From: an uncultured Pseudomonadales bacterium
Lineage (GTDB): Bacteria > Pseudomonadota > Gammaproteobacteria > Pseudomonadales > Azotimanducaceae
Reading direction: 5' to 3'
DNA length: 64,000 nucleotides
NCBI GenBank assembly: GCA_958296405.1
Contig: OY282519.1
Location: 2,898,132 to 2,962,131, forward strand
Part shown: in pieces, positions 1 to 64,000 of the stretch
Layout: every line of letters starts with the position of its first letter
How positions within the stretch are numbered: position 1 is the stretch's first letter
Translations under genes and position numbers: made by a program
Notes under the pieces: model-generated
What the model was told of the DNA's origin: nothing
The model's database searches: none
Seen by the model: only the letters and a program-made list of their open reading frames with translations

Positions 1-1065
1 ATCCTCGACGCTCGGCTCCACGACATCGATCTTCTGGAAGCGCCGGGACAAGGCGCGATCTTTCTCGAAGATGCCTCGGTACTCCTGATAGGTGGTGGAA
101 CCCATGCAGCGGATGTCGCCTGAGGCGAGCAGGGGCTTCAGCAGATTGGAGGCGTCCATGACGCCGCCGGAGGCGGCGCCGGCGCCGATGATGGTGTGAA
201 TCTCGTCGATGAAGAGAATGGCGTGCGGCGCGCGCTTCAACTCATTGAGCAGCATCTTGAAGCGTTTCTCGAAATCCCCCCGGTACTTGGTGCCGGCCAG
301 CAGCGCACCCAAGTCCAGCGCATAAACGGCGCTCTCGCGCACCACTTCCGGCACGTCCTCATCGACAATGCGCTTCGCCAAGCCTTCCGCGATGGCCGTT
401 TTGCCGACGCCGGATTCGCCCACCAGCAATGGATTGTTCTTGCGCCGTCGACAGAGGATCTGGATGACCCGCTCGACTTCGGCGTCCCTGCCGACCAAGG
501 GATCCACCTTGCCGGCGCGGGCCAAATTGTTCAGGTCTGTGGCGAACGCCTCCAAGGCGCTTTGCGGACGGCTCTCGCCGCCCTCTTCCTCGCGCTCCTC
601 GCGCGCTTCCGCGCCTTCGCCATCGGTGTCCACCTTCGAGATGCCGTGAGCGATGTAGTTCACGACGTCGATGCGCTTCACGTCCTGATGTTTCAGCAGG
701 TTCACCGAATGCGTCTCTTGCTCGTTGAAGATGGCGACGAGCAGGTTCGCGCCCGTCACCTCCTTCCGGTTGCTGGATTGCACATGAAAGACAGCGCGGC
801 GCAGCACCCGCTCGAAGCCCAACGTCGGCTGCGTGTCGCGATTGCTGTCTCCGGCGGGAATGAGAGGCGTGGTGCGCTCGATGTACTCCTCTAGCTCCGC
901 TCGCAGGCGGTCGAGATCGACGCCCACCTTCTTCAGCACATCCACCGCCACGGCGTCGTCGAGCAGCGCGCGCAGCAAATGCTCGACGGTGATGAACTCG
1001 TGACGTTTCGCCTTCGCCTCCTTGAAGGCCTCGTTGATCGTCACTTGTATTTCCTTGCTGAGCAT
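1..1065 (-). CDS. clpA: ClpA, ATPase subunit of the ClpAP protease (3' part cut by window edge)
   Basis: Only the first 355 codons are inside the window; the gene runs off the left edge. ClpA is a double-AAA+ unfoldase that feeds substrates to the ClpP peptidase in the cytoplasm. Visible parts are the N-terminal Clp repeat domain (about residues 1-145), an acidic linker (about 148-170), then the first AAA+ module with Walker A GESGVGKT at 216-223 and Walker B FIDEIH at 285-290. The ATG at 1065 lies 3 bases after the clpS stop, so the two form one transcription unit, the usual arrangement for this adaptor/unfoldase pair. Assignment as ClpA rather than ClpB or ClpC rests on the adjacent clpS and the short linker. 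Confidence 0.96.
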
Positions 1066-1068
1066 GGG

Positions 1069-1524
1069 TCAGTCCGTTATCTCTATCTTGGACAGGAGGG
1101 GGTGATCGTTTTCGCGCGCGTAATGGTTGACCTGCTCGGCCTTCGTCTCCGCGATGTCGCGCGGATAGATGCCAACGACGGCGCTGCCGGCAGTGTGTAC
1201 CGCGAGCATGATCTGCACGGCCTTCTCGCGTTCCATCGCGAAGAAGACCTCCAGCACATGCACCACGAACTCCATCGGCGTGTAGTCATCGTTCAAGAGC
1301 AGCACCTTGAACATGGGAGGCCGCTTGGTCGCTGGCTTCGTCTCCTCCGGCGCGATGACGACATCGCCACTCGGCAGATCGTCCGCGTCTTCGGGTTGCG
1401 CGGCGGCTTTCGGCGCACCAGAGGGCGCACCAGAGATGGGCGCGCGCCGCGCTCCCTCGCAGACCCATGCCGGCCACGCCGCACATCCGGGGCTTGTTGT
1501 CTGTGCGGTTGGCGAGAAGACCAT
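1069..1524 (-). CDS. clpS: ClpS, N-end-rule adaptor of ClpAP
   Basis: ClpS binds the ClpA N-domain and delivers N-degron substrates. The C-terminal ~100 residues match the family closely: [17 protein letters not shown], the HTAG segment and a NHYAREN..PLL end. I chose the ATG at 1524 because GGGAG lies 7 bases upstream; this gives 151 residues, about 45 more than a typical ClpS. The extra N-terminus is Pro/Ala/Gly-rich and contains a short DNA duplication encoding a repeated SGAP-like segment, so it is probably disordered. A TTG at 1569 would extend it further. A shorter true start cannot be excluded, but no ATG, GTG or TTG appears between the chosen start and the conserved core except the Met at its edge. 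Confidence 0.9.
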
Positions 1525-1887
1525 GCAGGCACTCCCGACGCTGCGCCCAAGGCGAAGCGAACGCGGCAATCATACTTGAAATCGCCAAAGCCGGGTTGCG
1601 CGAAACCCTGCAGGGCGGCGCTGCTTGGCCGCGCGCAGGAACGCCTTTGCCGTGCTCGCCGCGGCGCGCGAAGGCGCCTTGGCGTCCTGCCGCTGGGTGG
1701 CCAGCTGCCGCTGGGTGGCCAGTCAGTGAGTCGATGCTATGATGCATGGGCGCTGGACGCTCGCCGACGATGGAGCAGCGATGCATCAGCACCGGGGCGG
1801 CGCAAGGCTACCCCGACCCGCGTGCGGTCGAGCCTTCGACAGCCAGACTTGGCCGCCCACAGCGTTGGCAAGGTGGACGTTGCCCCC
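1525..1887. other. Gene-free divergent region between clpS and the AAA ATPase gene
   Basis: About 360 bases with no convincing gene. On the minus strand a TATGAT hexamer (plus-strand 1569-1574) could be the -10 box of the clpSA unit, with no good -35 partner. An 18-base tandem duplication sits at 1687-1722. On the plus strand a weak AGGTGG lies before the ATPase ATG. Several long frames cross this stretch but look like GC-rich noise. Confidence 0.5.
1687..1722. repeat. 18-base tandem repeat, two perfect copies
   Basis: CTGCCGCTGGGTGGCCAG occurs twice back to back (1687-1704 and 1705-1722) in the non-coding region upstream of the ATPase gene. Confidence 0.9.
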
Positions 1888-2982
1888 ATGATTCGAAGGA
1901 TCTATATCGACAACTTCCGCTGCTTGAGCAACTTTGAGCTCGAACTTTCGGAAACGAACATCCTGCTTGGGGCCAATGGCACGGGCAAGACGTCAGTGTT
2001 GGACGTTTTGAGGCGGATCCAAGACTTCATTGTTCAGGGGTCGAAAGTCTCCGATGCTTTTGCCGGCAGGCACGTTTCCGTCGGCCGCGAAGGAGCGCTC
2101 CAGCGCTTCGAAATCGACGTGTCTGCAGAGGGCAAGGTCTACCGATACTCGCTCGCCATCGATCATGACCGGATACGCGGAAAAGCGCGGATCGACGAAG
2201 AGACGCTGCTTCTCGATGGTCGGCCTCTGCTGGAGTTCAAGCAAGGCAATGCGCAGCTCTATCACGACGACCACGAGAGAGGGCCGGCCTATCCCTTCGA
2301 TTGGACGCAATCGGCTTTGAGCGTCCTGAACGAACGACTCGACAACAAGAAGCTCTTTCGGTTCAAGAGAGAAATCGCCAATTGCGTGGTCGTCCATCCG
2401 TGTCCGCCTCTGTTCCGCTCCGAAAGCAGAACAGAGAAGGAAATCGTCGATCCCCGGATGCGCAATTTCGTGGATTGGTACCGCCATGCAGTTCAAGAGA
2501 ACATGGGGGCCGTGCCAAGGCTCTTCACCGAACTTGGCCATGTGCTGCCTGGGTTCGAGTCGATCAACCTCGCCGAGTCCGGCGATGCTCGGGTGCTCAA
2601 GGTGAGGTATCGCGAATCCGATGTGGCGAAGGATTACCGTTTCGGTGATCTGTCCGATGGCCAACGAGCGCTCATCGCGCTGTATGGTATTGTTTTCCTT
2701 CCCAATTACCGCATTTCGCTGTTCATCGACGAACCGGACAACTACCTTGCATTGCGAGAGATCCAGCCTTGGGTCGCCGCGGTCACGGAGCGTTGCGGCG
2801 AATCCTTGGAACAGCTCGTGGTCATCTCCCACCATCCGGTGATGATCGACTTTTTGGCAGGAAGCGAGGGCAAGTGGTTCTCTCGCCAACAGGATGGTCC
2901 CGCCCGCGTCAGCGACGAGCCCGGCGCGCTCGTTGAGGGACTGACGCTTTCGGAGACGATTGCCAGGGGCTGGCACGAGTGA
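1888..2982 (+). CDS. AAA family ATPase (AAA_21 / predicted ATP-binding protein), 364 aa
   Basis: A single-domain ABC/SMC-like ATPase. It has Walker A GANGTGKT at residues 28-35, an LSDGQR signature near the C-terminal third, Walker B ISLFIDEPDN and a switch histidine in VVISHHP. The fold is split by about 200 residues of insert between the Walker motifs, as in AAA_21 and OLD-type ATPases; no TOPRIM nuclease domain follows. Start at ATG 1888; an in-frame GTG at 1873 is an alternative. It sits between clpS and the cold-shock gene, which are normally adjacent in gammaproteobacteria, so it looks like an insertion. Such solo ATPases occur as parts of defence systems or as housekeeping orphans; no partner gene is visible here, so its role is unknown. 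Confidence 0.85.
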   Translation: MIRRIYIDNFRCLSNFELELSETNILLGANGTGKTSVLDVLRRIQDFIVQGSKVSDAFAGRHVSVGREGALQRFEIDVSAEGKVYRYSLAIDHDRIRGKARIDEETLLLDGRPLLEFKQGNAQLYHDDHERGPAYPFDWTQSALSVLNERLDNKKLFRFKREIANCVVVHPCPPLFRSESRTEKEIVDPRMRNFVDWYRHAVQENMGAVPRLFTELGHVLPGFESINLAESGDARVLKVRYRESDVAKDYRFGDLSDGQRALIALYGIVFLPNYRISLFIDEPDNYLALREIQPWVAAVTERCGESLEQLVVISHHPVMIDFLAGSEGKWFSRQQDGPARVSDEPGALVEGLTLSETIARGWHE

Positions 2983-3145
2983 CGGCCCCACAGCCAGCGA
3001 CGACGCCCGCGCCAACACCCTCGTCACCTCTGCCGGCATCCCGCGCGACGGTGCCCTTGACAGGTGGGCGACTGCGAGCGAAAGTCAGCTTGGCGGGTGG
3101 ACGCTGGGCGTCAATGCTTGGCGTGGCCCATGCGAGGTTGCTGCG

Positions 3146-3391
3146 ATGGCCACTGGAACAGTCAAGTGGTTCAACAATGCCAAGGGGTACGGGTTCATCC
3201 TGCCCGAAGGCGGCGGCACGGATTTGTTCGCCCACTACTCCGCCATCACCATGCCCGGTTACAAGACGCTGCGCGCGGGGCAGATGGTGGAGTTTGAGGT
3301 TCAAGACGGCCCGAAGGGGCTGCATGCGGTGAACATCCGCGCCGTGGGGCCGCCGCCTGGAGAGCCGTTCGAGCCACGGGACGAGTTCTAG
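3146..3391 (+). CDS. Cold-shock domain protein, CspD/CspA type, 81 aa
   Basis: A small single-strand nucleic-acid-binding OB-fold protein. It begins MATGTVKWFNNAKGYGFI, with RNP1 (KGYGFI, residues 13-18) and RNP2-like DLFAHY (26-31). The length is close to CspD. ATG 3146 has GAGG 8 bases upstream. Upstream in-frame codons exist back to 2960, but the family starts at this methionine. Its location by clpS and icd matches the usual cspD position, although the ATPase gene now separates it from clpS. A short proline-rich tail (PPPGEPFEP) follows the domain. Confidence 0.93.
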   Translation: MATGTVKWFNNAKGYGFILPEGGGTDLFAHYSAITMPGYKTLRAGQMVEFEVQDGPKGLHAVNIRAVGPPPGEPFEPRDEF

Positions 3392-3467
3392 GCCGAGAAG
3401 GGGAGCTTGCCAAGGCTGCGGCGCCATCTGGTGTCGGCGACAGCGCCTTTCCGAGCACCCCAACGCC

Positions 3468-3492
3468 ATTCCCGAAACGCTATTCCCGAAAC
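3468..3492. repeat. Short direct repeat over the SDR stop codon
   Basis: ATTCCCGAAAC is present at 3468-3478 and again at 3482-3492, a 14-base period. The second copy overlaps the 3' end of the SDR gene, so this may be a small duplication at the end of that gene. Confidence 0.8.
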
Positions 3493-4283
3493 AGGTGGGT
3501 GCGCCCGCCGTCCACCACCAAGTCGCAGCAGGTCACGAAGCGCCCCGCATCGCTCGCCAGATACAGCGCGGCTTCGGCGATGTCCTCGGCGAGGCCGGAT
3601 TGCGGAATGGGCGCTGCCCGCGCCAGGTTGCGCTTCAGCTTCTCCAACTTGCGCTCGTTTTCGGCATCGGAGAGCGTGTTGGCGCGTTCGGAGCCGCCCC
3701 AGAAGATCGGCGTGGCGATGGCCCCCGGCGAAATGGCGTTGACGCGGATGCCGAACGGGCCTAGCTGCACGCCGGCAAGCCGCGTGTAGTGCGTCACCGC
3801 GGCCTTCAAGGTGGAGTAGAGAATGTTGCCTTGGCTATGGCGCAGCGCGGCAATGCTGGAGTTGTTGATGATGGCGCCGCCGCCGGCCGCCTTGAGCGGC
3901 TCGATGGCGTGCTTGACGCCGAGCATGACGCTGGCGAGCAGCAGCTTCACGCCATAGTCGATCTGCTCTGGCGTGATGGCGTCCACCTCGCCGGCGGTGG
4001 GGCCGCCGGCATTGTTGAACAGCACGTCCAACCGCCCGAAGCGCTCCACGGCGTGCTCGATGGCGGCTTGGATGTCGCCTTCCCGCTTGACATCGCACTC
4101 AAGGTACAGCGCGTTGGCGCCCAAACGCTCCGCCAACGCCGCGCCCTTTGCCTTGGAGCGGCCGGTGAGCGCCACTTGCGCGCCCTCGGCCACAAACAAC
4201 TCGGCGGTGGCGGCGCCGATGCCGCTGGTGCCGCCGGTGATGACGGCCACCTTGCCTTCGAGGCGCCCTGCCCGTTCGCTCAT
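3480..4283 (-). CDS. SDR family oxidoreductase, 267 aa
   Basis: A classical short-chain dehydrogenase/reductase. It shows the NAD(P) motif TGGTSGIG (residues 16-23), NNAG at 90-93, the catalytic serine around 142-143 and YSTLK at 156-160. Overall length is typical. An Arg (GRS, 41-43) after the second strand hints at NADP use, but the evidence is weak. The ATG at 4283 is 9 bases after the icd stop on the same strand, so it is probably co-transcribed with icd. Substrate cannot be inferred. Confidence 0.93.
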   Translation of the reverse strand: MSERAGRLEGKVAVITGGTSGIGAATAELFVAEGAQVALTGRSKAKGAALAERLGANALYLECDVKREGDIQAAIEHAVERFGRLDVLFNNAGGPTAGEVDAITPEQIDYGVKLLLASVMLGVKHAIEPLKAAGGGAIINNSSIAALRHSQGNILYSTLKAAVTHYTRLAGVQLGPFGIRVNAISPGAIATPIFWGGSERANTLSDAENERKLEKLKRNLARAAPIPQSGLAEDIAEAALYLASDAGRFVTCCDLVVDGGRTHLFRE

Positions 4284-4292
4284 CGCGCTGCC

Positions 4293-5555
4293 TCAGCGCG
4301 GCATGTGGGCGATGGTCGCCTGGCCGAACTCCGAGCACTTGAGCAATTTGGCGCCGGTCATCAGGCGCTCGAAGTCGTAGGTGACGGTTTTGTCGGAAAT
4401 GGCGGCTTCCATGCCGGCGACGATGAGGTCTGCCGCTTCGCGCCAACCCAAGTGCCGCAGCATCATTTCGGCGGAAAGGATGAGGGAGCCTGGGTTCACC
4501 TTGTCTTGGCCGGCGTACTTGGGCGCCGTGCCGTGGGTGGCCTCGAACAGCGCGATGGCGTCGCCGAGGTTGGCGCCCGGAGCGATGCCGATGCCGCCCA
4601 CTTGAGCGGCCAGCGCGTCGGAAAGGTAATCGCCGTTCAGGTTCATGGTGGCGATGACGTCGTATTCGTCCGGGCGCGTGAGAATCTGCTGCAGCATCGC
4701 GTCCGCAATCATGTCCTTCACGACGATTTGGCGGCCCGTGCGGGGATTGGTCAGTTCGTGCCAAGGGCCGCCATCGAGAGGCGTGGCGCCGAACTCCTGC
4801 GCCGCCAGCCGATACCCCCAATCCTTGAACGCGCCCTCGGTGAACTTCATGATGTTCCCCTTGTGGACGAAGGTGACGGAGCGCCGATCTTCCGCGATGG
4901 CGTATTGCAGCGCCTTGCGCACCAAGCGCTCTGTGCCCTCCACCGAGATGGGCTTCACGCCGATGCCGCAGTGCTGCGGGAAGCGGATCTTGGCGACTCC
5001 CATCTCCTCGCGCAGAAACGCGATCAGCTTGTCCGCGGCGGCGGAATCCGCCTCCCACTCGACGCCGGCGTAGATGTCCTCCGTGTTCTCGCGGAAGATC
5101 ACCATGTCTGTCTTCTGCGGGGCGACAACCGGGCTCGGCACGCCGTTCAGCCAACGCACCGGGCGCTGGCAAACATACAGGTCGAGCCGCTGCCGCAGGG
5201 CAACGTTCAGCGAACGGATGCCGCCGCCCACCGGCGTGGTCATTGGCCCCTTGATGCCGACCAGGAACTCGCTCATCGCCTCGAGCGTCTCATCCGGCAG
5301 CCATTCGTCCGCGCCGTACAGCTGCAAGGACTTTTCGCCAGCGTAGATCTCCATCCACGCGATGGAGCGGGCGTCGCCGTAGCTCTGCCGCACCGCCGCA
5401 TCGACGACTTGGCGCATCACCGGCGTGATGTCGATGCCGATGCCATCGCCCTCGATGAACGGGATGATGGGATGGTCGGGAACGTTTAGGCTGCCGTCCT
5501 CGGCAAGGGTGATTTTGTCTCCGTCGCCGGGGATGGCGATGTGTTCATAGCCCAT
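4293..5555 (-). CDS. icd: NADP-dependent isocitrate dehydrogenase, E. coli type, 420 aa
   Basis: Oxidative decarboxylation of isocitrate to 2-oxoglutarate in the TCA cycle. The protein matches the E. coli enzyme along its whole length, including IRSLNVALR, where Ser115 corresponds to the Ser113 phosphorylated by AceK; also [17 protein letters not shown] and TMTYDFERL-like C-terminal blocks. ATG 5555 has GGAG 6 bases upstream; upstream codons in the frame are not conserved. Isocitrate lyase (aceA) is 4.5 kb away, so the branch point between TCA cycle and glyoxylate shunt is encoded locally; regulation by AceK is only inferred from the conserved serine. Confidence 0.97.
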
Positions 5556-5643
5556 TGAGTGCTCCGCGTGATGGGATTGGCGCGAAGCGTCCAATTCTAG
5601 CATCGCTGGCGGCAGCGCTGGCGTGAGGCTGCCTGCCCGCGGC

Positions 5644-6123
5644 CTAGTCCGGCGAGCCTTGCCGCATCCAACCGGCGGCGCGGTCGCCATCGTCGGCGGT
5701 GGCGCGCACCCACGCGGCGTCCGAACCGCGCGTCTCCTTCTTCCAGAACACCGCTTGCGTCTTCAGGTGATCCATCAAGAACTCGCACCCGGCGAAGGCC
5801 GCGGCGCGATGCGCGGAGGCGGCCAGCACGAGCACGATTTGGTCCGCTGGGCGCAGTTCGCCGACCCGATGCACGATGACGACCTCGTCCAGCGGCCAGC
5901 GCGCCTGCGCCTGTTCGACGATCTGTTCGATGCTCGCCTCGGTCATGCCCGGATAGTGTTCCAGGAACAGCGCGTCGGTGCGCTCCCCGGCGCGGGCGTT
6001 GTCCCGCACCAGCCCGGCGAACGCGACGATGGCGCCGCAGTTTCCGCCGACGCGCTCGCGCACTGCGGCCCACTCTCGCTCAAGGGAGAAATCCCCCGCC
6101 TGCACGCGAATGGAGACGCCCAT
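5644..6123 (-). CDS. moaE: MoaE, molybdopterin synthase catalytic subunit, 159 aa
   Basis: MoaE converts cyclic pyranopterin monophosphate to molybdopterin using sulfur carried by MoaD. Recognisable features are the [11 protein letters not shown] block, the LEHYPGM motif, [15 protein letters not shown] and the lysine-rich active-site segment [11 protein letters not shown] near the C-terminus. The ATG at 6123 is 5 bases past the moaD stop. Third gene of a moaC-moaD-moaE unit, likely supplying cofactor for the formate dehydrogenase encoded at 36-41 kb. Confidence 0.95.
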
Positions 6124-6128
6124 GGCGG

Positions 6129-6386
6129 CTAACCTCCGGTCACCGGCGGCAGGAAAGCGACTTCGTCCCCGGCGGAGAGCGCCGTTTCCAAGCTCGCCAC
6201 GATGACTTGGTTCACCGCCACGCGCACCTCGCCGGCGTCGATGGCAGCCGCCGCGGTCGCGTCGAGTTCGCGCACCAGCGCGGCGCGCAGATCGCAGAGC
6301 GTGGCGGATGGCGGCAGCGCGACGTCCATGCCGTCGGCGCCCGCCACCTCGCGCAAAGACGCGAAGAACTTGACGCACACGTTCAT
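6129..6386 (-). CDS. moaD: MoaD, molybdopterin synthase sulfur-carrier subunit, 85 aa
   Basis: A ubiquitin-fold sulfur carrier that ends in the required Gly-Gly (PPVTGG), which is adenylated and thiocarboxylated. The start [13 protein letters not shown] is typical. Its ATG overlaps the moaC stop as ATGA (6383-6386), implying translational coupling. Slightly longer than the common 81 residues. Confidence 0.95.
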
Positions 6387-6853
6387 CGTTGCCAAGCGCC
6401 GCTGCGCCCGCCTTCCTTGCTCAGGAGCTCCACCGCTTCGATGCGCATGCCGCGGTCGATGGCCTTGCACATGTCGTACACGGTGAGCGCAGCGACGCTC
6501 GCGGCGGTGAGCGCCTCCATCTCCACGCCGGTGCGCGCCGTCACTTGGCAGGCCGCGGTGATCTTCAGCTTGGCATCGCCCTCCGCCTCGAAGTCCACGC
6601 TCGCAGTGGACAGCGGCAGCGGATGGCACAGGGGAATCAGGTCGCTGGTGCGTTTGGCGGCTTGGATGCCGGCAACCCGGGCAACGGCGAGCACGTCGCC
6701 CTTGGGATTGCCGCCGGCGAAAATCTCGGCCAGCGTCGCCGGCTGCATCGCCACCGTGGCCGCGGCGCGCGCCACCCGCTCGGTGACGGCCTTGGCCGAC
6801 ACATCGACCATGCGCGCCGCGCCATGCTCATCAAGGTGGGTCAGCCGAGCCAT
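6383..6853 (-). CDS. moaC: MoaC, cyclic pyranopterin monophosphate synthase, 156 aa
   Basis: Second step of molybdenum-cofactor synthesis, working after MoaA, which is not in this window. The sequence has the family start [19 protein letters not shown], the [12 protein letters not shown] block and the [17 protein letters not shown]-like C-terminal helix. An in-frame extension of 12 codons upstream of ATG 6853 is not conserved. No strong Shine-Dalgarno is visible. It heads the moaCDE unit and is transcribed divergently from mnmA. Confidence 0.96.
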
Positions 6854-7029
6854 GCCGGCGATTACAAACCAGCGCGGCCAGCCTTGCAATGCGCAGCCTC
6901 TTCGCGGCGTGGCCGCCGCCCATGCGCTGGGCGTCGGCGCCGGCGCGACGGGGCGCCCTCGGCGGCGCCCGGATAGGGCGTCCGCTTGATGGTGAGTACA
7001 ATGCGCAGGGTTTGCTTGGACGGTGTGCG

Positions 7030-8115
7030 GTGGACGCCTCGACCATCATCGTGGGCATGTCCGGCGGCGTGGACTCCGCTGTCGCGGCGCTGCTCCTCAA
7101 GCGCGAGGGACACGCCGTCGCCGGCGTCTTCATGAAGAACTGGGATGAAGACGACGGCGGCGAGTTCTGCACCGCCGCGGCCGATTTCGAGGACGCTCGC
7201 CGCGTCTGCGACGCCTTGGACATCGAGCTGCTGCAGGCGAGCTTTGCGGCCGAGTATTGGGATGCCGTGTTCGAGGTGTTCCTCGCTGAGCACCGCGCCG
7301 GACGCACGCCCAATCCCGATGTGCTCTGCAACAGCGAGATCAAGTTCAAGTTGTTCCTCCAATACGCCCAAACCCTCGGCGCCGACGGCATCGCCACCGG
7401 CCACTACGCGCGCTCGCGCTGGGTGGACGGCGATTTCCAATTGCTGAAGGGCGCCGATGCCGGCAAGGATCAGAGCTACTTCCTGCATGGCGTGCCGGCC
7501 GAGCGGTTGGCGCCGTGCCGATTTCCGCTGGGCGAGTTGACGAAGCCCGAGGTGCGGCGCCTTGCCCAGGAAGCGCGTTTGACCGTCCACGACAAGCAAG
7601 ACAGCACCGGCATCTGCTTCATTGGCGAACGTCCGTTCGGGGCGTTCCTCGCTCGCTATCTGCCGCCGGCGCCTGGCGCCATCGTGGCCACGGACGGCGC
7701 CGTGCTGGGCGAGCACCAGGGCCTCGCTTGGTACACCTTGGGGCAACGCCAAGGGCTCGGCATTGGCGGCTTGGCAGGACGGCGCGCGGCGCCTTGGTAC
7801 GTCGTCGCCAAGCGTCCGGCGCCGAACGAACTCGTGGTCAGCCAGAACGAGGGAGACCTCTTGAGCAAAGGGCTCATCGCCAAAGGCGTCAACTGGCTTG
7901 CGGACGTCGACCTGCCGCTGCGCTGCACCGCGAAGACGCGCTATCGACAACCCGACCAAGCCTGCCTTGCAACGCCCGCGCCAGACGATGGCCTGCGGCT
8001 CGATTTCGACGCCCCGCAGCGCGCGGTGACGCCGGGGCAATACGCCTGCCTCTACGCCGGCGAGCGCTGCTTGGGCGGCGGCGTCATCGAGACGGCCATC
8101 GGCGCCCACGCATGA
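7030..8115 (+). CDS. mnmA: MnmA, tRNA-specific 2-thiouridylase, 361 aa
   Basis: Thiolates uridine 34 of tRNA Lys, Glu and Gln. Motifs: PP-loop SGGVDS (residues 11-16), MKNWDEDDG, catalytic cysteines C100 in PNPDVLCN and C196 in [10 protein letters not shown], and the C-terminal CLGGG. I take the GTG at 7030 as the start because it gives the E. coli length (368 aa) and the conserved N-terminus; upstream codons back to 6889 are unlikely. The stop overlaps the purB ATG by 4 bases (ATGA). In many gammaproteobacteria hflD lies between mnmA and purB; it is absent here. Confidence 0.95.
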
Positions 8116-9920
8116 CGGACTTGAGCCCCCTCAGCGCCATCTCGCCGTTGGACGGCCGCTACCGCGCCCGCGTGGCAGCGCTCGCCCCCATCGTGAGCGA
8201 GTTCGGCCTGATGCGCCAGCGCGTGATGGTGGAGGTGGAGTGGTTTCTGCGCTTGGCGGCCGTGCCGTCGCGCTTGGGCTTCAGCCCGCTTGAAGGCCAC
8301 CAGCGCCGCGCCTGCGAAGCCATCTGGCGGCAGTTCTCGATGGCGGACGCGGAGCGCATTCGCGAGCTGGAGCGCATGACCAACCACGATGTGAAAGCGG
8401 TGGAGTACTTCGTCAAGGAGCGCATCGGCGCCATCGACGGCTTGGCGTCGCACGTCGAGTTCGTGCATTTCGCCTGCACGTCGGAGGACATCAACAACCT
8501 GGCCTACGCGACGCTCTTGCAGCGCGCGCGGGAAGAGGTGCTCGCGCCGGCGATGCGCGGCCTCATCGACGCCATCGCCGCGCTTGCCGCAGCGACCGCG
8601 CACGTGCCCATGCTGGCGCGAACGCACGGCCAAGCCGCTTCCCCCACCACCGCCGGCAAGGAACTCGCGGTGTTCGCAGCGCGCTTGCGGCGGCACGTCG
8701 CGGGCTTCGAGGCGGTGTCTGTGATGGGCAAGGCCAATGGCGCCTCCGGCAACTACAACGCCCATGTCGCCGCCTGCCCAGACATCGATTGGCCCCGCTT
8801 CGCGCAGGAGTTCGTCGAGGGCCTTGGCTTGGAGCACAACCCGCGCACCACGCAGATTGAGCCGCGCGACTACATGGCCGAATACTTCGATGCGCTGGCG
8901 CGATTCAACCAAACGCTGTTGGGCTTCGACCAAGACATGTGGGGCTACATCGCGCTCGGCTACTTCAAGCAGCGCTTGGCCGAAGGCGAAACCGGCAGCT
9001 CGACCATGCCGCACAAGGTGAACCCCATCGACTTTGAGAACTCCGAGGGGAACTTGGGCGTGGCGAACGCGCTCCTTGGGCACCTCGCGCGCAAGCTGGC
9101 GGTGTCGCGCTGGCAACGCGACCTGTCGGATTCCACGGCGCTGCGCAACGTCGGCGTGGCGCTTGGCCACTCGTTGGTGGCGTGGGGCTCGGCCAGCGCC
9201 GGCGTCGCCAAGCTGGAACTGCACCGAGAGCGCCTAGCGCAAGACTTGGAGGGCAGCTGGGAGGTGCTTACGGAGGCCGTGCAGACGGTGCTGCGGGCGG
9301 CCGGCGTGGCGGAGCCCTATGAGACGTTGAAGCGGTTGACGCGGGGGCGGCGCCTAGACGCCCGAGCCTTCGCAGAGTTGCTGGAAACGCTGCACTTGCC
9401 GCCAGAGGCCCGCGCGGCCCTCGCGGACTTGACGCCGGCGCGCTACACCGGCTTGGCGGCGGAACTCGCCAGCGGCGTGGCCGACGATGCGCCAGGCGCC
9501 GCGCGCATCGCCGAAGTGCCATGGGAGAGCCATTCACGGCGCCTGATGGCCGTGCGCCGCGCGACATTCATTGAGGAACAAGGCGTGCCAGAGGCCTTGG
9601 AACTGGACGGGCGCGACCCAGATGCCATGCACTTCATCGCCACCGATGCCACTGGCGAACCATTGGGCACGGCGCGCTTGTTGCCCGACGGCCAGATCGG
9701 CCGGGTGGCAGTGGTGGCGGACGCGCGGCGGCGCGGCATCGGCCAGCGTCTCGTGGCTCGGGCCGTGGCGACGGCGCGCCAACGCGGCGACGCCGGCGTT
9801 TGGCTGAATGCCCAAACCGACGCCTTGGGCCTCTACGAGCGAGCCGGTTTCCTAGCCGTCGGCGAGACGTTCCAAGAAGCTGGCATCCAGCACCAGAGAA
9901 TGGAGATGCGCTTCGATTGA
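8112..9920 (+). CDS. purB: Adenylosuccinate lyase fused to a C-terminal GNAT acetyltransferase domain, 602 aa
   Basis: Residues 1-~455 are a full-length PurB: SPLDGRY at the start, catalytic His172 in [12 protein letters not shown], and the fumarase-superfamily signature [11 protein letters not shown] (295-305) with the loop serine. PurB acts twice in purine synthesis (SAICAR to AICAR, and adenylosuccinate to AMP). Instead of stopping at about 456 like E. coli PurB, the frame continues without a stop into about 140 residues with GNAT features: [12 protein letters not shown], an acetyl-CoA loop RRRGIGQRL (540-548), and [16 protein letters not shown]. The second half resembles small stand-alone GNAT proteins of the ElaA/YjcF sort. 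I see no internal start with a good ribosome site at the join. Function of the fusion is unknown. Confidence 0.93.
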
Positions 9921-10004
9921 ACCGCTGCGGCACCCGGCACTTTCAATTCCTCTAGGGAAAGCATTACTTGTCTCCCTTTCTCTTTTTTTCACAAAGCGAC
10001 TGAC

Positions 10005-10010
10005 TAAAAT
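10005..10010 (+). promoter_or_regulatory. Candidate -10 box upstream of aceA
   Basis: TAAAAT lies 34 bases before the aceA ATG in the 124-base purB-aceA gap, just after an AT-rich stretch containing a run of seven Ts. No consensus -35 is found at the right distance, so this is tentative. Confidence 0.3.
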
Positions 10011-10044
10011 CCCTCGCGCTTTTCCCACACAGGACGACGAGGAC

Positions 10045-11349
10045 ATGGCCCTGCACTTCACCCCACGCAAGCCCCGCGCCGAGCAGATCAAGGAACTCGA
10101 ACGCGAGTGGGCCACCAACGCCCGCTGGAAGAACGTCAAGCGCGGCTACAGCGCCACGGACGTGGTGAACCTGCGCGGCACCATCCCGCACCGCAGTCTG
10201 CTCGCCGCCCACGGGGCGGACAAGCTGTGGGAATCCCTGCAAACCGAGGATTACATCAACGCCTTGGGAGCGCTGACCGGCGGCCAAGCCGTGCAGCAGG
10301 TGAAGGCCGGCATCAAGGCCATCTACGTGTCTGGCTGGCAGGTGGCGGCGGACAACAACACGTCCGAGACGATGTATCCGGACCAATCGCTGTACGCCGT
10401 GAACTCGGTGCCGTCGTTGGTGAACCGCATCAACAACGCGTTCCGCCGCGCGGACGAGATTCAGTGGGCGAGCGGCGTGGACGATGGCATCGATTTCTTC
10501 GCGCCCATCGTCGCCGATGCCGAAGCCGGCTTTGGCGGCGTGCTGAACGCCTTCGAACTGATGAAGAGCATGATCGGGGCCGGCGCCGCGGCAGTGCATT
10601 TCGAGGATCAGCTGGCGGCGGTGAAGAAGTGCGGCCACATGGGCGGCAAGGTGCTGGTGCCGACGCAAGAGGCGGTGCAGAAGCTCATGGCGGCGCGTTT
10701 GGCGGCGGACGTGTGCGACGTGCCGACCGTGCTGATGGCGCGCACCGACGCCAATGCCGCAGACATGGTGACCACCGACGTGGATGAGTGCGAAGCGCCC
10801 TTCCTCACTGGCGAGCGCACCCCAGAGGGCTTCTACCGCACCCGCGCCGGGCTGGATCAAGCCATTGCGCGCGGGCTCGCCTATGCGCCCTATGCAGACC
10901 TCATTTGGTGCGAAACCGCAGTGCCGGACTTGGACGAGGCAAAGCGCTTCGCCGAGGCCATCCATCGCCAGCATCCGGATCAGATGCTGTCGTACAACTG
11001 CTCGCCGTCGTTCAACTGGAAGGCCAATTTGGACGACGCGACCATCGCCAAGTTCCAACGCGAACTGGCCGCGATGGGGTACCGATTCCAGTTCATCACC
11101 TTAGCTGGCATCCACAGCATGTGGTACAACATGTTCGAGCTGTCGCGCGGCTATGTGGAGCGGCAGATGTCCGCCTACGTCGCCCTGCAGGAGAAGGAGT
11201 TCGCCGCCGCCAAGGATGGCTACTCGTTCGTCTCCCACCAGCAGGAAGTCGGCACCGGCTACTTCGACGCCGTGGCGAACGTCATCCAAGGCGGGCAATC
11301 GTCGGTGACGGCGCTCTCCGGCTCAACCGAGGAAGCGCAGTTCGCCTAA
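10045..11349 (+). CDS. aceA: Isocitrate lyase, 434 aa
   Basis: Cleaves isocitrate to glyoxylate and succinate, the first step of the glyoxylate shunt, needed for growth on acetate or fatty acids. It carries the catalytic KKCGH (194-198), the [10 protein letters not shown] block and the C-terminal SGSTEEAQF. Length equals the short (E. coli-like) class. ATG 10045 is preceded by an AGGACGACGAGGAC purine-rich ribosome site. Malate synthase is not in the window. The catabolic acyl-CoA genes in the right half make the shunt physiologically sensible. Confidence 0.97.
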
Positions 11350-11380
11350 AGCGAGACCGACGCCCTGCCCCTGACGCAGG

Positions 11381-11453
11381 ACGGCATCGGCCCATGGCGC
11401 CTGCGGCATCCCGCTACCGCGGGCGCCATGTCGGCCACCGCGCGTTGCGTCAG
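11381..11453. terminator. Nested inverted repeats between convergent aceA and thrH
   Basis: A perfect 8-base pair of arms, ATGGCGCC (11394-11401) and GGCGCCAT (11422-11429), is nested inside a second pair, CTGACGCA (11381-11388) and TGCGTCAG (11446-11453). The outer right arm includes the thrH stop codon. A bidirectional terminator is plausible, though neither strand has a T-run. Confidence 0.4.
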
Positions 11454-12058
11454 CCTTGAGCGCCCAGCGCTGCTTCCAAAGCCGCCTGCAGCCGCTCGTA
11501 GTCCGGCACGGCTTGGATGTCTGGATGCGCTTCGGTGACGCGGCGCGGCGCGTCGAAGAACCAGCCGTGGTCCGCGGCGCGCAGCATGGCGATGTCGTTG
11601 TACGAATCCCCCGCCGCGAACACCTTGAAGCGCAGGGACTGGAACGCCCGCACCGCGGCGTCCTTCGGGTTGTCTTGCCGCAGCCGATAACCGGCGATGC
11701 GGTCGTCCGCCACCGCCAGGCTGTGGCACAGCAGCAACGGGTGCCCAAGCTGCGCCATCAGCGGCATGGCGAACTCGTAGAAGGTGTCTGAGAGGATCAC
11801 CACTTGGAAACGCCGCTGCGCCCAATGCAGAAACTCCGCCGCGCCCGGCAACGGCGCCAGCCCGTCCACCACCCGCAGGATGTCGCTCAAGCGCACGTCG
11901 TGCTTGGCCAAGGCATCGAGGCGCAGGCGCATGAGCTCCGTGTAGACGGGAATGTCCCGCGTCGTCTTGCGCAGCGCGTCGATGCACGTCGCATCCGCCA
12001 CCGCATGCCAGATCTCCGGCGTCAGCACCCCTTCGAGGTCTAGGCACAAGACGTTCAA
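11450..12058 (-). CDS. thrH: ThrH, phosphoserine phosphatase / homoserine phosphotransferase, 202 aa
   Basis: HAD-superfamily enzyme that can dephosphorylate phosphoserine and transfer the phosphate to homoserine. It shows the ThrH-type motif DLEGVLTPEIW at the N-terminus, ILSDTFYEF, LRQDNPK and AAGDSYNDIAML, all as in Pseudomonas ThrH and distinct from SerB. The start is TTG at 12058 with a GGGGAGGGGGAG purine tract directly upstream. Convergent with aceA. Confidence 0.92.
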   Translation of the reverse strand: MNVLCLDLEGVLTPEIWHAVADATCIDALRKTTRDIPVYTELMRLRLDALAKHDVRLSDILRVVDGLAPLPGAAEFLHWAQRRFQVVILSDTFYEFAMPLMAQLGHPLLLCHSLAVADDRIAGYRLRQDNPKDAAVRAFQSLRFKVFAAGDSYNDIAMLRAADHGWFFDAPRRVTEAHPDIQAVPDYERLQAALEAALGAQG

Positions 12059-12150
12059 CTCCCCCTCCCCGCTGCGCGTTGGGCGACCGATGTTCGCAAA
12101 GGGTTAAGGATATGACGAGCCGTTATGCTTCGTCGCCGGCGCTACGCTAA

Positions 12151-12165
12151 GAAAGGTCTGAACAA
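12151..12165 (+). repeat. Terminal inverted repeat of the IS5-type element (left)
   Basis: GAAAGGTCTGAACAA, preceded by CTAA. It resembles the ends of IS5-group elements and pairs with 15144-15158. Confidence 0.65.
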
Positions 12166-12308
12166 AAGCGCCGATCGACCGCCGGGAGTGGCCCAGAGGC
12201 GGTTCTCGGATCGCTTCTGTGCCAGGCGGCCAAAGAACGGCCCGATTCCGGCCTTTTCTACGCCGTTTCCGCCGCTTCGGCCGCCCTTCGAGCGCACGGG
12301 CACCGCGG

Positions 12309-12468
12309 TCACGCCGCCAGACTCCGCTCGGCGATCAGCAGGTTGGCGAAGTCCAGCAGCAGCGCGACCCGCTGCGCGTTCTTGCGCAGCCCTCGCTCGG
12401 CAGCGAACCTTGCCGTACCCGAACATCCGCTTCACATAGAAGAACGGGATGTGGCCGCACAAAGACAT
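12309..12468 (-). pseudogene. C-terminal remnant of an IS5-family transposase, frameshifted
   Basis: One frame reads HIPFFYVKRMFGYGKVRCR; a one-base shift then continues RGLRKNAQRVALLLDFANLL and IAERSLAA to a TGA at 12309. Together these match the conserved IS5-type transposase C-terminus (K-x-x-FGY-x-K-x-R-Y-R-G-L then a leucine-rich helix). The frame change and missing catalytic DDE region show it is not functional. A 27-base part of it recurs at 21469-21495. Confidence 0.72.
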
Positions 12469-12675
12469 GGTAATCAATCACTTATGCGAAAAACCTCAGC
12501 TCCGTTTGTATGGTTGCATGTGCGTCGTGGCGGACCCGCGCCATCAGCCTGATCGCGTCGATGTCCAGCGCCGGCGCCCGTCCCCGCCCGTGTTCGGTCC
12601 GGCCTTCGCGTCCGAACCCCCGGAGCGCCATGTCGGTGATGCGTGCCGTCGCGCTCTACGCGGCTTCGACATCCT

Positions 12676-13335
12676 TCATCCTTCCTCCCCGGTGAGTGCT
12701 TCGAGTCGCCTTTTCGCCAGCGCTTCAAGCCGTTGCGCCTGGGCCCATAGGGTGCGGCGGATACCAGGCTCTACGCGCCGCTCGCTGATCACACGCGCCA
12801 GATTGGCAATGGTGCGGGCGCGCCGCGCTAGTCGAACATCAGGATGCTCTCTCGCTTCGCGTACTGCGTCATCAAGGATAGGCAGGCGGTGCGATCTAGG
12901 CAGCTTGATGGTGTGTGATGCCGCAGGCGGCTTCTCGTTTAGGATTGCCTGAAACTCGGATTTTTCAAGCGCTTCGATATAGACCGTGTACTCCGCCTGG
13001 GCTAGCTTGCCTTTCGTCGCCGCGAAGTCCGGATGACCCTTGCCGATCTTCGCCCAGCGCCAGAACGGCCAGACCTCAACCTCGGCGACCTCGAAAGGGT
13101 CGAGTACGCTCATCGCCACCGCGTCGGTGCGCTGATTTGTCAGGTGCCGCCCGATGCGGTTACGCAGACTCTCGAACGTCTGGCCGGCGTAGATCGGCTC
13201 GCCGTCGTAGTCGTAGAACAGATAGACGCCCCATTTGCACTCGCCGACGCGCTTGCCGTTGGGCGCATGGGTGTTCATGGCCGCACGCAGGCCCGCGTAA
13301 AGCGCGCTTACGTCGTCTGGTGGGTCAGCTGGCAT
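12676..13335 (-). CDS. Eco29kI-like GIY-YIG restriction endonuclease, 219 aa
   Basis: The first half has GIY-YIG nuclease features: GVYLFYDYDGEPIYAGQT (36-53) followed by LRNRIGRHL, as in the Eco29kI/Cfr42I family of type II enzymes that recognise CCGCGG. A Glu-containing helix (AEYTVYIEALEKSEF) and the NEKP segment follow. Length is close to Eco29kI. The ATG at 13335 overlaps the end of the methyltransferase gene by 11 bases, so the two are translated together, methylase first. No frameshift is seen, so the enzyme may be active. Specificity is inferred from family membership only. Confidence 0.82.
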   Translation of the reverse strand: MPADPPDDVSALYAGLRAAMNTHAPNGKRVGECKWGVYLFYDYDGEPIYAGQTFESLRNRIGRHLTNQRTDAVAMSVLDPFEVAEVEVWPFWRWAKIGKGHPDFAATKGKLAQAEYTVYIEALEKSEFQAILNEKPPAASHTIKLPRSHRLPILDDAVREAREHPDVRLARRARTIANLARVISERRVEPGIRRTLWAQAQRLEALAKRRLEALTGEEG

Positions 13336-14305
13336 AGGCTGGCAGGATGCAGTGTTTCGCCAGCCACGTGATCGCTGGCACGCACACGGCATCGCCAAAG
13401 GCATACATGGCTTGCCGCGGCGATACGGACTCCCACGACATGCCTTCAGCACCTTGGAGCGCCGCGTATTCGGCCACGTCCATCCACCGTGCCGCGAAAT
13501 TGCCGCCGCCCGCGCGAAGCACCGCCTGCCGCCCTGACCCGCCAGCCGTGGTGCGAAGCGCACCCGCAATTTCGTCGGCCCTGACCTCCCATACTGCGGA
13601 CCCGCGTCGTGTCCGTCGATAGGCGCCGTGGCACGTCACTTCGTCTTGGCGCTGGTAGGCGTCCACGCGCTTGGCTTGAATGTCCGACAAGGAGCTGAGA
13701 AACGAGGACAGCTGTCGGGCGCCCCACCACTCCAGATCATCACGAACGATTTCGGCAAGGCGCTTTTTTGTGGGTGCCGGCGGCGTCGGGAGTAGCGGTG
13801 GCTTGACGCCTAGGAAGCCGGCCACAAACACGCGCATACGGCTTTGTGGAACGAAGGACGCAGCGTCAAGGTGAAGATGCACTACGGTGTAGCTCAGCGC
13901 CTCTAGTGCATTTCTGACGGCCTGAAAATCCCGCCCGCCGTTGACGGTCAGGAAACCGGGCACGTTTTCCAGGACGACCGCCGACGGCCTTTCCTCCATC
14001 TCGTGAAGGATGCGCAAGAACTCGTATACCACGCCGGACCGCGTCCCGCCGTTGAGGCCTGCGCGGTAACCAGCTAGAGACAGGTCCACGCACGGGAACG
14101 AAGCTGTCGCTACGTCCACTGTAGGAATGTCTGCCCCCCGCACATCGCGCAAGTCGCCAAGGTGGAAAGCGTCACCGCTCCAATTCTCGCGGTACAGCGC
14201 CGCCTTTGCCTTGTCGAAATCGTTAGCCCAAACGGTCTGTATTCCGCACCGCTCAAGCCCAGCCCGCATGAGGCCCATGCCGGCAAAGAACTCCGCAGCC
14301 CTCAC
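13325..14305 (-). CDS. DNA (cytosine-5) methyltransferase, Eco29kI-like, 326 aa
   Basis: A C5-methyltransferase with ordered motifs: I (EFFAGMGLMRAGL, about 5-17), IV with the catalytic Cys72 (SFPCVDLSLAG), VI ENVPG (113-117), VIII QSRMRVFVAG, a target-recognition region around 190-260, and X (YAFGDAVCVPAITWLA) at the end. It should protect host DNA against the adjoining endonuclease. GTG start at 14305 overlaps the upstream small gene as GTGA. Complete and uninterrupted, unlike the transposase and integrase remnants around it. Confidence 0.9.
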   Translation of the reverse strand: MRAAEFFAGMGLMRAGLERCGIQTVWANDFDKAKAALYRENWSGDAFHLGDLRDVRGADIPTVDVATASFPCVDLSLAGYRAGLNGGTRSGVVYEFLRILHEMEERPSAVVLENVPGFLTVNGGRDFQAVRNALEALSYTVVHLHLDAASFVPQSRMRVFVAGFLGVKPPLLPTPPAPTKKRLAEIVRDDLEWWGARQLSSFLSSLSDIQAKRVDAYQRQDEVTCHGAYRRTRRGSAVWEVRADEIAGALRTTAGGSGRQAVLRAGGGNFAARWMDVAEYAALQGAEGMSWESVSPRQAMYAFGDAVCVPAITWLAKHCILPAYAS

Positions 14306-14601
14306 AGTCCGGTCTCGACAACGCCTCGGAGCCAGAGCTCGAAAAGAACGCCCTTCTCCTCACCGTCGTGCCCGGCCAAGGCGACGATGCGCTCGCGGAC
14401 GGTATCGCCGATGGCGAGTTCCGCCTCCAGTTCAAGGGCGGGCTTCAGCTCGGCTTCGCAGCCGTCCACGATGGATTGCGCCTCCATCAGCGGCTTCGCC
14501 TGCATCCGTTCTTCGGGCACGATGTCGTTGAGCAGTTCGCCGACGGCGATGCGGCCGATGTGGACGGCGCTGCCGATGGCGTCCCCTGCGAGCTCTCCCA
14601 C
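14302..14601 (-). CDS. Small hypothetical protein upstream of the methyltransferase, 99 aa
   Basis: Not recognised. The product is acidic and helical in character (IVDGCEAELKPALELEAELA, then HDGEEKGVLFELWLRG). It starts at a GTG at 14601 and its stop overlaps the methyltransferase start by 4 bases, which supports it being translated. A neighbouring frame beginning at an ATG after GGAGG near 14650 might be the original N-terminus, joined through a frameshift. It could be a control or accessory protein of the R-M system, but it has no visible helix-turn-helix like a C protein. Confidence 0.45.
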   Translation of the reverse strand: MGELAGDAIGSAVHIGRIAVGELLNDIVPEERMQAKPLMEAQSIVDGCEAELKPALELEAELAIGDTVRERIVALAGHDGEEKGVLFELWLRGVVETGL

Positions 14602-14843
14602 ACACTTGCGTTGGCGGGCATGGGGCCATCGTCCTTCTGTCCTTGCATGCCTCCATCATACGCTTGCGAGGATGCTGCCGGGTGAGCAGCAAGACCCAGC
14701 GGGCCTGCCTGCGCGCGGATAGAGAGCGTTGGCGAGGCGAATGATGGGTGGCGTGGCACGCCGACTCGCCGATGCAGATGCATCGCCACGGCCGCGCCCT
14801 TGCGCGTCCCTGCGCCAGAGCACTGCAGATGCCGGCGATGTTG

Positions 14844-15018
14844 CATCGCGACGTCCGAGAACGCCCCGCCCCCGGCGCCCGGGAACACCAGATCGGCCTT
14901 CCTTCGATGCGTCGCCGCGGCGCGCAGAACGTCCACGCACCGCACGGACAGCGGCACCCGGTGCTCGCGCCCCGTCTTCGTCCGTCGCCGGGAACGGTCC
15001 AGACGCCGGCATCCAGGA
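14844..15018 (-). pseudogene. Tyrosine-recombinase (phage-type integrase) fragment
   Basis: Across a frameshift the minus strand reads LDAGVWTVPG then TKTGREHRVPLSVRCVDVL, followed by ADLVFPGAGGGAFSDVAM. This is the mid-catalytic part of P4-like integrases (the K-containing beta turn and the segment before the H-x-x-R box). The catalytic C-terminal residues and N-terminal domain are missing. It directly joins the transposase N-terminal remnant. Confidence 0.6.
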
Positions 15019-15093
15019 ACCTCTCCCGCCGCGTCTTCCGCTTTTCGCCCTGTACTCCAACTCCGCGAATGTCGACTGTCCCGCTCCGCTCAT
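15011..15093 (-). pseudogene. N-terminal remnant of the IS5-family transposase
   Basis: From the ATG at 15093: MSGAGQSTFAELEY, then after a one-base shift GEKRKTRRERFLD. This is the usual start of IS5-group transposases (T-F-A-x-x-E-Y ... K-x-x-T-R-R-E-x-F-L). It lies 50 bases inside the right terminal repeat, the normal distance, and on the same strand as the C-terminal remnant at 12.3-12.5 kb. Confidence 0.62.
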
Positions 15094-15143
15094 CCCCTGC
15101 CCCGCTCACTGGTCGAACACGCCCATCGTCGCAGCGGCAGCGC

Positions 15144-15158
15144 TTGTTCAGACCTTCC
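15144..15158 (-). repeat. Terminal inverted repeat of the IS5-type element (right)
   Basis: TTGTTCAGACCTTCC on the plus strand, the inverted partner of 12151-12165 with one mismatch. It ends at the base before the cysB stop codon. Confidence 0.65.
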
Positions 15159-16133
15159 CTATCGGTTCGGCAAGGCGATTTCTGCGAACAGTTGCTCGCG
15201 CTTGGCGGCGCTGCCGGCGGCCAACGACGCCCGCACCAACTGCGGCGTGAGGTGTTCCGCGAACAGCGCGATGAAATCCAACATGAAGCGACGCATGAAG
15301 GCATCTTTGCGGCAGCCGATGTACGTTCGGCTCGGGCGAAACAGATGGCTCGCGTCAACGGCGGCCAAGTCTTCGTCTTGGACAGGGTCATAGGCCATGC
15401 CGGCGATGATGCCGACGCCAAGCCCCAACCGCACGTAAGTCTTGATGACGTCCGTATCCGTGGCGGTGAACACCACGTTCGGCGTGAGGTCTGCCGCGGC
15501 GAAGGCCTCGTCCAAGCGCGAGCGGCCGGTGAAGCCGAACACGTAGGTGACCAGCGGCTGCGCCGCCAAGTCTGCCAGCGTTACGGTGCCCTGCTCCGTC
15601 AGCGGATGCCCTTGCGGAGCGATGATGACGCGATTCCATTCATAGCAGGGCATCATCACGAGGTCCTTGAAGTGCTCGATGCCTTCCGTGGCGATGGCGA
15701 AATCCGCCGCGCCGGTGGCGGCAAGCTCCGCGATTTGCATCGGCGTGCCTTGGTTCATGTGCAACGCCACGTCTGGATAGCGGGCGCGGAACGCGTTGAT
15801 GACCGGCGGCAGCGCGTAGCGCGCTTGCGTGTGGGTGGTGGCGATGGCGAGGCTCCCTTGCCGCTCGTTGCGGTATTCGTGGGCCACCCGTTTGGTGTTC
15901 TCCACTTGCCTCAGAATCTCGCCGGCGAGGGCGACGATGGCCTCGCCGGCCGGTGTAAGCCGCGTCAGATGCTTGCCGCTGCGGGCAAAGATCTCCACGC
16001 CGAGCTCGTGTTCCAACAAGCGAATCTGCTTGCTGATGCCCGGCTGCGAGGCGTAGAGCTTGCGCGCGGTGGCAGACACGTTGAGGCCGTTGCGAGCCAC
16101 TTCCACAACGTAGCGGAGCTGTTGGAGCTTCAT
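15159..16133 (-). CDS. cysB: CysB, LysR-type regulator of sulfur assimilation, 324 aa
   Basis: Same length as E. coli CysB and similar throughout: MKLQQLRYVVEVARNGLNVS, the winged helix-turn-helix (SQPGISKQIRLLEHELG), IATTHTQARYALP, the PCYEWNR and VTYVFGFTGRS effector-domain blocks and TATDTDVIKTYVRLGLGVG. In relatives it activates cys genes in response to N-acetylserine. ATG 16133 chosen; about 33 upstream codons are not conserved. The stop codon abuts the IS5 end, so the IS inserted immediately after the gene without harming it. Confidence 0.95.
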   Translation of the reverse strand: MKLQQLRYVVEVARNGLNVSATARKLYASQPGISKQIRLLEHELGVEIFARSGKHLTRLTPAGEAIVALAGEILRQVENTKRVAHEYRNERQGSLAIATTHTQARYALPPVINAFRARYPDVALHMNQGTPMQIAELAATGAADFAIATEGIEHFKDLVMMPCYEWNRVIIAPQGHPLTEQGTVTLADLAAQPLVTYVFGFTGRSRLDEAFAAADLTPNVVFTATDTDVIKTYVRLGLGVGIIAGMAYDPVQDEDLAAVDASHLFRPSRTYIGCRKDAFMRRFMLDFIALFAEHLTPQLVRASLAAGSAAKREQLFAEIALPNR

Positions 16134-16262
16134 CTTGCCGCCACTAATAGCCCGATTGCCTAGATGCCGCAAGCGCCGGCAGGTGGCGCGGCAGCCAAGG
16201 CCTTGCCCGCTGGCTTCGCAATGGCGCAGCATGGCGCCGTCATCGAGCGAGGGAGAACGCCC

Positions 16263-18077
16263 ATGAGCGCCACCCTAACGACTTCGCAACGCGCCGCGGC
16301 GGCAGCCATGGCACTGTTCTTCGCCGTCGCCGGGAGCGCGGAGGACACCCCGCAGCGCTCCGCCTTCTTTGGCGACCTGCACATCCACACCACGTTCTCC
16401 TTCGACGCCTTCATGGGGAACAACCGCACCACGCCGGACGACGCCTACTTGTTCGCACAAGGCGCCCCGCTCGCGCTTCCTTCTGGCCAATCGGCGCGGC
16501 TCTCCGGCGCCCCGCTGGACTTCCTCGCCGTCACCGACCACGCCGAGTACCTCGGCATCCACGCCGCGTTGGTGGACCCGGAAAGCCCGACCTATGGGCA
16601 CCCTGTGGGCGCGAAGATCATGCCGGAGGGCGTCGCGGACTACTACGCAGTGCGCGGGGAGTTCATTCGGCTGGTGCAATCCGGGCACGAGATCGCCGGA
16701 GATGCGGTGATCGCCCGGGCATGGCGGCACACGGCGGCGGCGGCCGAACGCCACAACCGCCCCGGCGTGTTCACGGCATTCATCGGCTATGAGTACAGCT
16801 TGTCGCCGGGCATGCGGCATCTGCATCGCAACGTCATCTTCCGCGGCGCCGAGGTGCCCGACATGCCGTTCAGCGCCCGTGACGCGGCAGACCCGGAAGC
16901 GCTGTGGGATTGGCTCGACGGCCTGCGCAAAGCGGGCATCGAAGGCATGGCCATTCCGCACAACATGAACCAAAGCGATGGCCTTGCCTTTCCGGACACC
17001 GAATCTTGGCGCGGCGAGCCCATCGACGCGGCCTTCGCCGCGAAGCGCATGCGCAACGAGCCGCTGGTGGAGGTGAGCCAGAACAAAGGCACCTCGGAAA
17101 CGCACCCCACTCTCTCGCCAGACGATCCTTGGGCGGACTTTCAGATCGTGCGTTACTACCTGAACCGGCGTGACAACAAGAACCCGATCTCGATCTTCAA
17201 GGGCGGCTATTGGCGCGACGCGCTGAAGACCGGGCTCGCGATGGACGAGCGCGGCGGCTTCAACCCGTATCAAGTGGGCGTGGTGGGCGCGAGCGACTCT
17301 CACGTGACCGGCGGCTCGTTCGAGGAGGACAACCACTTCACCAGCCGCGGCAACACGCCGCAATCGCGCGGCAGCGCCTTTGGGGACGACGCCGCGGGAT
17401 GGACGGGCTTCTGGACGCCGCGCCAAGCGACCCACGGCACCGGCGGCCTCGCCGGCGTGTGGGCGGAAGAGAACAACCGCGCTGCGCTCTACGACGCCAT
17501 GCGCCGCCGCGAAACCTTTGCCACCTCCGGGCCGCGCATTCGCGTGCGCTTCTTTGGCGGCTTTGGCTTGGATGCCGCAGCGCAAGACCCGCGTGGCTTG
17601 GTGGCGGCCGGCTACGCCGGCGGCGTACCCATGGGCGGCGAGCTTCAGGAAGGCGAGGGCGCGCCAACCTTCGCGTTGTTGGCGTTGCGGGACACGGAGG
17701 GCGGCTGGCTGCAGCGGGCGCAAGTGGTGAAGGGCTGGATGCAGGATGGCAGCGCTCACGAGCGGGTGTACGACGTGGCCTGCTCAGATAGCCTGATGCC
17801 GGATGCGAACGGGCGCTGCCCAGACAACGGCGCCGAAGTGGATCTCGATGACTGCTCCGCGAGCCGCGACAAGGGCGCGACCCAACTGAGCGCCGTGTGG
17901 ACAGACCCAGACTTCACGCCCGGCCAACGCGCCTTCTACTACGCTCGCGTATCGGAGAACCCTAGCTGCCGTTGGTCCACTTGGGATGCGGTGCGCCTCG
18001 GCATTGCGCCGAACCCGGACCTACCGGCGACGCATCAAGAGCGGGCTTGGAGCTCGCCGATTTGGGTATCGCCTTAG
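16263..18077 (+). CDS. DUF3604 family protein, exported, PHP-like metal site, 604 aa
   Basis: ATG 16263 has a GAGGGAGA ribosome site. Residues 1-26 form a signal peptide (alanine/leucine core ending AVAGSA). The mature part starts with FGDLHIHTTFSFDAF (His40, His42), the metal-binding start of PHP-type hydrolases, followed by VTDHAEYLG, AIPHNMNQSDG, EVSQNKGTSE and GASDSH motifs typical of DUF3604. The role is unknown; a periplasmic phosphoesterase-like activity is possible from the fold. Divergent from cysB with a 129-base gap. Confidence 0.9.
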   Translation: MSATLTTSQRAAAAAMALFFAVAGSAEDTPQRSAFFGDLHIHTTFSFDAFMGNNRTTPDDAYLFAQGAPLALPSGQSARLSGAPLDFLAVTDHAEYLGIHAALVDPESPTYGHPVGAKIMPEGVADYYAVRGEFIRLVQSGHEIAGDAVIARAWRHTAAAAERHNRPGVFTAFIGYEYSLSPGMRHLHRNVIFRGAEVPDMPFSARDAADPEALWDWLDGLRKAGIEGMAIPHNMNQSDGLAFPDTESWRGEPIDAAFAAKRMRNEPLVEVSQNKGTSETHPTLSPDDPWADFQIVRYYLNRRDNKNPISIFKGGYWRDALKTGLAMDERGGFNPYQVGVVGASDSHVTGGSFEEDNHFTSRGNTPQSRGSAFGDDAAGWTGFWTPRQATHGTGGLAGVWAEENNRAALYDAMRRRETFATSGPRIRVRFFGGFGLDAAAQDPRGLVAAGYAGGVPMGGELQEGEGAPTFALLALRDTEGGWLQRAQVVKGWMQDGSAHERVYDVACSDSLMPDANGRCPDNGAEVDLDDCSASRDKGATQLSAVWTDPDFTPGQRAFYYARVSENPSCRWSTWDAVRLGIAPNPDLPATHQERAWSSPIWVSP

Positions 18078-18136
18078 GCCACGGAGCGGCTTGCGCCGCG
18101 GTTCGCGTGTGGATGAGCGCCGCCGCTGCCAGCGCC

Positions 18137-19069
18137 TCAAGTGTCGCTGGCGCGCCCCTCGCGCTCTGGGTGATCGGGCGCGGCGTCCACCACGCCCCGC
18201 GGCACATGCCCGGCCGCGGTGTGCTCGCTCGCGCTTTCGCAGTTTTGCTGCCGATCATCAAAGAACACGTCCGCCTCGAACGCCTCCAAAAAGTCCGCTT
18301 TCTCGTGCCCGCCTAGAAACAGGCTTTCGTCCAAGCGAATGTCCCATGCGCGCAGCGTCTTGATGACACGCTCGTGGGCGGGCGCCTCGCGCGCTGTGAC
18401 AAGCGCGGTGCGGATGGGGCAGTCATCGTGGGGCAACCGGCGCTGCAAGCCATGCAAGCCGGCCAAGAAGCGCTTGAACGGCCCCCCGGCGAGCGGCTTG
18501 TCCGCCGCGGCGGCCTCGCTGGCGCTGAACTGTTCCATCCCCTCGGTTTCGAAAACGCGCTCGGCTTCGTCCGAGAACAGCACCGCGTCGCCGTCGAACG
18601 CGATGCGCAGCTGTTGGGACTCGCGCCGCGGCCGCGTCCGCCGGCCAAAGAGCGTCGCCGCGGCGGCACCGCTCTGGAGCGCGCGAGCCACATCATCCGC
18701 ATCGGTGGAAAGGAACAGGTCGCAGCGGAACGGCCCCACATAGCGATAAGGGCTGGAGCCGCCGCTGAACGCGGCGCGGGTGATCTCCAGATCGTGGGAG
18801 CGAATGGAGTTGAAGATGCGCAGGCCGGTGTCTGCGCTGTTGCGCGAAAGCAGGATGACCTCGACGCCGGGCTCATCCAGAGATCCATTGATTTTCAAGA
18901 GTTTTTTGACGAATGAGAACGCATCGCCCGGGTCGAGCGGCACCTCTTCGCGCTCGATTTGATAGCTGCGGTAGGCGTCTAAGCCTTCCTCTTCGTAGAT
19001 GCGGTTGCTTTCGTCCAGGTCAAAGAGCGCGCGGGACGAGATGGCGACTGTGAGCAGCGGCGCGGTCAC
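18137..19069 (-). CDS. 5'-nucleotidase, cytosolic IA-like family, 310 aa
   Basis: Matches the bacterial relatives of cytosolic 5'-nucleotidase I: TVAISSRALFDLDESNRIYEEEG, EVILLSRNSADTGLRIFNSI, SPYRYV, LFLSTDADDV, IAFDGDAVLFSDEAERV, TALVTAREAPAHERVI and FFDDRQQNC. Expected to hydrolyse nucleoside monophosphates. GTG start at 19069 overlaps the DUF465 stop as GTGA. The last ~25 residues are low-complexity and poorly conserved. Confidence 0.9.
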   Translation of the reverse strand: MTAPLLTVAISSRALFDLDESNRIYEEEGLDAYRSYQIEREEVPLDPGDAFSFVKKLLKINGSLDEPGVEVILLSRNSADTGLRIFNSIRSHDLEITRAAFSGGSSPYRYVGPFRCDLFLSTDADDVARALQSGAAAATLFGRRTRPRRESQQLRIAFDGDAVLFSDEAERVFETEGMEQFSASEAAAADKPLAGGPFKRFLAGLHGLQRRLPHDDCPIRTALVTAREAPAHERVIKTLRAWDIRLDESLFLGGHEKADFLEAFEADVFFDDRQQNCESASEHTAAGHVPRGVVDAAPDHPEREGRASDT

Positions 19070-19263
19070 GCATCGAGATCCGGGATGAGCTCGCTCTCCA
19101 ACCGGCTGATCATGTCCTTCAAGCGGAGCTTGCGCTTCTTCAGCCGCTGAATCTTCATGAGATCGGGGTGCCGGCTGTCAATCAGAATCTTGATCACGTC
19201 ATCCAGATCCCGATGCTCCACCTTAAGCTGCTCGAGCCACTTTACGGTATCGGCTTCTTCCAA
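19066..19263 (-). CDS. YdcH/DUF465 family small protein, 65 aa
   Basis: A short coiled protein with the family pattern LKVEHRDLDDVI ... IQRLKKRKLRLKDMISRLE ... LIPDL. I take TTG 19263 as start (GGGAA 7 bases upstream) because no in-frame ATG or GTG precedes the conserved part. Its stop overlaps the nucleotidase start, so the pair is translationally coupled. Function of the family is unknown. Confidence 0.82.
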   Translation of the reverse strand: MEEADTVKWLEQLKVEHRDLDDVIKILIDSRHPDLMKIQRLKKRKLRLKDMISRLESELIPDLDA

Positions 19264-19329
19264 ATCGGGTTCCCAGAGCGAGTGGTGATTGGCATGATAG
19301 GACGAATTGCGCCGGATTGTCCCGCATCC

Positions 19330-20025
19330 ATGACGAAGTTGCCAAAGACCACATCGAACACCCCCGCCAAGGCCGGCGAGGTGGATCGTTTTCTCGCCAC
19401 CGCGCAGGCGGCGCAGCCGCGCCAGGGCACGCAGCGGCTGATCTTTGCGATGGACGCCACCGCGAGCCGGGCACCGAGTTGGGACCTCGCCTGTTCCCTG
19501 CACGCGGAGCTGTTTCATGCAGCGCGGGACGCCGCGCAACTGGCCGTGCAACTCGTTTTCTTCCGCGGCGCGGGGGAACTCAAGCACTCGCGGTGGAGCG
19601 CGACGCCAGACGCCTTGCTGCGCGCCATGCTGAGCGTGCGCTGCCTTGGCGGGATGACGCAAATCGTGCGCGTCATCGACCATGCGGCGCGGCAGGCGGC
19701 TGAGCACCCCATTCGCGCCTTAATCCTGGTGGGCGACAGCTTCGAGGAGGATGCAGCGCGCGCCGGCGCCGCGGCCGGGCGGCTCGCGCTCTACAACGTG
19801 CCGATGTTCATCTTCCAAGAGGGCAATGACCCGCGTGCCGCCGCGGTGTTCAGGGAACTCGCGGCGCTGACGGGTGGCGCCCACCTGCCGTTCGCGCCCG
19901 GCGGCGCCGCGGAGTTGCGCGGCTTGCTGCGGGCGGTGGCGACCTTTGCCGCCACCGGCCGCAGCGGCTTGGAACGCGCCTTGGCGAACCCGATGGCCGG
20001 GCGGCTGCTCGCGCAACTTCGATGA
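19330..20025 (+). CDS. VWA-like protein, 231 aa, paired with a membrane DnaJ-like protein
   Basis: Contains a degenerate von Willebrand factor A fold: LIFAMDATASRAPSWD (MIDAS-like D-x-T-x-S with D-A-T-A-S), then LGGMTQIVRVIDHA, ALILVGDSFEEDA and FIFQEGNDPRAAAVFRELA. This type of protein is found upstream of a DnaJ-domain membrane protein in other proteobacteria, as here, where the stop overlaps the next ATG (ATGA, 20022-20025). ATG 19330 starts within the divergent gap to the DUF465 gene. Role unknown. Confidence 0.8.
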   Translation: MTKLPKTTSNTPAKAGEVDRFLATAQAAQPRQGTQRLIFAMDATASRAPSWDLACSLHAELFHAARDAAQLAVQLVFFRGAGELKHSRWSATPDALLRAMLSVRCLGGMTQIVRVIDHAARQAAEHPIRALILVGDSFEEDAARAGAAAGRLALYNVPMFIFQEGNDPRAAAVFRELAALTGGAHLPFAPGGAAELRGLLRAVATFAATGRSGLERALANPMAGRLLAQLR

Positions 20026-20759
20026 TCCTCGTTCTGATCGCGGTGATCACGGGCGCGGCGTTCCTGCTCCTCGTCAATGCGCTTTGGGCCAAGGCGCGGC
20101 CAAGCAAGGGTTCGTTGCTGCTCACCAGCGCTGCCATCGCGCTCATCGCCGGCTTGGGCTTGCTCGCGGCCACCGGGCGGCTGCATTGGCTGGCGGCATT
20201 GGGCGCGGCGATTTTTCCGTTCCTGCGGCGCGGGTTGGGACTGTTGCGTTGGGCGCCGTTTTTGCGTGGCTTTGGGCCAGCCGCCGGCGGCGCTCTCGGC
20301 GGGACGTTCGCCGGCCGCGCGGCGCCCGATGCGTCGGAAGTGGCCACCGCTGAACTCAAGATGACGCTCGATCACGATTCTGGCGAAATGGATGGCAAGG
20401 CGTTGGCCGGCGCGTTCGCGGGGCGCCCGTTCTCCACCCTCGCTGAAGGTGAGCTGCGGGCGCTGCGCGACAGTTTGCGTGAGCAGGACTCGGTGCGGCT
20501 GTTCGACAGCTACCTAGAGCGTCGGTTCGGCGAAGCCGTGGACGATGATGGGGCAACTGGCCCAAGGGCGCGCGAAGCCGATGGGCCGATGACGCCATCC
20601 CAAGCGCGGGAGATACTGGGCTTGGAAGCGGGCGCCAGCGAGCAAGACGTGGTGGATGCCCACCGACGGCTCATCCAGAAGCTGCACCCAGACCGAGGCG
20701 GCACGAGTTTCCTCGCTGCGCAGCTGAACGAGGCAAAGCGCGTGCTGCTGGGGCGCTAA
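20022..20759 (+). CDS. Membrane-anchored DnaJ-domain protein, TIM14/DjlA-like, 245 aa
   Basis: Two N-terminal membrane segments (about 2-20 and 33-66), a soluble middle, and a C-terminal J-domain (about 188-245) with His-Pro-Asp at 222-224 in KLHPDRGG. The J-domain should stimulate a DnaK-type chaperone at the membrane. Translationally coupled to the VWA-like gene; the pair probably acts together. Confidence 0.85.
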   Translation: MILVLIAVITGAAFLLLVNALWAKARPSKGSLLLTSAAIALIAGLGLLAATGRLHWLAALGAAIFPFLRRGLGLLRWAPFLRGFGPAAGGALGGTFAGRAAPDASEVATAELKMTLDHDSGEMDGKALAGAFAGRPFSTLAEGELRALRDSLREQDSVRLFDSYLERRFGEAVDDDGATGPRAREADGPMTPSQAREILGLEAGASEQDVVDAHRRLIQKLHPDRGGTSFLAAQLNEAKRVLLGR

Positions 20760-20872
20760 GGCAGTCCCTGTGTTGGCGGCGTTCCGGGCGGACGTTCGGG
20801 GCAGATGAGACAGACAGGGAGGGAGTGTCGGGGCAGCAGGCATAGGGGTGGAGAGCAGGAACGCCCGAGCGC

Positions 20873-21268
20873 CTATGCAGACATGAAGCCGCCCGCTTCC
20901 TGCTCCAAGGCGACTAGCCGCTTGACCCAGTTGTTCATCAGCAGGAATTCGGCCTCCGCGATGCCGAACGCCGCGGCCACATCCTTCAGGAGGCACTCCT
21001 CCTCGATCTCAAAGGCACCGTCGACGTAGCTCAGCCGCAAGAGATTCAGCATGGCGACGGCGCGCGCCCGGCGCGTGGAGAACACGGCATCGATGCCGTC
21101 CAACTCCAAGTAGCCGCTCTGGGTGGCCGGGTTCAGCGCCATCTCGCGCTTGAACTCGTCCAACATGAACTCCTCGTTGGGGTCGAGCAGCCCATCGGAC
21201 ACGACGACATTGTGGGCAAGCCCCAAGAGCGCCCGCCGTTGTGCCTCCGAAAGCGACGAAAGCCACAT
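20873..21268 (-). CDS. TerB-like (tellurite resistance TerB) family protein, 131 aa
   Basis: All-helical protein with the TerB/DjlA-N pattern: LGLAHNVVVSDGLLDPNEEFMLDEF, then RARAVAMLNLLRLSYVDGAFEIEEECLLKDVAAAFGI. Acidic residues in the D-G-x-x-x-x-x-E repeats may bind metal. The gene is convergent with the DnaJ-like gene; 113 bases between them hold no gene. TerB-like domains are often near J-domain genes, so a link is possible. Confidence 0.87.
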   Translation of the reverse strand: MWLSSLSEAQRRALLGLAHNVVVSDGLLDPNEEFMLDEFKREMALNPATQSGYLELDGIDAVFSTRRARAVAMLNLLRLSYVDGAFEIEEECLLKDVAAAFGIAEAEFLLMNNWVKRLVALEQEAGGFMSA

Positions 21269-21286
21269 GGACTTGCCGCGCTGCGC

Positions 21287-21421
21287 TTATTCGCCCGTGA
21301 ACACCGCCGGCAGCGACACGACGAAACTTGAAGCCATGAGCGCAATGGAGAGCCACCCCCACAGCACGAAAATCTTCATGGCCAAGGATTGCTCGAGGAA
21401 ATCTTCAAGCAGGTGCCACAT
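21287..21421 (-). CDS. Small single-span membrane protein, 44 aa
   Basis: ATG 21421 opens a 44-residue protein, MWHLLEDFLEQSLAM then a hydrophobic span KIFVLWGWLSIALMASSFVV and SLPAVFTGE. It ends 18 bases before the TerB-like start on the same strand. The ribosome site is weak. It is supported by the clean membrane-span composition and spacing, but has no recognised relative. Confidence 0.45.
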   Translation of the reverse strand: MWHLLEDFLEQSLAMKIFVLWGWLSIALMASSFVVSLPAVFTGE

Positions 21422-21829
21422 GACGCAGAGTTGCTCTTGCCGAAAGGGGCGAGGATAGCACGGGCTGGCGGCAGCGAACCTTGCCGTACCCGAACGGATG
21501 CTCCGCCTAGGCGCGAATCGACGCCTTGTCCTTGTCCCGCCGCGCCTCCCGCCTCCGGCGCAGGCCCGAACGCACGGCCCACGCCCCAGTGCGTTCTCTC
21601 GTCTATCCCGTGGGAAACTAATCGGGAGGGAAATGTGGAGGATCAGCGACCTCCTAGACATTTGTGGTCAGGCGGCCGCGGCCATCATCCTAGCGAACTC
21701 GGCGGGCGTTCCGAAGGCCCCGTTGGGGTTACACTACCTGCCCTGTTCAGGGCAGGTTCCGAGGCGGCTGCGCCCTTCGCAGGCCGGTTGAGAACCTTGG
21801 GGCCCTTTCGGCTTGGGGGAGGAACCGAA
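21422..21829. other. Gene-free stretch at the left edge of the accessory island
   Basis: About 400 bases. The only notable item is a 27-base exact copy (21469-21495) of part of the IS5 transposase remnant. The open frame that crosses the region on the plus strand belongs to the following gene only from GTG 21830, which has the first good ribosome site. Confidence 0.5.
21469..21495 (-). repeat. 27-base exact repeat shared with 12398-12424
   Basis: The two sites share 27 identical bases, CGGCAGCGAACCTTGCCGTA followed by CCCGAAC. Both encode FGYGKVRC on the minus strand, the conserved C-terminal motif of IS5-type transposases; flanking sequence differs. It is probably a second, much smaller IS scar. 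Confidence 0.75.
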
Positions 21830-22390
21830 GTGGCAATCGCAATAGTGGCCGTCGTCGGAGGCATGTTTTACGTCCTCATTTGGATGACATGCAACCTGCT
21901 GACGGTGCACAAGCACCGCATCAAAAATGACGATGGTGTGGCCAAGGGCGCGTTTCTGGATGTGCTAGATAGCGCCAAGAAGACACTGATCGTACGCGAC
22001 GATGGCGATCGTTCCTCGGGTCTCTACCGCGATGACGATGTCGTAGAGCGGGTTCGTGACCGCTTGCGGAGCAACCCGAAGCTCACCATACGAGTGCTCT
22101 TCAACTACCGCGAGGACGGCAACAAACTGGCAGCGCTGCAAGCGCGGGAGTTCCAAGGCCGTGAACGTCTCGACATACGCTATCTGTTGCCGCAGCAGCG
22201 GCCACCGAAGGAAGTCCATGGGAAGATCGCGGACATGGGCAGGCGAGGGTGTCTTTCCGTTCATGAGAAAGGCGCACAGGAGCGAAACCTGGAGACGTTC
22301 GATTGCTCCCGATCCTGGTTGGGTCGGCAGTTCGTGTTTCGGCGGTACATCGCCGAGTTCAATAGGCAGTTCGCACGGTCCAAGCCATGA
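21830..22390 (+). CDS. Membrane-anchored PLD-like domain protein, 186 aa
   Basis: GTG 21830 with GGGAGGAA 5 bases upstream. One N-terminal membrane span (about 2-22) is followed by a soluble domain with VLDSAKKTLIVRDDGD, IRVLFNYREDGNKLAAL, and EVHGKIADMGRRGCLSVHE. The last resembles a phospholipase-D H-x-K-x-x-D half-motif but spacing is not canonical and only one copy is present, so activity is uncertain. The stop overlaps the next ATG (ATGA). Lies in a patch of accessory genes. Confidence 0.6.
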   Translation: MAIAIVAVVGGMFYVLIWMTCNLLTVHKHRIKNDDGVAKGAFLDVLDSAKKTLIVRDDGDRSSGLYRDDDVVERVRDRLRSNPKLTIRVLFNYREDGNKLAALQAREFQGRERLDIRYLLPQQRPPKEVHGKIADMGRRGCLSVHEKGAQERNLETFDCSRSWLGRQFVFRRYIAEFNRQFARSKP

Positions 22391-22725
22391 GCATGGCCGA
22401 CCTTCCGCCGACGCAACTCTACGCTTCGTTGGCGTTTGTGCTATCGGTGGCTACCTTGTGGCTCAACAGATTGAAGGATGACGCCGAAGCGCTCGATTTC
22501 ATACGCAGCTTGAACCGACGTGCCCTAAACACAGTTGTTTGCGCTCTGCTGACGCTGCCGATCGTGCATGTGCTCTATGTGCTGCTTGCACACTCGAATC
22601 CTGGCGTTGGGCATCAAATCGCTCACGCGATGCCTCTCGTCGGCGGCATGCTTGCGATCATCCTATGGTGGATGCGAGTGCTGGCCGTCACACCCACGGT
22701 CGATGCGGAATCTGAGCTTTCGTGA
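22387..22725 (+). CDS. Small membrane protein, 112 aa
   Basis: About three hydrophobic spans (about 10-26, 48-67, 83-101) joined by short charged loops; the first loop is LNRLKDDAEALDFIRSLNRR. Translationally coupled to the PLD-like membrane protein, so the two are likely partners at the inner membrane. No family recognised. Confidence 0.6.
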   Translation: MSMADLPPTQLYASLAFVLSVATLWLNRLKDDAEALDFIRSLNRRALNTVVCALLTLPIVHVLYVLLAHSNPGVGHQIAHAMPLVGGMLAIILWWMRVLAVTPTVDAESELS

Positions 22726-22747
22726 GCTGTCGCAGCGTCTTCGGCTA

Positions 22748-22947
22748 GATCTCCGCCACGGTGCTTGCCAGCGCTTCCTCCTCTCGTAGTAGGTGCTCCG
22801 CCCCACCCCGAACGCCGCCAGCCCCACCTCCTTCCGGATCCGGTCGATCCCCTCCAGCTAACGCAGCCGGCGCAGCGCCTCCGGGTCGTCCGTCCCGTCC
22901 ACCCGCAGCCTCAGGTGGAACGCCCTGTCTTGTGCCAACATCCGCAT
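22748..22947 (-). pseudogene. Transposase/integrase-like helix-turn-helix remnant with in-frame stop
   Basis: ATG 22947 has a good AGGAGA ribosome site 7 bases upstream and reads MRMLAQDRAFHLRLRVDG, then a TAG at 22858. Past the stop the same frame reads LEGIDRIRKEVGLAAFGVGR and STYYERRKRW, which looks like the helix-turn-helix of IS481/IS3-type proteins (FGVSRSTYYRWKRR). The frame ends soon after. Most likely the decayed 5' end of a mobile-element gene. Confidence 0.4.
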
Positions 22948-22992
22948 CGTTCGGTCTCCTATGTTGTCTTTCAACTCATAGGCTGCCGAACC

Positions 22993-23022
22993 GCCGCGCC
23001 CAAGGGCTTCCTTGGGCGCGGC
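22993..23022. repeat. Perfect 13-bp hairpin with a four-base loop
   Basis: GCCGCGCCCAAGG (22993-23005), loop GCTT, CCTTGGGCGCGGC (23010-23022). It lies upstream of the transposase-like remnant. No T-run follows on either strand, so a simple terminator is unlikely; a structured element end is possible. Confidence 0.85.
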
Positions 23023-23165
23023 ACTGTCCAGAAGGTGATGATCCTGTTCAGGAAAGTGAAGTGAGGGGTCGTGCAGTTGTACAATGGTCGGATGCTGCGG
23101 TATGCTGCGAAACTCGGCCAAGGGGCTGAGAGCCGATCGTGCATCTGGCGCATGAGGAGTAAGGA

Positions 23166-24179
23166 ATGTCGCTATTTCGTTGGCAAGATGGCGGATTGAC
23201 AGGTGTCGAGGCGCACGCCTTGGAGGACAAGGGCGTGAAAGAGAATGACTTGCAGGATGCCTTGAAAGCCAATCCCGATCCACTAGAGGAAGGGCTCTTC
23301 ATCATTGCCACCGAGTTTGGGGATTGGGAAGGCTCCGGGCGCCGTATCGATCTGCTAGCGCTAGATAACGAGGCTAGGCTGGTGGTGATCGAATTGAAAC
23401 GCTCTCAAACTGGCGGTCACGCCGAACTACAGGCGATACGGTACGCCGCGATGGTGTCGAACATGACGCAAGATAGGATCATCGATGCGCATAGCGAGTA
23501 CTTGGAAGCCAAAATACCGCAAGCGCCACCACCTAACGGACTAGGTGGAGACGGCAATGATGGCGATGGGGTGGGCGTCGTGGATTACAGAGAAAAGGCA
23601 GAGGAACTGCTAACGGAACACTTGAAAAAAATGACAGAAAAGAGGGCAGAATCCGAACTGGACCCATGGGAGATCATCGAGACAGAGTGTCCTCGAATCA
23701 TCTTGGCTTCCGCGGGATTTTCACAAGAGATCACGACGACTGTTCTTTGGTTAGTCGAAAAGTACGAATTGGACATCACATGCGTTGAATTGAAGCTGTA
23801 CGAAACAGATCAAAGGGAACGATTCCTGACCGGCAACAGGATCATTCCATTGGCTGGAGAGGAGTATCGTATGAGGGCCAAGGAACACAAAAGTGAGAGA
23901 GAACACATTGAAAGAGAGCGCAAAGACAATTTCACTTTCTCAATGGTTGGGATTGAGATCGGTGCTACTCTGACCTTTGTAAAGGACCGAAACAAAGTGT
24001 GTAAAGTCATTGATGGCAAGACGGGCGTGGAATTCGAAGGAACTCACCATAAGCTGACCCCACTAGCAAAACGGCTCGGATCCTCACGGAGGGGGACTAG
24101 ATCTTGGCTTTACGGCGAAGAGACATTGCAGGCACTACGCGAGAGGTTGGAGCAGTCGTCGGCGTCGGGTGAGTCGTAA
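23166..24179 (+). CDS. PD-(D/E)XK nuclease-like protein with C-terminal DUF4357-like domain, 337 aa
   Basis: ATG 23166 follows AGGAGTAAGGA. The N-terminal ~110 residues resemble the NucS/DUF91 nuclease core: RRIDLLALDNEARLVVIELK with Asp62, Glu76 and Lys78 forming the D...E-x-K site. A Gly/Asp-rich linker (about 125-140) leads to a charged helical middle. The C-terminal part, GIEIGATLTFVKDRNKVCKV and EFEGTHHKLTPLAKRL, resembles DUF4357, found in restriction enzymes and related proteins. Base composition is clearly more AT-rich than the neighbours (runs of A, lysine AAA codons), suggesting recent transfer. A DNA-cleaving defence role is plausible but not shown. Confidence 0.7.
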   Translation: MSLFRWQDGGLTGVEAHALEDKGVKENDLQDALKANPDPLEEGLFIIATEFGDWEGSGRRIDLLALDNEARLVVIELKRSQTGGHAELQAIRYAAMVSNMTQDRIIDAHSEYLEAKIPQAPPPNGLGGDGNDGDGVGVVDYREKAEELLTEHLKKMTEKRAESELDPWEIIETECPRIILASAGFSQEITTTVLWLVEKYELDITCVELKLYETDQRERFLTGNRIIPLAGEEYRMRAKEHKSEREHIERERKDNFTFSMVGIEIGATLTFVKDRNKVCKVIDGKTGVEFEGTHHKLTPLAKRLGSSRRGTRSWLYGEETLQALRERLEQSSASGES

Positions 24180-24312
24180 CTGCCGGAGAAACCGACGGGC
24201 ACCGCGCCTCTATCCGTCTTCGCCGGTCCCGAGATGGGCCGTTTAGCTCCGACAGCGGAATCAGATCGGCCATCCGCCCGACGATTGGCGGCGGCAACCT
24301 GCGTTTAAGGAC

Positions 24313-25453
24313 TCAGCTCGGCTCTGAAACCCCTTCCAGCATGAACGTCATCAGCGAGGGTATGCCGGCGCTCCAAGCAATCGGGGGCAATTGCCCCGGG
24401 GGACACCAGACGTAGCCCAAGCGGTTCAGGCCGTCGAGGGTGGCGGCACGCTCGGCGGCGTCTTCAATGCCGGCAGCCGCTAGGGCCGCGTCTAGCTCCT
24501 GCTCCCGTGCCGTGGCATCCGCTCGGGCCTGAAAGAGCTGCGCGACCGCGATGGCGGCGGTGCGCAGGCCTTGCGCTCGAAGTTCCCGGTATCGGCTTTG
24601 GTAGTAGTCCGACACGCTCGCAGCCACGCTGGGTCGGGCAGCGGCGACGGCGGCGGCGGTGATGGTCGTCGCGCCCGTTGCGGCATGTTGCTTCCACAGC
24701 GCATCGCCCCAGAGCTGGATGAAGTAGGGGTAGCGCTGGCTGTGTTCGACCACTGCGCTTAGGGCGTCCGCGTCGATGGCGACGCCTTGAGTCCCCAGTG
24801 GTCGCACTAGCGCTTCTTCAGCCGCGGCCCGTGCCAAGCGGCCGACGCCCAACAGGCCTTCGCCCAGCCGAGACCAGAATGAAGCATTCATTGCGCTCGG
24901 GTGATCCGGCAGCCCCGGCGTGCCGGCCAGCACCAGCAGGAACGGCGCATTGGCACGCACTTGCTGGCTGGCGTTCAGCAATGTGCCGCCAACGTCGAGG
25001 GCCAGCGTGTGCGCTTCGTCGAGCAGCACGGCAACTGGTCTGCGACGGCAGCGCCCTGTCAATGCGCGTGTGAGGTCCTTGTGGGCCGCGCCCTCGAGTT
25101 GGCGCTCGGCAGAGCCTAGGGGCCCAAACGCCCACCTTACGCGGCAGCCACTTGGCCATGCCGCGTCTCGGCGCGAGCGCGTCCACCAAGGCTCCGTGAT
25201 TGGGAATGCGCTGCGGCGTCATGGCGACCACATCCACCGAGGCCGTGTCGCAAGCGGTGCGGAACCAATGCAGCAACGCGGTTTTGCCATTGCCGCGCGG
25301 GCCGAGCAAGACGACATCGTGGGGTGGCGACCCGCCGGCAACCAAGTCTCCAAGGCAGCGCGATAAGACTGTCTGTTGGCTGTCGCGTCCGGTGAGCGCG
25401 GGCGGCGCTGCGCCAGCGCCGGGCTGAAACAGGCGTGGTGCGGGCGTCGTCAT
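24313..25453 (-). pseudogene. AAA ATPase gene (ORC1/AAA_16-like) broken by one frameshift
   Basis: From ATG 25453 the first part reads LTGRDSQQTVLSRCL and Walker A LLGPRGNGKTALL. Near 25110 the frame is lost at a GGGCCCC run; removing one base restores LGSAERQLEGAAHKDLTRAL and then Walker B VAVLLDEAH, sensor LLVLAGTPGL, a lid region and a C-terminal helical domain ending at 24313. The intact protein would be about 380 residues. It could be a real inactivation or a sequencing error in a homopolymer. Similar ATPases occur near mobile or defence genes. Confidence 0.68.
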
Positions 25454-25649
25454 GGCACAGGCAGTACACGCCCCGTCGCAGAGCTACTTCCCGCCCCGCC
25501 AGCTGACCTTGCTAGCGGCCGCGGGCGGCGAGATCTGTTGTGGCACCGTCCCATCAAATGTGGAAGGAAACCATGTCTAGGGGTGTGCAGCCGCGAGATG
25601 ATCGTTGTCAGGAGGCCAAGCGGAGCATACGGAGCCGCTGATGCAACGC

Positions 25650-27020
25650 TTACCCCGCCGATCGAGCAATGAGGTTCGGCTCGATGTAGGCGTCCGCCAC
25701 AACTTCCCCCTCCAAGTCGTAGCGGCCCGCCTCCACGATGCGCACCTGGGTGAACTCACCGGCCTTGGCTCGCCCGCGAAAACGCACCACGCCGTCCACC
25801 TCCGGCGCGTCGCCCTTGGTGCGTCCCACGCCGCCGGTGGCGGTGGTGGTGTCCACCAGCACTTCCTCGACTCGCCCTACCCGTGCTTGGCCGAGATCGG
25901 CGCTGATCTCGCTTTGCAGCGCCATGAGCGCGTCATAGCGTTCCCGCTTCACCGCCTCCGGCACCTGCCCAGGCAATGTGTTCGCCGTGGCGCCGTCCAC
26001 GTTGGAGTAGGTGAAGCAGCCAACCCGGTTGAGCCGCGCCTCGCGCAGAAAATCCAATAGCTCGTCGAATTCAGCGTCCGTCTCGCCGGGGAAGCCGACG
26101 ATGAACGTGCTGCGCAAGCTGATGTCTGGCACCGCTTCGCGCCAGCGGCGAATGCGCGCTAATGTTTTCTCCGTGGCCGCTGGGCGGCGCATGCGGCGCA
26201 GCACCGCCGGGGATGCATGCTGCAAGGGCACGTCGAAGTACGGCAGCAAGGCGCCGTCGGCCATGAGCGGGAGCAGGTTGTCGATGTGCGGATAGGGATA
26301 GATGTAGTGCAGCCGCACCCAGGCGAACATGCCGCCCAACGCCTCGCACAGGGCGACCAAGTTCGACGGCAGCCGGTTGCCGCGCCATGCATCGGGCTGG
26401 TAGCGGATGTCCGCGCCGTAAGCGGACGTGTCTTGGGAGACGACCAAGAGTTCCTTGACGCCGGCGCCGGCCAGCGATTCGGCTTCCCGCAGCACATCCC
26501 CAATGGGCCTGGAAGCCAGCTTGCCGCGCAGGCTGGGGATGACGCAGAAGGTGCAGCGGTGGTTGCAGCCTTCTGCAATCTTGAGGTAAGCGTAGTGCCG
26601 CGGCGTCAGCTTCACGCCGTGGTGGGGCAGCGGCGCACCGTGCGGCGGCAACGGCGGCGGCAAGGCGCGACGCACCGCAGCGGCAACCGCTTCCGGCGCA
26701 TGAGGCCCCGTCACAGCAAGCACGTTGGGATGCGCTTGGGTCACCACATCCGCTTTGGCGCCGAGGCAGCCGGTCACGACGACGCGGCCGCATCCCTTGA
26801 TGGCTTCGCCGATGGCGTCCAAGGATTCTTCGACGGCGCTGTCGATGAACGCGCAGGTGTTGACGACCACGAGGTCTGCTTCGTCGTAGGTCGGCGCGGC
26901 GTCGAAGCCCTCCGCCTTGAGCCGCGTGACGATCCGCTCGGTGTCCGTCAGCGCTTTTGGGCAACCCAAACTGACAAAGCCGACCCTCTTACGCCGCGCC
27001 AGCCCCGCCATGTTCGCCAT
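25650..27020 (-). CDS. rimO: RimO, ribosomal protein S12 methylthiotransferase, 456 aa
   Basis: Radical-SAM enzyme that adds a methylthio group to Asp88-equivalent of ribosomal protein S12. The N-terminal UPF0004 domain has the three cluster cysteines (20, 56, 85: SLGCPKA, NTCAFI, TGCLGA); the radical-SAM motif is CNHRCTFC (Cys152, 156, 159); a TRAM domain closes the protein. The [12 protein letters not shown] start distinguishes RimO from MiaB. ATG 27020 or 27011 may be used; longer upstream frame is not conserved. A TATACT hexamer (plus-strand 27036-27041) could be its -10 box. Confidence 0.95.
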
Positions 27021-27267
27021 CCGCCGAAAACGCCAAGTATAAGGCCGCGAGACCGAGGCGGGATGCCCCGCCGCGCCACGGGTTGCGCCGACGGCCAAGC
27101 GACGCCAGCCCTCGCCCACCGTCGCGCAGCCGCCGCTAGCGTACAAGACATGCGAGTGCGGCCCCGCGGCACCTCCCGCTCCGCTCGCTCCGCCACAAGC
27201 GGTTGACCCGATGCCGTGGCCTCGCGTTCAATGGCTCGCTTCACAACGAGGGCGATGCGGAGGCAGC

Positions 27268-27684
27268 GTGAAGCAGGGTGTGGCGCCAGACGATCTAACG
27301 CGACCATTCTGGGAAGCCGCCAATGCGGGGCGGCTGGTCATCCAACGGTGCGCCGCCTGCGACAGATTGCAGCACCCTCCTTCGCGCCGTTGCGGCGAGT
27401 GCCGTGCGGACACGGCCTTGGAGTGGCAGCAGATGAGCGGGCGCGGCGTCATTCAGAACTACGCGGTGGTGCATGATTCCCCGGTGCGCTTGCTGCAGGC
27501 AGACCAGCCCTTCAACGTCGCCGTGATCGCCTTGGAAGAAGACAACGACATCCAACTTTACTCCCACTTGCCCGGCACTCCGGTGGATGAGGTGCCGCTG
27601 GGCGCCGCGGTGGAGGTGATCTTCGAGGCCACGGCCAATGGCCAGCGGGTGCCGGAGTGGCGCGTCGTTGGGGCCGAAGCATGA
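27268..27684 (+). CDS. DUF35/OB-fold acyl-CoA-associated protein with zinc ribbon, 138 aa
   Basis: A rubredoxin-like zinc ribbon (Cys28, 31, 42, 45 in CAACD...RRCGEC) precedes an OB-fold (VIQNYAVVHDSP, VAVIALEE, LPLG-like turn). Such proteins partner with thiolase-like or HMG-CoA-synthase-like enzymes and channel acyl-CoA. GTG 27268 has GGAGG just upstream. The stop overlaps the start of the thiolase-like gene (ATGA), the typical pairing. Confidence 0.88.
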   Translation: MKQGVAPDDLTRPFWEAANAGRLVIQRCAACDRLQHPPSRRCGECRADTALEWQQMSGRGVIQNYAVVHDSPVRLLQADQPFNVAVIALEEDNDIQLYSHLPGTPVDEVPLGAAVEVIFEATANGQRVPEWRVVGAEA

Positions 27685-29003
27685 AGGCGCACCGCGCGCC
27701 GGCCGCCATGTTCCGGGCCAACGAGGGCATGGGGTTGTGGGAACATCGCGGCAAAGTGGCCGCGGTGGGCATCGGCCACTCGCCCACGGCGCGGCGCTGG
27801 GATGGCCAGCCCGAGACCAGCGTGGGCGCCATCAGCCTGCTCGCCCTGCGTCGCGCCATTGAGGACGCCGGCGTTGACCCTGCGGCGATCGATGGCCTCG
27901 TGCTCGATCCCACCACCACTACCGGCGCCCATTGGCCCAAGGGCAGGCCAGTGCCGGCGGAGATGCTCGATGCCTTCGCCGCCACGGACGACCCCTTGGA
28001 CGGCTTGGCGCAACTGAGCGCCCCGTGGGTGCTGAAGAACATGCCGGAACTCAGCGGCGTGAAGTTCGCCATGCATGGCGACGGTTGCATGACGCGCGCC
28101 ATCTGCGTGGCCGCGCAAGCCGTTGGCGATGGCCTCGCCCACACCTGCTTGGTGTTGAAGGCGTGGCACAACTACGCGGGGCGGTACGGACAAGGGGGCG
28201 CCAGCGCCGGCGACGCGCTGCCCGGCAACGTTGCCATCCACGCCTTATGGGGCACGCCGGTGTGCTACGGCACGGCGCTGCAATTCGCCGAGTACTGCCG
28301 CAAGTACGGCAAACGCCATGAAATGATGGCGCCCTTCATGGAGAACTCGCGGCGCAACGGCTTGCTGTTCCCAGAGGGCTATTGGGCGCAGCATCGCCCA
28401 GAGGACATCACCGCGGAGGATTACAACACCGCCCGTTGGATTGCCAAGCCCGCCAACCTGCTCGACAACGACCTGCCGATCATGGCGGCCGCCGCCTACC
28501 TCTTCACCACCGCGGACCGGGCTCAGCACATGCGTCAGAAGCCCGTGTACATTTTGGGCCATGCATCAAGCCGCACGCGGGCCAGGAGCATGACGGCCAC
28601 CCTCGACGAAGTGGAGGCCGACACCGCACGCACGGCGCGCAAGCTCTACGAGGGCGCCGGCATCAGCGCGGCCGATGTTTCGTTCGAGAACATGTACGAC
28701 GGCTTCACCCTGTTCCATCAGTTCCACATCGAGGGGCTCGGCTACCGGGGCCTGAAGTTTGGCGAAGCGTTGGATTTCTATCAGACGGACATCAGCATCG
28801 CCGGGCCGAACCCGGTGCAGCCGAGCGGTGGCAACATCGGCTGCGGCCGCACCCGCTTCTGGATGCACACGGATTGCATCCAGCAGTTGCAGGGGCGCGC
28901 CGGCCGGCGCCAAGTGACAGGCGTGAAGCCGGAAGTGGCCGTTTCTGGCGGGCCCATGCCAATGGGCGGCGACTTCATGGTGTGGAGCGCGACGCCTGGC
29001 TAG
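27681..29003 (+). CDS. Thiolase-like (SCP-x / acetyl-CoA acetyltransferase) family protein, 440 aa
   Basis: Resembles the lipid-transfer/thiolase group: KVAAVGIGHSP, LRRAIEDAGVDPAAIDGLV, AMHGDGCMTRA with Cys136 where the nucleophile of thiolases lies, FENMYDGFTLFHQFHIEGLG and the C-terminal GGNIGCGRTR. Works with the DUF35 protein in front of it; relatives include the aldolases that remove side chains of steroids. The exact reaction (thiolytic or retro-aldol) cannot be told. Confidence 0.85.
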   Translation: MKAHRAPAAMFRANEGMGLWEHRGKVAAVGIGHSPTARRWDGQPETSVGAISLLALRRAIEDAGVDPAAIDGLVLDPTTTTGAHWPKGRPVPAEMLDAFAATDDPLDGLAQLSAPWVLKNMPELSGVKFAMHGDGCMTRAICVAAQAVGDGLAHTCLVLKAWHNYAGRYGQGGASAGDALPGNVAIHALWGTPVCYGTALQFAEYCRKYGKRHEMMAPFMENSRRNGLLFPEGYWAQHRPEDITAEDYNTARWIAKPANLLDNDLPIMAAAAYLFTTADRAQHMRQKPVYILGHASSRTRARSMTATLDEVEADTARTARKLYEGAGISAADVSFENMYDGFTLFHQFHIEGLGYRGLKFGEALDFYQTDISIAGPNPVQPSGGNIGCGRTRFWMHTDCIQQLQGRAGRRQVTGVKPEVAVSGGPMPMGGDFMVWSATPG

Positions 29004-29014
29004 CAGGGCTGAAG

Positions 29015-29084
29015 GCCGGCGTTCACGCAACAGGCGCGGCGGGGGCGCCTAAGCGAACTCCACCACCGTGAAGTGAACGCCGGC
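29015..29084. repeat. 12-bp perfect inverted repeat between convergent genes
   Basis: GCCGGCGTTCAC (29015-29026) and GTGAACGCCGGC (29073-29084) are separated by 46 bases that include a smaller GGCGC/GCGCC stem. It sits between the thiolase-like stop and the DUF1761 stop and may end both transcripts, although T-runs are absent. Confidence 0.6.
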
Positions 29085-29091
29085 GCTCCGG

Positions 29092-29496
29092 CTACGGCCA
29101 AGCTCCGATGATGCCGCCCATGATGACGCTGTAGACCACGCGATACCCCGCTTGAATGGCCCAGAGCTTCGCGCCCCAGCCGCAGAATGCGCTGTCGGAG
29201 GCCATGGACGCGGCGATGAAGCCGACGCCAGCGATGAGCCCGAGCGCCAAGCCGCCGGCCACGTTGGCGATGCCAAGCCCCTGCATGATGGCGGCCAGCA
29301 CTACGCACGTCACCAGCGCCGTGACGAAGCTGATGATGAAGGGCATCGGGCTCGGCTCCAAGTCCTCGGCCTTCTTGCCGAGCGCGTCGAGCCACGCCTT
29401 GCCGAGCAGCGGCCCGTACCACAGCCAGCCCAAAGCGAAGGAAGCCACCGTTGCCAGCAGGATGGCCCACCAATTCAATCCACCAAGTTCCAGCAT
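29092..29496 (-). CDS. DUF1761 family membrane protein, 134 aa
   Basis: Four hydrophobic segments; the family hallmarks are NWWAILLATVASFALGWLWYGPL near the start, taken here in two parts (residues 8-20, 21-30), followed by GKAWLDALGK, and a glycine-rich last span. Function unknown. ATG 29496. Confidence 0.85.
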   Translation of the reverse strand: MLELGGLNWWAILLATVASFALGWLWYGPLLGKAWLDALGKKAEDLEPSPMPFIISFVTALVTCVVLAAIMQGLGIANVAGGLALGLIAGVGFIAASMASDSAFCGWGAKLWAIQAGYRVVYSVIMGGIIGAWP

Positions 29497-29627
29497 CTCC
29501 GCCTTTGTCGCCCGTAGGACACACGCACAACTTAACGCACTGGGCGTGGCTGCGATACGGCTTGCGAGCGCTCGCCGTGCATCGGCGACGGCGCGGGCGG
29601 CGTTCTAGCCAGTGGGCGCGGCGCCGC

Positions 29628-30566
29628 CTACAGCCGCACGATGCGCATGGCCACGGGCCGCCCGGTGTTTGGATTGACGTCTGGCGTGTACTCCACCCGG
29701 TCTCCCGGGCGCAGTTCATGAAACGAGCAGTTCTCCACCCACGTTTGGTGGAAGAAGAGGTTCTCATCACCCTGTTCCGGCGCCACGAAGCCGAAATCCC
29801 GGTGCAGCGGCATGCTGCCGACCACCCCGACCAGCCGTTCCCCATTTTCCGTCTGCGCCACGGCGCTGATTGACTGTGCCGGCGGGCGGGGCTGCGGCGG
29901 CACCAAGGCCGAGCGTGGCGTGACGAACAGCTTTTCGATGGTGTTGCGCCGCCCCCGGTCGTTGATGATGGCGTCCATCATCACGGGATAAGTCACTTCG
30001 TCGATCAGGGCTTGAGACGTGCGCGTGCCGGAGCGCCCGTCCGGCAAGTCAAAGTCCCACGCCGTCACCATCACGCGGATGCCCAAGGCGTTCAGCTTTC
30101 GCACCAGTGGCACATAGTCCCCATCGCCGGAAATCAAGGTGACCACATCGAAGCCCTTGTGCATGGCGAGCTCAAACGCCTCCAGCGCCAGCCACACATC
30201 CACGCCCTTCTCTTTTGGTTCATCGGCGCCGCGATTGGAAACGGGTAGGAAGTGCGTCGTCACGCCGGCCTTCATCAGGGCATCCTCGAACTGCCGCTCG
30301 CCGAGCAGCATGTCTCGCTCTTGGGCCTCTTCGGCGGAGAACCGTCCGCGAAAGTAGTGCGCCTCAACGATGTGGCAGTGTTGCGGATTGGTCTGCTCGA
30401 AGTGCCCCACTTCCTCGCGGATGAACTCGTGCAGGCCGTGGATGCTGATGCGCTGGCCACGCTCGTGGTCGTAGCGGTAATAGTTGCTCACATGCGAGAA
30501 ATAGCCGCCGTCATAGAACACGCCGATGCGGGTGAGCTGCTTATGTGAGGTTTGGCCCATGTCCAT
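29628..30566 (-). CDS. NYN (LabA-like PIN) domain protein with C-terminal cold-shock domain, 312 aa
   Basis: Residues about 12-200 form a NYN/PIN-like RNase fold: IGVFYDGGYF (Asp19), acidic cluster in EPKEKGVDVWLALEAF, and TLISGDGDYVPLVRKL. A linker leads to an OB/cold-shock-like module near the end (HRDFGFVAPEQGDENLFFHQ). The combination suggests an RNA-cutting or RNA-processing protein with its own RNA-binding domain. ATG 30566 with AGGGGA upstream. Single gene unit. Confidence 0.9.
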   Translation of the reverse strand: MDMGQTSHKQLTRIGVFYDGGYFSHVSNYYRYDHERGQRISIHGLHEFIREEVGHFEQTNPQHCHIVEAHYFRGRFSAEEAQERDMLLGERQFEDALMKAGVTTHFLPVSNRGADEPKEKGVDVWLALEAFELAMHKGFDVVTLISGDGDYVPLVRKLNALGIRVMVTAWDFDLPDGRSGTRTSQALIDEVTYPVMMDAIINDRGRRNTIEKLFVTPRSALVPPQPRPPAQSISAVAQTENGERLVGVVGSMPLHRDFGFVAPEQGDENLFFHQTWVENCSFHELRPGDRVEYTPDVNPNTGRPVAMRIVRL

Positions 30567-30664
30567 TTTGTCGTTCCCCTAATCCGTGCCGGTTCAGATA
30601 GATATGGCGCTGCGCAGCGAAGGCTCACGCGGCGCGCAAGACGCGCCATTGCCGCGTGGCGCCG

Positions 30665-31714
30665 TCAAACCGCGAGCGCCGTCGAAAAGTCTGGAATGCC
30701 GGCCCACCGCCCGCCGTCGCCGCCGCGCATCACCGCGATGGTCTTGATGACCTCTGGGTTTGCGAGCCCGTGCGGCGGCTTGCCGGTGAGCGCCCGAATG
30801 ACGTTCTCCGCTTGCAGCTTGGGGCACTCGGCAAGAAACGTCGGCGAGAAGCCGGCAATGTGCGGCGTGATGATGATGTTCGGCGCGGTGAGCAGCGCAT
30901 CCTGCCGGTCGATGGGTTCCACTTCCGTCACATCGAGGGCCGCACCCTCGATCTTGCCATCGCGGAGCGCCGCGGCCAACGCGCCGCCGTCGATGAGCGG
31001 GCCGCGCGCGGTGTTCACGAGGAGCGCCGTTTCCTGCATCTGCCCCAAGGCGTTGGAATCGATCATGTGGCGCGTCTCGGAGGTGGCCGCGCAATGGATG
31101 CTGATGTAGTCCGACTCGCCCAACAGCTCGTCGAAACCCACCATGCGCACCCCGTACAGGTCTCCCGTGAGTTGGGGGACATAAGGGTCATGCGCGAGTA
31201 TCTCGCTGGGCCCGAAGCCCTTGATGCGCGTCGCGAACGCGCGCCCGATGTTGCCGAAGCCGATGATGCCCACCCGGTGCCCGGCGATGCGGCGCACAGC
31301 GCGCTGGTGGCTACGCACGGCCTCGCGATCTGTGCCCCACTTGCCGGCCAGCGTCAGGCCGATGGAGCCGTGCAGGCACCGCGTCAATGCGAGCAATAGC
31401 GCCACGGCATGGTCGGCCACCTCGGTGGTGTTGACGCCCGGCGTGTTGCAGGCGAGCACGCCTAAATCCGTGGCGGCGTCGAGATCAATGGAATCCACCC
31501 CCACGCCCATGCGGCTCACCACCTTGAGCTTCGGGCACGCCTCGAGCACCTCGCGGGAGGTGGCGGGGATGATGTTCACCAAGGCGCCGTCCGCGTCTCG
31601 CAGCAGTTCGATCATTTCTGCGGTGGTGCGCGTCGGGCCTTCGAGCACCTCGAAGCCGGCGGCTTGGAACAAATCCACCCGGTTGTACGGGTTCGACATG
31701 AGAGCGACTTTCAA
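30665..31714 (-). CDS. D-2-hydroxyacid dehydrogenase (phosphoglycerate-dehydrogenase-like), 349 aa
   Basis: NAD-dependent D-isomer dehydrogenase with GFGNIG (152-157), Arg237 in NTARGPLI, Glu266 in DVTEVEP and catalytic His285 in TPHIAG. TTG start at 31714 follows a strong AGGAGGG site. Lacks the ACT domain of SerA. Substrate unknown; glyoxylate/hydroxypyruvate or a 2-keto acid from ring degradation are options. Transcribed in the same direction as, and 87 bases after, the monooxygenase gene. Confidence 0.92.
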   Translation of the reverse strand: MKVALMSNPYNRVDLFQAAGFEVLEGPTRTTAEMIELLRDADGALVNIIPATSREVLEACPKLKVVSRMGVGVDSIDLDAATDLGVLACNTPGVNTTEVADHAVALLLALTRCLHGSIGLTLAGKWGTDREAVRSHQRAVRRIAGHRVGIIGFGNIGRAFATRIKGFGPSEILAHDPYVPQLTGDLYGVRMVGFDELLGESDYISIHCAATSETRHMIDSNALGQMQETALLVNTARGPLIDGGALAAALRDGKIEGAALDVTEVEPIDRQDALLTAPNIIITPHIAGFSPTFLAECPKLQAENVIRALTGKPPHGLANPEVIKTIAVMRGGDGGRWAGIPDFSTALAV

Positions 31715-31801
31715 CGAATTCCCTCCTGTTCGGCTCGGCGTCGCTGCGCCGCGGCCGCTCGCGCGATGGCCGAGCGTGTGCGCGCGACGCCGAATGCATG
31801 C

Positions 31802-33730
31802 TCAAGTGAAGACGTAGTCCGCAGGGTTTGGCGCCCGAGTCTGGCTCCAGAACTCGCGCAGCGTGAACGGCCAATTCTGCGCGATGCGGCCCTTGTCGTT
31901 GCGATACCAAGTGGGTGCCTTGGAAATGCCCCAAGCCATGTTGCGGTTGCCCTCGTCGATGCGCTCGTTGTAAGCATCGTGGACGTCCTCGCGGCAATCC
32001 ATGACGCGCTTGCCATCCTCGATCAAGAGCTTGAGGCAGCCCAGGATGTAGCGCATTTCACATTCGGAGAAGAACACGATGCTGCCGTTCACCACGATGT
32101 TCGTGTTCGGGCCGTACATGCAAAAGAGGTTCGGGAAGTTCGGCACGCTGATGCCGAGGTAAGCCCGCGCGTCGCCGCACCAGTGCCCCTCCAATGTCTT
32201 GCCGCCGCGGCCAGTGATGCGCATCGGCCACAGGAACTTCGCCGCGGTGAAGCCAGTGCCGTAGATGAGCACGTCGCCATCGTGTTGCACCCCGTCCGCC
32301 GTCAACACGCCGGTTTCGTTGACCTCGGCGATGGCGTCTGTGACGAGCTCCACGTTGTCTCGGCGCAAGGCGCGAATCCAGTTGCCGTTGTCGATGAGGA
32401 TGCGCTTGCCGGCGACCGGGTAGTTCGGCACCAACTTGCCCAGCAACGCTTCGTCGCCTTCGCAAAGGCCAGCAATGCTCATGGTGAGCAGCTCACGCAG
32501 CTGGTCGTTCTCCTTGCTGATGGCGCGCTGCGTTTCGTTGTACGCCGGGTCTTTGCGCGCCGCGGCGAGGATGCCCTCCGCCATGCGCCAGAACATGCTG
32601 AAGCGGAACCATTTGGCATAGAAGGGCACGTGCTGGAGCAGCCAATGCTTGCCGTCTGGCACATGGGCGTGATAGTCCGGCGCATTGAACATCCACGGCG
32701 CGGTGCGTTGGAAGATCGTCACCTTGGCGGCTTTGCGGGCCACCTCCGGGGCGAACTGGAACGCCGACGCACCCGTGCCGATGACCAGCACGTTGCGTCC
32801 TTCCAGATCATGCTCGTGCTCCCACTCCGTGGAGTGGAAGGTGATGCCCTGATAGCGCTCTTGGCCGGGAGTGTCCGGCCACTTGGGCCGATTGAGCTGG
32901 CCCACGGCGCTGATGATGGCGTTCGCCTCAATGGTTTCGGCGGCGCCGTCTTTGCCCCGCAGGTCAACGCGCCAACGCCCGCTCGCCTCATCGAAGGTGG
33001 CCGCTTCCACATCCGTGTTGAAGCGGATGTGCTTGCGCAAGCCGAAGCGCTCCGCGCAATCGCGGAAGTATTGGTGCAGCACCGGCTGGGACGAATAGAA
33101 CTGCGGCCAATCGTGGGGTTGAAAGCTGTAGGAATAGGTGTGGTTTGGGCTGTCCACGCGGCAGCCGGGATAGGTGTTTTGGTGCCAGGTGCCGCCAACG
33201 TCGCCGTGCCGTTCCACGATCATGAAACCGATGCCGGCTTCCTGCAGCCGGATGCCGGCCAGCAAGCCAGACATGCCGGCGCCGACGATGACTACCTTGA
33301 AGCCCGCGCGCGCCGCAGCCGGCAGCGCCAACAGCTCCGGCACGCCATAGGAATCCTCCCCGTTCAGGGCCAGCTCCGCCTCGAGGAACTCCCCGTACTC
33401 GGCCTCAAGCTCCTGACCGGCGGCAAAGCAGACCATCTCATGCACAAGCGCTTGGCTTGGCGGCGGCGGCAGGGTTTGGCCGTCCCGATGCGCCGTGAGG
33501 ACGCTCAGCGCCTGCGCCCGAATGGCCGCCTGATCGGCTGGGTCGATGCCGCCTTGGGGATCGACCAGGAACCCCGCTTGCGGGCGCACGTCGCCACGGA
33601 TGATCGATGCGTCTCCAGTGAGATGCACCAGCGCGTTCATCAACGACGGCACATGCGCATCCTCCAACGCGGCGCGAATCGTCTCGTCATCCGCCTCGAT
33701 GGGTTCAGTGGCGAGATTCCGAAGTTCCAT
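31802..33730 (-). CDS. Flavin-containing monooxygenase, Baeyer-Villiger type, with long N-terminal extension, 642 aa
   Basis: Two Rossmann folds: FAD-binding GAGMSG (150-155) and NADPH-binding GTGASA (318-323). Between them the sequence YQGITFHSTEW (293-303) is close to the type I Baeyer-Villiger fingerprint (F-x-G-x-x-x-H-x-x-x-W), with Tyr for Phe. The first ~140 residues are an extra helical region seen in some large BVMOs. Expected to insert oxygen next to ketones with NADPH and O2. ATG 33730 has GGGAGG upstream. Confidence 0.9.
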   Translation of the reverse strand: MELRNLATEPIEADDETIRAALEDAHVPSLMNALVHLTGDASIIRGDVRPQAGFLVDPQGGIDPADQAAIRAQALSVLTAHRDGQTLPPPPSQALVHEMVCFAAGQELEAEYGEFLEAELALNGEDSYGVPELLALPAAARAGFKVVIVGAGMSGLLAGIRLQEAGIGFMIVERHGDVGGTWHQNTYPGCRVDSPNHTYSYSFQPHDWPQFYSSQPVLHQYFRDCAERFGLRKHIRFNTDVEAATFDEASGRWRVDLRGKDGAAETIEANAIISAVGQLNRPKWPDTPGQERYQGITFHSTEWEHEHDLEGRNVLVIGTGASAFQFAPEVARKAAKVTIFQRTAPWMFNAPDYHAHVPDGKHWLLQHVPFYAKWFRFSMFWRMAEGILAAARKDPAYNETQRAISKENDQLRELLTMSIAGLCEGDEALLGKLVPNYPVAGKRILIDNGNWIRALRRDNVELVTDAIAEVNETGVLTADGVQHDGDVLIYGTGFTAAKFLWPMRITGRGGKTLEGHWCGDARAYLGISVPNFPNLFCMYGPNTNIVVNGSIVFFSECEMRYILGCLKLLIEDGKRVMDCREDVHDAYNERIDEGNRNMAWGISKAPTWYRNDKGRIAQNWPFTLREFWSQTRAPNPADYVFT

Positions 33731-33890
33731 GCATCCTCCCTACCTGCCCGGCAGGATGTTACCGCACCGACAGCGCTTGGAACGCCGGGGTGCTTGGCGC
33801 ATGGAGGGCCCTTAGAACTGGCCTTGCGCGAGCGCCCCGGTCGGTGCAAGTTAGCGGCTGCTGAACTTTGGGGGCGTGAGGGAGATTTGC

Positions 33891-34955
33891 ATGGACATTG
33901 GCGTTTGCGTGGCTTCGCACATCCGCGACATCGACTATGTTGTCCACGCCGAGGCGCTCGGCTTCAGCCATGCGTGGCTGGCGGACAGCCAGATGCTGTG
34001 GTCGGACTGCTACGCCACGCTGGCGCTGGCGGCGACGCGCACATCCCGCATGCAACTCGGCACCGGCGTGGCCGTGAGCGGCACACGGCCGGCGGCGGTG
34101 AACGCGGCCGGCATCGCCACCATCAATGCCCTCGCGCCGGGGCGCACGTTCTTCGGCGTGGGCGCGGGCAACACGGCCATGCGCATCATGGGCAAGAAGC
34201 CGCATCGAATCAAAGAGTTCGACACATATCTGAGTGCGCTGCAGCCGCTTTTGCGCGGGGCGGAGGCCACCAACGACGATGGCCAGCCGATCATCCACAT
34301 CATGCCGGACGAGGGCTTCGTCAACTTCGAGGAGCCGATTCCCCTCTATGTCTCCGGCTTCGGGCCGCGCTCGTTGGGGCTTGCCGGCAAGCACGGCGAT
34401 GGCGCGGTGATGGCGGCGCCCCGCTCCGCCGCCGACATGGAGCGCGTTTGGCACATGATCGAGACGGGCGCACGGGAAGTTGGCCGCGAGATCGACCGAG
34501 ATAGTTACTACACCACCGCGCTCACCTGCATCGTCGTGCTGGAAGACGGCGAGGCGGTGGATTCCGAACGGGTGAAGGGGCAATGCGGGGCGATGGCCGC
34601 GGCGGCCGTTCATTTCGCCTACGACCAATACCGCAACTTCGGCCACCAACCGCCCAACGCCCTGGCCGGCATCTGGGACGACTATGTGGCGATGATGGAG
34701 CAGGTGCCGGCGGAACGCCGTCATCAGCGCATCCATGCCGGTCACTGTTGCTGGGTGTTGCCGGAGGAAGAGCGCTTCCTTACCCCAGACGTGCTGCGCG
34801 CTGGCCTCATGATCGGCACCCGCGACGCGCTGATCGACCAGCTTTCCGCCCTGTCCGAGGCGGGTTTGAACCAAGTGATGACCTTGCCGAACTTCGCCAC
34901 CCGGCACGAGTCCTTAGAGCAAGTGGCCAAAGCGCTGGTCGGCAACGTGCCCTAA
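33891..34955 (+). CDS. Luciferase-like (LLM class) flavin-dependent oxidoreductase, 354 aa
   Basis: TIM-barrel flavin monooxygenase related to F420-dependent methylene-H4MPT reductase-like enzymes: MDIGVCVASHIRDIDYVVHA, LGTGVAVSGTRPA, FGVGAGNTAMRIMG, and the C-terminal LIDQLSALSEAGLNQVM. Start ATG 33891 follows GGGAG. Cofactor FMN or F420 cannot be decided. Divergent from the BVMO-like gene, sharing a 160-base upstream region, so the two may be co-regulated. Confidence 0.87.
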   Translation: MDIGVCVASHIRDIDYVVHAEALGFSHAWLADSQMLWSDCYATLALAATRTSRMQLGTGVAVSGTRPAAVNAAGIATINALAPGRTFFGVGAGNTAMRIMGKKPHRIKEFDTYLSALQPLLRGAEATNDDGQPIIHIMPDEGFVNFEEPIPLYVSGFGPRSLGLAGKHGDGAVMAAPRSAADMERVWHMIETGAREVGREIDRDSYYTTALTCIVVLEDGEAVDSERVKGQCGAMAAAAVHFAYDQYRNFGHQPPNALAGIWDDYVAMMEQVPAERRHQRIHAGHCCWVLPEEERFLTPDVLRAGLMIGTRDALIDQLSALSEAGLNQVMTLPNFATRHESLEQVAKALVGNVP

Positions 34956-35062
34956 CGCCTTTGCCGGCTGGGTTGGTCGCCGCCTGCGAGCGGCGCGATA
35001 ATCTGCTTGCTTGCCGCGGCCGGCGCTCGCGGCGTTTGATTCCACCGGAGGAGAGTGCATCA

Positions 35063-36142
35063 ATGCTCGATCGATTCAAGGTGCCGGAAGACATCGCCGT
35101 GCGGGTGGCGCCGGAAGCCATGCGCGCGACGGTGGAGAACCTCTTCATGGCGCTGAAGATGCCGCCGGCGGACGCCGCCCAATCCGCGGACGTGCTCATC
35201 TATGCGGACACGCGCGGCATCGATTCACACGGCGTGAGCAACATGATGCGCGCCTACGTCGCCGGCTTCCAAGGCGGCCACATCAACCCAACGCCGAATC
35301 GCAAAGTGGTGCGCGATCGCGGCGCCGCGCTGGTGATGGATTGCGACTTGGGGCTGGGCCTAGCAGTCGGCCCAGCGGCGATGGATTTAGCCATCGAACG
35401 CGCCAAGCAATGCGGCGTGGGCATGGTGGTGGCGCGCAACGCTGGCCACTACGGCGCGGCGGCCTATTACGCCGAGCGGGCGCTCGCCCACGATCAGGTG
35501 GGTTTGTCCATGACCTCTGGGGGCGTGCATGTGACGCCGACCTTCGGGGCGGAACCGCTGCTGGGCTTGAACCCCATCGGCGTCGCGGCGCCGTCTGGCA
35601 CGGAGACGCCCTATCTCTTCGACGCCTCCATGAGCTCCGTGGCCGGCAACAAGATCGGCCTGTTGCGGCGCGTGGGCGGCCACGTCGCGCCGGGCTGGGT
35701 GGCGACGAGCGATGGCTCGCCGGTGATGGAAGAAGCGGCTGTGCCGGAAGGGTTCATGCTGCTGCCCCTCGGCGGCACGCGGGAGATTGGCTCGCATAAG
35801 GGCTATGGGCTGATGTTGATGGTTGAGGTGCTCACAACCGTGCTCGCCGGCACGGGCGCGGGGCCAGACCGGCGCGCTCCCTTCGCGCATTCCTTCATCG
35901 CCCTCGATGTGGCGACATTCACAGACGTTGACGGGTTCAAGGCAGACATGGACGCCTACCTCAAGCGGCTGCGCGAGTGCCAGCCGGCGCCGGGCGCGGA
36001 GCGCGTCGTCTATCCGGGCATCTTGGAACGCGAGACGTTGGCGGAGCGGGCCGCGAACGGCATCCCCTATCACCCAGAGGTGATCGATTGGTTCAAAGAG
36101 ACCTGCGCGTCCCTCGGCGCCGAGTGCGCCTTGGAGGCTTGA
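35063..36142 (+). CDS. Ldh_2 (malate/L-lactate/ureidoglycolate dehydrogenase) family oxidoreductase, 359 aa
   Basis: Unusual NAD(P)-dependent oxidoreductase fold, distinct from classical LDH: ADTRGIDSHGVSNMMRAYV, ARNAGHYGAAAYYAERAL, MTSGGVHVTPTFGAEPLLGL, NPIGVAAP and GSHKGYGLMLMVEVLT. His residues in SHG and GHYG are the conserved catalytic positions. GGAGGAGAG precedes ATG 35063. It directly precedes fdsG by one base and is on the same strand, but links to formate metabolism are unclear. Confidence 0.92.
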   Translation: MLDRFKVPEDIAVRVAPEAMRATVENLFMALKMPPADAAQSADVLIYADTRGIDSHGVSNMMRAYVAGFQGGHINPTPNRKVVRDRGAALVMDCDLGLGLAVGPAAMDLAIERAKQCGVGMVVARNAGHYGAAAYYAERALAHDQVGLSMTSGGVHVTPTFGAEPLLGLNPIGVAAPSGTETPYLFDASMSSVAGNKIGLLRRVGGHVAPGWVATSDGSPVMEEAAVPEGFMLLPLGGTREIGSHKGYGLMLMVEVLTTVLAGTGAGPDRRAPFAHSFIALDVATFTDVDGFKADMDAYLKRLRECQPAPGAERVVYPGILERETLAERAANGIPYHPEVIDWFKETCASLGAECALEA

Positions 36143-36143
36143 C

Positions 36144-36587
36144 GTGCCGTCTGATGCACCGCAAATCGTTCGGGACATCTGCGAGCGTTGGGTGGGACGC
36201 ATCGGCGCCCCCATCTCCGCGCTCCGCGAGGTCGCCGCTACGCTCGGCGCCATCGAGCAAGCACACATGGAGACAGTGGCAGATGTGTTCAACCTCAGCG
36301 TCGCCGAAGTGCGGGGCATCGTGAGCTTCTATTCAGACCTCAGGACCGAAGCGCCCGGCCGCCGGCACATCCGCCTCTGCCAAGCCGAGGCCTGCCAAGC
36401 TGTGGGTGCGCGCGAACTCACCGCCGCGGTGCAGGAGAAGCTGGGCATCGCGTTGGGCGAAACTGCGGCGGACGGCAGCGTCAGCTTGGAAGCGGTTTAC
36501 TGCTTGGGCCTCTGCGCTTCCGGCCCGAGCGCGATGGTGGATGGGCGCCCGTTGGCCCGAGCCACCGTCAGGGCGCTGTTCGCTTGA
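36144..36587 (+). CDS. fdsG: NAD-dependent formate dehydrogenase gamma subunit (NuoE-like), 147 aa
   Basis: Thioredoxin-like [2Fe-2S] subunit; cluster ligands Cys79, Cys84, Cys120 and Cys124 (LCQAEACQ, CLGLC). GTG start at 36144 with GGAGG upstream inside the end of the Ldh_2 gene region. Passes electrons between the alpha and beta subunits of the soluble, cytoplasmic FDH. Overlaps the next gene by 4 bases (TTGA). Confidence 0.92.
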   Translation: MPSDAPQIVRDICERWVGRIGAPISALREVAATLGAIEQAHMETVADVFNLSVAEVRGIVSFYSDLRTEAPGRRHIRLCQAEACQAVGARELTAAVQEKLGIALGETAADGSVSLEAVYCLGLCASGPSAMVDGRPLARATVRALFA

Positions 36588-37999
36588 GCATCGCCTACGT
36601 TCCAAGCGAGACGCTTGCCAACGCCTTGGGCGCGAATGAGGTGGCGGAGGCGTTGGCGGCGCGCGGGCATGAGGTGGTGCGCACCGGCTCGCGCGGCCTT
36701 GCGTGGACCGAGCCAATGATCGAAATGGACGACGTGGCGTACGGCCCCGTCACCAACATTGACGAGCTTGAAGCCGTGCGCTTGGGCCCGGTGGACGCCC
36801 TGCCCGGCTTAGCACAGCAACAGCGCCTCATCTTCGGCCGCTGCGGCGGACGCGACCCGTTCCGCTACGATGCCGCCGCCCTGCGTGAGTGGCTCAAGCG
36901 CCCCGCCGCCGACATCCTCGCAGACGTCGAAGCCAGCGGGTTGCGCGGGCGCGGCGGCGCCGGCTTCCCCGCCCACATCAAGTGGCGCACCGTGCGCGAC
37001 ACGCCGGCGGACAAAAAATACATCGTGGTGAACGCAGATGAAGGCGACTCCGGCACCTTCGCGGACCGCCTCATCATGGAGGGAGACCCGTTTCGCCTCA
37101 TCGAAGGCATGCTCATCGCCGGCCGCGCCACTGGAGCGGACGCCGGCGTCGTCTACCTGCGCTCCGAATATCCCCTCGCCGCGCAGACTTTCGAGAAGGC
37201 GGTGGCCGTCGCCGAGCGCATGGGGCTGCTGCAAGGCTTCGCCATCGAACTCTTCATCGGCGCCGGCGCCTACATCTGCGGCGAGGAAACGTCCCTCTTG
37301 GAGAGCTTGGAGGGCAAGCGCGGCGAGGTGCGCGCGAAGCCGCCGGTGCCGGCGGTGGCAGGCCTCTTTGGCCGTCCCACACTCGTCCACAATGTCATCA
37401 CGCTGTGCGCCGTGCCGGCCATTCTCGGCATGGGCGGGGACGCTTACGCGGCGCTTGGCGTTGGCGCTTCCACCGGCACCATGACGTTCCAGCTTGCCGG
37501 CAACGTGCGCCGGGGCGGCCTCTTCGAGCTGCCCTTCGGGCTAACGGCGCGCGAGCTCATTGACGATTGGGGCGGCGGCACGTTGAGCGGGCGCCCCGTC
37601 GGCGCCGCGCAAGTGGGCGGGCCGCTAGGCGCCTATCTGAAGGGCGCCGAGCTGGATGCGCCGCTCACTTACGAAGCGCTGGCGCGCTTGGGCGCCGGCG
37701 TCGGGCACGGTGGCGTCGTGGTGTTCGACGATCAAGTGGATTTCATCGAGCAAGCGCGCTATGCGTTCGCCTTCTGCGCCCATGAGTCCTGCGGCAAATG
37801 CACCCCGTGCCGCATCGGCGCGGTGCGCGGCAAAGAGCTCGTGGAGACGCTGCGGGCGAGCGAGCAGCCGGCGGGGGAATTGGCTATCATCAGCGACCTT
37901 TGCGACGTCATGGAGCAAGCGAGCCTCTGCCAAATGGGTGGCATGACGCCCATTCCCGTGCGCAGCGCCTTGTCCCTGCCGCAGGGCACCCAACAGTGA
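36584..37999 (+). CDS. fdsB: NAD-dependent formate dehydrogenase beta subunit (NuoF-like), 471 aa
   Basis: Carries the FMN and NAD sites (GRGGAGFP 122-129, NADEGDSGTFADR, GAGAYICGEET) and a [4Fe-4S] cluster (ESCGKCTPCRIG, C-terminal). The first ~85 residues form a partial thioredoxin-like region. I assign a TTG start at 36584, overlapping the fdsG stop, because the frame's other candidates lie far inside fdsG; no strong ribosome site is seen, consistent with coupling. Reduces NAD+ with electrons from formate. Confidence 0.92.
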   Translation: MSIAYVPSETLANALGANEVAEALAARGHEVVRTGSRGLAWTEPMIEMDDVAYGPVTNIDELEAVRLGPVDALPGLAQQQRLIFGRCGGRDPFRYDAAALREWLKRPAADILADVEASGLRGRGGAGFPAHIKWRTVRDTPADKKYIVVNADEGDSGTFADRLIMEGDPFRLIEGMLIAGRATGADAGVVYLRSEYPLAAQTFEKAVAVAERMGLLQGFAIELFIGAGAYICGEETSLLESLEGKRGEVRAKPPVPAVAGLFGRPTLVHNVITLCAVPAILGMGGDAYAALGVGASTGTMTFQLAGNVRRGGLFELPFGLTARELIDDWGGGTLSGRPVGAAQVGGPLGAYLKGAELDAPLTYEALARLGAGVGHGGVVVFDDQVDFIEQARYAFAFCAHESCGKCTPCRIGAVRGKELVETLRASEQPAGELAIISDLCDVMEQASLCQMGGMTPIPVRSALSLPQGTQQ

Positions 38000-38023
38000 G
38001 CGGCCAACGGTGAGCATGACGCC

Positions 38024-40849
38024 ATGAGGGCCCACGACATCGATTTCGGCACGCCTGCTCCCCCGGCGGCAACCCCTGTGCAACTGACGGTCGATGGCAT
38101 CGCAGTGTCTGTTCCCGCCGGCACATCCGTCATGCGCGCCGCCGTTTCCGCCGGCGTCCCCATCCCCAAGCTCTGCGCCACGGACAGCCTGCAGGCGTTC
38201 GGCTCTTGCCGCATGTGCTTGGTGGAAATCGAAGGCCGGCGCGGCTTCCCCGCCGCCTGCACGGAGCCAGTGGCCGCCGGCATGGCCGTGCGCACGCAGA
38301 GCGAGGCCATCGCCAAGCTGCGTCGGGGCGTGATGGAACTGTACATCTCAGACCATCCGCTGGACTGCCTCACCTGCTCCGCCAATGGAGACTGCGAACT
38401 GCAGGACATGGCCGGCGCCGTTGGCCTGCGCGAAGTGCGCTACCGCGACGGCGAACACCACCTGGACGCGCCGACGGACGCCTCCAACCCCTACTTCGCC
38501 TTCGATGCCTCGAAGTGCATCGTCTGCTCGCGCTGCGTGCGCGCCTGCGAGGAGATCCAAGGCACGTTCGCCCTCACCATCGATGGGCGCGGATTTGCCA
38601 GCGCCGTCGCCACCAGCGCCGAGGACTTCTTCTCCTCCGAGTGCGTGTCCTGCGGCGCCTGCGTGCAAGCCTGCCCCACGGCCACGCTGATGGACAAATC
38701 CGTCATTGAGCACGGCGTGCCAGACCGCGTGGTGAAGACCACCTGCGCCTACTGCGGGGTGGGCTGCTCGTTCAAGGCGGAGGTGAAGGGCGGTCAAGTG
38801 GTGCGAATGACGCCAGACAAAGACGGGCTGGCGAACCACGGCCACTCGTGCGTGAAGGGGCGCTATGCCTGGGGCTACGCGCAACATGGAGACCGCATCA
38901 CCACCCCCATGATCCGCGAGGACACCAGCGACCCTTGGCGCACGGTGTCTTGGGACGAGGCCATCAGCTTCGGCGCGGCGCGCATCAAGGCGATTCAAGC
39001 GCGGCACGGCGGCAAGTCTGTCGGCGGCATCACTTCCTCGCGGTGTACCAATGAGGAGGTTTGGGTGGTGCAGAAGCTGGTGCGCGCCGCGTTTGGCAAC
39101 AACAACGTGGACACTTGCGCCCGCGTGTGCCATTCGCCCACCGGCTACGGCCTGCAGCGCGCCTTCGGCACCTCCGCCGGCACCCAGGACTTCGACTCGG
39201 TGGCAGCCGCGGACGTCATCATGGTGATCGGCGCCAACCCGACGGAAGGCCACCCGGTGTTCGCTTCGCAGATGAAGCGGCGGCTGCGCGAGGGCGCCGG
39301 CCTCATCGTGGCAGACCCGCGCCGCATCGCGTTGACGCGCTCCCCCCATGTGGAAGCGAATTGCCACTTGGCCGTGCTGCCCGGCGCCAACGTGCCGCTG
39401 ATGAACGCCTTTGCCCATGTGGTGGTGACCGAGGGGCTCATCGACGAACGCTTCGTCGCAGAACGCTGCGACATGGAATCTTTCCGCGAGTGGCGGGAGT
39501 TCGCGGCCCAGAGCGAGCACTCGCCGGAAGCGGCGGCGGCACCGACCGGCGTTGCGGCGGAGGACATCCGTGCCGCGGCGTGCCTGTACGCCACCGCCGG
39601 CAACGCCGCCATCTACTATGGGCTGGGCGTCACCGAGCACAGCCAAGGCTCCACAATGGTGATGGCGATGGCCAATTTGGCCATGGCCACCGGCAACTTG
39701 GGCCGCCCCGGCGTCGGCGTCAATCCGCTGCGCGGGCAGAACAATGTGCAGGGCTCGTGCGACATGGGTTCATTCCCGCATGAACTGCCCGGCTATCGCC
39801 CCATCGAGGAGGACGCCGTGCGGGCGACGTTCGACGCCGCTTGGGGCGTGCCGCTCGACAGCGCGCGTGGCCTGCGCATCCCCAACATGCTGGACGCCGC
39901 CTGCGCCGGCGCGTTCAAGGGGCTGTACATCCAAGGCGAGGACATCGCTCAGTCAGATCCAAACACGCAGCATGTGGAGGCGGCTCTAGACGCGATGGAG
40001 TGCGTCATCGTGCAGGATTTGTTCCTGAACGAAACAGCGAAGTTCGCGCATGTGTTCCTGCCCGGCACATCCTTCTTGGAAAAGGACGGCACCTTCATCA
40101 ACGCTGAGCGCCGCATTAACCGCGTGCGGCCGGTGATGCCGCCGAAGACGGGCATGGCGGAATGGGAGGTGACGCAGGCCCTCGCGCAAGCGTTGGGCTA
40201 CCCCATGCGCTACGCATCCACCAGCGAGATATTGGATGAGGTGGCGTCGTTGACGCCCACCTTCGCCGGCGTCTCGTTCGACCTGCTGGACCGCGTTGGC
40301 AGCGTGCAATGGCCGTGCAACGACGACGCACCGGAAGGCACGCCGATCATGCATCGGGACGCCTTCGTGCGCGGCAAGGGGTTGTTCGCGCTCACCGCCT
40401 ATCAGCCCACGCCGGAACGGGCGAACCGCAAGTTCCCGCTGCTGCTCACCACCGGGCGCATCCTCACGCAGTACAACGTGGGCGCGCAAACGCGGCGCAC
40501 CGAGAACACCGCATGGCTCGATGAAGACCGCTTGGAAATCCACCCTGTCGATGCGCAACTGCGCGGCATCCAAACGGACGATTGGGTGTCTGTGACGAGC
40601 CGCATGGGAGAGATTGCGCTGCGGGCGGAAGTGACGGAGCGGGTGGCGCCCGGCGTTGTGTACACCACATTCCATCATCCGGCCACGGGCACCAACGTCA
40701 TCACCACAGATTTGTCGGATTGGGCGACGGACTGCCCGGAATACAAGGTCACCGCGGTGGAAGTGCGCCCGGCAAACCATCGCTCGCCTTGGCAGGAGGC
40801 GTTCCGCGCCCGCGACGCGGAACAGATAGACCTCTTGCCGGCGGGATAA
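38024..40849 (+). CDS. fdsA: NAD-dependent formate dehydrogenase alpha subunit, molybdopterin catalytic, 941 aa
   Basis: N-terminal NuoG-like region with [2Fe-2S] (Cys51, 62, 65, 79), the His/Cys cluster (His111, Cys115, 118, 124), two ferredoxin clusters (165-175, 207-217) and the FdhF-type [4Fe-4S] (Cys241, 244, 248, 276). The Mo ligand is Cys369 in CARVCHSP followed by His370, so this is the cysteine, not selenocysteine, form. The C-terminal molybdopterin-dinucleotide-binding domain (RILTQYNVGAQTRRT) is present. Oxidises formate to CO2 (or the reverse), supplying NADH. No neighbouring fdsD small subunit was found. Confidence 0.95.
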   Translation: MRAHDIDFGTPAPPAATPVQLTVDGIAVSVPAGTSVMRAAVSAGVPIPKLCATDSLQAFGSCRMCLVEIEGRRGFPAACTEPVAAGMAVRTQSEAIAKLRRGVMELYISDHPLDCLTCSANGDCELQDMAGAVGLREVRYRDGEHHLDAPTDASNPYFAFDASKCIVCSRCVRACEEIQGTFALTIDGRGFASAVATSAEDFFSSECVSCGACVQACPTATLMDKSVIEHGVPDRVVKTTCAYCGVGCSFKAEVKGGQVVRMTPDKDGLANHGHSCVKGRYAWGYAQHGDRITTPMIREDTSDPWRTVSWDEAISFGAARIKAIQARHGGKSVGGITSSRCTNEEVWVVQKLVRAAFGNNNVDTCARVCHSPTGYGLQRAFGTSAGTQDFDSVAAADVIMVIGANPTEGHPVFASQMKRRLREGAGLIVADPRRIALTRSPHVEANCHLAVLPGANVPLMNAFAHVVVTEGLIDERFVAERCDMESFREWREFAAQSEHSPEAAAAPTGVAAEDIRAAACLYATAGNAAIYYGLGVTEHSQGSTMVMAMANLAMATGNLGRPGVGVNPLRGQNNVQGSCDMGSFPHELPGYRPIEEDAVRATFDAAWGVPLDSARGLRIPNMLDAACAGAFKGLYIQGEDIAQSDPNTQHVEAALDAMECVIVQDLFLNETAKFAHVFLPGTSFLEKDGTFINAERRINRVRPVMPPKTGMAEWEVTQALAQALGYPMRYASTSEILDEVASLTPTFAGVSFDLLDRVGSVQWPCNDDAPEGTPIMHRDAFVRGKGLFALTAYQPTPERANRKFPLLLTTGRILTQYNVGAQTRRTENTAWLDEDRLEIHPVDAQLRGIQTDDWVSVTSRMGEIALRAEVTERVAPGVVYTTFHHPATGTNVITTDLSDWATDCPEYKVTAVEVRPANHRSPWQEAFRARDAEQIDLLPAG

Positions 40850-40904
40850 CTTTACGGACACCATTGCCGCCAAACCCGCCCCAGCGGCAAGCTGGCGCGT
40901 CGGC

Positions 40905-41714
40905 ATGAGGCGCGTTGGCGTTGGCGCCGGCGCCAGCGACGAAGATCTGGTGACGGTGGAAGAGCCGCTGGAGGTGCGTCTTTCGTACCGGGATGGTGGC
41001 GAGCGCGTCGAGCGCAGCATCGTCGTGACCATGCGCACGCCGGGCGCGGACGAAGAGTTGGCCATCGGCTTTCTGGCTGGTGAAGGCATCGTGAACAGCG
41101 CGGCGGATGTGCGCTTGGTTGAGCCATGCGGCCCGCCCAGCCCGGACAAGGGCCTGCGCAATGTGTTGCGCGTGGAGCTCGGTGACGACGTGCGGGTGGA
41201 TGTCGGCGGGCTGCTGCGCCACTTCTACGCCACGTCCAGCTGCGGCGTGTGCGGCAAAGCGTCCCTAGACGCCGTGCGGGTGCAGCTTGAGCCGCGCCCG
41301 ACGCCGGCCTTCGCCATCACGGCGGCGGCGCTCAAAGGCTTGCCGGCGCAGCTCCGAGCCCGCCAAGCAGAGTTCGCGCGCACCGGCGGGCTGCACTCAA
41401 GCGCCGCGTTCGACGCCAACGGCGCGATTCTGCGCGTGCGCGAGGACGTGGGCCGCCACAATGCGCTGGACAAGCTGGCTGGCTCCTACTTGGCGGAGAA
41501 CGGCCTGCGCGGGCGTGGCCTGCTGCTGAGCGGACGGGCGAGCTTCGAGCTCTTGCAGAAGGCTGCGGTAGCCGGCGTCGCCTTCGTCGCGGCCATCGGG
41601 CCGCCGTCGAGCTTGGCGGTGGAACTAGCGGCGGATCAGGACATTGCGCTGGTCGGCTTCCTCAAGGCGGACCGCTTCAACGTGTATGTGGGGGCGCAGC
41701 GCGTGTTGCCATGA
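40905..41714 (+). CDS. fdhD: FdhD, sulfurtransferase required for formate dehydrogenase, 269 aa
   Basis: Transfers sulfur to the Mo cofactor of formate dehydrogenase before it is inserted. The signature Cys113-x-x-Cys116 in TSSCGVCGKAS is present, along with TMRTPGADEELAIGFL, FDANGAILRVREDVGRHNAL and LLLSGRASFEL. Downstream of fdsA by 55 bases, in the usual place (fdsC position). Confidence 0.95.
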   Translation: MRRVGVGAGASDEDLVTVEEPLEVRLSYRDGGERVERSIVVTMRTPGADEELAIGFLAGEGIVNSAADVRLVEPCGPPSPDKGLRNVLRVELGDDVRVDVGGLLRHFYATSSCGVCGKASLDAVRVQLEPRPTPAFAITAAALKGLPAQLRARQAEFARTGGLHSSAAFDANGAILRVREDVGRHNALDKLAGSYLAENGLRGRGLLLSGRASFELLQKAAVAGVAFVAAIGPPSSLAVELAADQDIALVGFLKADRFNVYVGAQRVLP

Positions 41715-41784
41715 CGGTTGCTGCCGCGGGTGCGACCCTTCGCATGCCTCATCGTGGCGAGCCAGGTGGCTGACGGAGTTGGCC

Positions 41785-42369
41785 TTGGAGCGGGCGGACA
41801 TCACCGGCATCGTCTTTTGCGGGGGCGAAGGGAGGCGCTTCGGCGGCGCGCTCAAGCCACTTGCGGATCTGCGCGGGCAGCCGTTGCTCGCCCATGTGCT
41901 GGCGCGGCTTGCTCCGCAGGTGTCGCGGGTGATCTTGAGCACGGGCCGCAACGGGGACGAGCTCAAGGCTTTCGGCTTGGAGACCATCGCGGACGCGACG
42001 CCGAATGCGGGGCCCCTTGGCGGGCTGGCTGCAACGTTGCCGGCCGTGCGCTCGGAGTGGGTGTTCACCTGCCCTGCCGACACCCCTTGCCTGCCTAAGA
42101 ACTTGGTGCAACTGCTAGAGGGCGATGCCGAACGCGCCGGCATCGCCGTGCCCCACGACGGCAGCCGTCGTCAGAACCTATTTCTGCTGATGCGCCGCGA
42201 GCGGGCGCTTGCGCTGGCCGCTTTCTTCGCCGCAGGTGGCCGCGCCATTCATCGTTGGCTGGACGCCGAAGGCATTGGCGCCACCGATCTCCCGCAGTGG
42301 GCGGGCGCGTTCCGCAACGTTAACTCGCCGGCGGAACTTGCGGCGTTGCGGGCTGAAGGAAGCGGGTGA
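41785..42369 (+). CDS. mobA: MobA, molybdenum cofactor guanylyltransferase, 194 aa
   Basis: Attaches GMP to Mo-molybdopterin to make the dinucleotide form used by FDH. Nucleotide-binding loop FCGGEGRRFGG near the start, then LKPLADLRGQPLLAHV, PNAGPLGGLAA, CPADTPCLP and a final NVNSPAEL. I take TTG 41785 as start, with GGAG 6 bases upstream; length then equals E. coli MobA. Last gene of the fds cluster. Confidence 0.87.
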   Translation: MERADITGIVFCGGEGRRFGGALKPLADLRGQPLLAHVLARLAPQVSRVILSTGRNGDELKAFGLETIADATPNAGPLGGLAATLPAVRSEWVFTCPADTPCLPKNLVQLLEGDAERAGIAVPHDGSRRQNLFLLMRRERALALAAFFAAGGRAIHRWLDAEGIGATDLPQWAGAFRNVNSPAELAALRAEGSG

Positions 42370-42464
42370 AAGCTGTGGCGGGCCGCCTCGTTCTAGCGCT
42401 CGCGCCGTCTCAGGTGGCGCCAGCGGCGCCTACTACGAGAGAGGTCGTGCTGGCGGCGGGCGGC

Positions 42465-43280
42465 TCAAACGACAGCTTGGCGCTCTTCGGGCGCTGCCTC
42501 GGCGCTGGGTTGGACTGTGCTGGCGGAGCGATCTGGCGCACTCGCCAGCGGGCTGTGGCGCCCGTTGTCCGCCGCGTCAGCCTTCACTTCCCAATAGACG
42601 CTCGGCGGCCCGATGGCCAGCAACCGCCGCAGTTCGTTGATCGGCAGCGCCAAGTTCCGCTCCCAATCCTCGGCTGGCAGCCAACTGGCGTGGCGCCCGG
42701 CTTGAAAGCCCTGCCATAGGGCAGCGAACACGCGCCAGCCCATCGCTCTGGAGAGCTTCCAAGCGCCGCCGAGCACCAACAGGCCGACGCCGCGATTGCG
42801 CATCTGCGCGTAGGTGAAGGCCAACAGGCACGCCTCGCCGAATGGATCCCGACCGTATTGGGTGAGGGTGTGCCAGAGATCGTGCTGATCTCGCACGCGC
42901 TCGCGGAACCAACGCAAGTCTGCGTCCGCAAAGGCATAGCCGGCGTCCGCTTCGCTGGCCGCCGCCACCAACTCTTCCGCGGACAAGTGCTCGCCATACA
43001 CAAAGCCGAAGTAGGCGCGCCCCAAGCTGCCTGCCGGCAACGCCGCCAGCGCTTCTTTGTCTTGCAGGCGGCTCAGCAAGCGAGGCCGCCGCACCAGCGC
43101 CCGCTTGCCGAAGGCCGTGTTGCGGAACCGCCACAAGCCGCGGCGCAGCGATGGCCCGGCCATGGCGCGGATCAGCTCGAAAACCCGCGGCGTGTCTTCC
43201 GGATTCGCCAGCACGCCGCGGAACGCCGCCCATGCCACAGCCGGCTGCATGCGCGCTTCGTCAAGGGGAGTGGTCTGCAT
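42465..43280 (-). CDS. Coq4-like ubiquinone biosynthesis protein, 271 aa
   Basis: Has the Coq4 metal motif H-D-x-x-H-x(11)-E: His133, Asp134, His137 and Glu149 in RDQHDLWHTLTQYGRDPFGE. In eukaryotes Coq4 acts at the C1 decarboxylation/hydroxylation steps of ubiquinone synthesis; bacterial forms are less well studied. The C-terminal ~40 residues are low-complexity. Starts 3 bases after the carbonic anhydrase stop, so the two form one unit. Convergent with mobA. Confidence 0.86.
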   Translation of the reverse strand: MQTTPLDEARMQPAVAWAAFRGVLANPEDTPRVFELIRAMAGPSLRRGLWRFRNTAFGKRALVRRPRLLSRLQDKEALAALPAGSLGRAYFGFVYGEHLSAEELVAAASEADAGYAFADADLRWFRERVRDQHDLWHTLTQYGRDPFGEACLLAFTYAQMRNRGVGLLVLGGAWKLSRAMGWRVFAALWQGFQAGRHASWLPAEDWERNLALPINELRRLLAIGPPSVYWEVKADAADNGRHSPLASAPDRSASTVQPSAEAAPEERQAVV

Positions 43281-43282
43281 GC

Positions 43283-43783
43283 CTAGCGCACCTCGTTCAA
43301 TCGGCCCGTCTGAACATCGTAGAGGAAGCCGCGCACTTTGTCCCGCACCGGGATGAAGGGGCAGGCCTGCACCCGGCGGATGGACTGGCGCACGTCGTCC
43401 TCGGCATCCGCGAAGGCTTCCAGCGCAAACGGCGGCTTGAGGCCAGTTTCCGCTTCAATGGCGGCCTTCAGGTCGTCATCCTTGAAGGTGGCCATGCCGC
43501 AGTCTGTGTGGTGGATGAGGAGGATCTCCTCGGTGCCAAGCAACCGCTGCGAGATCAAGAGGGAACGCAGCGCGTCGTCCGTGATGACGCCGCCGGCGTT
43601 GCGGATCACATGGACATCCCCCTCGGCGACGCCGAGCACCCGCCCGGTTTCGATGCGGGCATCCATGCAGGTGACCACCGCGGCGCGAGCGCTTGGCGCC
43701 GCCGGCACGTCTGCCTTGTCGAAGCCTTCCGCGTAGCGGGCGTTGTTGGCAAGGCAGACGTCTGCGAATGTTGGCTCTGGCAT
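43283..43783 (-). CDS. Beta-class carbonic anhydrase, 166 aa
   Basis: Zinc ligands Cys39 (VTCMDAR), His92 and Cys95 (HHTDCG), with the Asp41-Arg43 dyad. Interconverts CO2 and bicarbonate; with the formate dehydrogenase nearby it could hydrate the CO2 product, but that is inference. Short clade lacking N-terminal extension. Confidence 0.93.
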   Translation of the reverse strand: MPEPTFADVCLANNARYAEGFDKADVPAAPSARAAVVTCMDARIETGRVLGVAEGDVHVIRNAGGVITDDALRSLLISQRLLGTEEILLIHHTDCGMATFKDDDLKAAIEAETGLKPPFALEAFADAEDDVRQSIRRVQACPFIPVRDKVRGFLYDVQTGRLNEVR

Positions 43784-43851
43784 GGCTTTCCCGCGTGTGT
43801 TGGCCCGCTGTCCTAAGCCCTAGCTGCGGCCGGCGTCGACCGCCAGCGGGA

Positions 43852-44484
43852 CTACTGGGCGGCTTCCATCTCCTTCAGCAGCGCGTCGTCCAACGCATTG
43901 GCGCGCTGGTGCGCATCGCGGGCGCTCACGCGCTGCCAGTAATCCACGAACGCCGGGCGCTTCTCGATCGTGCCCATCATGTCCATGCCCCAGCCGACGT
44001 GGGCGCCCACATAGACATCCGCGGCGGAAAACGCCTCGCCGGCAATGTGGCCGCCGCCAGCGAGCGCTTGCTCCAAGGCGTCCTGCGCTATGGCGAGATT
44101 GCCATAGCCAGCCATCGCTTCTTGCTCGGCGGACAACTCAAACCCCAGCGATTTGTTGACCGTGGCGGCTTCCAGCGGGCCGGCGGCAAAGAACAGCCAA
44201 CGATAGTAGGCCGCGCGGTCGTCCGCCGGCGGCGCGAGGCCGGCTTCCGGGAAGGCATCGGCCAAGTAAGCGCAAATCGCAGCGGCCTCGGTGACCACCG
44301 CATCGCCGTGGCGCAGCGCCGGCACTTTGCCCATGGGATTGATGGAACGATACTGGGCGGACTTCATGGCGTCGCCGTAGGTGAGGGGCTGCACCTGATA
44401 GTCCGCGCCGGTCTCCTCCAGCATCCAGCGCGCGATGCGGCTCCGCGACATGGGATGGGTGTAGAGGACGAGCTCCTTGGCCAT
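43852..44484 (-). CDS. Glutathione S-transferase family protein, 210 aa
   Basis: Thioredoxin-like N-domain (LVLYTHPMSRSRIARWMLEE, cis-Pro in GKVPAL, GDAVVTEAAAIC with the glutathione-binding E-A/S pair) and helical C-domain (FSAADVYVGAHVGWGMD). Probably cytoplasmic, conjugating or isomerising with glutathione. ATG 44484 has GGGAGC upstream. Separate unit from the carbonic anhydrase gene (68-base gap). Confidence 0.92.
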   Translation of the reverse strand: MAKELVLYTHPMSRSRIARWMLEETGADYQVQPLTYGDAMKSAQYRSINPMGKVPALRHGDAVVTEAAAICAYLADAFPEAGLAPPADDRAAYYRWLFFAAGPLEAATVNKSLGFELSAEQEAMAGYGNLAIAQDALEQALAGGGHIAGEAFSAADVYVGAHVGWGMDMMGTIEKRPAFVDYWQRVSARDAHQRANALDDALLKEMEAAQ

Positions 44485-44715
44485 GCAAGCTCCCTTGGAC
44501 GACGGGATGAGCCACTATAGCTTTTTCGGGACGGTGCGGGTGGCTGTGGGGTGGATCGCCGGCGCGATGCCGGAACGGGTCGTCAAGGTGCTGATGCACG
44601 AGGCGCCAAGCCCCGGCCGGAGACGCTGCGGCCACGCGGGCTAGAGCGATGGCGCCGCTCTCAACTAGGGGACCGTTGGGCAACCAAGTATGCGACTCCC
44701 TTTCGTTTGCTAGCC

Positions 44716-44736
44716 GACTAGGTATAAGACCTAGTC
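44716..44736. terminator. Hairpin over the stop codon of the 187-aa unknown gene
   Basis: GACTAGGT (44716-44723), loop ATAAG, ACCTAGTC (44729-44736), a perfect 8-bp stem. The minus-strand gene stop TAG lies in the right arm. No T-run follows on the minus strand. The 44485-44715 stretch between it and the GST gene holds no recognisable gene. Confidence 0.4.
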
Positions 44737-45294
44737 ATCCGGCTCAATGTCGACGAAGCGGTGCGTCTCGCCATCAGAAGCAACGTGAATCAGGACGCGC
44801 TTGTTGACGAAGGGGCCGATGACATCGTCAACCTGCTCGCCCACACCCACTACCTTGATGTGACTGTCCCCAACCGCGACCTCCAGCCAATCCCTGTCGA
44901 GATGCACCGCACGAAGCACGCCGGCGTGCGTTTGGCGGCGGAGAGATACTTCAGGCTTCCTCGTTTGGCGCTCCTGCTCAGCCCAGACAACCTGCACGAT
45001 GTGGCGTAGTTGATGCCGTGCGAATGCCGGCAGCCCGTCGAACGCCATGCCTTCCATCGCGATGCGTTCGGCACAGTCCAACTGGCCAGCCTTGAAATAC
45101 AGCGACGCGGCGCTCACTGCGGTGATGCCGTAGGTTCGCACCTTGGAGTGGTGGAGTTCCTTGAGCGCTAATTCTTCGGCACGGGCCGAGAAGACATAGA
45201 GATCTCGGGCCTTTTCAGGATTGCCGAGACGCAGACACGCCTCCGCCTTCGATGCGTGGTCTGCGCTCTCCCTGTGGTGCTGAATCCAAGTCAT
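44731..45294 (-). CDS. Unknown helical-repeat (TPR-like) protein, 187 aa, second gene of a two-gene unit
   Basis: ATG 45294. The first ~115 residues look like TPR-type helices: AEACLRLGNPEKARDLYVFSA then a helix pair AVSAASLYFKAGQLDCAERI and LRHIVQVVWAEQERQ. The C-terminal ~70 residues are beta-rich (LRAVHLDRDWLEV, VNKRVLIHVASDG). Lower GC and richer codon variety than neighbours. It starts 13 bases after the end of the upstream gene. No function recognised. Confidence 0.65.
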   Translation of the reverse strand: MTWIQHHRESADHASKAEACLRLGNPEKARDLYVFSARAEELALKELHHSKVRTYGITAVSAASLYFKAGQLDCAERIAMEGMAFDGLPAFARHQLRHIVQVVWAEQERQTRKPEVSLRRQTHAGVLRAVHLDRDWLEVAVGDSHIKVVGVGEQVDDVIGPFVNKRVLIHVASDGETHRFVDIEPDD

Positions 45295-45307
45295 GGTGCT
45301 GCCGGGC

Positions 45308-45850
45308 TCATCCCTCGTCAATCTCCACGTCGGCGATCTGGATCTGCGCGGCCTCAAAGCCGACGACGCCAGCTGTCGCGGGCAAGCTGCTCTGCCCCTT
45401 GGCAGCCTGTTTGCACTTCGCGTCAAGGCGTCTGCGAATTGCACTCGCATCGCCCCGGTCTGTGCCGGACACCTCGAAGCGACGACATTCCTCAAGATCA
45501 TCAATCGTCCGGCCCGCTGGTGCAACGTAGTAGTCTGCTCCGGTCAGGACTTCCGCTCTGCTGACAGCGAACAGGCCATCGGTGAGTTCGAGCGCCGCGA
45601 GCGCACAGGCGCATGCGCCGGCCTCGGTGGCGTCGGTCGTGTTCGCCCATGCCCTCCGCACCCTCGTGCCTGGCGCAGTCCAATCGACGGAAGCATTGCT
45701 TGCCGACCCGTCTCGGTCGAGCTTCATGTTCAGCGGTGGCTGGTGATGGCGGTCTAGGCACACTGCGGCGGCCTCGGCGTTGGCGTCCGCAGTCGCCGGC
45801 GTGAGGCCCAAATGGCGGGATGCCATCTGGTGTATCAACAGTTTGGGCAT
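45308..45850 (-). CDS. Unknown protein, 180 aa, first gene of a two-gene unit
   Basis: ATG 45850 (MPKLLIHQMASRHLGLT). Notable stretches: CLDRHHQPP, an alanine/threonine-rich middle DATEAGACACALAALEL, and a C-terminal domain EVLTGADYYVAPAGRTIDD, LEECRRFEVSGTDRGDAS and RRRLDAKCKQAAKG. The D-Y-Y-V ... F-E-V-S-G pattern has the look of a small nuclease or nucleotide-binding core, but this is only an impression. Pairs with the 187-residue gene behind it. Divergent from the candidate selenoprotein gene. Confidence 0.6.
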   Translation of the reverse strand: MPKLLIHQMASRHLGLTPATADANAEAAAVCLDRHHQPPLNMKLDRDGSASNASVDWTAPGTRVRRAWANTTDATEAGACACALAALELTDGLFAVSRAEVLTGADYYVAPAGRTIDDLEECRRFEVSGTDRGDASAIRRRLDAKCKQAAKGQSSLPATAGVVGFEAAQIQIADVEIDEG

Positions 45851-45941
45851 GTTGCGGCTACACCGAGACACTGGCCTAGCTGGCACTCGCTGCTGAGCAT
45901 ACTGCGTCTATGCGGGGCGCACCAGCCAACCGTTCATTCGC

Positions 45942-45969
45942 TTGACATCCGCGCCCGCCACGCCATTAT
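45942..45969 (+). promoter_or_regulatory. Candidate promoter for the selenoprotein gene
   Basis: A perfect TTGACA (45942-45947) and CATTAT (45964-45969) are 16 bases apart. A start site about 7 bases downstream would fall at or next to the ATG at 45977, so the mRNA could be leaderless. Confidence 0.45.
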
Positions 45970-45976
45970 GGCGGGC

Positions 45977-46606
45977 ATGAGCGAATTCTGGACAACGAGT
46001 TTCGGCAAGGGCGTGGCAGCGCTTGCCGTGGGGTGGCTGCTGGCGCTGCCGGCCAATGCCTCTGAGCAAGGGGAGGCTTGGGGGCCGGCCGTCGGCACCG
46101 AGATGCCGGCCATCGCCGCCAACGACCAAACCGGGGCGTTGCGGGAGCTTGAGAACTTGGGCGGCGAACGCGGGCTGCTGTTCTTGATCGTCCGCAGCGC
46201 GGATTGGTGACCTTACTGCAAGGCCCAACTCGTGAAGTTGGGGGAATGGCAGGACGACTTTGAGGCGCTTGGGCTATCGGTCGCCACCATGAGCTACGAC
46301 GGCGTCGATGTGCTGGCGGAGTTCACCGCCGACAACGACATCGGTTACCCCATGCTTTCCGATGGTGGCGTGGACGACGCGCCGGCTGGGGCGCGGGCGC
46401 AGATGCTTGGCATCCTGAACGAGCAGTACGCGCCCGGCCATCCCGCGCACGGCATCGCGCATCCGGGCATTCTCCACATTGACGCCGAAGGCATCATCCG
46501 GCAGAAGTGGGCTGAAGAAGGATACCAAGAGCGCCCGCAGTTTGCCGACGTGCTGCAAGACCTTCAGGCGCTGCTGGGTGAGGGCGAAAACGCCGAATCT
46601 CCGTAG
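45977..46606 (+). CDS. Candidate selenoprotein, exported peroxiredoxin/thioredoxin-like, UxxC motif, 209 aa with TGA read as Sec
   Basis: The frame from ATG 45977 (or 45968) runs to a TGA at 46208-46210 and continues without break to a stop at 46606. The two parts make one redoxin-fold protein: signal peptide (about 1-26, AVGWLLALPANAS), GTEMPAIAANDQTG, LLFLIVRSADW-U78-PYC81, then KAQLVKLGEWQDDFEALGL, GYPMLSDGG and HPGILHIDAEGIIRQKW. The TGA falls exactly where the redox Cys of a C-x-x-C motif is expected, as in known Sec-containing AhpC/TSA-like proteins. A SECIS-like hairpin starts 13 bases after it. A simple nonsense mutation is possible but fits less well. It probably acts in the periplasm on peroxides or disulfides. 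Confidence 0.82.
46217..46252 (+). promoter_or_regulatory. Bacterial SECIS-like element downstream of the TGA
   Basis: Upper stem CCCAACT (46224-46230), loop CGTGA, AGTTGGG (46236-46242), a perfect 7-bp stem with G as the second loop base. A lower stem CTGC/GCAG (46217-46220 with 46249-46252) extends it. The loop begins 20 bases after the TGA, inside the range known for bacterial SECIS elements, which need a G in the first two loop positions. Confidence 0.75.
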
Positions 46607-46838
46607 GCCACGCCTCATGCAGTGCGCTCCCCGTTCGGGCTGAACCGCTCCTTGGCGACCCCCTCTAGTGCAACAGGCCGTCGCGAGCCATCGCTGTAAA
46701 TGCTTGTTGCAATAGGAAAAAAGCGTGTTCGAGAGGATGCGAAAACCGAAGCCATACCTGAATTGATGCGAAAAGTCAAGGTTGGCGGTGATCGGCGCGG
46801 GGGGCTAAAGTCGCAGTTTCTCGGGGGAGAATGAAACT

Positions 46839-47018
46839 ATGGCAAATCGGGCACGCACCGATGCGGCCATCGCTCGCACTAGGGAGCAACTGGCCGCAGA
46901 TGTTGACACTTTTTTGAAGTCTGGCAACAAAATCAAACACATCCCAATGGGGGTAAGCGGCCAAAACCCGCTGAGCGGGGGCCGCAAGCAACTGGTGCTG
47001 AAGCCGCGCCGCGCTTGA
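46839..47018 (+). CDS. Small conserved-looking protein, 59 aa
   Basis: ATG 46839 preceded by GGGGGAG at 9 bases. The product has a charged helix (TDAAIARTREQLAADVDTFL), then KSGNKIKHIPMGVSGQNPLS and a basic end (GGRKQLVLKPRRA). The G-x-x-I-x-x-I-P-x-G pattern is seen in several short gammaproteobacterial proteins of unknown role. A possible promoter (TTGGCG 46782-46787, TAAAGT 46806-46811, 18-base spacing) lies upstream. 243 bases without a gene follow. Confidence 0.6.
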   Translation: MANRARTDAAIARTREQLAADVDTFLKSGNKIKHIPMGVSGQNPLSGGRKQLVLKPRRA

Positions 47019-47261
47019 GCGAATCGGCGGCGCACCGCGCGTTTGCTGAGCAACTGCCCGCCTCTCGCGGCGCCGGGCAGTGCAGGGTGAGTCGGTCTCC
47101 GCCGCTTCGCGGGCGCTGGGACGCTTGAAGGCGTGGCCGGTCCAAACACTGCAGGCGCGTGTCGCATCGCTAGCGACGAGCTGTCGCGAGCGGGGTCAGC
47201 GGGCAGCATTTGCGCGAAGACGCGCTATCCTTGCCAAGCTGACTAGGGAGGTGCCGCCAGC

Positions 47262-47963
47262 ATGACCGTCGCCGCCAAGTTCGATCCGCTGCGTTCAGAA
47301 CGGCCATTGATCGTTTACATCGATTTCAAGAGCCCCTACGCCTTCATCGCCAAAGACCCGACCTATGCCTTGGCCGAACATTTGGCGATCGACATCGACT
47401 GGCGCCCGCTCACGCTTGACATTCCGAGTTTTCTCGGTTCCGCCCGCCTCGGCGCGAAAGACGAGGTGGTGGCGCAGAACCGCACCCCGGAGCAGTGGCG
47501 TGGCGTGAAGTACGCCTATCGGGACGCACGCCGCTACGCGCGGCTGAGCGGCTATCTGCTGCGCGGCACCGTCAAGATCTGGGACACCTCTCTCGTCCAC
47601 ATTGGCATGATGTGGGCGAAGCGCCACGGTGACGCGGTGTTGGCGCGCTACCTGAACGAAAGCTATGCACGATTCTGGCGCCGCGAGTTCGATGCGGAAG
47701 ATGCCGGCGTCGTCACCGCTGCGCTCGCTGCCGCTGGCGCTGAAACAGACGGGTTCGAGGCGTTCCACGAAGGGCCGGGCCGGGTGGAGCACGATGCGAT
47801 GCAGGCCGCGATCTTCGACGCCGGCATCTACGGCGTGCCCGGCTATGTGGTGGAAGGCGAGTACTTCTTCGGCCGGGAACACCTGCCGATGGTGCGTTGG
47901 ATTCTCACCGGGCGGCGGGGCGCAGCGCCAGACGTGGCCTACCAACACTTCGCCGCGTCCTGA
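47262..47963 (+). CDS. DsbA-family (2-hydroxychromene-2-carboxylate-isomerase-like) protein, 233 aa
   Basis: Thioredoxin fold with helical insert, no signal peptide: VYIDFKSPYAFIAKDPTYAL with S-P-Y in place of C-x-x-C, a long helical middle and the cis-proline region GIYGVPGYVVEGEYFFGREH. This variant is typical of the glutathione-dependent HCCA isomerase / kappa-GST branch rather than disulfide oxidases. GGGAGG lies 11 bases before ATG 47262. Confidence 0.85.
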   Translation: MTVAAKFDPLRSERPLIVYIDFKSPYAFIAKDPTYALAEHLAIDIDWRPLTLDIPSFLGSARLGAKDEVVAQNRTPEQWRGVKYAYRDARRYARLSGYLLRGTVKIWDTSLVHIGMMWAKRHGDAVLARYLNESYARFWRREFDAEDAGVVTAALAAAGAETDGFEAFHEGPGRVEHDAMQAAIFDAGIYGVPGYVVEGEYFFGREHLPMVRWILTGRRGAAPDVAYQHFAAS

Positions 47964-47998
47964 CCGATGGCGACCAACGAGCCCTGCGCGAAGCAACC

Positions 47999-48610
47999 AT
48001 GACTGAAGCGTTGCCGCCTGCCTCGCCGCTGACCGTCACGTTGGACGTGAAGCGCCCGGAGTGCTACTTGGCCATCGCGCCCACCCGCGCGCTCGCCGCG
48101 GAGCTCGGCATCGCGGTGGATTGGTTGCCGACCATCGCTTCGCCGCACCGCCGCCCGCCGGCTGGGGATGGCCGCAGCGAGCGGCACCTGCGCCACCGCG
48201 CCACCTACAACGCCCAAGAAATCGAGCGTTACGCAGCGGTGCAGGGGTTGGTGATCCAAGACATCTACCGAGACCCAGACTCCACCCTGTTCGGCATGGC
48301 GATGCTGGCCGCCAAAGCCCATTCAGACGCCGCCGTGCACGCTTTCCTGGATCGCGCGTTCGCGGCCTATTGGCGCTCGGAACTGGACATTGAAGACCGG
48401 GCGGCGCTAGGCAGCCACCTGAGTGCCGCGGGCGTCGCGGCCTTTGCGGAAAACGCTGCCGAGTTCGAAGCGCTGCAGGCGCGCATCGCCGCGGCTGGCC
48501 TCTTCAACGCCCCGGCCTATCTGGTTGGCGACGAAGTCTTCTTTGGCCGCGCCCACCTGCCGATGATCCGCTGGCTCCTGACGGACCGCGCCGGGCCACC
48601 GCCCATCTGA
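47999..48610 (+). CDS. Second, diverged DsbA-family protein, 203 aa
   Basis: Same architecture as the gene just upstream (VTLDVKRPECYLAIAPTRAL, LFNAPAYLVGDEVFFGRAHL), so probably a tandem duplicate. The active-site triplet is changed from S-P-Y to R-P-E-C and a stretch near residues 40-65 is shorter, so catalytic ability may differ. ATG 47999 lies 35 bases after the first gene's stop. Confidence 0.83.
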   Translation: MTEALPPASPLTVTLDVKRPECYLAIAPTRALAAELGIAVDWLPTIASPHRRPPAGDGRSERHLRHRATYNAQEIERYAAVQGLVIQDIYRDPDSTLFGMAMLAAKAHSDAAVHAFLDRAFAAYWRSELDIEDRAALGSHLSAAGVAAFAENAAEFEALQARIAAAGLFNAPAYLVGDEVFFGRAHLPMIRWLLTDRAGPPPI

Positions 48611-48689
48611 CCACCGCCCTGCCCCGCGCCCACCCACACAGGGTCGAGTGATACGCTAGCCTCAAGACACCGCCATCGAGGGCAGCGCC

Positions 48690-49529
48690 TTGGACATTGG
48701 CCTTTTCAACTTTGCCACGGATTACTCCATGCCGTTGGCAGACCTTGCCCGGGAAGCGGAGGCGCGCGGGTTTGAGTCCCTCTGGGTGCCGGAGCACACG
48801 CACATTCCCGTCTCGCGCCGCTCGCCATACCAAGGCGGCGGCGAGCTGCCCAAGGAGTATGCACACACGCTAGACCCGTTCGCCGCCCTCGCCGCCGCGG
48901 CCGCGGTGACGTCGCGCCTCAAGCTCGGCACTGGCATCACCCTCATCGTCGAACGCGACACGATCACCGCCGCCAAGGCCGCCGCCACGGTGGACCACCT
49001 CTCCGACGGGCGTTTCCTGTTCGGCTTGGGCGGTGGCTGGAACCGCGAGGAAGCGGAACATCACGGCACCGAATGGGACACGCGCTTCAAGCGCCTGGAA
49101 GAGCAGATGCGGGCCATCAAGGCCATCTGGACGCAGGATGAAGCGGAGTTCCACGGCCGGTTTGTCGATTTCGACCGCATCTGGTGCTGGCCGAAGCCAG
49201 TGCAGAAGCCGCACCCGCCACTCATCCTTGGCGGCGAGACGATCCACACACTCAAGCGCATTGTTCGCTGCGGGGACGGCTGGCTCCCGCGCGCCCGACA
49301 ACCGGAGCAGGTGCTGGAAGGCATTGGCACACTGCGCACCTTGAGCGAGGCAGCCGGGCGCGACCCGGCGACCATCTCGATTTCCGTGTTCGCGTTGCCG
49401 CCGGAGCAGCGCTTGGTGGATCAGTTCGCTGCGGCCGGCGTGAATCGGGTGATCTTCTGGCTGCCGTCAGCCGATGCCGACGCCACCCGGCGGCGTCTCG
49501 ACCGGTGCCAAGGCTTCCTCAAAGGCTAA
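48690..49529 (+). CDS. Luciferase-like (LLM class) F420/FMN-dependent oxidoreductase, 279 aa
   Basis: Matches the family TIGR-like pattern of actinobacterial and proteobacterial LLM proteins: MDIGLFNFATDYSMPLADLA, SLWVPEHTHIP, LGTGITLIVERDTITAAK, DHLSDGRFLFGLGGGWNREE and PHPPLILGG. TTG start at 48690 with GAGGG upstream. Shorter than the LLM protein at 33.9 kb and of a different subgroup. Confidence 0.9.
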   Translation: MDIGLFNFATDYSMPLADLAREAEARGFESLWVPEHTHIPVSRRSPYQGGGELPKEYAHTLDPFAALAAAAAVTSRLKLGTGITLIVERDTITAAKAAATVDHLSDGRFLFGLGGGWNREEAEHHGTEWDTRFKRLEEQMRAIKAIWTQDEAEFHGRFVDFDRIWCWPKPVQKPHPPLILGGETIHTLKRIVRCGDGWLPRARQPEQVLEGIGTLRTLSEAAGRDPATISISVFALPPEQRLVDQFAAAGVNRVIFWLPSADADATRRRLDRCQGFLKG

Positions 49530-49593
49530 GCGGGCGCATCCGCCGCGGGCCCGTGAGACAAGCATCGCGGCCACGTTCTGACAAAGGCGCAAC

Positions 49594-50892
49594 TCAGTAG
49601 CTGATCGCCTCCGCCAACGTCACCCAGCGCCCGCCTCGCACGACCGACAGCGTGGATTCGCTGACGCCGTTGTGGTCGTCCACGCCGAAGGAAAGCCGGT
49701 AACCGAACATGTCCGTCACGTCGGCCATGCTCTCGATGGCGGCCATGAGCCCGGCGCGCGTCAGGTCGCGCCCCGCCGTCTCCAAGGCTTGCAGCACCAA
49801 GTCTGCCGCGCGCCAGCCTTCCATGGCCGGCAGGCCCGGCTCCGCGCCGAACCGCTCCATGTAGGCGTCGTACCATGCGCGGACGGCTGGCGACATGTCA
49901 TCGTCCGGGTAGAGCCGCGCCATGTGTACGAAGGCGTAGTAGCCCTCGCCGGAGCCGCTCTCCTGCTCTGCGATCACTTGGCCGTAGGCGGCGTTGTTGC
50001 CCACCCAAGCGACGCCCTCCCAGCCCATCTTGCGAGCGGCCTCGAGCACCAAGATGGTGTCCCGATGTACAGTGCCCATCAGCACCAAGTCGCAGTTGGC
50101 GTTGCGCAGGCGCAGGATGGCTGGGGTGAAATCCGTCGCGTCGGGCTTGTGCGCGGACGTTTCGGTGATGGTGAGCCCCTGCGCGGCCAGTTGGTCGTGT
50201 ACGGCCTCCACAATCTCGATGCCGTAGTCTGTGTCCTGATAGATGGCGCACACCGTCTGCTTGCCCTGCTCTTCCACGAAGTACTTCACGGCGGCGCGAA
50301 TCTCGTCGTAGTAGATGCCGTGTTGCATCACCATCAGCGGATTGAACGGCTCGACCATGGAGCGCGCCCCGGTGACGGGGAACAGGTTGGGCACCCCCTC
50401 GCGGAACTGCTGCGTCATCACGGCGTTGTTGGTCGGCGTGCCGAGGGCGATGAGCATGGCGAAGATGTTGTCGCGGCCGATGAGCTTGTTGGCCGCCTGA
50501 ATGGCGCGGGGCACCTGATACTGGGCGTCTTCAACGATGAAGCGGATGGTGCGGCCATGCACGCCGCCGGCGGCGTTGGCCGCATCGAAGCGCATCCGCG
50601 CGCCGTTGATGGTGCCTACACCCCAAATCGCAATCGGGCCAGATAAATCCGTGTGCGCGCCGAACACGACCTCGGTGTCGGTGACGCCAGGCACCGCTGG
50701 CGGAGCGCTGTCGCTGGTGTCCGTTTCAGCGGGTGTGCAAGCAGCCAACGCAACCAGCGTCGCGCACGCCACAAGCCGTTTGCCCAAGCGGTGCAGTCCG
50801 TCGCCCGCGCGTCGCGGCTTGCACGGTGCGGGGGCTTGCGCGTCGCGCCATAGCGGGCCGTCGCCCAGCGTGGGCCCCAAGCCATGTGTCAT
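49594..50892 (-). CDS. ABC transporter substrate-binding lipoprotein, LIV (amide/urea/branched-chain) type, 432 aa
   Basis: Periplasmic-binding protein type I fold: VTDTEVVFGAHTDLSGPIA, GVHGRTIRFIVEDAQY, CAIYQDTDYGIEIVEAVHDQ. A long N-region (about 1-38) precedes a lipobox LAAC with Cys52, so it should be a lipoprotein. ATG 50892 with AAGGAGG upstream. Last gene in the livHMGF direction, after the SIS gene by 87 bases. Ligand unknown. Confidence 0.9.
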   Translation of the reverse strand: MTHGLGPTLGDGPLWRDAQAPAPCKPRRAGDGLHRLGKRLVACATLVALAACTPAETDTSDSAPPAVPGVTDTEVVFGAHTDLSGPIAIWGVGTINGARMRFDAANAAGGVHGRTIRFIVEDAQYQVPRAIQAANKLIGRDNIFAMLIALGTPTNNAVMTQQFREGVPNLFPVTGARSMVEPFNPLMVMQHGIYYDEIRAAVKYFVEEQGKQTVCAIYQDTDYGIEIVEAVHDQLAAQGLTITETSAHKPDATDFTPAILRLRNANCDLVLMGTVHRDTILVLEAARKMGWEGVAWVGNNAAYGQVIAEQESGSGEGYYAFVHMARLYPDDDMSPAVRAWYDAYMERFGAEPGLPAMEGWRAADLVLQALETAGRDLTRAGLMAAIESMADVTDMFGYRLSFGVDDHNGVSESTLSVVRGGRWVTLAEAISY

Positions 50893-50979
50893 CGCTTCGC
50901 CTCCTTGTCTGCTGCCGCGGCATCTTACCCGCAAAGGGATGGGCCGAATCACGCCTCCACCTTCCCCACCTTCCCCCCG

Positions 50980-51609
50980 CTACTTCGGATGGATGCCTTC
51001 CAGCCAATCGAGGGCTGCGTGGAGCAAGGCGCCGTGGGCGAGTTCGGCTTGGCCGTAGGTGTGGGTTGGCACAAAAAAGGACAGCGCTGCCGGCAGTTGC
51101 CGCAGGCGGTTGTCTGCGCCGAACGCGGAGAACGTCACCAGTTCCAACCCCATGTCCAACGCTTGGGAGGCGGCGGCGATGATGTTCTCGGACATGCCGG
51201 AACTGGAAATGGCCATCAGCGCCTCGCCGGTGCGGGCGATCGCTGCCAGCGGCCGTTGGAACACATCCGCATAGCCATAGTCGTTGGCCATGCAAGTGAG
51301 CAACGCTGGGTCATTGAAGGTGAGCGATCGAACGCCGCCGCGATTGAGCAGATCCTGCGACAGGTGCCCAGCGATGGTGGAGCTGCCGCCATTGCCGGCC
51401 CAATGCACCGCGCCATCCTTGCGGCGCTGCCCCGCCCAAAGCTCCGCCAAGGCATCAAGGCCCGCTTCCAGTGAAACCGAGCCGTCCGCTGTGCGGCACT
51501 CCGTTTGCTCGATGCAGTGCGCCAGCGCCCCGAGCCAGCGCCGCGGCGGCGTGGGGGCGGCGCGTTCGCGCAGGGGCGTCACGTCCGCTTTCAGTGGATT
51601 GATTTTCAT
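50980..51609 (-). CDS. SIS-domain protein, phosphoheptose-isomerase-like, 209 aa
   Basis: Sugar isomerase fold: GNGGSSTIAGHLSQDLLNRG (phosphate-sugar loop), SLTFNDPALLTCMANDYGY, AISSSGMSENII and a terminal helix with HGALLHAALDWL. Related to GmhA but the N-terminus differs. ATG 51609 overlaps the acyl-CoA synthetase stop (ATGA), so it belongs to the transporter operon, an odd companion. May act on a sugar phosphate derived from the transported compound. Confidence 0.85.
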   Translation of the reverse strand: MKINPLKADVTPLRERAAPTPPRRWLGALAHCIEQTECRTADGSVSLEAGLDALAELWAGQRRKDGAVHWAGNGGSSTIAGHLSQDLLNRGGVRSLTFNDPALLTCMANDYGYADVFQRPLAAIARTGEALMAISSSGMSENIIAAASQALDMGLELVTFSAFGADNRLRQLPAALSFFVPTHTYGQAELAHGALLHAALDWLEGIHPK

Positions 51610-53489
51610 GAGCGGTACATGCCTTGAATCAAGTCTGCGTACTTTTCGTTCACTACCTTGCGCTTGAGCTTTTGGGTTGGCGTCAACTCGTCGTCCTCTG
51701 GGTCCAGCAATTGATCGATGAGGCGGAACTTCTTGATGGTTTCCACACGGGCAAACTTTGCGTTCACGCGCTCCACCTCGCTCGACACCAAGTCTTGCAC
51801 GGCTTGGGTGTGGCAGAGGCTTGTGTAGTTGGTGAACGGCACATCGTGGTCTTGGGCGTACTTGGTGACGTTGTCATGATCGATCATCACGAGGCAGGTG
51901 AGATAGGGACGACGGTCCCCAATCACGACGGCATCGGTGATGTAGGGCGAGAACTTGAGTTGATTCTCGATCTCGCTTGGCGTGATGTTCTTGCCGCCGG
52001 CAGTGATGATGATGTCCCTCATGCGGTCGATGATGTAAACGAAGCCGTCGTCGTCAATGCGCCCAACGTCGCCGGTGTGCAGCCATCCTTGGCGGAACGT
52101 CTCCGCGGTCTTCTCCGGCTTGTTCCAGTAGCCTTGGATGACGCCGGGGGAGCGGATGACGATCTCGTTTTCAGTGGTGAGCTCCACGTCCACATTGTGC
52201 GCCGCGGAGCCGACGCTGCCGATGCGGCAACGCCCAGGGGTGTTGGCCGTGGCGATGCCGCCGCATTCCGTTTGGCCATACACCTCGTACATCGGCTTGC
52301 CGAGCGCCCAATACCAATCGATGAGGTCCGGCGCGATGGGCGCGGCAGCGGTGGAGAGCCAGCGGCAGTTGTCGATGCCGAGCAGGCGGCGGATGTTCTT
52401 CAACACCAAGAGGTCTGCCACCCAAAACAACGCTTCCAATGCCTTCGGCGGCTGCGCGCCAACCTTCAGGTGCGCCGCGCGCCGCTCGCCCACCTTCATG
52501 GCCAAGCGGTACGCCCACCTGCCGAGGGCCGTCGCTTCCTGCAGCTTGATGGCCACGGTGGAGAACTGCTTTTCCCACACCCGGGGCACGGCGAAATGGA
52601 TGGTCGGCGCCGCTTCCTGTTGGTCCCGCGAGACGGTTTCCGGCTCCTCCACAAGATTCACCACAGAGCAGGATTCGAGCCCCACGAAGGTGTAGAACAT
52701 GCGCCCGGCCACATGCGCAAGCGGCAGGAAGCCAAGCTGTTCGTCCGTCTCCCGAATGCCATAGCTCCGTTGCAGGCAATTCATCATGAACAGCATGTTG
52801 CGTTGGCTGATCATGGCGCCCTTCGGCGGCCCGGTGGTTCCGGATGTGTAGGTGAGGATCATCAAGTCCTCGGCGGCGGCGGCGGCGATGGCGTCGTCCC
52901 AAGCGCTGGGATGCGCCGCGTCGTGGGCGCGGCCGAGCTCAAGCAGCGCATCGAAGCTCATGCACATGTCGTCGTCGAGGCGCCGCAGCCCTTCCATGTC
53001 GAAGATGATGATCTTCTCCAAGGTCGGGGTGCGCTCCCGCACCGCAAGCACTTTGTCTAGTTGTTCTTCATCCTCGGCGAAATAGAAGCGGGTGCCGCTG
53101 TCGTTGACGAGGTACTCCACCTGGCTCGCCGAATCCGTCGGATAGACGCCATTGGTCACGCCACCCATGCAGATGACGCCCAAGTCCGCGAACATCCATT
53201 CCTTGTTCACTTCCGAAGCGATGGCCACCACATCGCCGCGTTCCAAACCGAGCGCCGCCAAGCCCAACCCAGCGGCGCGCGCCCGCTCGCCATACTCCGC
53301 CCACGTGCATTCGTTCCAGATGCCGAAATCCTTCTCGCGGATGGCCACCTTGTTCGGCAGTTCCGCCACGCGCTTGGCGAAGAGGCGCGGCACTGTGTCG
53401 CAGCCGGCAACGATGGCCGCGGCGGCGTCCGCGGCGCCGTTGCCGGCCGCTGCCGCTGCTGGCATCGGCGTCGCCACGCTCAACGCCAT
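51606..53489 (-). CDS. Long-chain-type acyl-CoA synthetase (AMP-binding), 627 aa
   Basis: ANL-superfamily ligase with the AMP motif YTSGTTGPPKG (214-224), GQTECGG, TGDVGRIDDDGF and GGKNITPSEIE, and C-terminal lysine in PTQKLKRK. FadD/FACL-like subgroup with a ~160-residue insert between the domains. ATG 53489 overlaps livF by 10 bases; a TTG at 53507 is alternative. Encoded within the LIV operon, so it likely activates the imported acid as its CoA ester. Confidence 0.92.
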   Translation of the reverse strand: MALSVATPMPAAAAAGNGAADAAAAIVAGCDTVPRLFAKRVAELPNKVAIREKDFGIWNECTWAEYGERARAAGLGLAALGLERGDVVAIASEVNKEWMFADLGVICMGGVTNGVYPTDSASQVEYLVNDSGTRFYFAEDEEQLDKVLAVRERTPTLEKIIIFDMEGLRRLDDDMCMSFDALLELGRAHDAAHPSAWDDAIAAAAAEDLMILTYTSGTTGPPKGAMISQRNMLFMMNCLQRSYGIRETDEQLGFLPLAHVAGRMFYTFVGLESCSVVNLVEEPETVSRDQQEAAPTIHFAVPRVWEKQFSTVAIKLQEATALGRWAYRLAMKVGERRAAHLKVGAQPPKALEALFWVADLLVLKNIRRLLGIDNCRWLSTAAAPIAPDLIDWYWALGKPMYEVYGQTECGGIATANTPGRCRIGSVGSAAHNVDVELTTENEIVIRSPGVIQGYWNKPEKTAETFRQGWLHTGDVGRIDDDGFVYIIDRMRDIIITAGGKNITPSEIENQLKFSPYITDAVVIGDRRPYLTCLVMIDHDNVTKYAQDHDVPFTNYTSLCHTQAVQDLVSSEVERVNAKFARVETIKKFRLIDQLLDPEDDELTPTQKLKRKVVNEKYADLIQGMYRS

Positions 53490-54265
53490 GTCTTGCGCGC
53501 CTTCCAACGCCGCCGCCCGCGCACGCCTTCTTCCTTCATGCCGAGGTAGAACTCCTTGATGTCCGTGGCGTCCTTGAGCCGCGCCGCGGTGTCCTCCATC
53601 ACGACGCGGCCGAGTTCCATGACGTAGCCGTAGTCTGCGAGGTCGAGCGCCATCTTCGCATTCTGCTCCACAAGCAGCAAGGTAACGCCCTGCTCGGCAT
53701 TGAGGCGGGCGATGATCTCTGCGATGTCATGCGTGAGCCGGGGCGAGAGGCCAAGCGATGGCTCGTCGAGCAGCATCAGGGCGGGGCGCAGCATCAGCGC
53801 CCGCCCCACCGCCAGCATCTGCTGCTGGCCGCCGGAGAGAAACCCAGCCGCCAGCCGGCGGCGCTCGGCCAGCGACGGAAAGTAGCCATACACGAGCTCC
53901 AAGTCGTCCTTCACGCCGGCGTCCTTGCGGCTGTAGGCGCCCATGCGCAGGTTTTCTTCCACGGTGAGGAACGGGAACACTTCGCGGCCCTCCGGCACAT
54001 GGCCCACGCCAAGGCGCGCCACCCGGTCTGGCGCCCAACCGGAGATGTTCTGGCCGCCAAACGCCACCGACCCCTTCTGCGGCTCCATGGCGCCGCTGAT
54101 GGTCTTCAGCACCGTCGTCTTGCCGGCGCCGTTGGCGCCAAGCACCGCGACGACTTGGCCGGCCGGCACGTTGAGGCTGACGCCGCGAATCGCCATCACC
54201 GGGCCGTAGTGCGTCTCGATGTTCTTGAGTTCCAAGAGCGGCGCTGTGCTCGCTTGCTCAGTCAC
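53480..54265 (-). CDS. LivF-like ABC transporter ATP-binding protein, 261 aa
   Basis: Walker A GANGAGKTT (43-51), the LivF-type GHVPEGREVFPFLTVEENL block, signature LSGGQQQ, Walker B LMLLDEPSLGLSP. GTG start at 54265 overlaps livG by 8 bases. A basic tail (RGRRRWKARKTWR) is longer than usual. Together with LivG, LivM and LivH forms a complete inner-membrane importer. Confidence 0.93.
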   Translation of the reverse strand: MTEQASTAPLLELKNIETHYGPVMAIRGVSLNVPAGQVVAVLGANGAGKTTVLKTISGAMEPQKGSVAFGGQNISGWAPDRVARLGVGHVPEGREVFPFLTVEENLRMGAYSRKDAGVKDDLELVYGYFPSLAERRRLAAGFLSGGQQQMLAVGRALMLRPALMLLDEPSLGLSPRLTHDIAEIIARLNAEQGVTLLLVEQNAKMALDLADYGYVMELGRVVMEDTAARLKDATDIKEFYLGMKEEGVRGRRRWKARKTWR

Positions 54266-55016
54266 CGAGGTAGGCCCTCAACACATCGGGATGGCTTTGG
54301 ATGGCAGCGGGTTCCCCCACTGCCAGCACCTCGCCATCCGCCATCGCCAGCACCCGATGCGAAGCCTGCGAGACGAGGTTCATGTCGTGTTCCACCATGA
54401 TGATGGTCACGCCCAAGTCTTCGTTGATGTCCTCAATCCAAAACGACAGGTCTTCCGTTTCTTCCGGGTTGAGGCCCGATGATGGTTCGTCCAAGAGCAG
54501 GAGCGTGGGCGCCACGCAGAGCGCCCGCGCCACTTCAACCATCTTGCGGGCGCCGTATGGGAGGGCGGAGATGGTCTGCTCCCGATAGCCCTGCAAGTGC
54601 AGCAGGTCGATGACGGCTTCCACCCTTTCACGGAACGCAAGGTCTTGCCGCCGCGCGCGGGGCAGGAACAAGAGCTCTTCCAACAAATGCGTGCGCCGAT
54701 GCGCATGGCAGCCAATCAGCAGGTTGGCGAGCACCGTTTCATGGGCGAAGAGTTCCGTGTTCTGGAACGTGCGCGCGATGCCTTTGGCGGCGATGCGGTG
54801 CGCGGCCAGGCGCGTGATGTCCTCGCCGCCAAACTTGATGGCGCCGGCGTCTGGGTCGTAGAAGCGGCTGATGAGGTTGAAGAGGGTCGTCTTGCCGGCG
54901 CCGTTCGGGCCGATGATGCTGAACACCTCGCCTTCCTCCACAGCGAAGGAGACGTCGCGCACGGCATGCACACCGCCAAAGCTCAAGCTCAACGCCTCGG
55001 CCGCAAAGAAGCTCAT
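54258..55016 (-). CDS. LivG-like ABC transporter ATP-binding protein, 252 aa
   Basis: Walker A GPNGAGKTT (36-44), IARTFQNTELFAHETVLANL as in LivG, a weakly changed signature (LPYGARKMVEVARAL), Walker B LLLLDEPSSGLNPEE and switch His in VEHDMN. The ATG at 55016 overlaps the livM stop (ATGA). Confidence 0.93.
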   Translation of the reverse strand: MSFFAAEALSLSFGGVHAVRDVSFAVEEGEVFSIIGPNGAGKTTLFNLISRFYDPDAGAIKFGGEDITRLAAHRIAAKGIARTFQNTELFAHETVLANLLIGCHAHRRTHLLEELLFLPRARRQDLAFRERVEAVIDLLHLQGYREQTISALPYGARKMVEVARALCVAPTLLLLDEPSSGLNPEETEDLSFWIEDINEDLGVTIIMVEHDMNLVSQASHRVLAMADGEVLAVGEPAAIQSHPDVLRAYLGD

Positions 55017-56089
55017 CGCACCCGCTCCGTGCGCAGGTAGCTCCGCTGCCGGCGGTGGGTGGCCTTGCGATACAGGGGGAACTCCGTGAAGAATTGGCGC
55101 ACCTTCACCCAGCGCCCGTGGATGCCGAGGGGCTCGTAGATGAGAAACAGGATGAGGATGGCGCCGAAGATGCCGGGTTCAAGCCCAGGAATCTGGGCCA
55201 CCGCCGGCGGCGCGGCGTCTCGAACGAGCGCAATGCCCTGTGGCAACAGGCCGATGAAGATGGCGCCATAGATGACGCCGTGCATGGAGCCTAAGCCGCC
55301 GACCACCACCATCAACAGCAGTTGGATGGACAGCACAATGGTGAAGGCGTCTGGCGCCAAGTAACCAATCTTGTGGGCGAGCAAGCCGCCGGCGATGCCG
55401 GTGAACCCGGCGGACACGGCAAACGCCAGCGTCTTCGTTCGCGCCAAGTTGATGCCCATGCTTTGCGCCGCCACTTCCGAATCGCGCACCGCCACCATCG
55501 CCCGCCCCGACGGGCTGCGCAGGAGATTGAGCGCGGCGATGAGGCAAGCCACCAGCACGGCGAGACAGACGTAGTAGAAGACGTCCACATCCAACAACGA
55601 AACAGAAAACAGTTCGGCGGGCGGCACCGCCATGCCCCGGTAGCCGCCGGTGACAGACTCCCAGCGCGTGATCACCTGTTCCACGATCTCGGCAAAGGCC
55701 AAGGTCGCCACGGCCAAGTAGATGCCAGTCATCCGCAGCGCCGGGATGCCCACCAACGCCCCCACCGTGGCCGTGAAAGCCGCCGCGGCCGCCAATGAAG
55801 CGGGGAACGGCCAACCGTGGTTCAGCAACCACGCATGGGCGTAGGCGCCAATGGCGAGAAACGCCGCGTGGCCCAAGCTCACGAGGCCCGTGTAGCCCAC
55901 CAGCAGCATGAGGCCAATGCCGGCGATGGCGTAGATGAACACCAGCGACACTTCGCCGACGTAAAAGTCGCCCAGCACCCAGGGGGCGGCGAGCAGGGCA
56001 ACCAGCAGCAGCGCATACCAAAACCGCTGGCCGTTGTGCCGGAACAGGTCGATGTCCTGCCCGTAGCGCGTTTTGAGGACGAACCTCAC
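55013..56089 (-). CDS. LivM-like ABC transporter permease, 358 aa
   Basis: Polytopic membrane protein with LivM hallmarks: VGYTGLVSLGHAAFLAIGAY, RDSEVAAQSMGINLARTKTL, AGFTGIAGGLLAHK and GGLGSMHGVIYGAIF. GTG start at 56089 overlaps the livH stop as GTGA. The C-terminal tail is basic. Confidence 0.92.
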   Translation of the reverse strand: MRFVLKTRYGQDIDLFRHNGQRFWYALLLVALLAAPWVLGDFYVGEVSLVFIYAIAGIGLMLLVGYTGLVSLGHAAFLAIGAYAHAWLLNHGWPFPASLAAAAAFTATVGALVGIPALRMTGIYLAVATLAFAEIVEQVITRWESVTGGYRGMAVPPAELFSVSLLDVDVFYYVCLAVLVACLIAALNLLRSPSGRAMVAVRDSEVAAQSMGINLARTKTLAFAVSAGFTGIAGGLLAHKIGYLAPDAFTIVLSIQLLLMVVVGGLGSMHGVIYGAIFIGLLPQGIALVRDAAPPAVAQIPGLEPGIFGAILILFLIYEPLGIHGRWVKVRQFFTEFPLYRKATHRRQRSYLRTERVR

Positions 56090-56955
56090 ACCTTCTTCCT
56101 TTGCAGCGTGGCGAAGATGCCTTCCGGCCGGGCGACCAACATCACCAACAGGATGATGTAGGCGCTGGTGTCGCCGAAGCCGGGCGGCAGGTAGCGGGAT
56201 GCGAACTGTTCCACGACGCCGACGATGAGGCCGCCGACGATGGCGCCGGGCAAGCTGCCGAAACCGCCGACGATGGCCGCAGCAAACGCTTTGATGGCGA
56301 TGAAGCCCATCAACGGGTCGATGAGCGACACCGGCGCCACGAGCACCCCGGCGGTGGCTGCGACCATTGCTGAGAGCGCCCACACCAAGGCGAACACCCG
56401 CTGCACCGGAATGCCCACATAGAAGGCGGCGAGCTGGTTTTGCGAAGCGGCTTGCAGCGCAATGCCGACGCGGGCAAAGCGGAAGAAGAGATACAGCCCG
56501 CCGCAGAGGATGGCGGTGCCGAGCACGATGGCAATGTTCTCCGTGCCCACCACGAGCTCGCCGAAGCGCAGCACGTCGCCGGCGAACGGCGTGCGCAGGG
56601 TGTGCGGCTCGTTGCCCCACGCCGCGCCGGCGATGGCGCGCAGGACGAAGCCCAAGCCGATGGTGAGCATCAGCGCCGCGAAAGGCGGCTCGCCCAACAT
56701 CGGCCGCATCAGCACCCGCTCCAAAAGCGCGCCGACGACGCCCATCACCGCCAACGTGGCCACAAAGCCCAGCGCGAACGGCCAGCCGAGCACGTTGACG
56801 AAGGTGTAGGCGAGAAACGCGCCCAGCATCATCACCTCACCTTGGGCGAAGTTCACCGTCTCGGTGGCCTTGTAGATGAGCACCAAGCCGAGGGCGATCA
56901 AGCCATAGACGCAGCCGAGCGAAAGCCCACTGATGAGGAGCTGGAGAACTTCCAA
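56086..56955 (-). CDS. LivH-like ABC transporter permease, 289 aa
   Basis: LivH hallmarks: LISGLSLGCVYGLIALGLVL, TVNFAQGEVMMLGAF, AASQNQLAAFYVGI and AIVGGFGSLPGAIVGG. The start is TTG at 56955, 6 bases after the hydratase stop, with no strong ribosome site, consistent with read-through coupling from that gene. First transporter gene of the operon. Confidence 0.92.
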   Translation of the reverse strand: MEVLQLLISGLSLGCVYGLIALGLVLIYKATETVNFAQGEVMMLGAFLAYTFVNVLGWPFALGFVATLAVMGVVGALLERVLMRPMLGEPPFAALMLTIGLGFVLRAIAGAAWGNEPHTLRTPFAGDVLRFGELVVGTENIAIVLGTAILCGGLYLFFRFARVGIALQAASQNQLAAFYVGIPVQRVFALVWALSAMVAATAGVLVAPVSLIDPLMGFIAIKAFAAAIVGGFGSLPGAIVGGLIVGVVEQFASRYLPPGFGDTSAYIILLVMLVARPEGIFATLQRKKV

Positions 56956-56961
56956 AATGGC

Positions 56962-57870
56962 TTAAGGGTCGATGAGGCGCCCTTGGCTGTCGCGCCGTTC
57001 CGGGCCGTTGACGCGGGCGCGGCCATCGCCGAACTTGCCGTCGCGCTCGCGCAAGGCGCCATGCAGCCCCTGCTCTTGCACGCGCTGCCCAAAGCCCAGC
57101 GCCGCCGCGGAATTGTGGCCGCGCACATCGTTCTCGGCCGCGAGGCGCTGCAAGGTGCGGGCGCCCATCAGTTCCAGCCCAAGGTTGATGATGCGCTTGT
57201 TGGCGGCTAGGAGGTCTGGGTCGATGAGCGCCAGCCGGTCCGCCAGTTGCTCCACTTCCGCCTCCAAGTCTGGCTTCGGCACGGCCTTCATCACGAGGCC
57301 GAGCTGGCTCGCCTCGGCGCCGGTGATGGAATCCCCGGTCATGGTGAGGCGCTTGGCCCACTGCGGGCCCAAGTTGTAGAGCCACATGTTGTTGGGCAGC
57401 GCCCCCAAATCCCGCGCCGGCGGGAAGCCGATGAGGGTGTCGTCGGCGGCGATGATCATGTCGCACAAGAGCGCGATGTCTGTGCCGCCGGCCAAACAAT
57501 AGCCATGCAGCTGGGCGATGGACGGCTTGTGCATGTCGAACAGCGCCATGCGCAGCCGCTGGGCGCGTTCCAATTGCCAAGCGTCGTCATCCACGCTGCG
57601 CCCGCCGCGGTACGGCACGTCATTGGACTGCACCCTGGAGACGGGAACGTTCCGGTCTGCGCCGGTGAGGTCGTACCCGGCGGAAAACGCGCGGCCGGCG
57701 CCACGCAGGATGACGCAATGCACCCGCGTGTCGTTGTCTGCCTCCCACAGCGCCTCGTTCAGCTCTGTTTGCAGCTGCAGCGTGAGGGCATTCAGCTTTT
57801 CGGGGCGGTTCAGCGTGATGCGCGCCCGGCCACGCTCAACCTCATAGATGATGCTCGTGAATTCGCTCAT
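56962..57870 (-). CDS. Enoyl-CoA hydratase/isomerase (crotonase) family protein, 302 aa
   Basis: Crotonase fold with oxyanion-hole segments GRAFSAGYDL and HGYCLAGGTDIALLCD, and FPPARDLGALPNNMW. ATG 57870 follows GGTGGGGAAC. It leads the operon into the LIV transporter, so its acyl-CoA product is probably processed with the acyl-CoA synthetase. Specific reaction not determinable; the usual Glu of hydratases is not obvious at the second position. Confidence 0.9.
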   Translation of the reverse strand: MSEFTSIIYEVERGRARITLNRPEKLNALTLQLQTELNEALWEADNDTRVHCVILRGAGRAFSAGYDLTGADRNVPVSRVQSNDVPYRGGRSVDDDAWQLERAQRLRMALFDMHKPSIAQLHGYCLAGGTDIALLCDMIIAADDTLIGFPPARDLGALPNNMWLYNLGPQWAKRLTMTGDSITGAEASQLGLVMKAVPKPDLEAEVEQLADRLALIDPDLLAANKRIINLGLELMGARTLQRLAAENDVRGHNSAAALGFGQRVQEQGLHGALRERDGKFGDGRARVNGPERRDSQGRLIDP

Positions 57871-58014
57871 GTTCCCCACCCCGGCCGAGTTGGGCTGCGC
57901 ATCGCAGCCGCGTTGCGAAGATGATACGACAAGCCCGCAGGCTCGATGCCGCGCGCCGGCGACGCCCGCGGGCGATGGCGTACACTCGAAAGACTGGCCA
58001 CAACAGGGGGAGGC

Positions 58015-59037
58015 ATGGAGCAACGACGCATCGGCGACACGGATTTGATGACATCCGCCATCGGCTTCGGCACTTGGGAGATGAGCACGACGATGTACGG
58101 CGCCATCGACGTGGCGGAGGCAGCGCGCGCCGTCAACCTCGCCATCGACCACGGCGTGACGCTCTTCGACACCGCGGAGGTGTACGGCCCGTTCCACTCC
58201 GAGGCGCTGCTGGCCGAAGCGCTCGGCAATCGGCGCGACGAGATCATCCTCGCCACCAAGGTGGGCTTTCGCTACAACGCCGAAGGCCGCGTCATCGGCC
58301 TCGACTCCACGCGGGACAACGTCATCGCCCGGGCGGAAAGCTGTTTGCAGCGCCTCAACACAGATGTCATCGACCTGCTCATGATTCATTGGCCAGACCA
58401 CGACACCCCGCTCGCCGAGACCATGGGCGCGCTGGAGCAGCTCAAGGCCGACGGCAAGGTGCGCCACTACGGCGTCTCGAACTTCGACGTGGCGATGCTT
58501 GAAGAGTGCCAGCGGCACGGCCACCTCGCGGTGAACCAAGTGGGCTACCACCTGTTCGACCGGCGCATGGAAGCGGCGGTGCTGCCGTGGTGCAAGGCCA
58601 ACAACGTGGGCTACATGGCCTATGGCAGCTTGGGCTTCGGCCTGCTCACAGGCGCCTTCACGCCGGAGACCGAGTTCGCCGACAACGATTGGCGCGCCCG
58701 CGGCAATGCCTTCGACCTGCCGCTCTTCGAGCGCGAACCGTTCTTGAAGGAAATCGGGGTGACGGCGCAGTTGCGCGAGCTCGCCGCAGACCACGGCAAG
58801 TCCGTCGCGCAACTCGCCATCGCTTGGGTGCTTGGCAACGACGCCGTGGCCGTGGCCTTGGTGGGCATGCGCGACGAGCTGGAGCTGAAGGAGAACGTCG
58901 CCGCGGCGGACTGGCGCTTGGATGACAGCCTGCGGGCGGACATCGACGGTATCTTTGCCGCGGCCGGCGTGCCGACGCACCGCGACGCGCCGCAAGCGCT
59001 GCATCCACCTGGCATGCGGCGGCGCGAGGAAGCGTGA
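58015..59037 (+). CDS. Aldo/keto reductase, 340 aa
   Basis: TIM-barrel AKR with the tetrad Asp52, Tyr57 (LFDTAEVYG), Lys82 (ATKVG) and His125 (MIHWPD). NADPH-dependent carbonyl reduction is expected. ATG 58015 has GGGGGAGG directly before it. Divergent from the hydratase/LIV operon over 144 bases. About 300 gene-free bases follow. Confidence 0.93.
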   Translation: MEQRRIGDTDLMTSAIGFGTWEMSTTMYGAIDVAEAARAVNLAIDHGVTLFDTAEVYGPFHSEALLAEALGNRRDEIILATKVGFRYNAEGRVIGLDSTRDNVIARAESCLQRLNTDVIDLLMIHWPDHDTPLAETMGALEQLKADGKVRHYGVSNFDVAMLEECQRHGHLAVNQVGYHLFDRRMEAAVLPWCKANNVGYMAYGSLGFGLLTGAFTPETEFADNDWRARGNAFDLPLFEREPFLKEIGVTAQLRELAADHGKSVAQLAIAWVLGNDAVAVALVGMRDELELKENVAAADWRLDDSLRADIDGIFAAAGVPTHRDAPQALHPPGMRRREEA

Positions 59038-59334
59038 GTGAGAGCGAGCGCCAAACCATTGCCTCCAACGCCGCGCGCGCATCCGGGCATGTTCCGCGCC
59101 GCAACTTGCGCGATGAGCGGTACGAAGTGATTTAGGGGAGGTTGGATTGAGCGCGGGGTTCGCAATCTCTTGCGCGCCGGCGGAGACCTTTCGCCGGCCA
59201 TGTGCGACGCCGGAGAAGCGCTCGCCCACTCCACCCGCGACCGCTTCAACAGCCAAACCAACTCGGACAGCTCACGCTGGACGCCGCTGTATACTCGCTG
59301 GCGCACGCACTTCCACGCATTTCAGGGCCTTCGC

Positions 59335-60474
59335 ATGAACACCGACATTCGCCCCTACCGCATCGACATTCCCGCGGCCGAGCTGGACGACTTGAAGGCG
59401 CGCCTCGCCAACACCCGCTGGCCCGAAGCCGAGCTGGTGGATGACTGGACGCAGGGGATACCGCTCAGCTATGTGCAGGAGCTCTGCGAGCACTGGCGCA
59501 ACGCCTACGATTGGCGCGCCACGCAAGCCCGCATCAATGCCCTCCCCCAGTTCAAGACGAACATCGATGGCTGCGACATTCACTTTCTGCATGTGCGTTC
59601 CCCCGCCGCCGGCGCGCGGCCCTTGGTGTTGACGCATGGCTGGCCCGGCTCCATCGTTGAGTTTCTGAAGGTCATCGGCCCGCTTTCAGACCCCGCGGCG
59701 CATGGCGGCGACCCCAAAGACGCCTTCCATGTGGTGGTGCCGGCCCTGCCCGGCTACGGCTTCTCGGGCAAGCCGAGCGAGGCTGGCTGGGGGGTGGAGC
59801 GCATCGGCCGTGCCTGGGCAACGCTGATGGCACGGCTCGGCTACGACCAATACTTCGCCCAAGGAGGAGATTGGGGCGCCGCGGTCACCTCTGCCATCGG
59901 CATGGACGACACCGACCACTGCGCCGGCGTCCACGTCAACATGCCGGTGATCGGCCGGGTGGACACGCCGCCCGAGGAGATGACGGAACTGGAGCAGAGC
60001 TCCATCCGCGCCCGCAAGTTCTACCAAGATTGGGATTCGGGCTACTCCAAGCAGCAGAGCACGCGGCCGCAGACATTGGGCTATGGCTTGGTCGATTCGC
60101 CCGCCGCGCAAGCCGCCTGGATCGTGGAGAAGTTCTATCAGTGGACGGACTGCCAAGGCCATCCGGAGAACGTGCTCTCCCGCGACGAACTCTTGGACAA
60201 CGTGATGCTCTATTGGCTGCCGGGCTGCGGAGCGTCCTCCGCGCGCCTCTATTGGGAGAGCTTCGCGCGCGGGCGCTTGGACGACGTGACCGTGCCGTCC
60301 GGCTGCAGCCTGTTCCCCAAGGAGATTTTCCGCGCCTCCCGCCGCTGGCTGGAAACCCGCATGAAGGACCTGCGCTACTACAACTTGCTCGACAAGGGCG
60401 GCCACTTCGCCGCCTTCGAGCAACCGGAGCTGTTCGTCAATGAGGTGCGCGCCTGCTTCCGGCTGATGCGCTAG
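59335..60474 (+). CDS. Microsomal-type epoxide hydrolase, 379 aa
   Basis: N-terminal EHN cap (RPYRIDIPAAELDDLKARLA, RWPEAE) and alpha/beta-hydrolase core: HGWPGS (101-106, oxyanion side), nucleophile Asp179 in GGDWGA, C-terminal His357 in GGHFAAFEQPE, with Tyr residues in the lid. Hydrolyses epoxides to diols. ATG 59335; a TATACT at 59290-59295 could be its -10 box. Partner of monooxygenases elsewhere in the window by pathway logic only. Confidence 0.93.
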   Translation: MNTDIRPYRIDIPAAELDDLKARLANTRWPEAELVDDWTQGIPLSYVQELCEHWRNAYDWRATQARINALPQFKTNIDGCDIHFLHVRSPAAGARPLVLTHGWPGSIVEFLKVIGPLSDPAAHGGDPKDAFHVVVPALPGYGFSGKPSEAGWGVERIGRAWATLMARLGYDQYFAQGGDWGAAVTSAIGMDDTDHCAGVHVNMPVIGRVDTPPEEMTELEQSSIRARKFYQDWDSGYSKQQSTRPQTLGYGLVDSPAAQAAWIVEKFYQWTDCQGHPENVLSRDELLDNVMLYWLPGCGASSARLYWESFARGRLDDVTVPSGCSLFPKEIFRASRRWLETRMKDLRYYNLLDKGGHFAAFEQPELFVNEVRACFRLMR

Positions 60475-60485
60475 CAACCGCCCGC

Positions 60486-60842
60486 GTGGCGCGCTTGGCC
60501 ACCGTCGGCCAAGATGGCGCGCCGCATATCGTGCCGGTGGTGTTCGCGCACCGCGCCGGCGTGGTGTGGATGCCCATCGACGGCAAGCCGAAGCGCCATG
60601 CGCGCCTGCAGCGCTTGGCCAACATCCGCGCCAACCCCCGTGTGGCGCTGCTCATCGACCACTACGCAGAGGATTGGCAGGCGCTGTGGTGGGTGCGCGT
60701 GGAAGGCATGGCGCAAGCGGTGGGCGGCGATGCCGTTGGCGAGCGGGCGCTCAAGCTGAAGTATCCGCAGTACGCCGCGGTGCCGATTTCGTCGCTCATC
60801 AGGCTCAACATCGAGCGCACCTTGGGTTGGCGGGCGCACTGA
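60486..60842 (+). CDS. Pyridoxamine 5'-phosphate oxidase-like (PPOX class) protein, 118 aa
   Basis: Split beta-barrel flavin protein: VARLATVGQDGAPHIVPVVF, KPKRHARLQRLANIRANPRV and DWQALWWVRVEG. Related to the F420-dependent PPOX group with the same N-terminal pattern, but GTG 60486 makes it about 12-15 residues shorter at the N-terminus than usual, and the frame is closed just upstream. Follows the epoxide hydrolase by 11 bases. Confidence 0.8.
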   Translation: MARLATVGQDGAPHIVPVVFAHRAGVVWMPIDGKPKRHARLQRLANIRANPRVALLIDHYAEDWQALWWVRVEGMAQAVGGDAVGERALKLKYPQYAAVPISSLIRLNIERTLGWRAH

Positions 60843-60909
60843 CGCGCGGCGCGGATGCAGGCAATGGCATTGAGCACGCCGTCGGGGGCGACGACGACGC
60901 CAAGCCCGT

Positions 60910-62232
60910 CTAGCGCGGCGCCCGAATCGCCAAGATCAACAGCGCAGCGATCAAGTTCGCCGCCGCCACGCTGAGGAGCGCACCGTGATAATCCCCCACG
61001 ATGTCGTGGTAGTAGGAGACCGCGAGCGGCGCGCCGGCGCCGAATGCAAGCGAGAACGGCAAGGCGGCGCTGCGCACCGCGCCCAAGTGGCGACGTCCAA
61101 AGAAGGACGCCCAAATGACCTCCTGCAGGGGAATCATGCCGCCCCAGCCAACGCCGAGCAGAAAGAATGCGGCATAGATGCCGACCAGCGAACCAGACGC
61201 GACGCCCAACACGATGGCCGCGGTGGCGATGCCAGTCAGCGCCGAGCCGATGGCTGCCAACGGCTTGGCGCCCAGCCGCGTCGCCGTTCCTTGCCCTTGG
61301 GCTGCGTCTCCTTTGCCGCGCATCGGGGTGCCCAAGCGGTCGATCAAGTGGCCCCACACCGGCTTCGTCAGCATCGCCGGAATGGAGGCGACGACCATCA
61401 TGAACGCCGCCGTCGCGCGGCTGTGGCCGGCGTCCGTCAGGTACGGCACGGTTTGCAGCAGCATCACGCCGATGTTGATGACGAACAGGCCGAACGCCAA
61501 GATGAGCAGGTAGAAGCTGGCGTTGCCAAGCGCCTGCCGGCGCGTCATCGAGCGCGCGTAGTCGGCTTCGGCGAGCCGCGTGCGGCCGGCGGCCGCATCC
61601 ACGTCGGTGTGGCCATCCGGGCGCAGGCCGAAGTCTTCCGGCGCGCGGCGCATCAACAGCGCAAACGGCAACGCGCACACCAACGCCGTCACGGCGAGGC
61701 CCTGCCAAGCGGCGCGCCAACCCCAAGCATCGATGGCCCAAGTGGCGGCGGGGGTGAGCGCGATGCCGCCGAAGGAGACGCCCATCGCCGCCAGCGCCAC
61801 CGCCCGCCCGCGCAGTTCCACAAACCACTTGGCAAGCGTCACGTTGGCCACCAAGTTGCCGAACATCGCGGCGCTCGCGGTGAGCGCCACGCCGTTCAGC
61901 ACAATCCAACCAGCCAACGTCTGCACCGTGCTCAGCGCCCACAGCGATGCTGCGCTCAGCACCACGCCGGCGATCATGAACGGGCGGCCACCGAAACGAT
62001 CCACCCACGCGCCGATGAAGAAGCCGGTGAGCGCCATCACGAAGCCGCCCAAGGAGCGTGGAATGGTGAACTCCGCGCGCGTCCAACCCAAATCCGCCGT
62101 CATCGGCGCCAAAAAGGCGCCGGCCACATAGTTCGTCACGCCATGTGAAACGAACTGCGTGGCAAAGGCGCCGACGATCAGCCAGTAGCCGAAGTAGAGC
62201 CGCGGCGCCGCGGCGACGGAACTAGCTGCCAA
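60910..62232 (-). CDS. MFS transporter, oxalate/formate- or monocarboxylate-type, 440 aa
   Basis: About 12 membrane segments; cytoplasmic loop motif DRFGGRPFM after the second segment; the second half begins after the QALGNASFYLLIL stretch. Resembles the monocarboxylate/OFA branch. The start appears to be TTG at 62232, inside the 3' end of the DUF5916 gene (11-base overlap), so the two are coupled. A charged loop MRGKGDAAQGQG replaces the usual motif in the second half. Confidence 0.88.
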   Translation of the reverse strand: MAASSVAAAPRLYFGYWLIVGAFATQFVSHGVTNYVAGAFLAPMTADLGWTRAEFTIPRSLGGFVMALTGFFIGAWVDRFGGRPFMIAGVVLSAASLWALSTVQTLAGWIVLNGVALTASAAMFGNLVANVTLAKWFVELRGRAVALAAMGVSFGGIALTPAATWAIDAWGWRAAWQGLAVTALVCALPFALLMRRAPEDFGLRPDGHTDVDAAAGRTRLAEADYARSMTRRQALGNASFYLLILAFGLFVINIGVMLLQTVPYLTDAGHSRATAAFMMVVASIPAMLTKPVWGHLIDRLGTPMRGKGDAAQGQGTATRLGAKPLAAIGSALTGIATAAIVLGVASGSLVGIYAAFFLLGVGWGGMIPLQEVIWASFFGRRHLGAVRSAALPFSLAFGAGAPLAVSYYHDIVGDYHGALLSVAAANLIAALLILAIRAPR

Positions 62233-64000
62233 AGCGATAGCGCAGCTTCACCACGAAGAGGTCGATCACCGGCTCGTTCAGCGCATCCCGGAACAAGTCA
62301 TCGAACGGCGCTTCGCCGCGGTCCGGCAAGTTGCTGCCACGGGTGTAGACGACGAAGAGGTCAGACAGCGGCGCGATCTGCCAACGATAACGAAGCTGCG
62401 CCGTCATCCGGCTGATGGTGAAGTCGTCGCTGGGCGCGCCGGGCGCCTTCGCCACGCGCAACAAGCTGCCGGGGCGCTCCGGCACCCGGTAGAACTCCTC
62501 CTCATCGGCGCGGATGCCGGCCCACTGCATGGTCAAGCGCAGTTGTTGGCGAGCGTTGATGAAGTAGTCCATGGCGAGGCGCGGCTGCCAATCCTTGGCG
62601 CTGAAGGAGGTGAACTCGCGGTCTTCCTGATGCAGGAGCCAGCCCTCCCGTTGGTTGTAGATGAAGTCCATGTCCAACGAAAAGCGGTGACCCGGCTTCA
62701 AGGTGAAGCCGACGCCGGCGCGGTAGTTCCAACCATCGAGATCTTCCCGAAACGCGCCGGCGATCACGCTCCAGCTAAAAGGCTTGCTGGTTTCCGTTCC
62801 ATAGCCAAGCTGCAGCTGCATCCGGTCGTCTTTGCGGTAGGTGCCGTTGCCGCGGCTCTCAAGGTCGTCCCAACCCGAAGGAAAGACATTGAGCTCTGTG
62901 CGCACTTCCGATCCGTTGTGGAACATCAGGCTGTTGCGAATGAACATGCCGCGGCGAATCGCGTGCCCTTCGTCGTTCACCCAGACGCCGGTAGTGACGC
63001 CGCTGCGCCACTGTCGAAAGCGGCGCATGCCGGAGCGGGTGTAGTCGAAACTGTAGCGCACGCCGCGCAGGTTGTTGCGATCTAGAAAGCCCAAGTCGTT
63101 GATGTTCAGCGCGTCGTCCGTGTAGTCCGCGCTGAAGCGATGGCGCACGCCACGCCGAGGCGTCCACGCAAGGTCCGTCATCACGCCGTAGCCGGTCTCC
63201 TGCCCATCTTCGGCGTCGTCGATGTCGCTTTGCAGGAGCTGCACATCCACCTTGACCTTCCCATTCGCGCTCAGATAGTGGCCATCCACGCCATGCACAA
63301 GCGCTTGGCGCTGCGGGTGATCGAGGATGGTGCCGATGTAGCCGACGGAACGACGTCCCTCGCCAACAGATTCCACCAAGCCACGCAGGACGCCAAAATC
63401 TCGCCCCTCGCCTTCCAACAGCACCTCCCTGCCAGCCCGCGTGCCGCGCAGCGTCGGCGTGTCTTCCAGCGCTGTCAGCACACCGTAGCGGAACGCGCCG
63501 GCCTGCCCGGTGAGCTTGGCGGCGCCAAGCAGCTCCGTCGGGCGCGCCTCCTCATGGCCCGCCACTTCCACGTCGCTCGGAATGGTCAGCAACGCCTTGC
63601 CGCCGATGCGCCGCGTGTTCAGCAAGGTGGTGGGCGGGCGCGTGAACGCCTCCTTGGTGGCGCGGGCGCCGATCGAGGAACTGGCGCCACTGGCGGTGCC
63701 GCTGCCGGGCCGCGGCGTGGCCGAACGGGGCGAAGTGAAGAAGATCTCGTTGCCCTCCACGAAGAAGAGCCGTTTCTCTGGGAAAAATGTCTCCCGGGAC
63801 GTGAGATTGACGACCACGTCGTCGGATTCCACCGAGCCGAAGTCTGGCGCGATGGCAGCGGTGACTTGGAAGTTCGACGACGGCCGCCAGAACACGTCGA
63901 GCCCCGTGTTCCAAATTTCATCGCTCGCCACCCGGTCGTAGGCGCCGGCCACATAAGGGAAGAGGGTGAGCTGGCGCTGCGGGGTGAGGTTGGAAAGCTT
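62222..64000 (-). CDS. DUF5916 domain outer-membrane beta-barrel-like protein (5' end cut by window edge), at least 592 aa
   Basis: Open to the right edge, so the N-terminus (usually a signal peptide and a carbohydrate-binding family 9-like domain) is missing. Visible: DVFWRPSSNFQVTAAIAPDF, SRETFFPEKRLFFVEGNEIF, then repeated beta-strand patterns ending in a typical outer-membrane C-terminal strand (DLFVVKLRYRFGS, aromatic-alternating). Function unknown; such proteins are often surface-exposed and may help uptake of polymers or hydrophobic compounds. Confidence 0.88.
   Translation of the reverse strand, partial: KLSNLTPQRQLTLFPYVAGAYDRVASDEIWNTGLDVFWRPSSNFQVTAAIAPDFGSVESDDVVVNLTSRETFFPEKRLFFVEGNEIFFTSPRSATPRPGSGTASGASSSIGARATKEAFTRPPTTLLNTRRIGGKALLTIPSDVEVAGHEEARPTELLGAAKLTGQAGAFRYGVLTALEDTPTLRGTRAGREVLLEGEGRDFGVLRGLVESVGEGRRSVGYIGTILDHPQRQALVHGVDGHYLSANGKVKVDVQLLQSDIDDAEDGQETGYGVMTDLAWTPRRGVRHRFSADYTDDALNINDLGFLDRNNLRGVRYSFDYTRSGMRRFRQWRSGVTTGVWVNDEGHAIRRGMFIRNSLMFHNGSEVRTELNVFPSGWDDLESRGNGTYRKDDRMQLQLGYGTETSKPFSWSVIAGAFREDLDGWNYRAGVGFTLKPGHRFSLDMDFIYNQREGWLLHQEDREFTSFSAKDWQPRLAMDYFINARQQLRLTMQWAGIRADEEEFYRVPERPGSLLRVAKAPGAPSDDFTISRMTAQLRYRWQIAPLSDLFVVYTRGSNLPDRGEAPFDDLFRDALNEPVIDLFVVKLRYRFGS

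Follow-up and report, generated by a model that had tools for sequence, protein, structure and literature searches.

Comparative sequence analysis confirmed positions 45968-46606 of the analyzed window (a 64,000-nucleotide stretch of the genome of an uncultured Pseudomonadales bacterium) as a genuine selenoprotein gene and not a broken gene, and the stop codon inside it is almost certainly read as selenocysteine (Sec). The product is probably an exported thioredoxin-fold redoxin, in which the UGA at 46208-46210 would be decoded as Sec by SelB and Sec-tRNA-Sec under the direction of an mRNA hairpin (probability of about 0.96). The initial annotation had interpreted this gene as a candidate selenoprotein, and that interpretation stands with very high confidence. 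The features of the locus were as follows:

45968..46606, + strand: gene for a UxxC redoxin selenoprotein that looks exported (212 aa, Sec81, Cys84, AhpC-TSA domain at residues 42-179)
45977..46060, + strand: likely signal peptide, a hydrophobic run to LPANA followed by SE (identified by eye from the sequence)
46208..46210, + strand: in-frame TGA, almost certainly read as selenocysteine in W-U-P-Y-C (same place in 30/31 homologous loci; Sec machinery in the genome)
46224..46242, + strand: upper stem-loop of the bSECIS (stem of 7 bp closing the loop CGTGA; the inner six pairs, 46225-46230/46236-46241, conserved)

Reading Frame and Conservation of the Redoxin Gene

Read-through across the TGA, which corresponds to residue 81 of 212, yielded a single unbroken protein ending at the TAG at 46604-46606, with ATG 45968 or ATG 45977 as candidate start codons. 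The 131 open codons 3′ of the TGA have a chance of about 4% in random sequence of the same composition. In profile searches, the AhpC-TSA domain (PF00578) was found at residues 42-179 with 68 bits (cut-off 26), and PF08534 scored lower (36.2 bits, cut-off 26.6). The AlphaFold model of the redoxin, built from three sequences, was poor (mean pLDDT 52.5); in this model, residue 81 directly preceded the helix that comes after a strand, as in thioredoxin folds.

Homologs were sought in 58 genomes, namely, the window genome, 8 genomes of its genus, 28 of its family and 21 of its order, and redoxin matches at E ≤ 0.001 were detected in 41 of them. Exactly one TGA was present in 45 of the 48 match rows at E ≤ 1e-10, and rows weaker than this threshold were mostly without an internal stop. 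The three other rows comprised G031, where two TGA and a TAG were counted because the match extends beyond the gene end; the copy G023:C49:36051-36584 (L033), which has decayed, carrying Trp in place of Sec along with internal TAG and TAA, and still adjoins the TRAP operon; and G006:C109 (L154 365-547), in which the redoxin likeness stops right after ADW, at the Sec site. Within the family of the window organism, a TGA-bearing copy was present in 33 of the 37 genomes examined. The single in-frame TGA described in the initial annotation at the redox position, ADW-TGA-PYC, was upheld: the frame is continuous, and U in W-U-x-x-C was found in 30 of the 31 loci read closely, the remaining one being the decayed copy with Trp. 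The branch is marked by the motif R-[ST]-x-x-W-U-[PS]-x-C-x-x-Q-[LF]-V, and R76, W80, U/C81, C84, Q87 and V89 were invariant in 24 aligned sequences. A further TGA-bearing Prx-like protein with the motif VWUPPC and 31% identity was identified in L153 (1480-2000).

Class-wide, five of 274 genomes gave a match at E ≤ 1e-20, that is, the window genome itself (G000) and four distant matches, which had no internal stop and carried Cys in CxxC at the Sec position when aligned by eye. The homologs thus hold Sec (30/31 loci) or Cys (the four distant matches) at this position, and the lack of any conserved Cys or Sec, named beforehand as an argument against the selenoprotein reading, was not encountered. 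Compared with G008, 24 of the 38 nucleotide differences 3′ of the TGA fell at third codon positions, and 21 of the 33 codon changes were silent; the corresponding values 5′ of the TGA were 7/15 and 7/14.

Conserved Hairpin 3′ of the TGA

In bacteria, SelB delivers Sec-tRNA to a UGA codon when a hairpin lies at the right distance from it. The hairpin in the window consists of CCCAACT (46224-46230), the loop CGTGA (46231-46235) and AGTTGGG (46236-46242), with 20 nt between the TGA and the loop start. The bSECIS rules given in PMC13188914 comprise a loop of 3-9 nt, a stem of 4-16 bp, G in loop positions 1-2, a distance of 16-37 nt from the UGA and MFE ≤ -7.5; the values obtained here were 5 nt, 7 bp, G in the second position followed by U, 20 nt and -15.7 kcal/mol, in line with the agreement in position and loop base that had been noted at the outset. 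The fold of the single sequence was unremarkable relative to shuffles (z = -0.96, -0.46 and -1.96 for 54, 41 and 27 nt, respectively). As this lone fold is not unusual and the 131 open codons have a chance of about 4%, the case rests on the relatives, namely, on their identical TGA, the shared protein 3′ of it and the covarying stem.

The RNA alignment included 29 of the 31 loci (27 distinct sequences), with L033, which has no TGA there, and L042, which lies too near a contig end, left out. For the six stem pairs, 98.1% of cells were paired (86.2 in shuffles), both sides had changed in 23 cells (6.1 in shuffles) and covariation was 0.421 (0.167 in shuffles); none of 500 shuffles, which do not remove the relatedness of the sequences, reached any of these values. 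When the partner side was slid by 1 to 3 columns, at most 48.8% of cells paired. The outer conserved pair, which joins a third codon position to a first position six codons on, varied as C-G, U-A, A-U and G-C, and the G in the second loop position followed by U was invariant in the 27 distinct sequences. At the seventh position of the window hairpin, the outermost one, pairing was seen in 10 of 29 loci, and the closest relative (91% identical) had an A-C mismatch within the stem. Two of five whole-structure measures were not above shuffles (both-side-changed pairs, 3 vs. 2.5; further pair types, 7 vs. 6.7). Of the two-part hairpin initially described, the upper CCCAACT/AGTTGGG stem with its CGTGA loop shows conservation at the RNA level and is retained on the strength of covariation; the lower CTGC/GCAG stem, in which 69.4% of cells pair vs. 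68.4% in shuffles, is unsupported, and its CTGC begins at 46216 rather than at 46217. The four distant CxxC matches folded more weakly (-5.9 to -6.8 kcal/mol), one of them (L054) keeping a wide-loop hairpin, and as four sequences they are no fair control. A search of the window genome with SECIS model R1, in which 150 of 1914 candidates were scored, returned this gene and one match at E 6.7, which leaves room for other SECIS elements.

Selenocysteine Decoding Machinery

The window genome is a single contig of 3,825,434 bases (98.31% complete), in which selA, selB, selC and selD are all present. The tRNA-Sec was located at 3042485-3042572 (69.7 bits, gathering cut-off 47), and ARAGORN reported a tRNA-SeC with anticodon TCA. 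Profile searches placed selA at 3032580-3033920 (514 bits), selB at 3033938-3035773 (376 bits) and selD at 2468163-2469059 (268 bits), each above its cut-off. The genome search proposed in the initial annotation was answered in this way, and the absence of selB or selC, which it had named as an argument against Sec, was not observed; selA and selB lie 70 kb past the window end and were therefore invisible to its author. The selD sequence forms the C-terminal portion of a 729-aa reading frame (L018 331-2520), whose N-terminal portion is long and in which GGCGAK contains Cys; this frame is probably an Ndh-SelD fusion of the type described in PMC2398784.

Across the 58 genomes, selA above the cut-off and a TGA homolog (E ≤ 1e-10) occurred together in 29, the TGA homolog alone in five, selA alone in six and neither in 18 (Fisher p = 6e-6, in a test whose significance is inflated by kinship). 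The five genomes with the TGA homolog alone were G001 (71% complete), G035 (85% complete), G023, G025 and G034. In G025 and G034, a contig start truncates the selA gene, and counting the cut pieces of G023, G025 and G034 changed the figures to 32 with both and two with the TGA homolog alone. G023 was scored as TGA-bearing through a second copy, 31% identical; the idea that it had lost selA along with its redoxin was rejected, its selA being broken by a run of N.

Interpretation of the In-Frame TGA

What the sequence shows directly is the TGA codon and its conservation, a covarying hairpin and the Sec machinery; actual Sec insertion, export and the redox chemistry are inferred. The mRNA hairpin, with its loop starting 20 nt past the UGA, would direct SelB with Sec-tRNA-Sec to the codon; Sec81 and Cys84 would make up a U-x-x-C redox pair located where the first helix of the domain begins, and in this pair Sec81 may react with a peroxide or disulfide, with Cys84 as the resolving residue. 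The most likely role of the redoxin is that of an extracytoplasmic thiol:disulfide (selenenylsulfide) oxidoreductase or of a protein that reduces peroxides.

A pseudogene or a sequencing error turning a Cys or Trp codon into TGA would have some precedent among the relatives, since the copy in G023:C49 has truly decayed and the likeness in G006:C109 stops after ADW; however, 30 of the 31 loci, which come from many genera, share the identical TGA, coding constraint persists 3′ of it and the hairpin covaries, which makes this explanation very improbable. Even smaller is the likelihood that the TGA is a true stop followed by a separate reading frame from GTG 46232. That codon is available as a start in the list of open reading frames, but it sits within the hairpin; the AhpC-TSA domain covers both sides of the TGA, whole-protein matches continue through it in the homologs, and such a division would split U-x-x-C. 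An altered code or general read-through, placing Trp or another residue at the TGA, is comparably negligible, and no observation in its favor was made: TGA ends five of the ten window reading frames inspected, the genome has tRNA-Sec and selB, and the four distant CxxC matches have Cys at the position (by eye).

Relation to Known Selenoprotein Families

The predicted Sec-containing redoxin can be placed with the known Prx-like UxxC selenoproteins (PF00578), to which it is likened by domain and motif; the PF00578 domain, the UxxC motif and an in-frame UGA aligned to the redox Cys/Sec of homologs were all found. With the Prx-like thiol:disulfide oxidoreductase selenoprotein, as outlined in PMC13188914, PMC9312934 and PMC2398784, it has PF00578, U-x-x-C and the in-frame UGA with a bSECIS in common, whereas the present branch looks exported, has its own motif and bears its TGA copy across most of the family genomes. 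This nearest known kind probably corresponds to ‘Prx-like 1’ of the GOS survey. The redoxin family selenoprotein (PF08534, UxxC) is also comparable, as PF08534 matches the window protein below the PF00578 score. The selenocysteine peroxiredoxin (TxxU) likewise has PF00578, but the window protein has Ala three residues before U, so that TxxU was not found in it, and its U opens U-x-x-C; in the loci read, the residue at this place was Ala, Thr, Val or Ser. The SelL-related redox protein model NF040769 gave 29.8 bits, below its curated cut-off of 120.

Other Selenium Candidates in the Genome

A formate dehydrogenase gene of the window provides context:

38024..40849, + strand: alpha subunit of formate dehydrogenase, in which CARVC contains Cys and not Sec

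The Cys in CARVC, which we take to be the position of the Sec site, was seen as originally reported. The PF00384 search of the window genome revealed two proteins, both without an internal stop, and no Sec formate dehydrogenase. The PF00578 search gave 11 places, two of them with a TGA, namely, this gene and 1609627-1609983. The latter belongs to a second putative Sec redoxin, P0002 (G000:C1:1609537-1610058; L067, L112), at 1.61 Mb, with F-Y-R-G-H-W-U-P-Y-C. Its matches at E ≤ 1e-15 made up 19 rows, each with a single TGA, from 18 of the 58 genomes. The P0002 hairpin is nearer its TGA, and, as raw counts, six of its seven positions pair in 17-19 of the 19 rows and the seventh in 11; G is not always present in its loop. 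Two redoxins appear to use Sec in the window genome, the formate dehydrogenase found using Cys, and two is a lower bound for the genome, as obtained from the PF00578 and PF00384 searches.

Gene Neighborhood and the TRAP Transporter Operon

The flanks of the redoxin gene were compared in 19 relatives, with the TRAP operon genes identified by Pfam on four genes of L078 and elsewhere by tblastn with these. The genes TAtT-DctP-DctQ-DctM directly followed the redoxin on the same strand in seven of the 19 (G013, G014, G019, G024, G026, G028 and G036), with redoxin-TAtT gaps of 7 to 214 nt, varying with the start codon chosen; in G012, TAtT lay about 4 kb past the redoxin, at a contig end. Examination of the TAtT surroundings in 17 genomes added G025, with a redoxin cut by the contig start, and G023, with the decayed redoxin, and in G011 the redoxin was found about 3.4 kb upstream of TAtT. 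The other 14 surroundings, those of the window genome and G008 included, had no such redoxin in the stretches examined, some of which were short. In total, eight related genomes carried the redoxin directly upstream of the TRAP operon (L075, L077, L078, L079, L083, L085, L087 and L150), and a ninth carried a decayed copy (L151). TAtT was above the cut-off in 33 of 58 genomes, the copy of the window genome being at 2602175, about 340 kb away. The redoxin-TRAP link is partial, and its presence in relatives and absence in the window genome was the least expected result. For P0002, a TRAP link was considered and rejected as not conserved: a DctM match lay alongside only in the window genome and G008 of 19 loci, and it was a different DctM (about 29% identical).

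Other neighbors in the window included a tandem pair of DsbA-like genes shortly downstream of the redoxin (47262-48610), matched only in G008 among the 19 neighborhoods, and a luciferase-like monooxygenase downstream, matched in seven of 19.

As a tentative and rather doubtful suggestion, the Sec redoxin of the family could work with a periplasmic, T-component-containing TRAP transporter as its redox partner, reducing the ligand of the transporter or keeping its periplasmic parts reduced, in either case outside the cell membrane; it would be for redoxins of this kind, and not for formate dehydrogenase, that the lineage retains its whole Sec system. In literature searches that paired TRAP transporters or TatT with selenoproteins or redoxins, none of the papers listed dealt with such a link, as judged from the listings; one of them, PMC13429387 on Lactobacillus, contains both ‘TRAP transporter’ and ‘selenoprotein’.

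Biological Significance

FdhA is described in PMC13188914 as the most widespread bacterial selenoprotein, and in 2006 it was given as the only selenoprotein of Pseudomonadales (Zhang 2006, PMC1794560). Gene callers that take TGA as a stop would make the redoxin end early or start late, and it is probably misannotated across the bacterial family. The link to the TRAP operon in relatives provides a testable lead to the role that such Sec redoxins may have.
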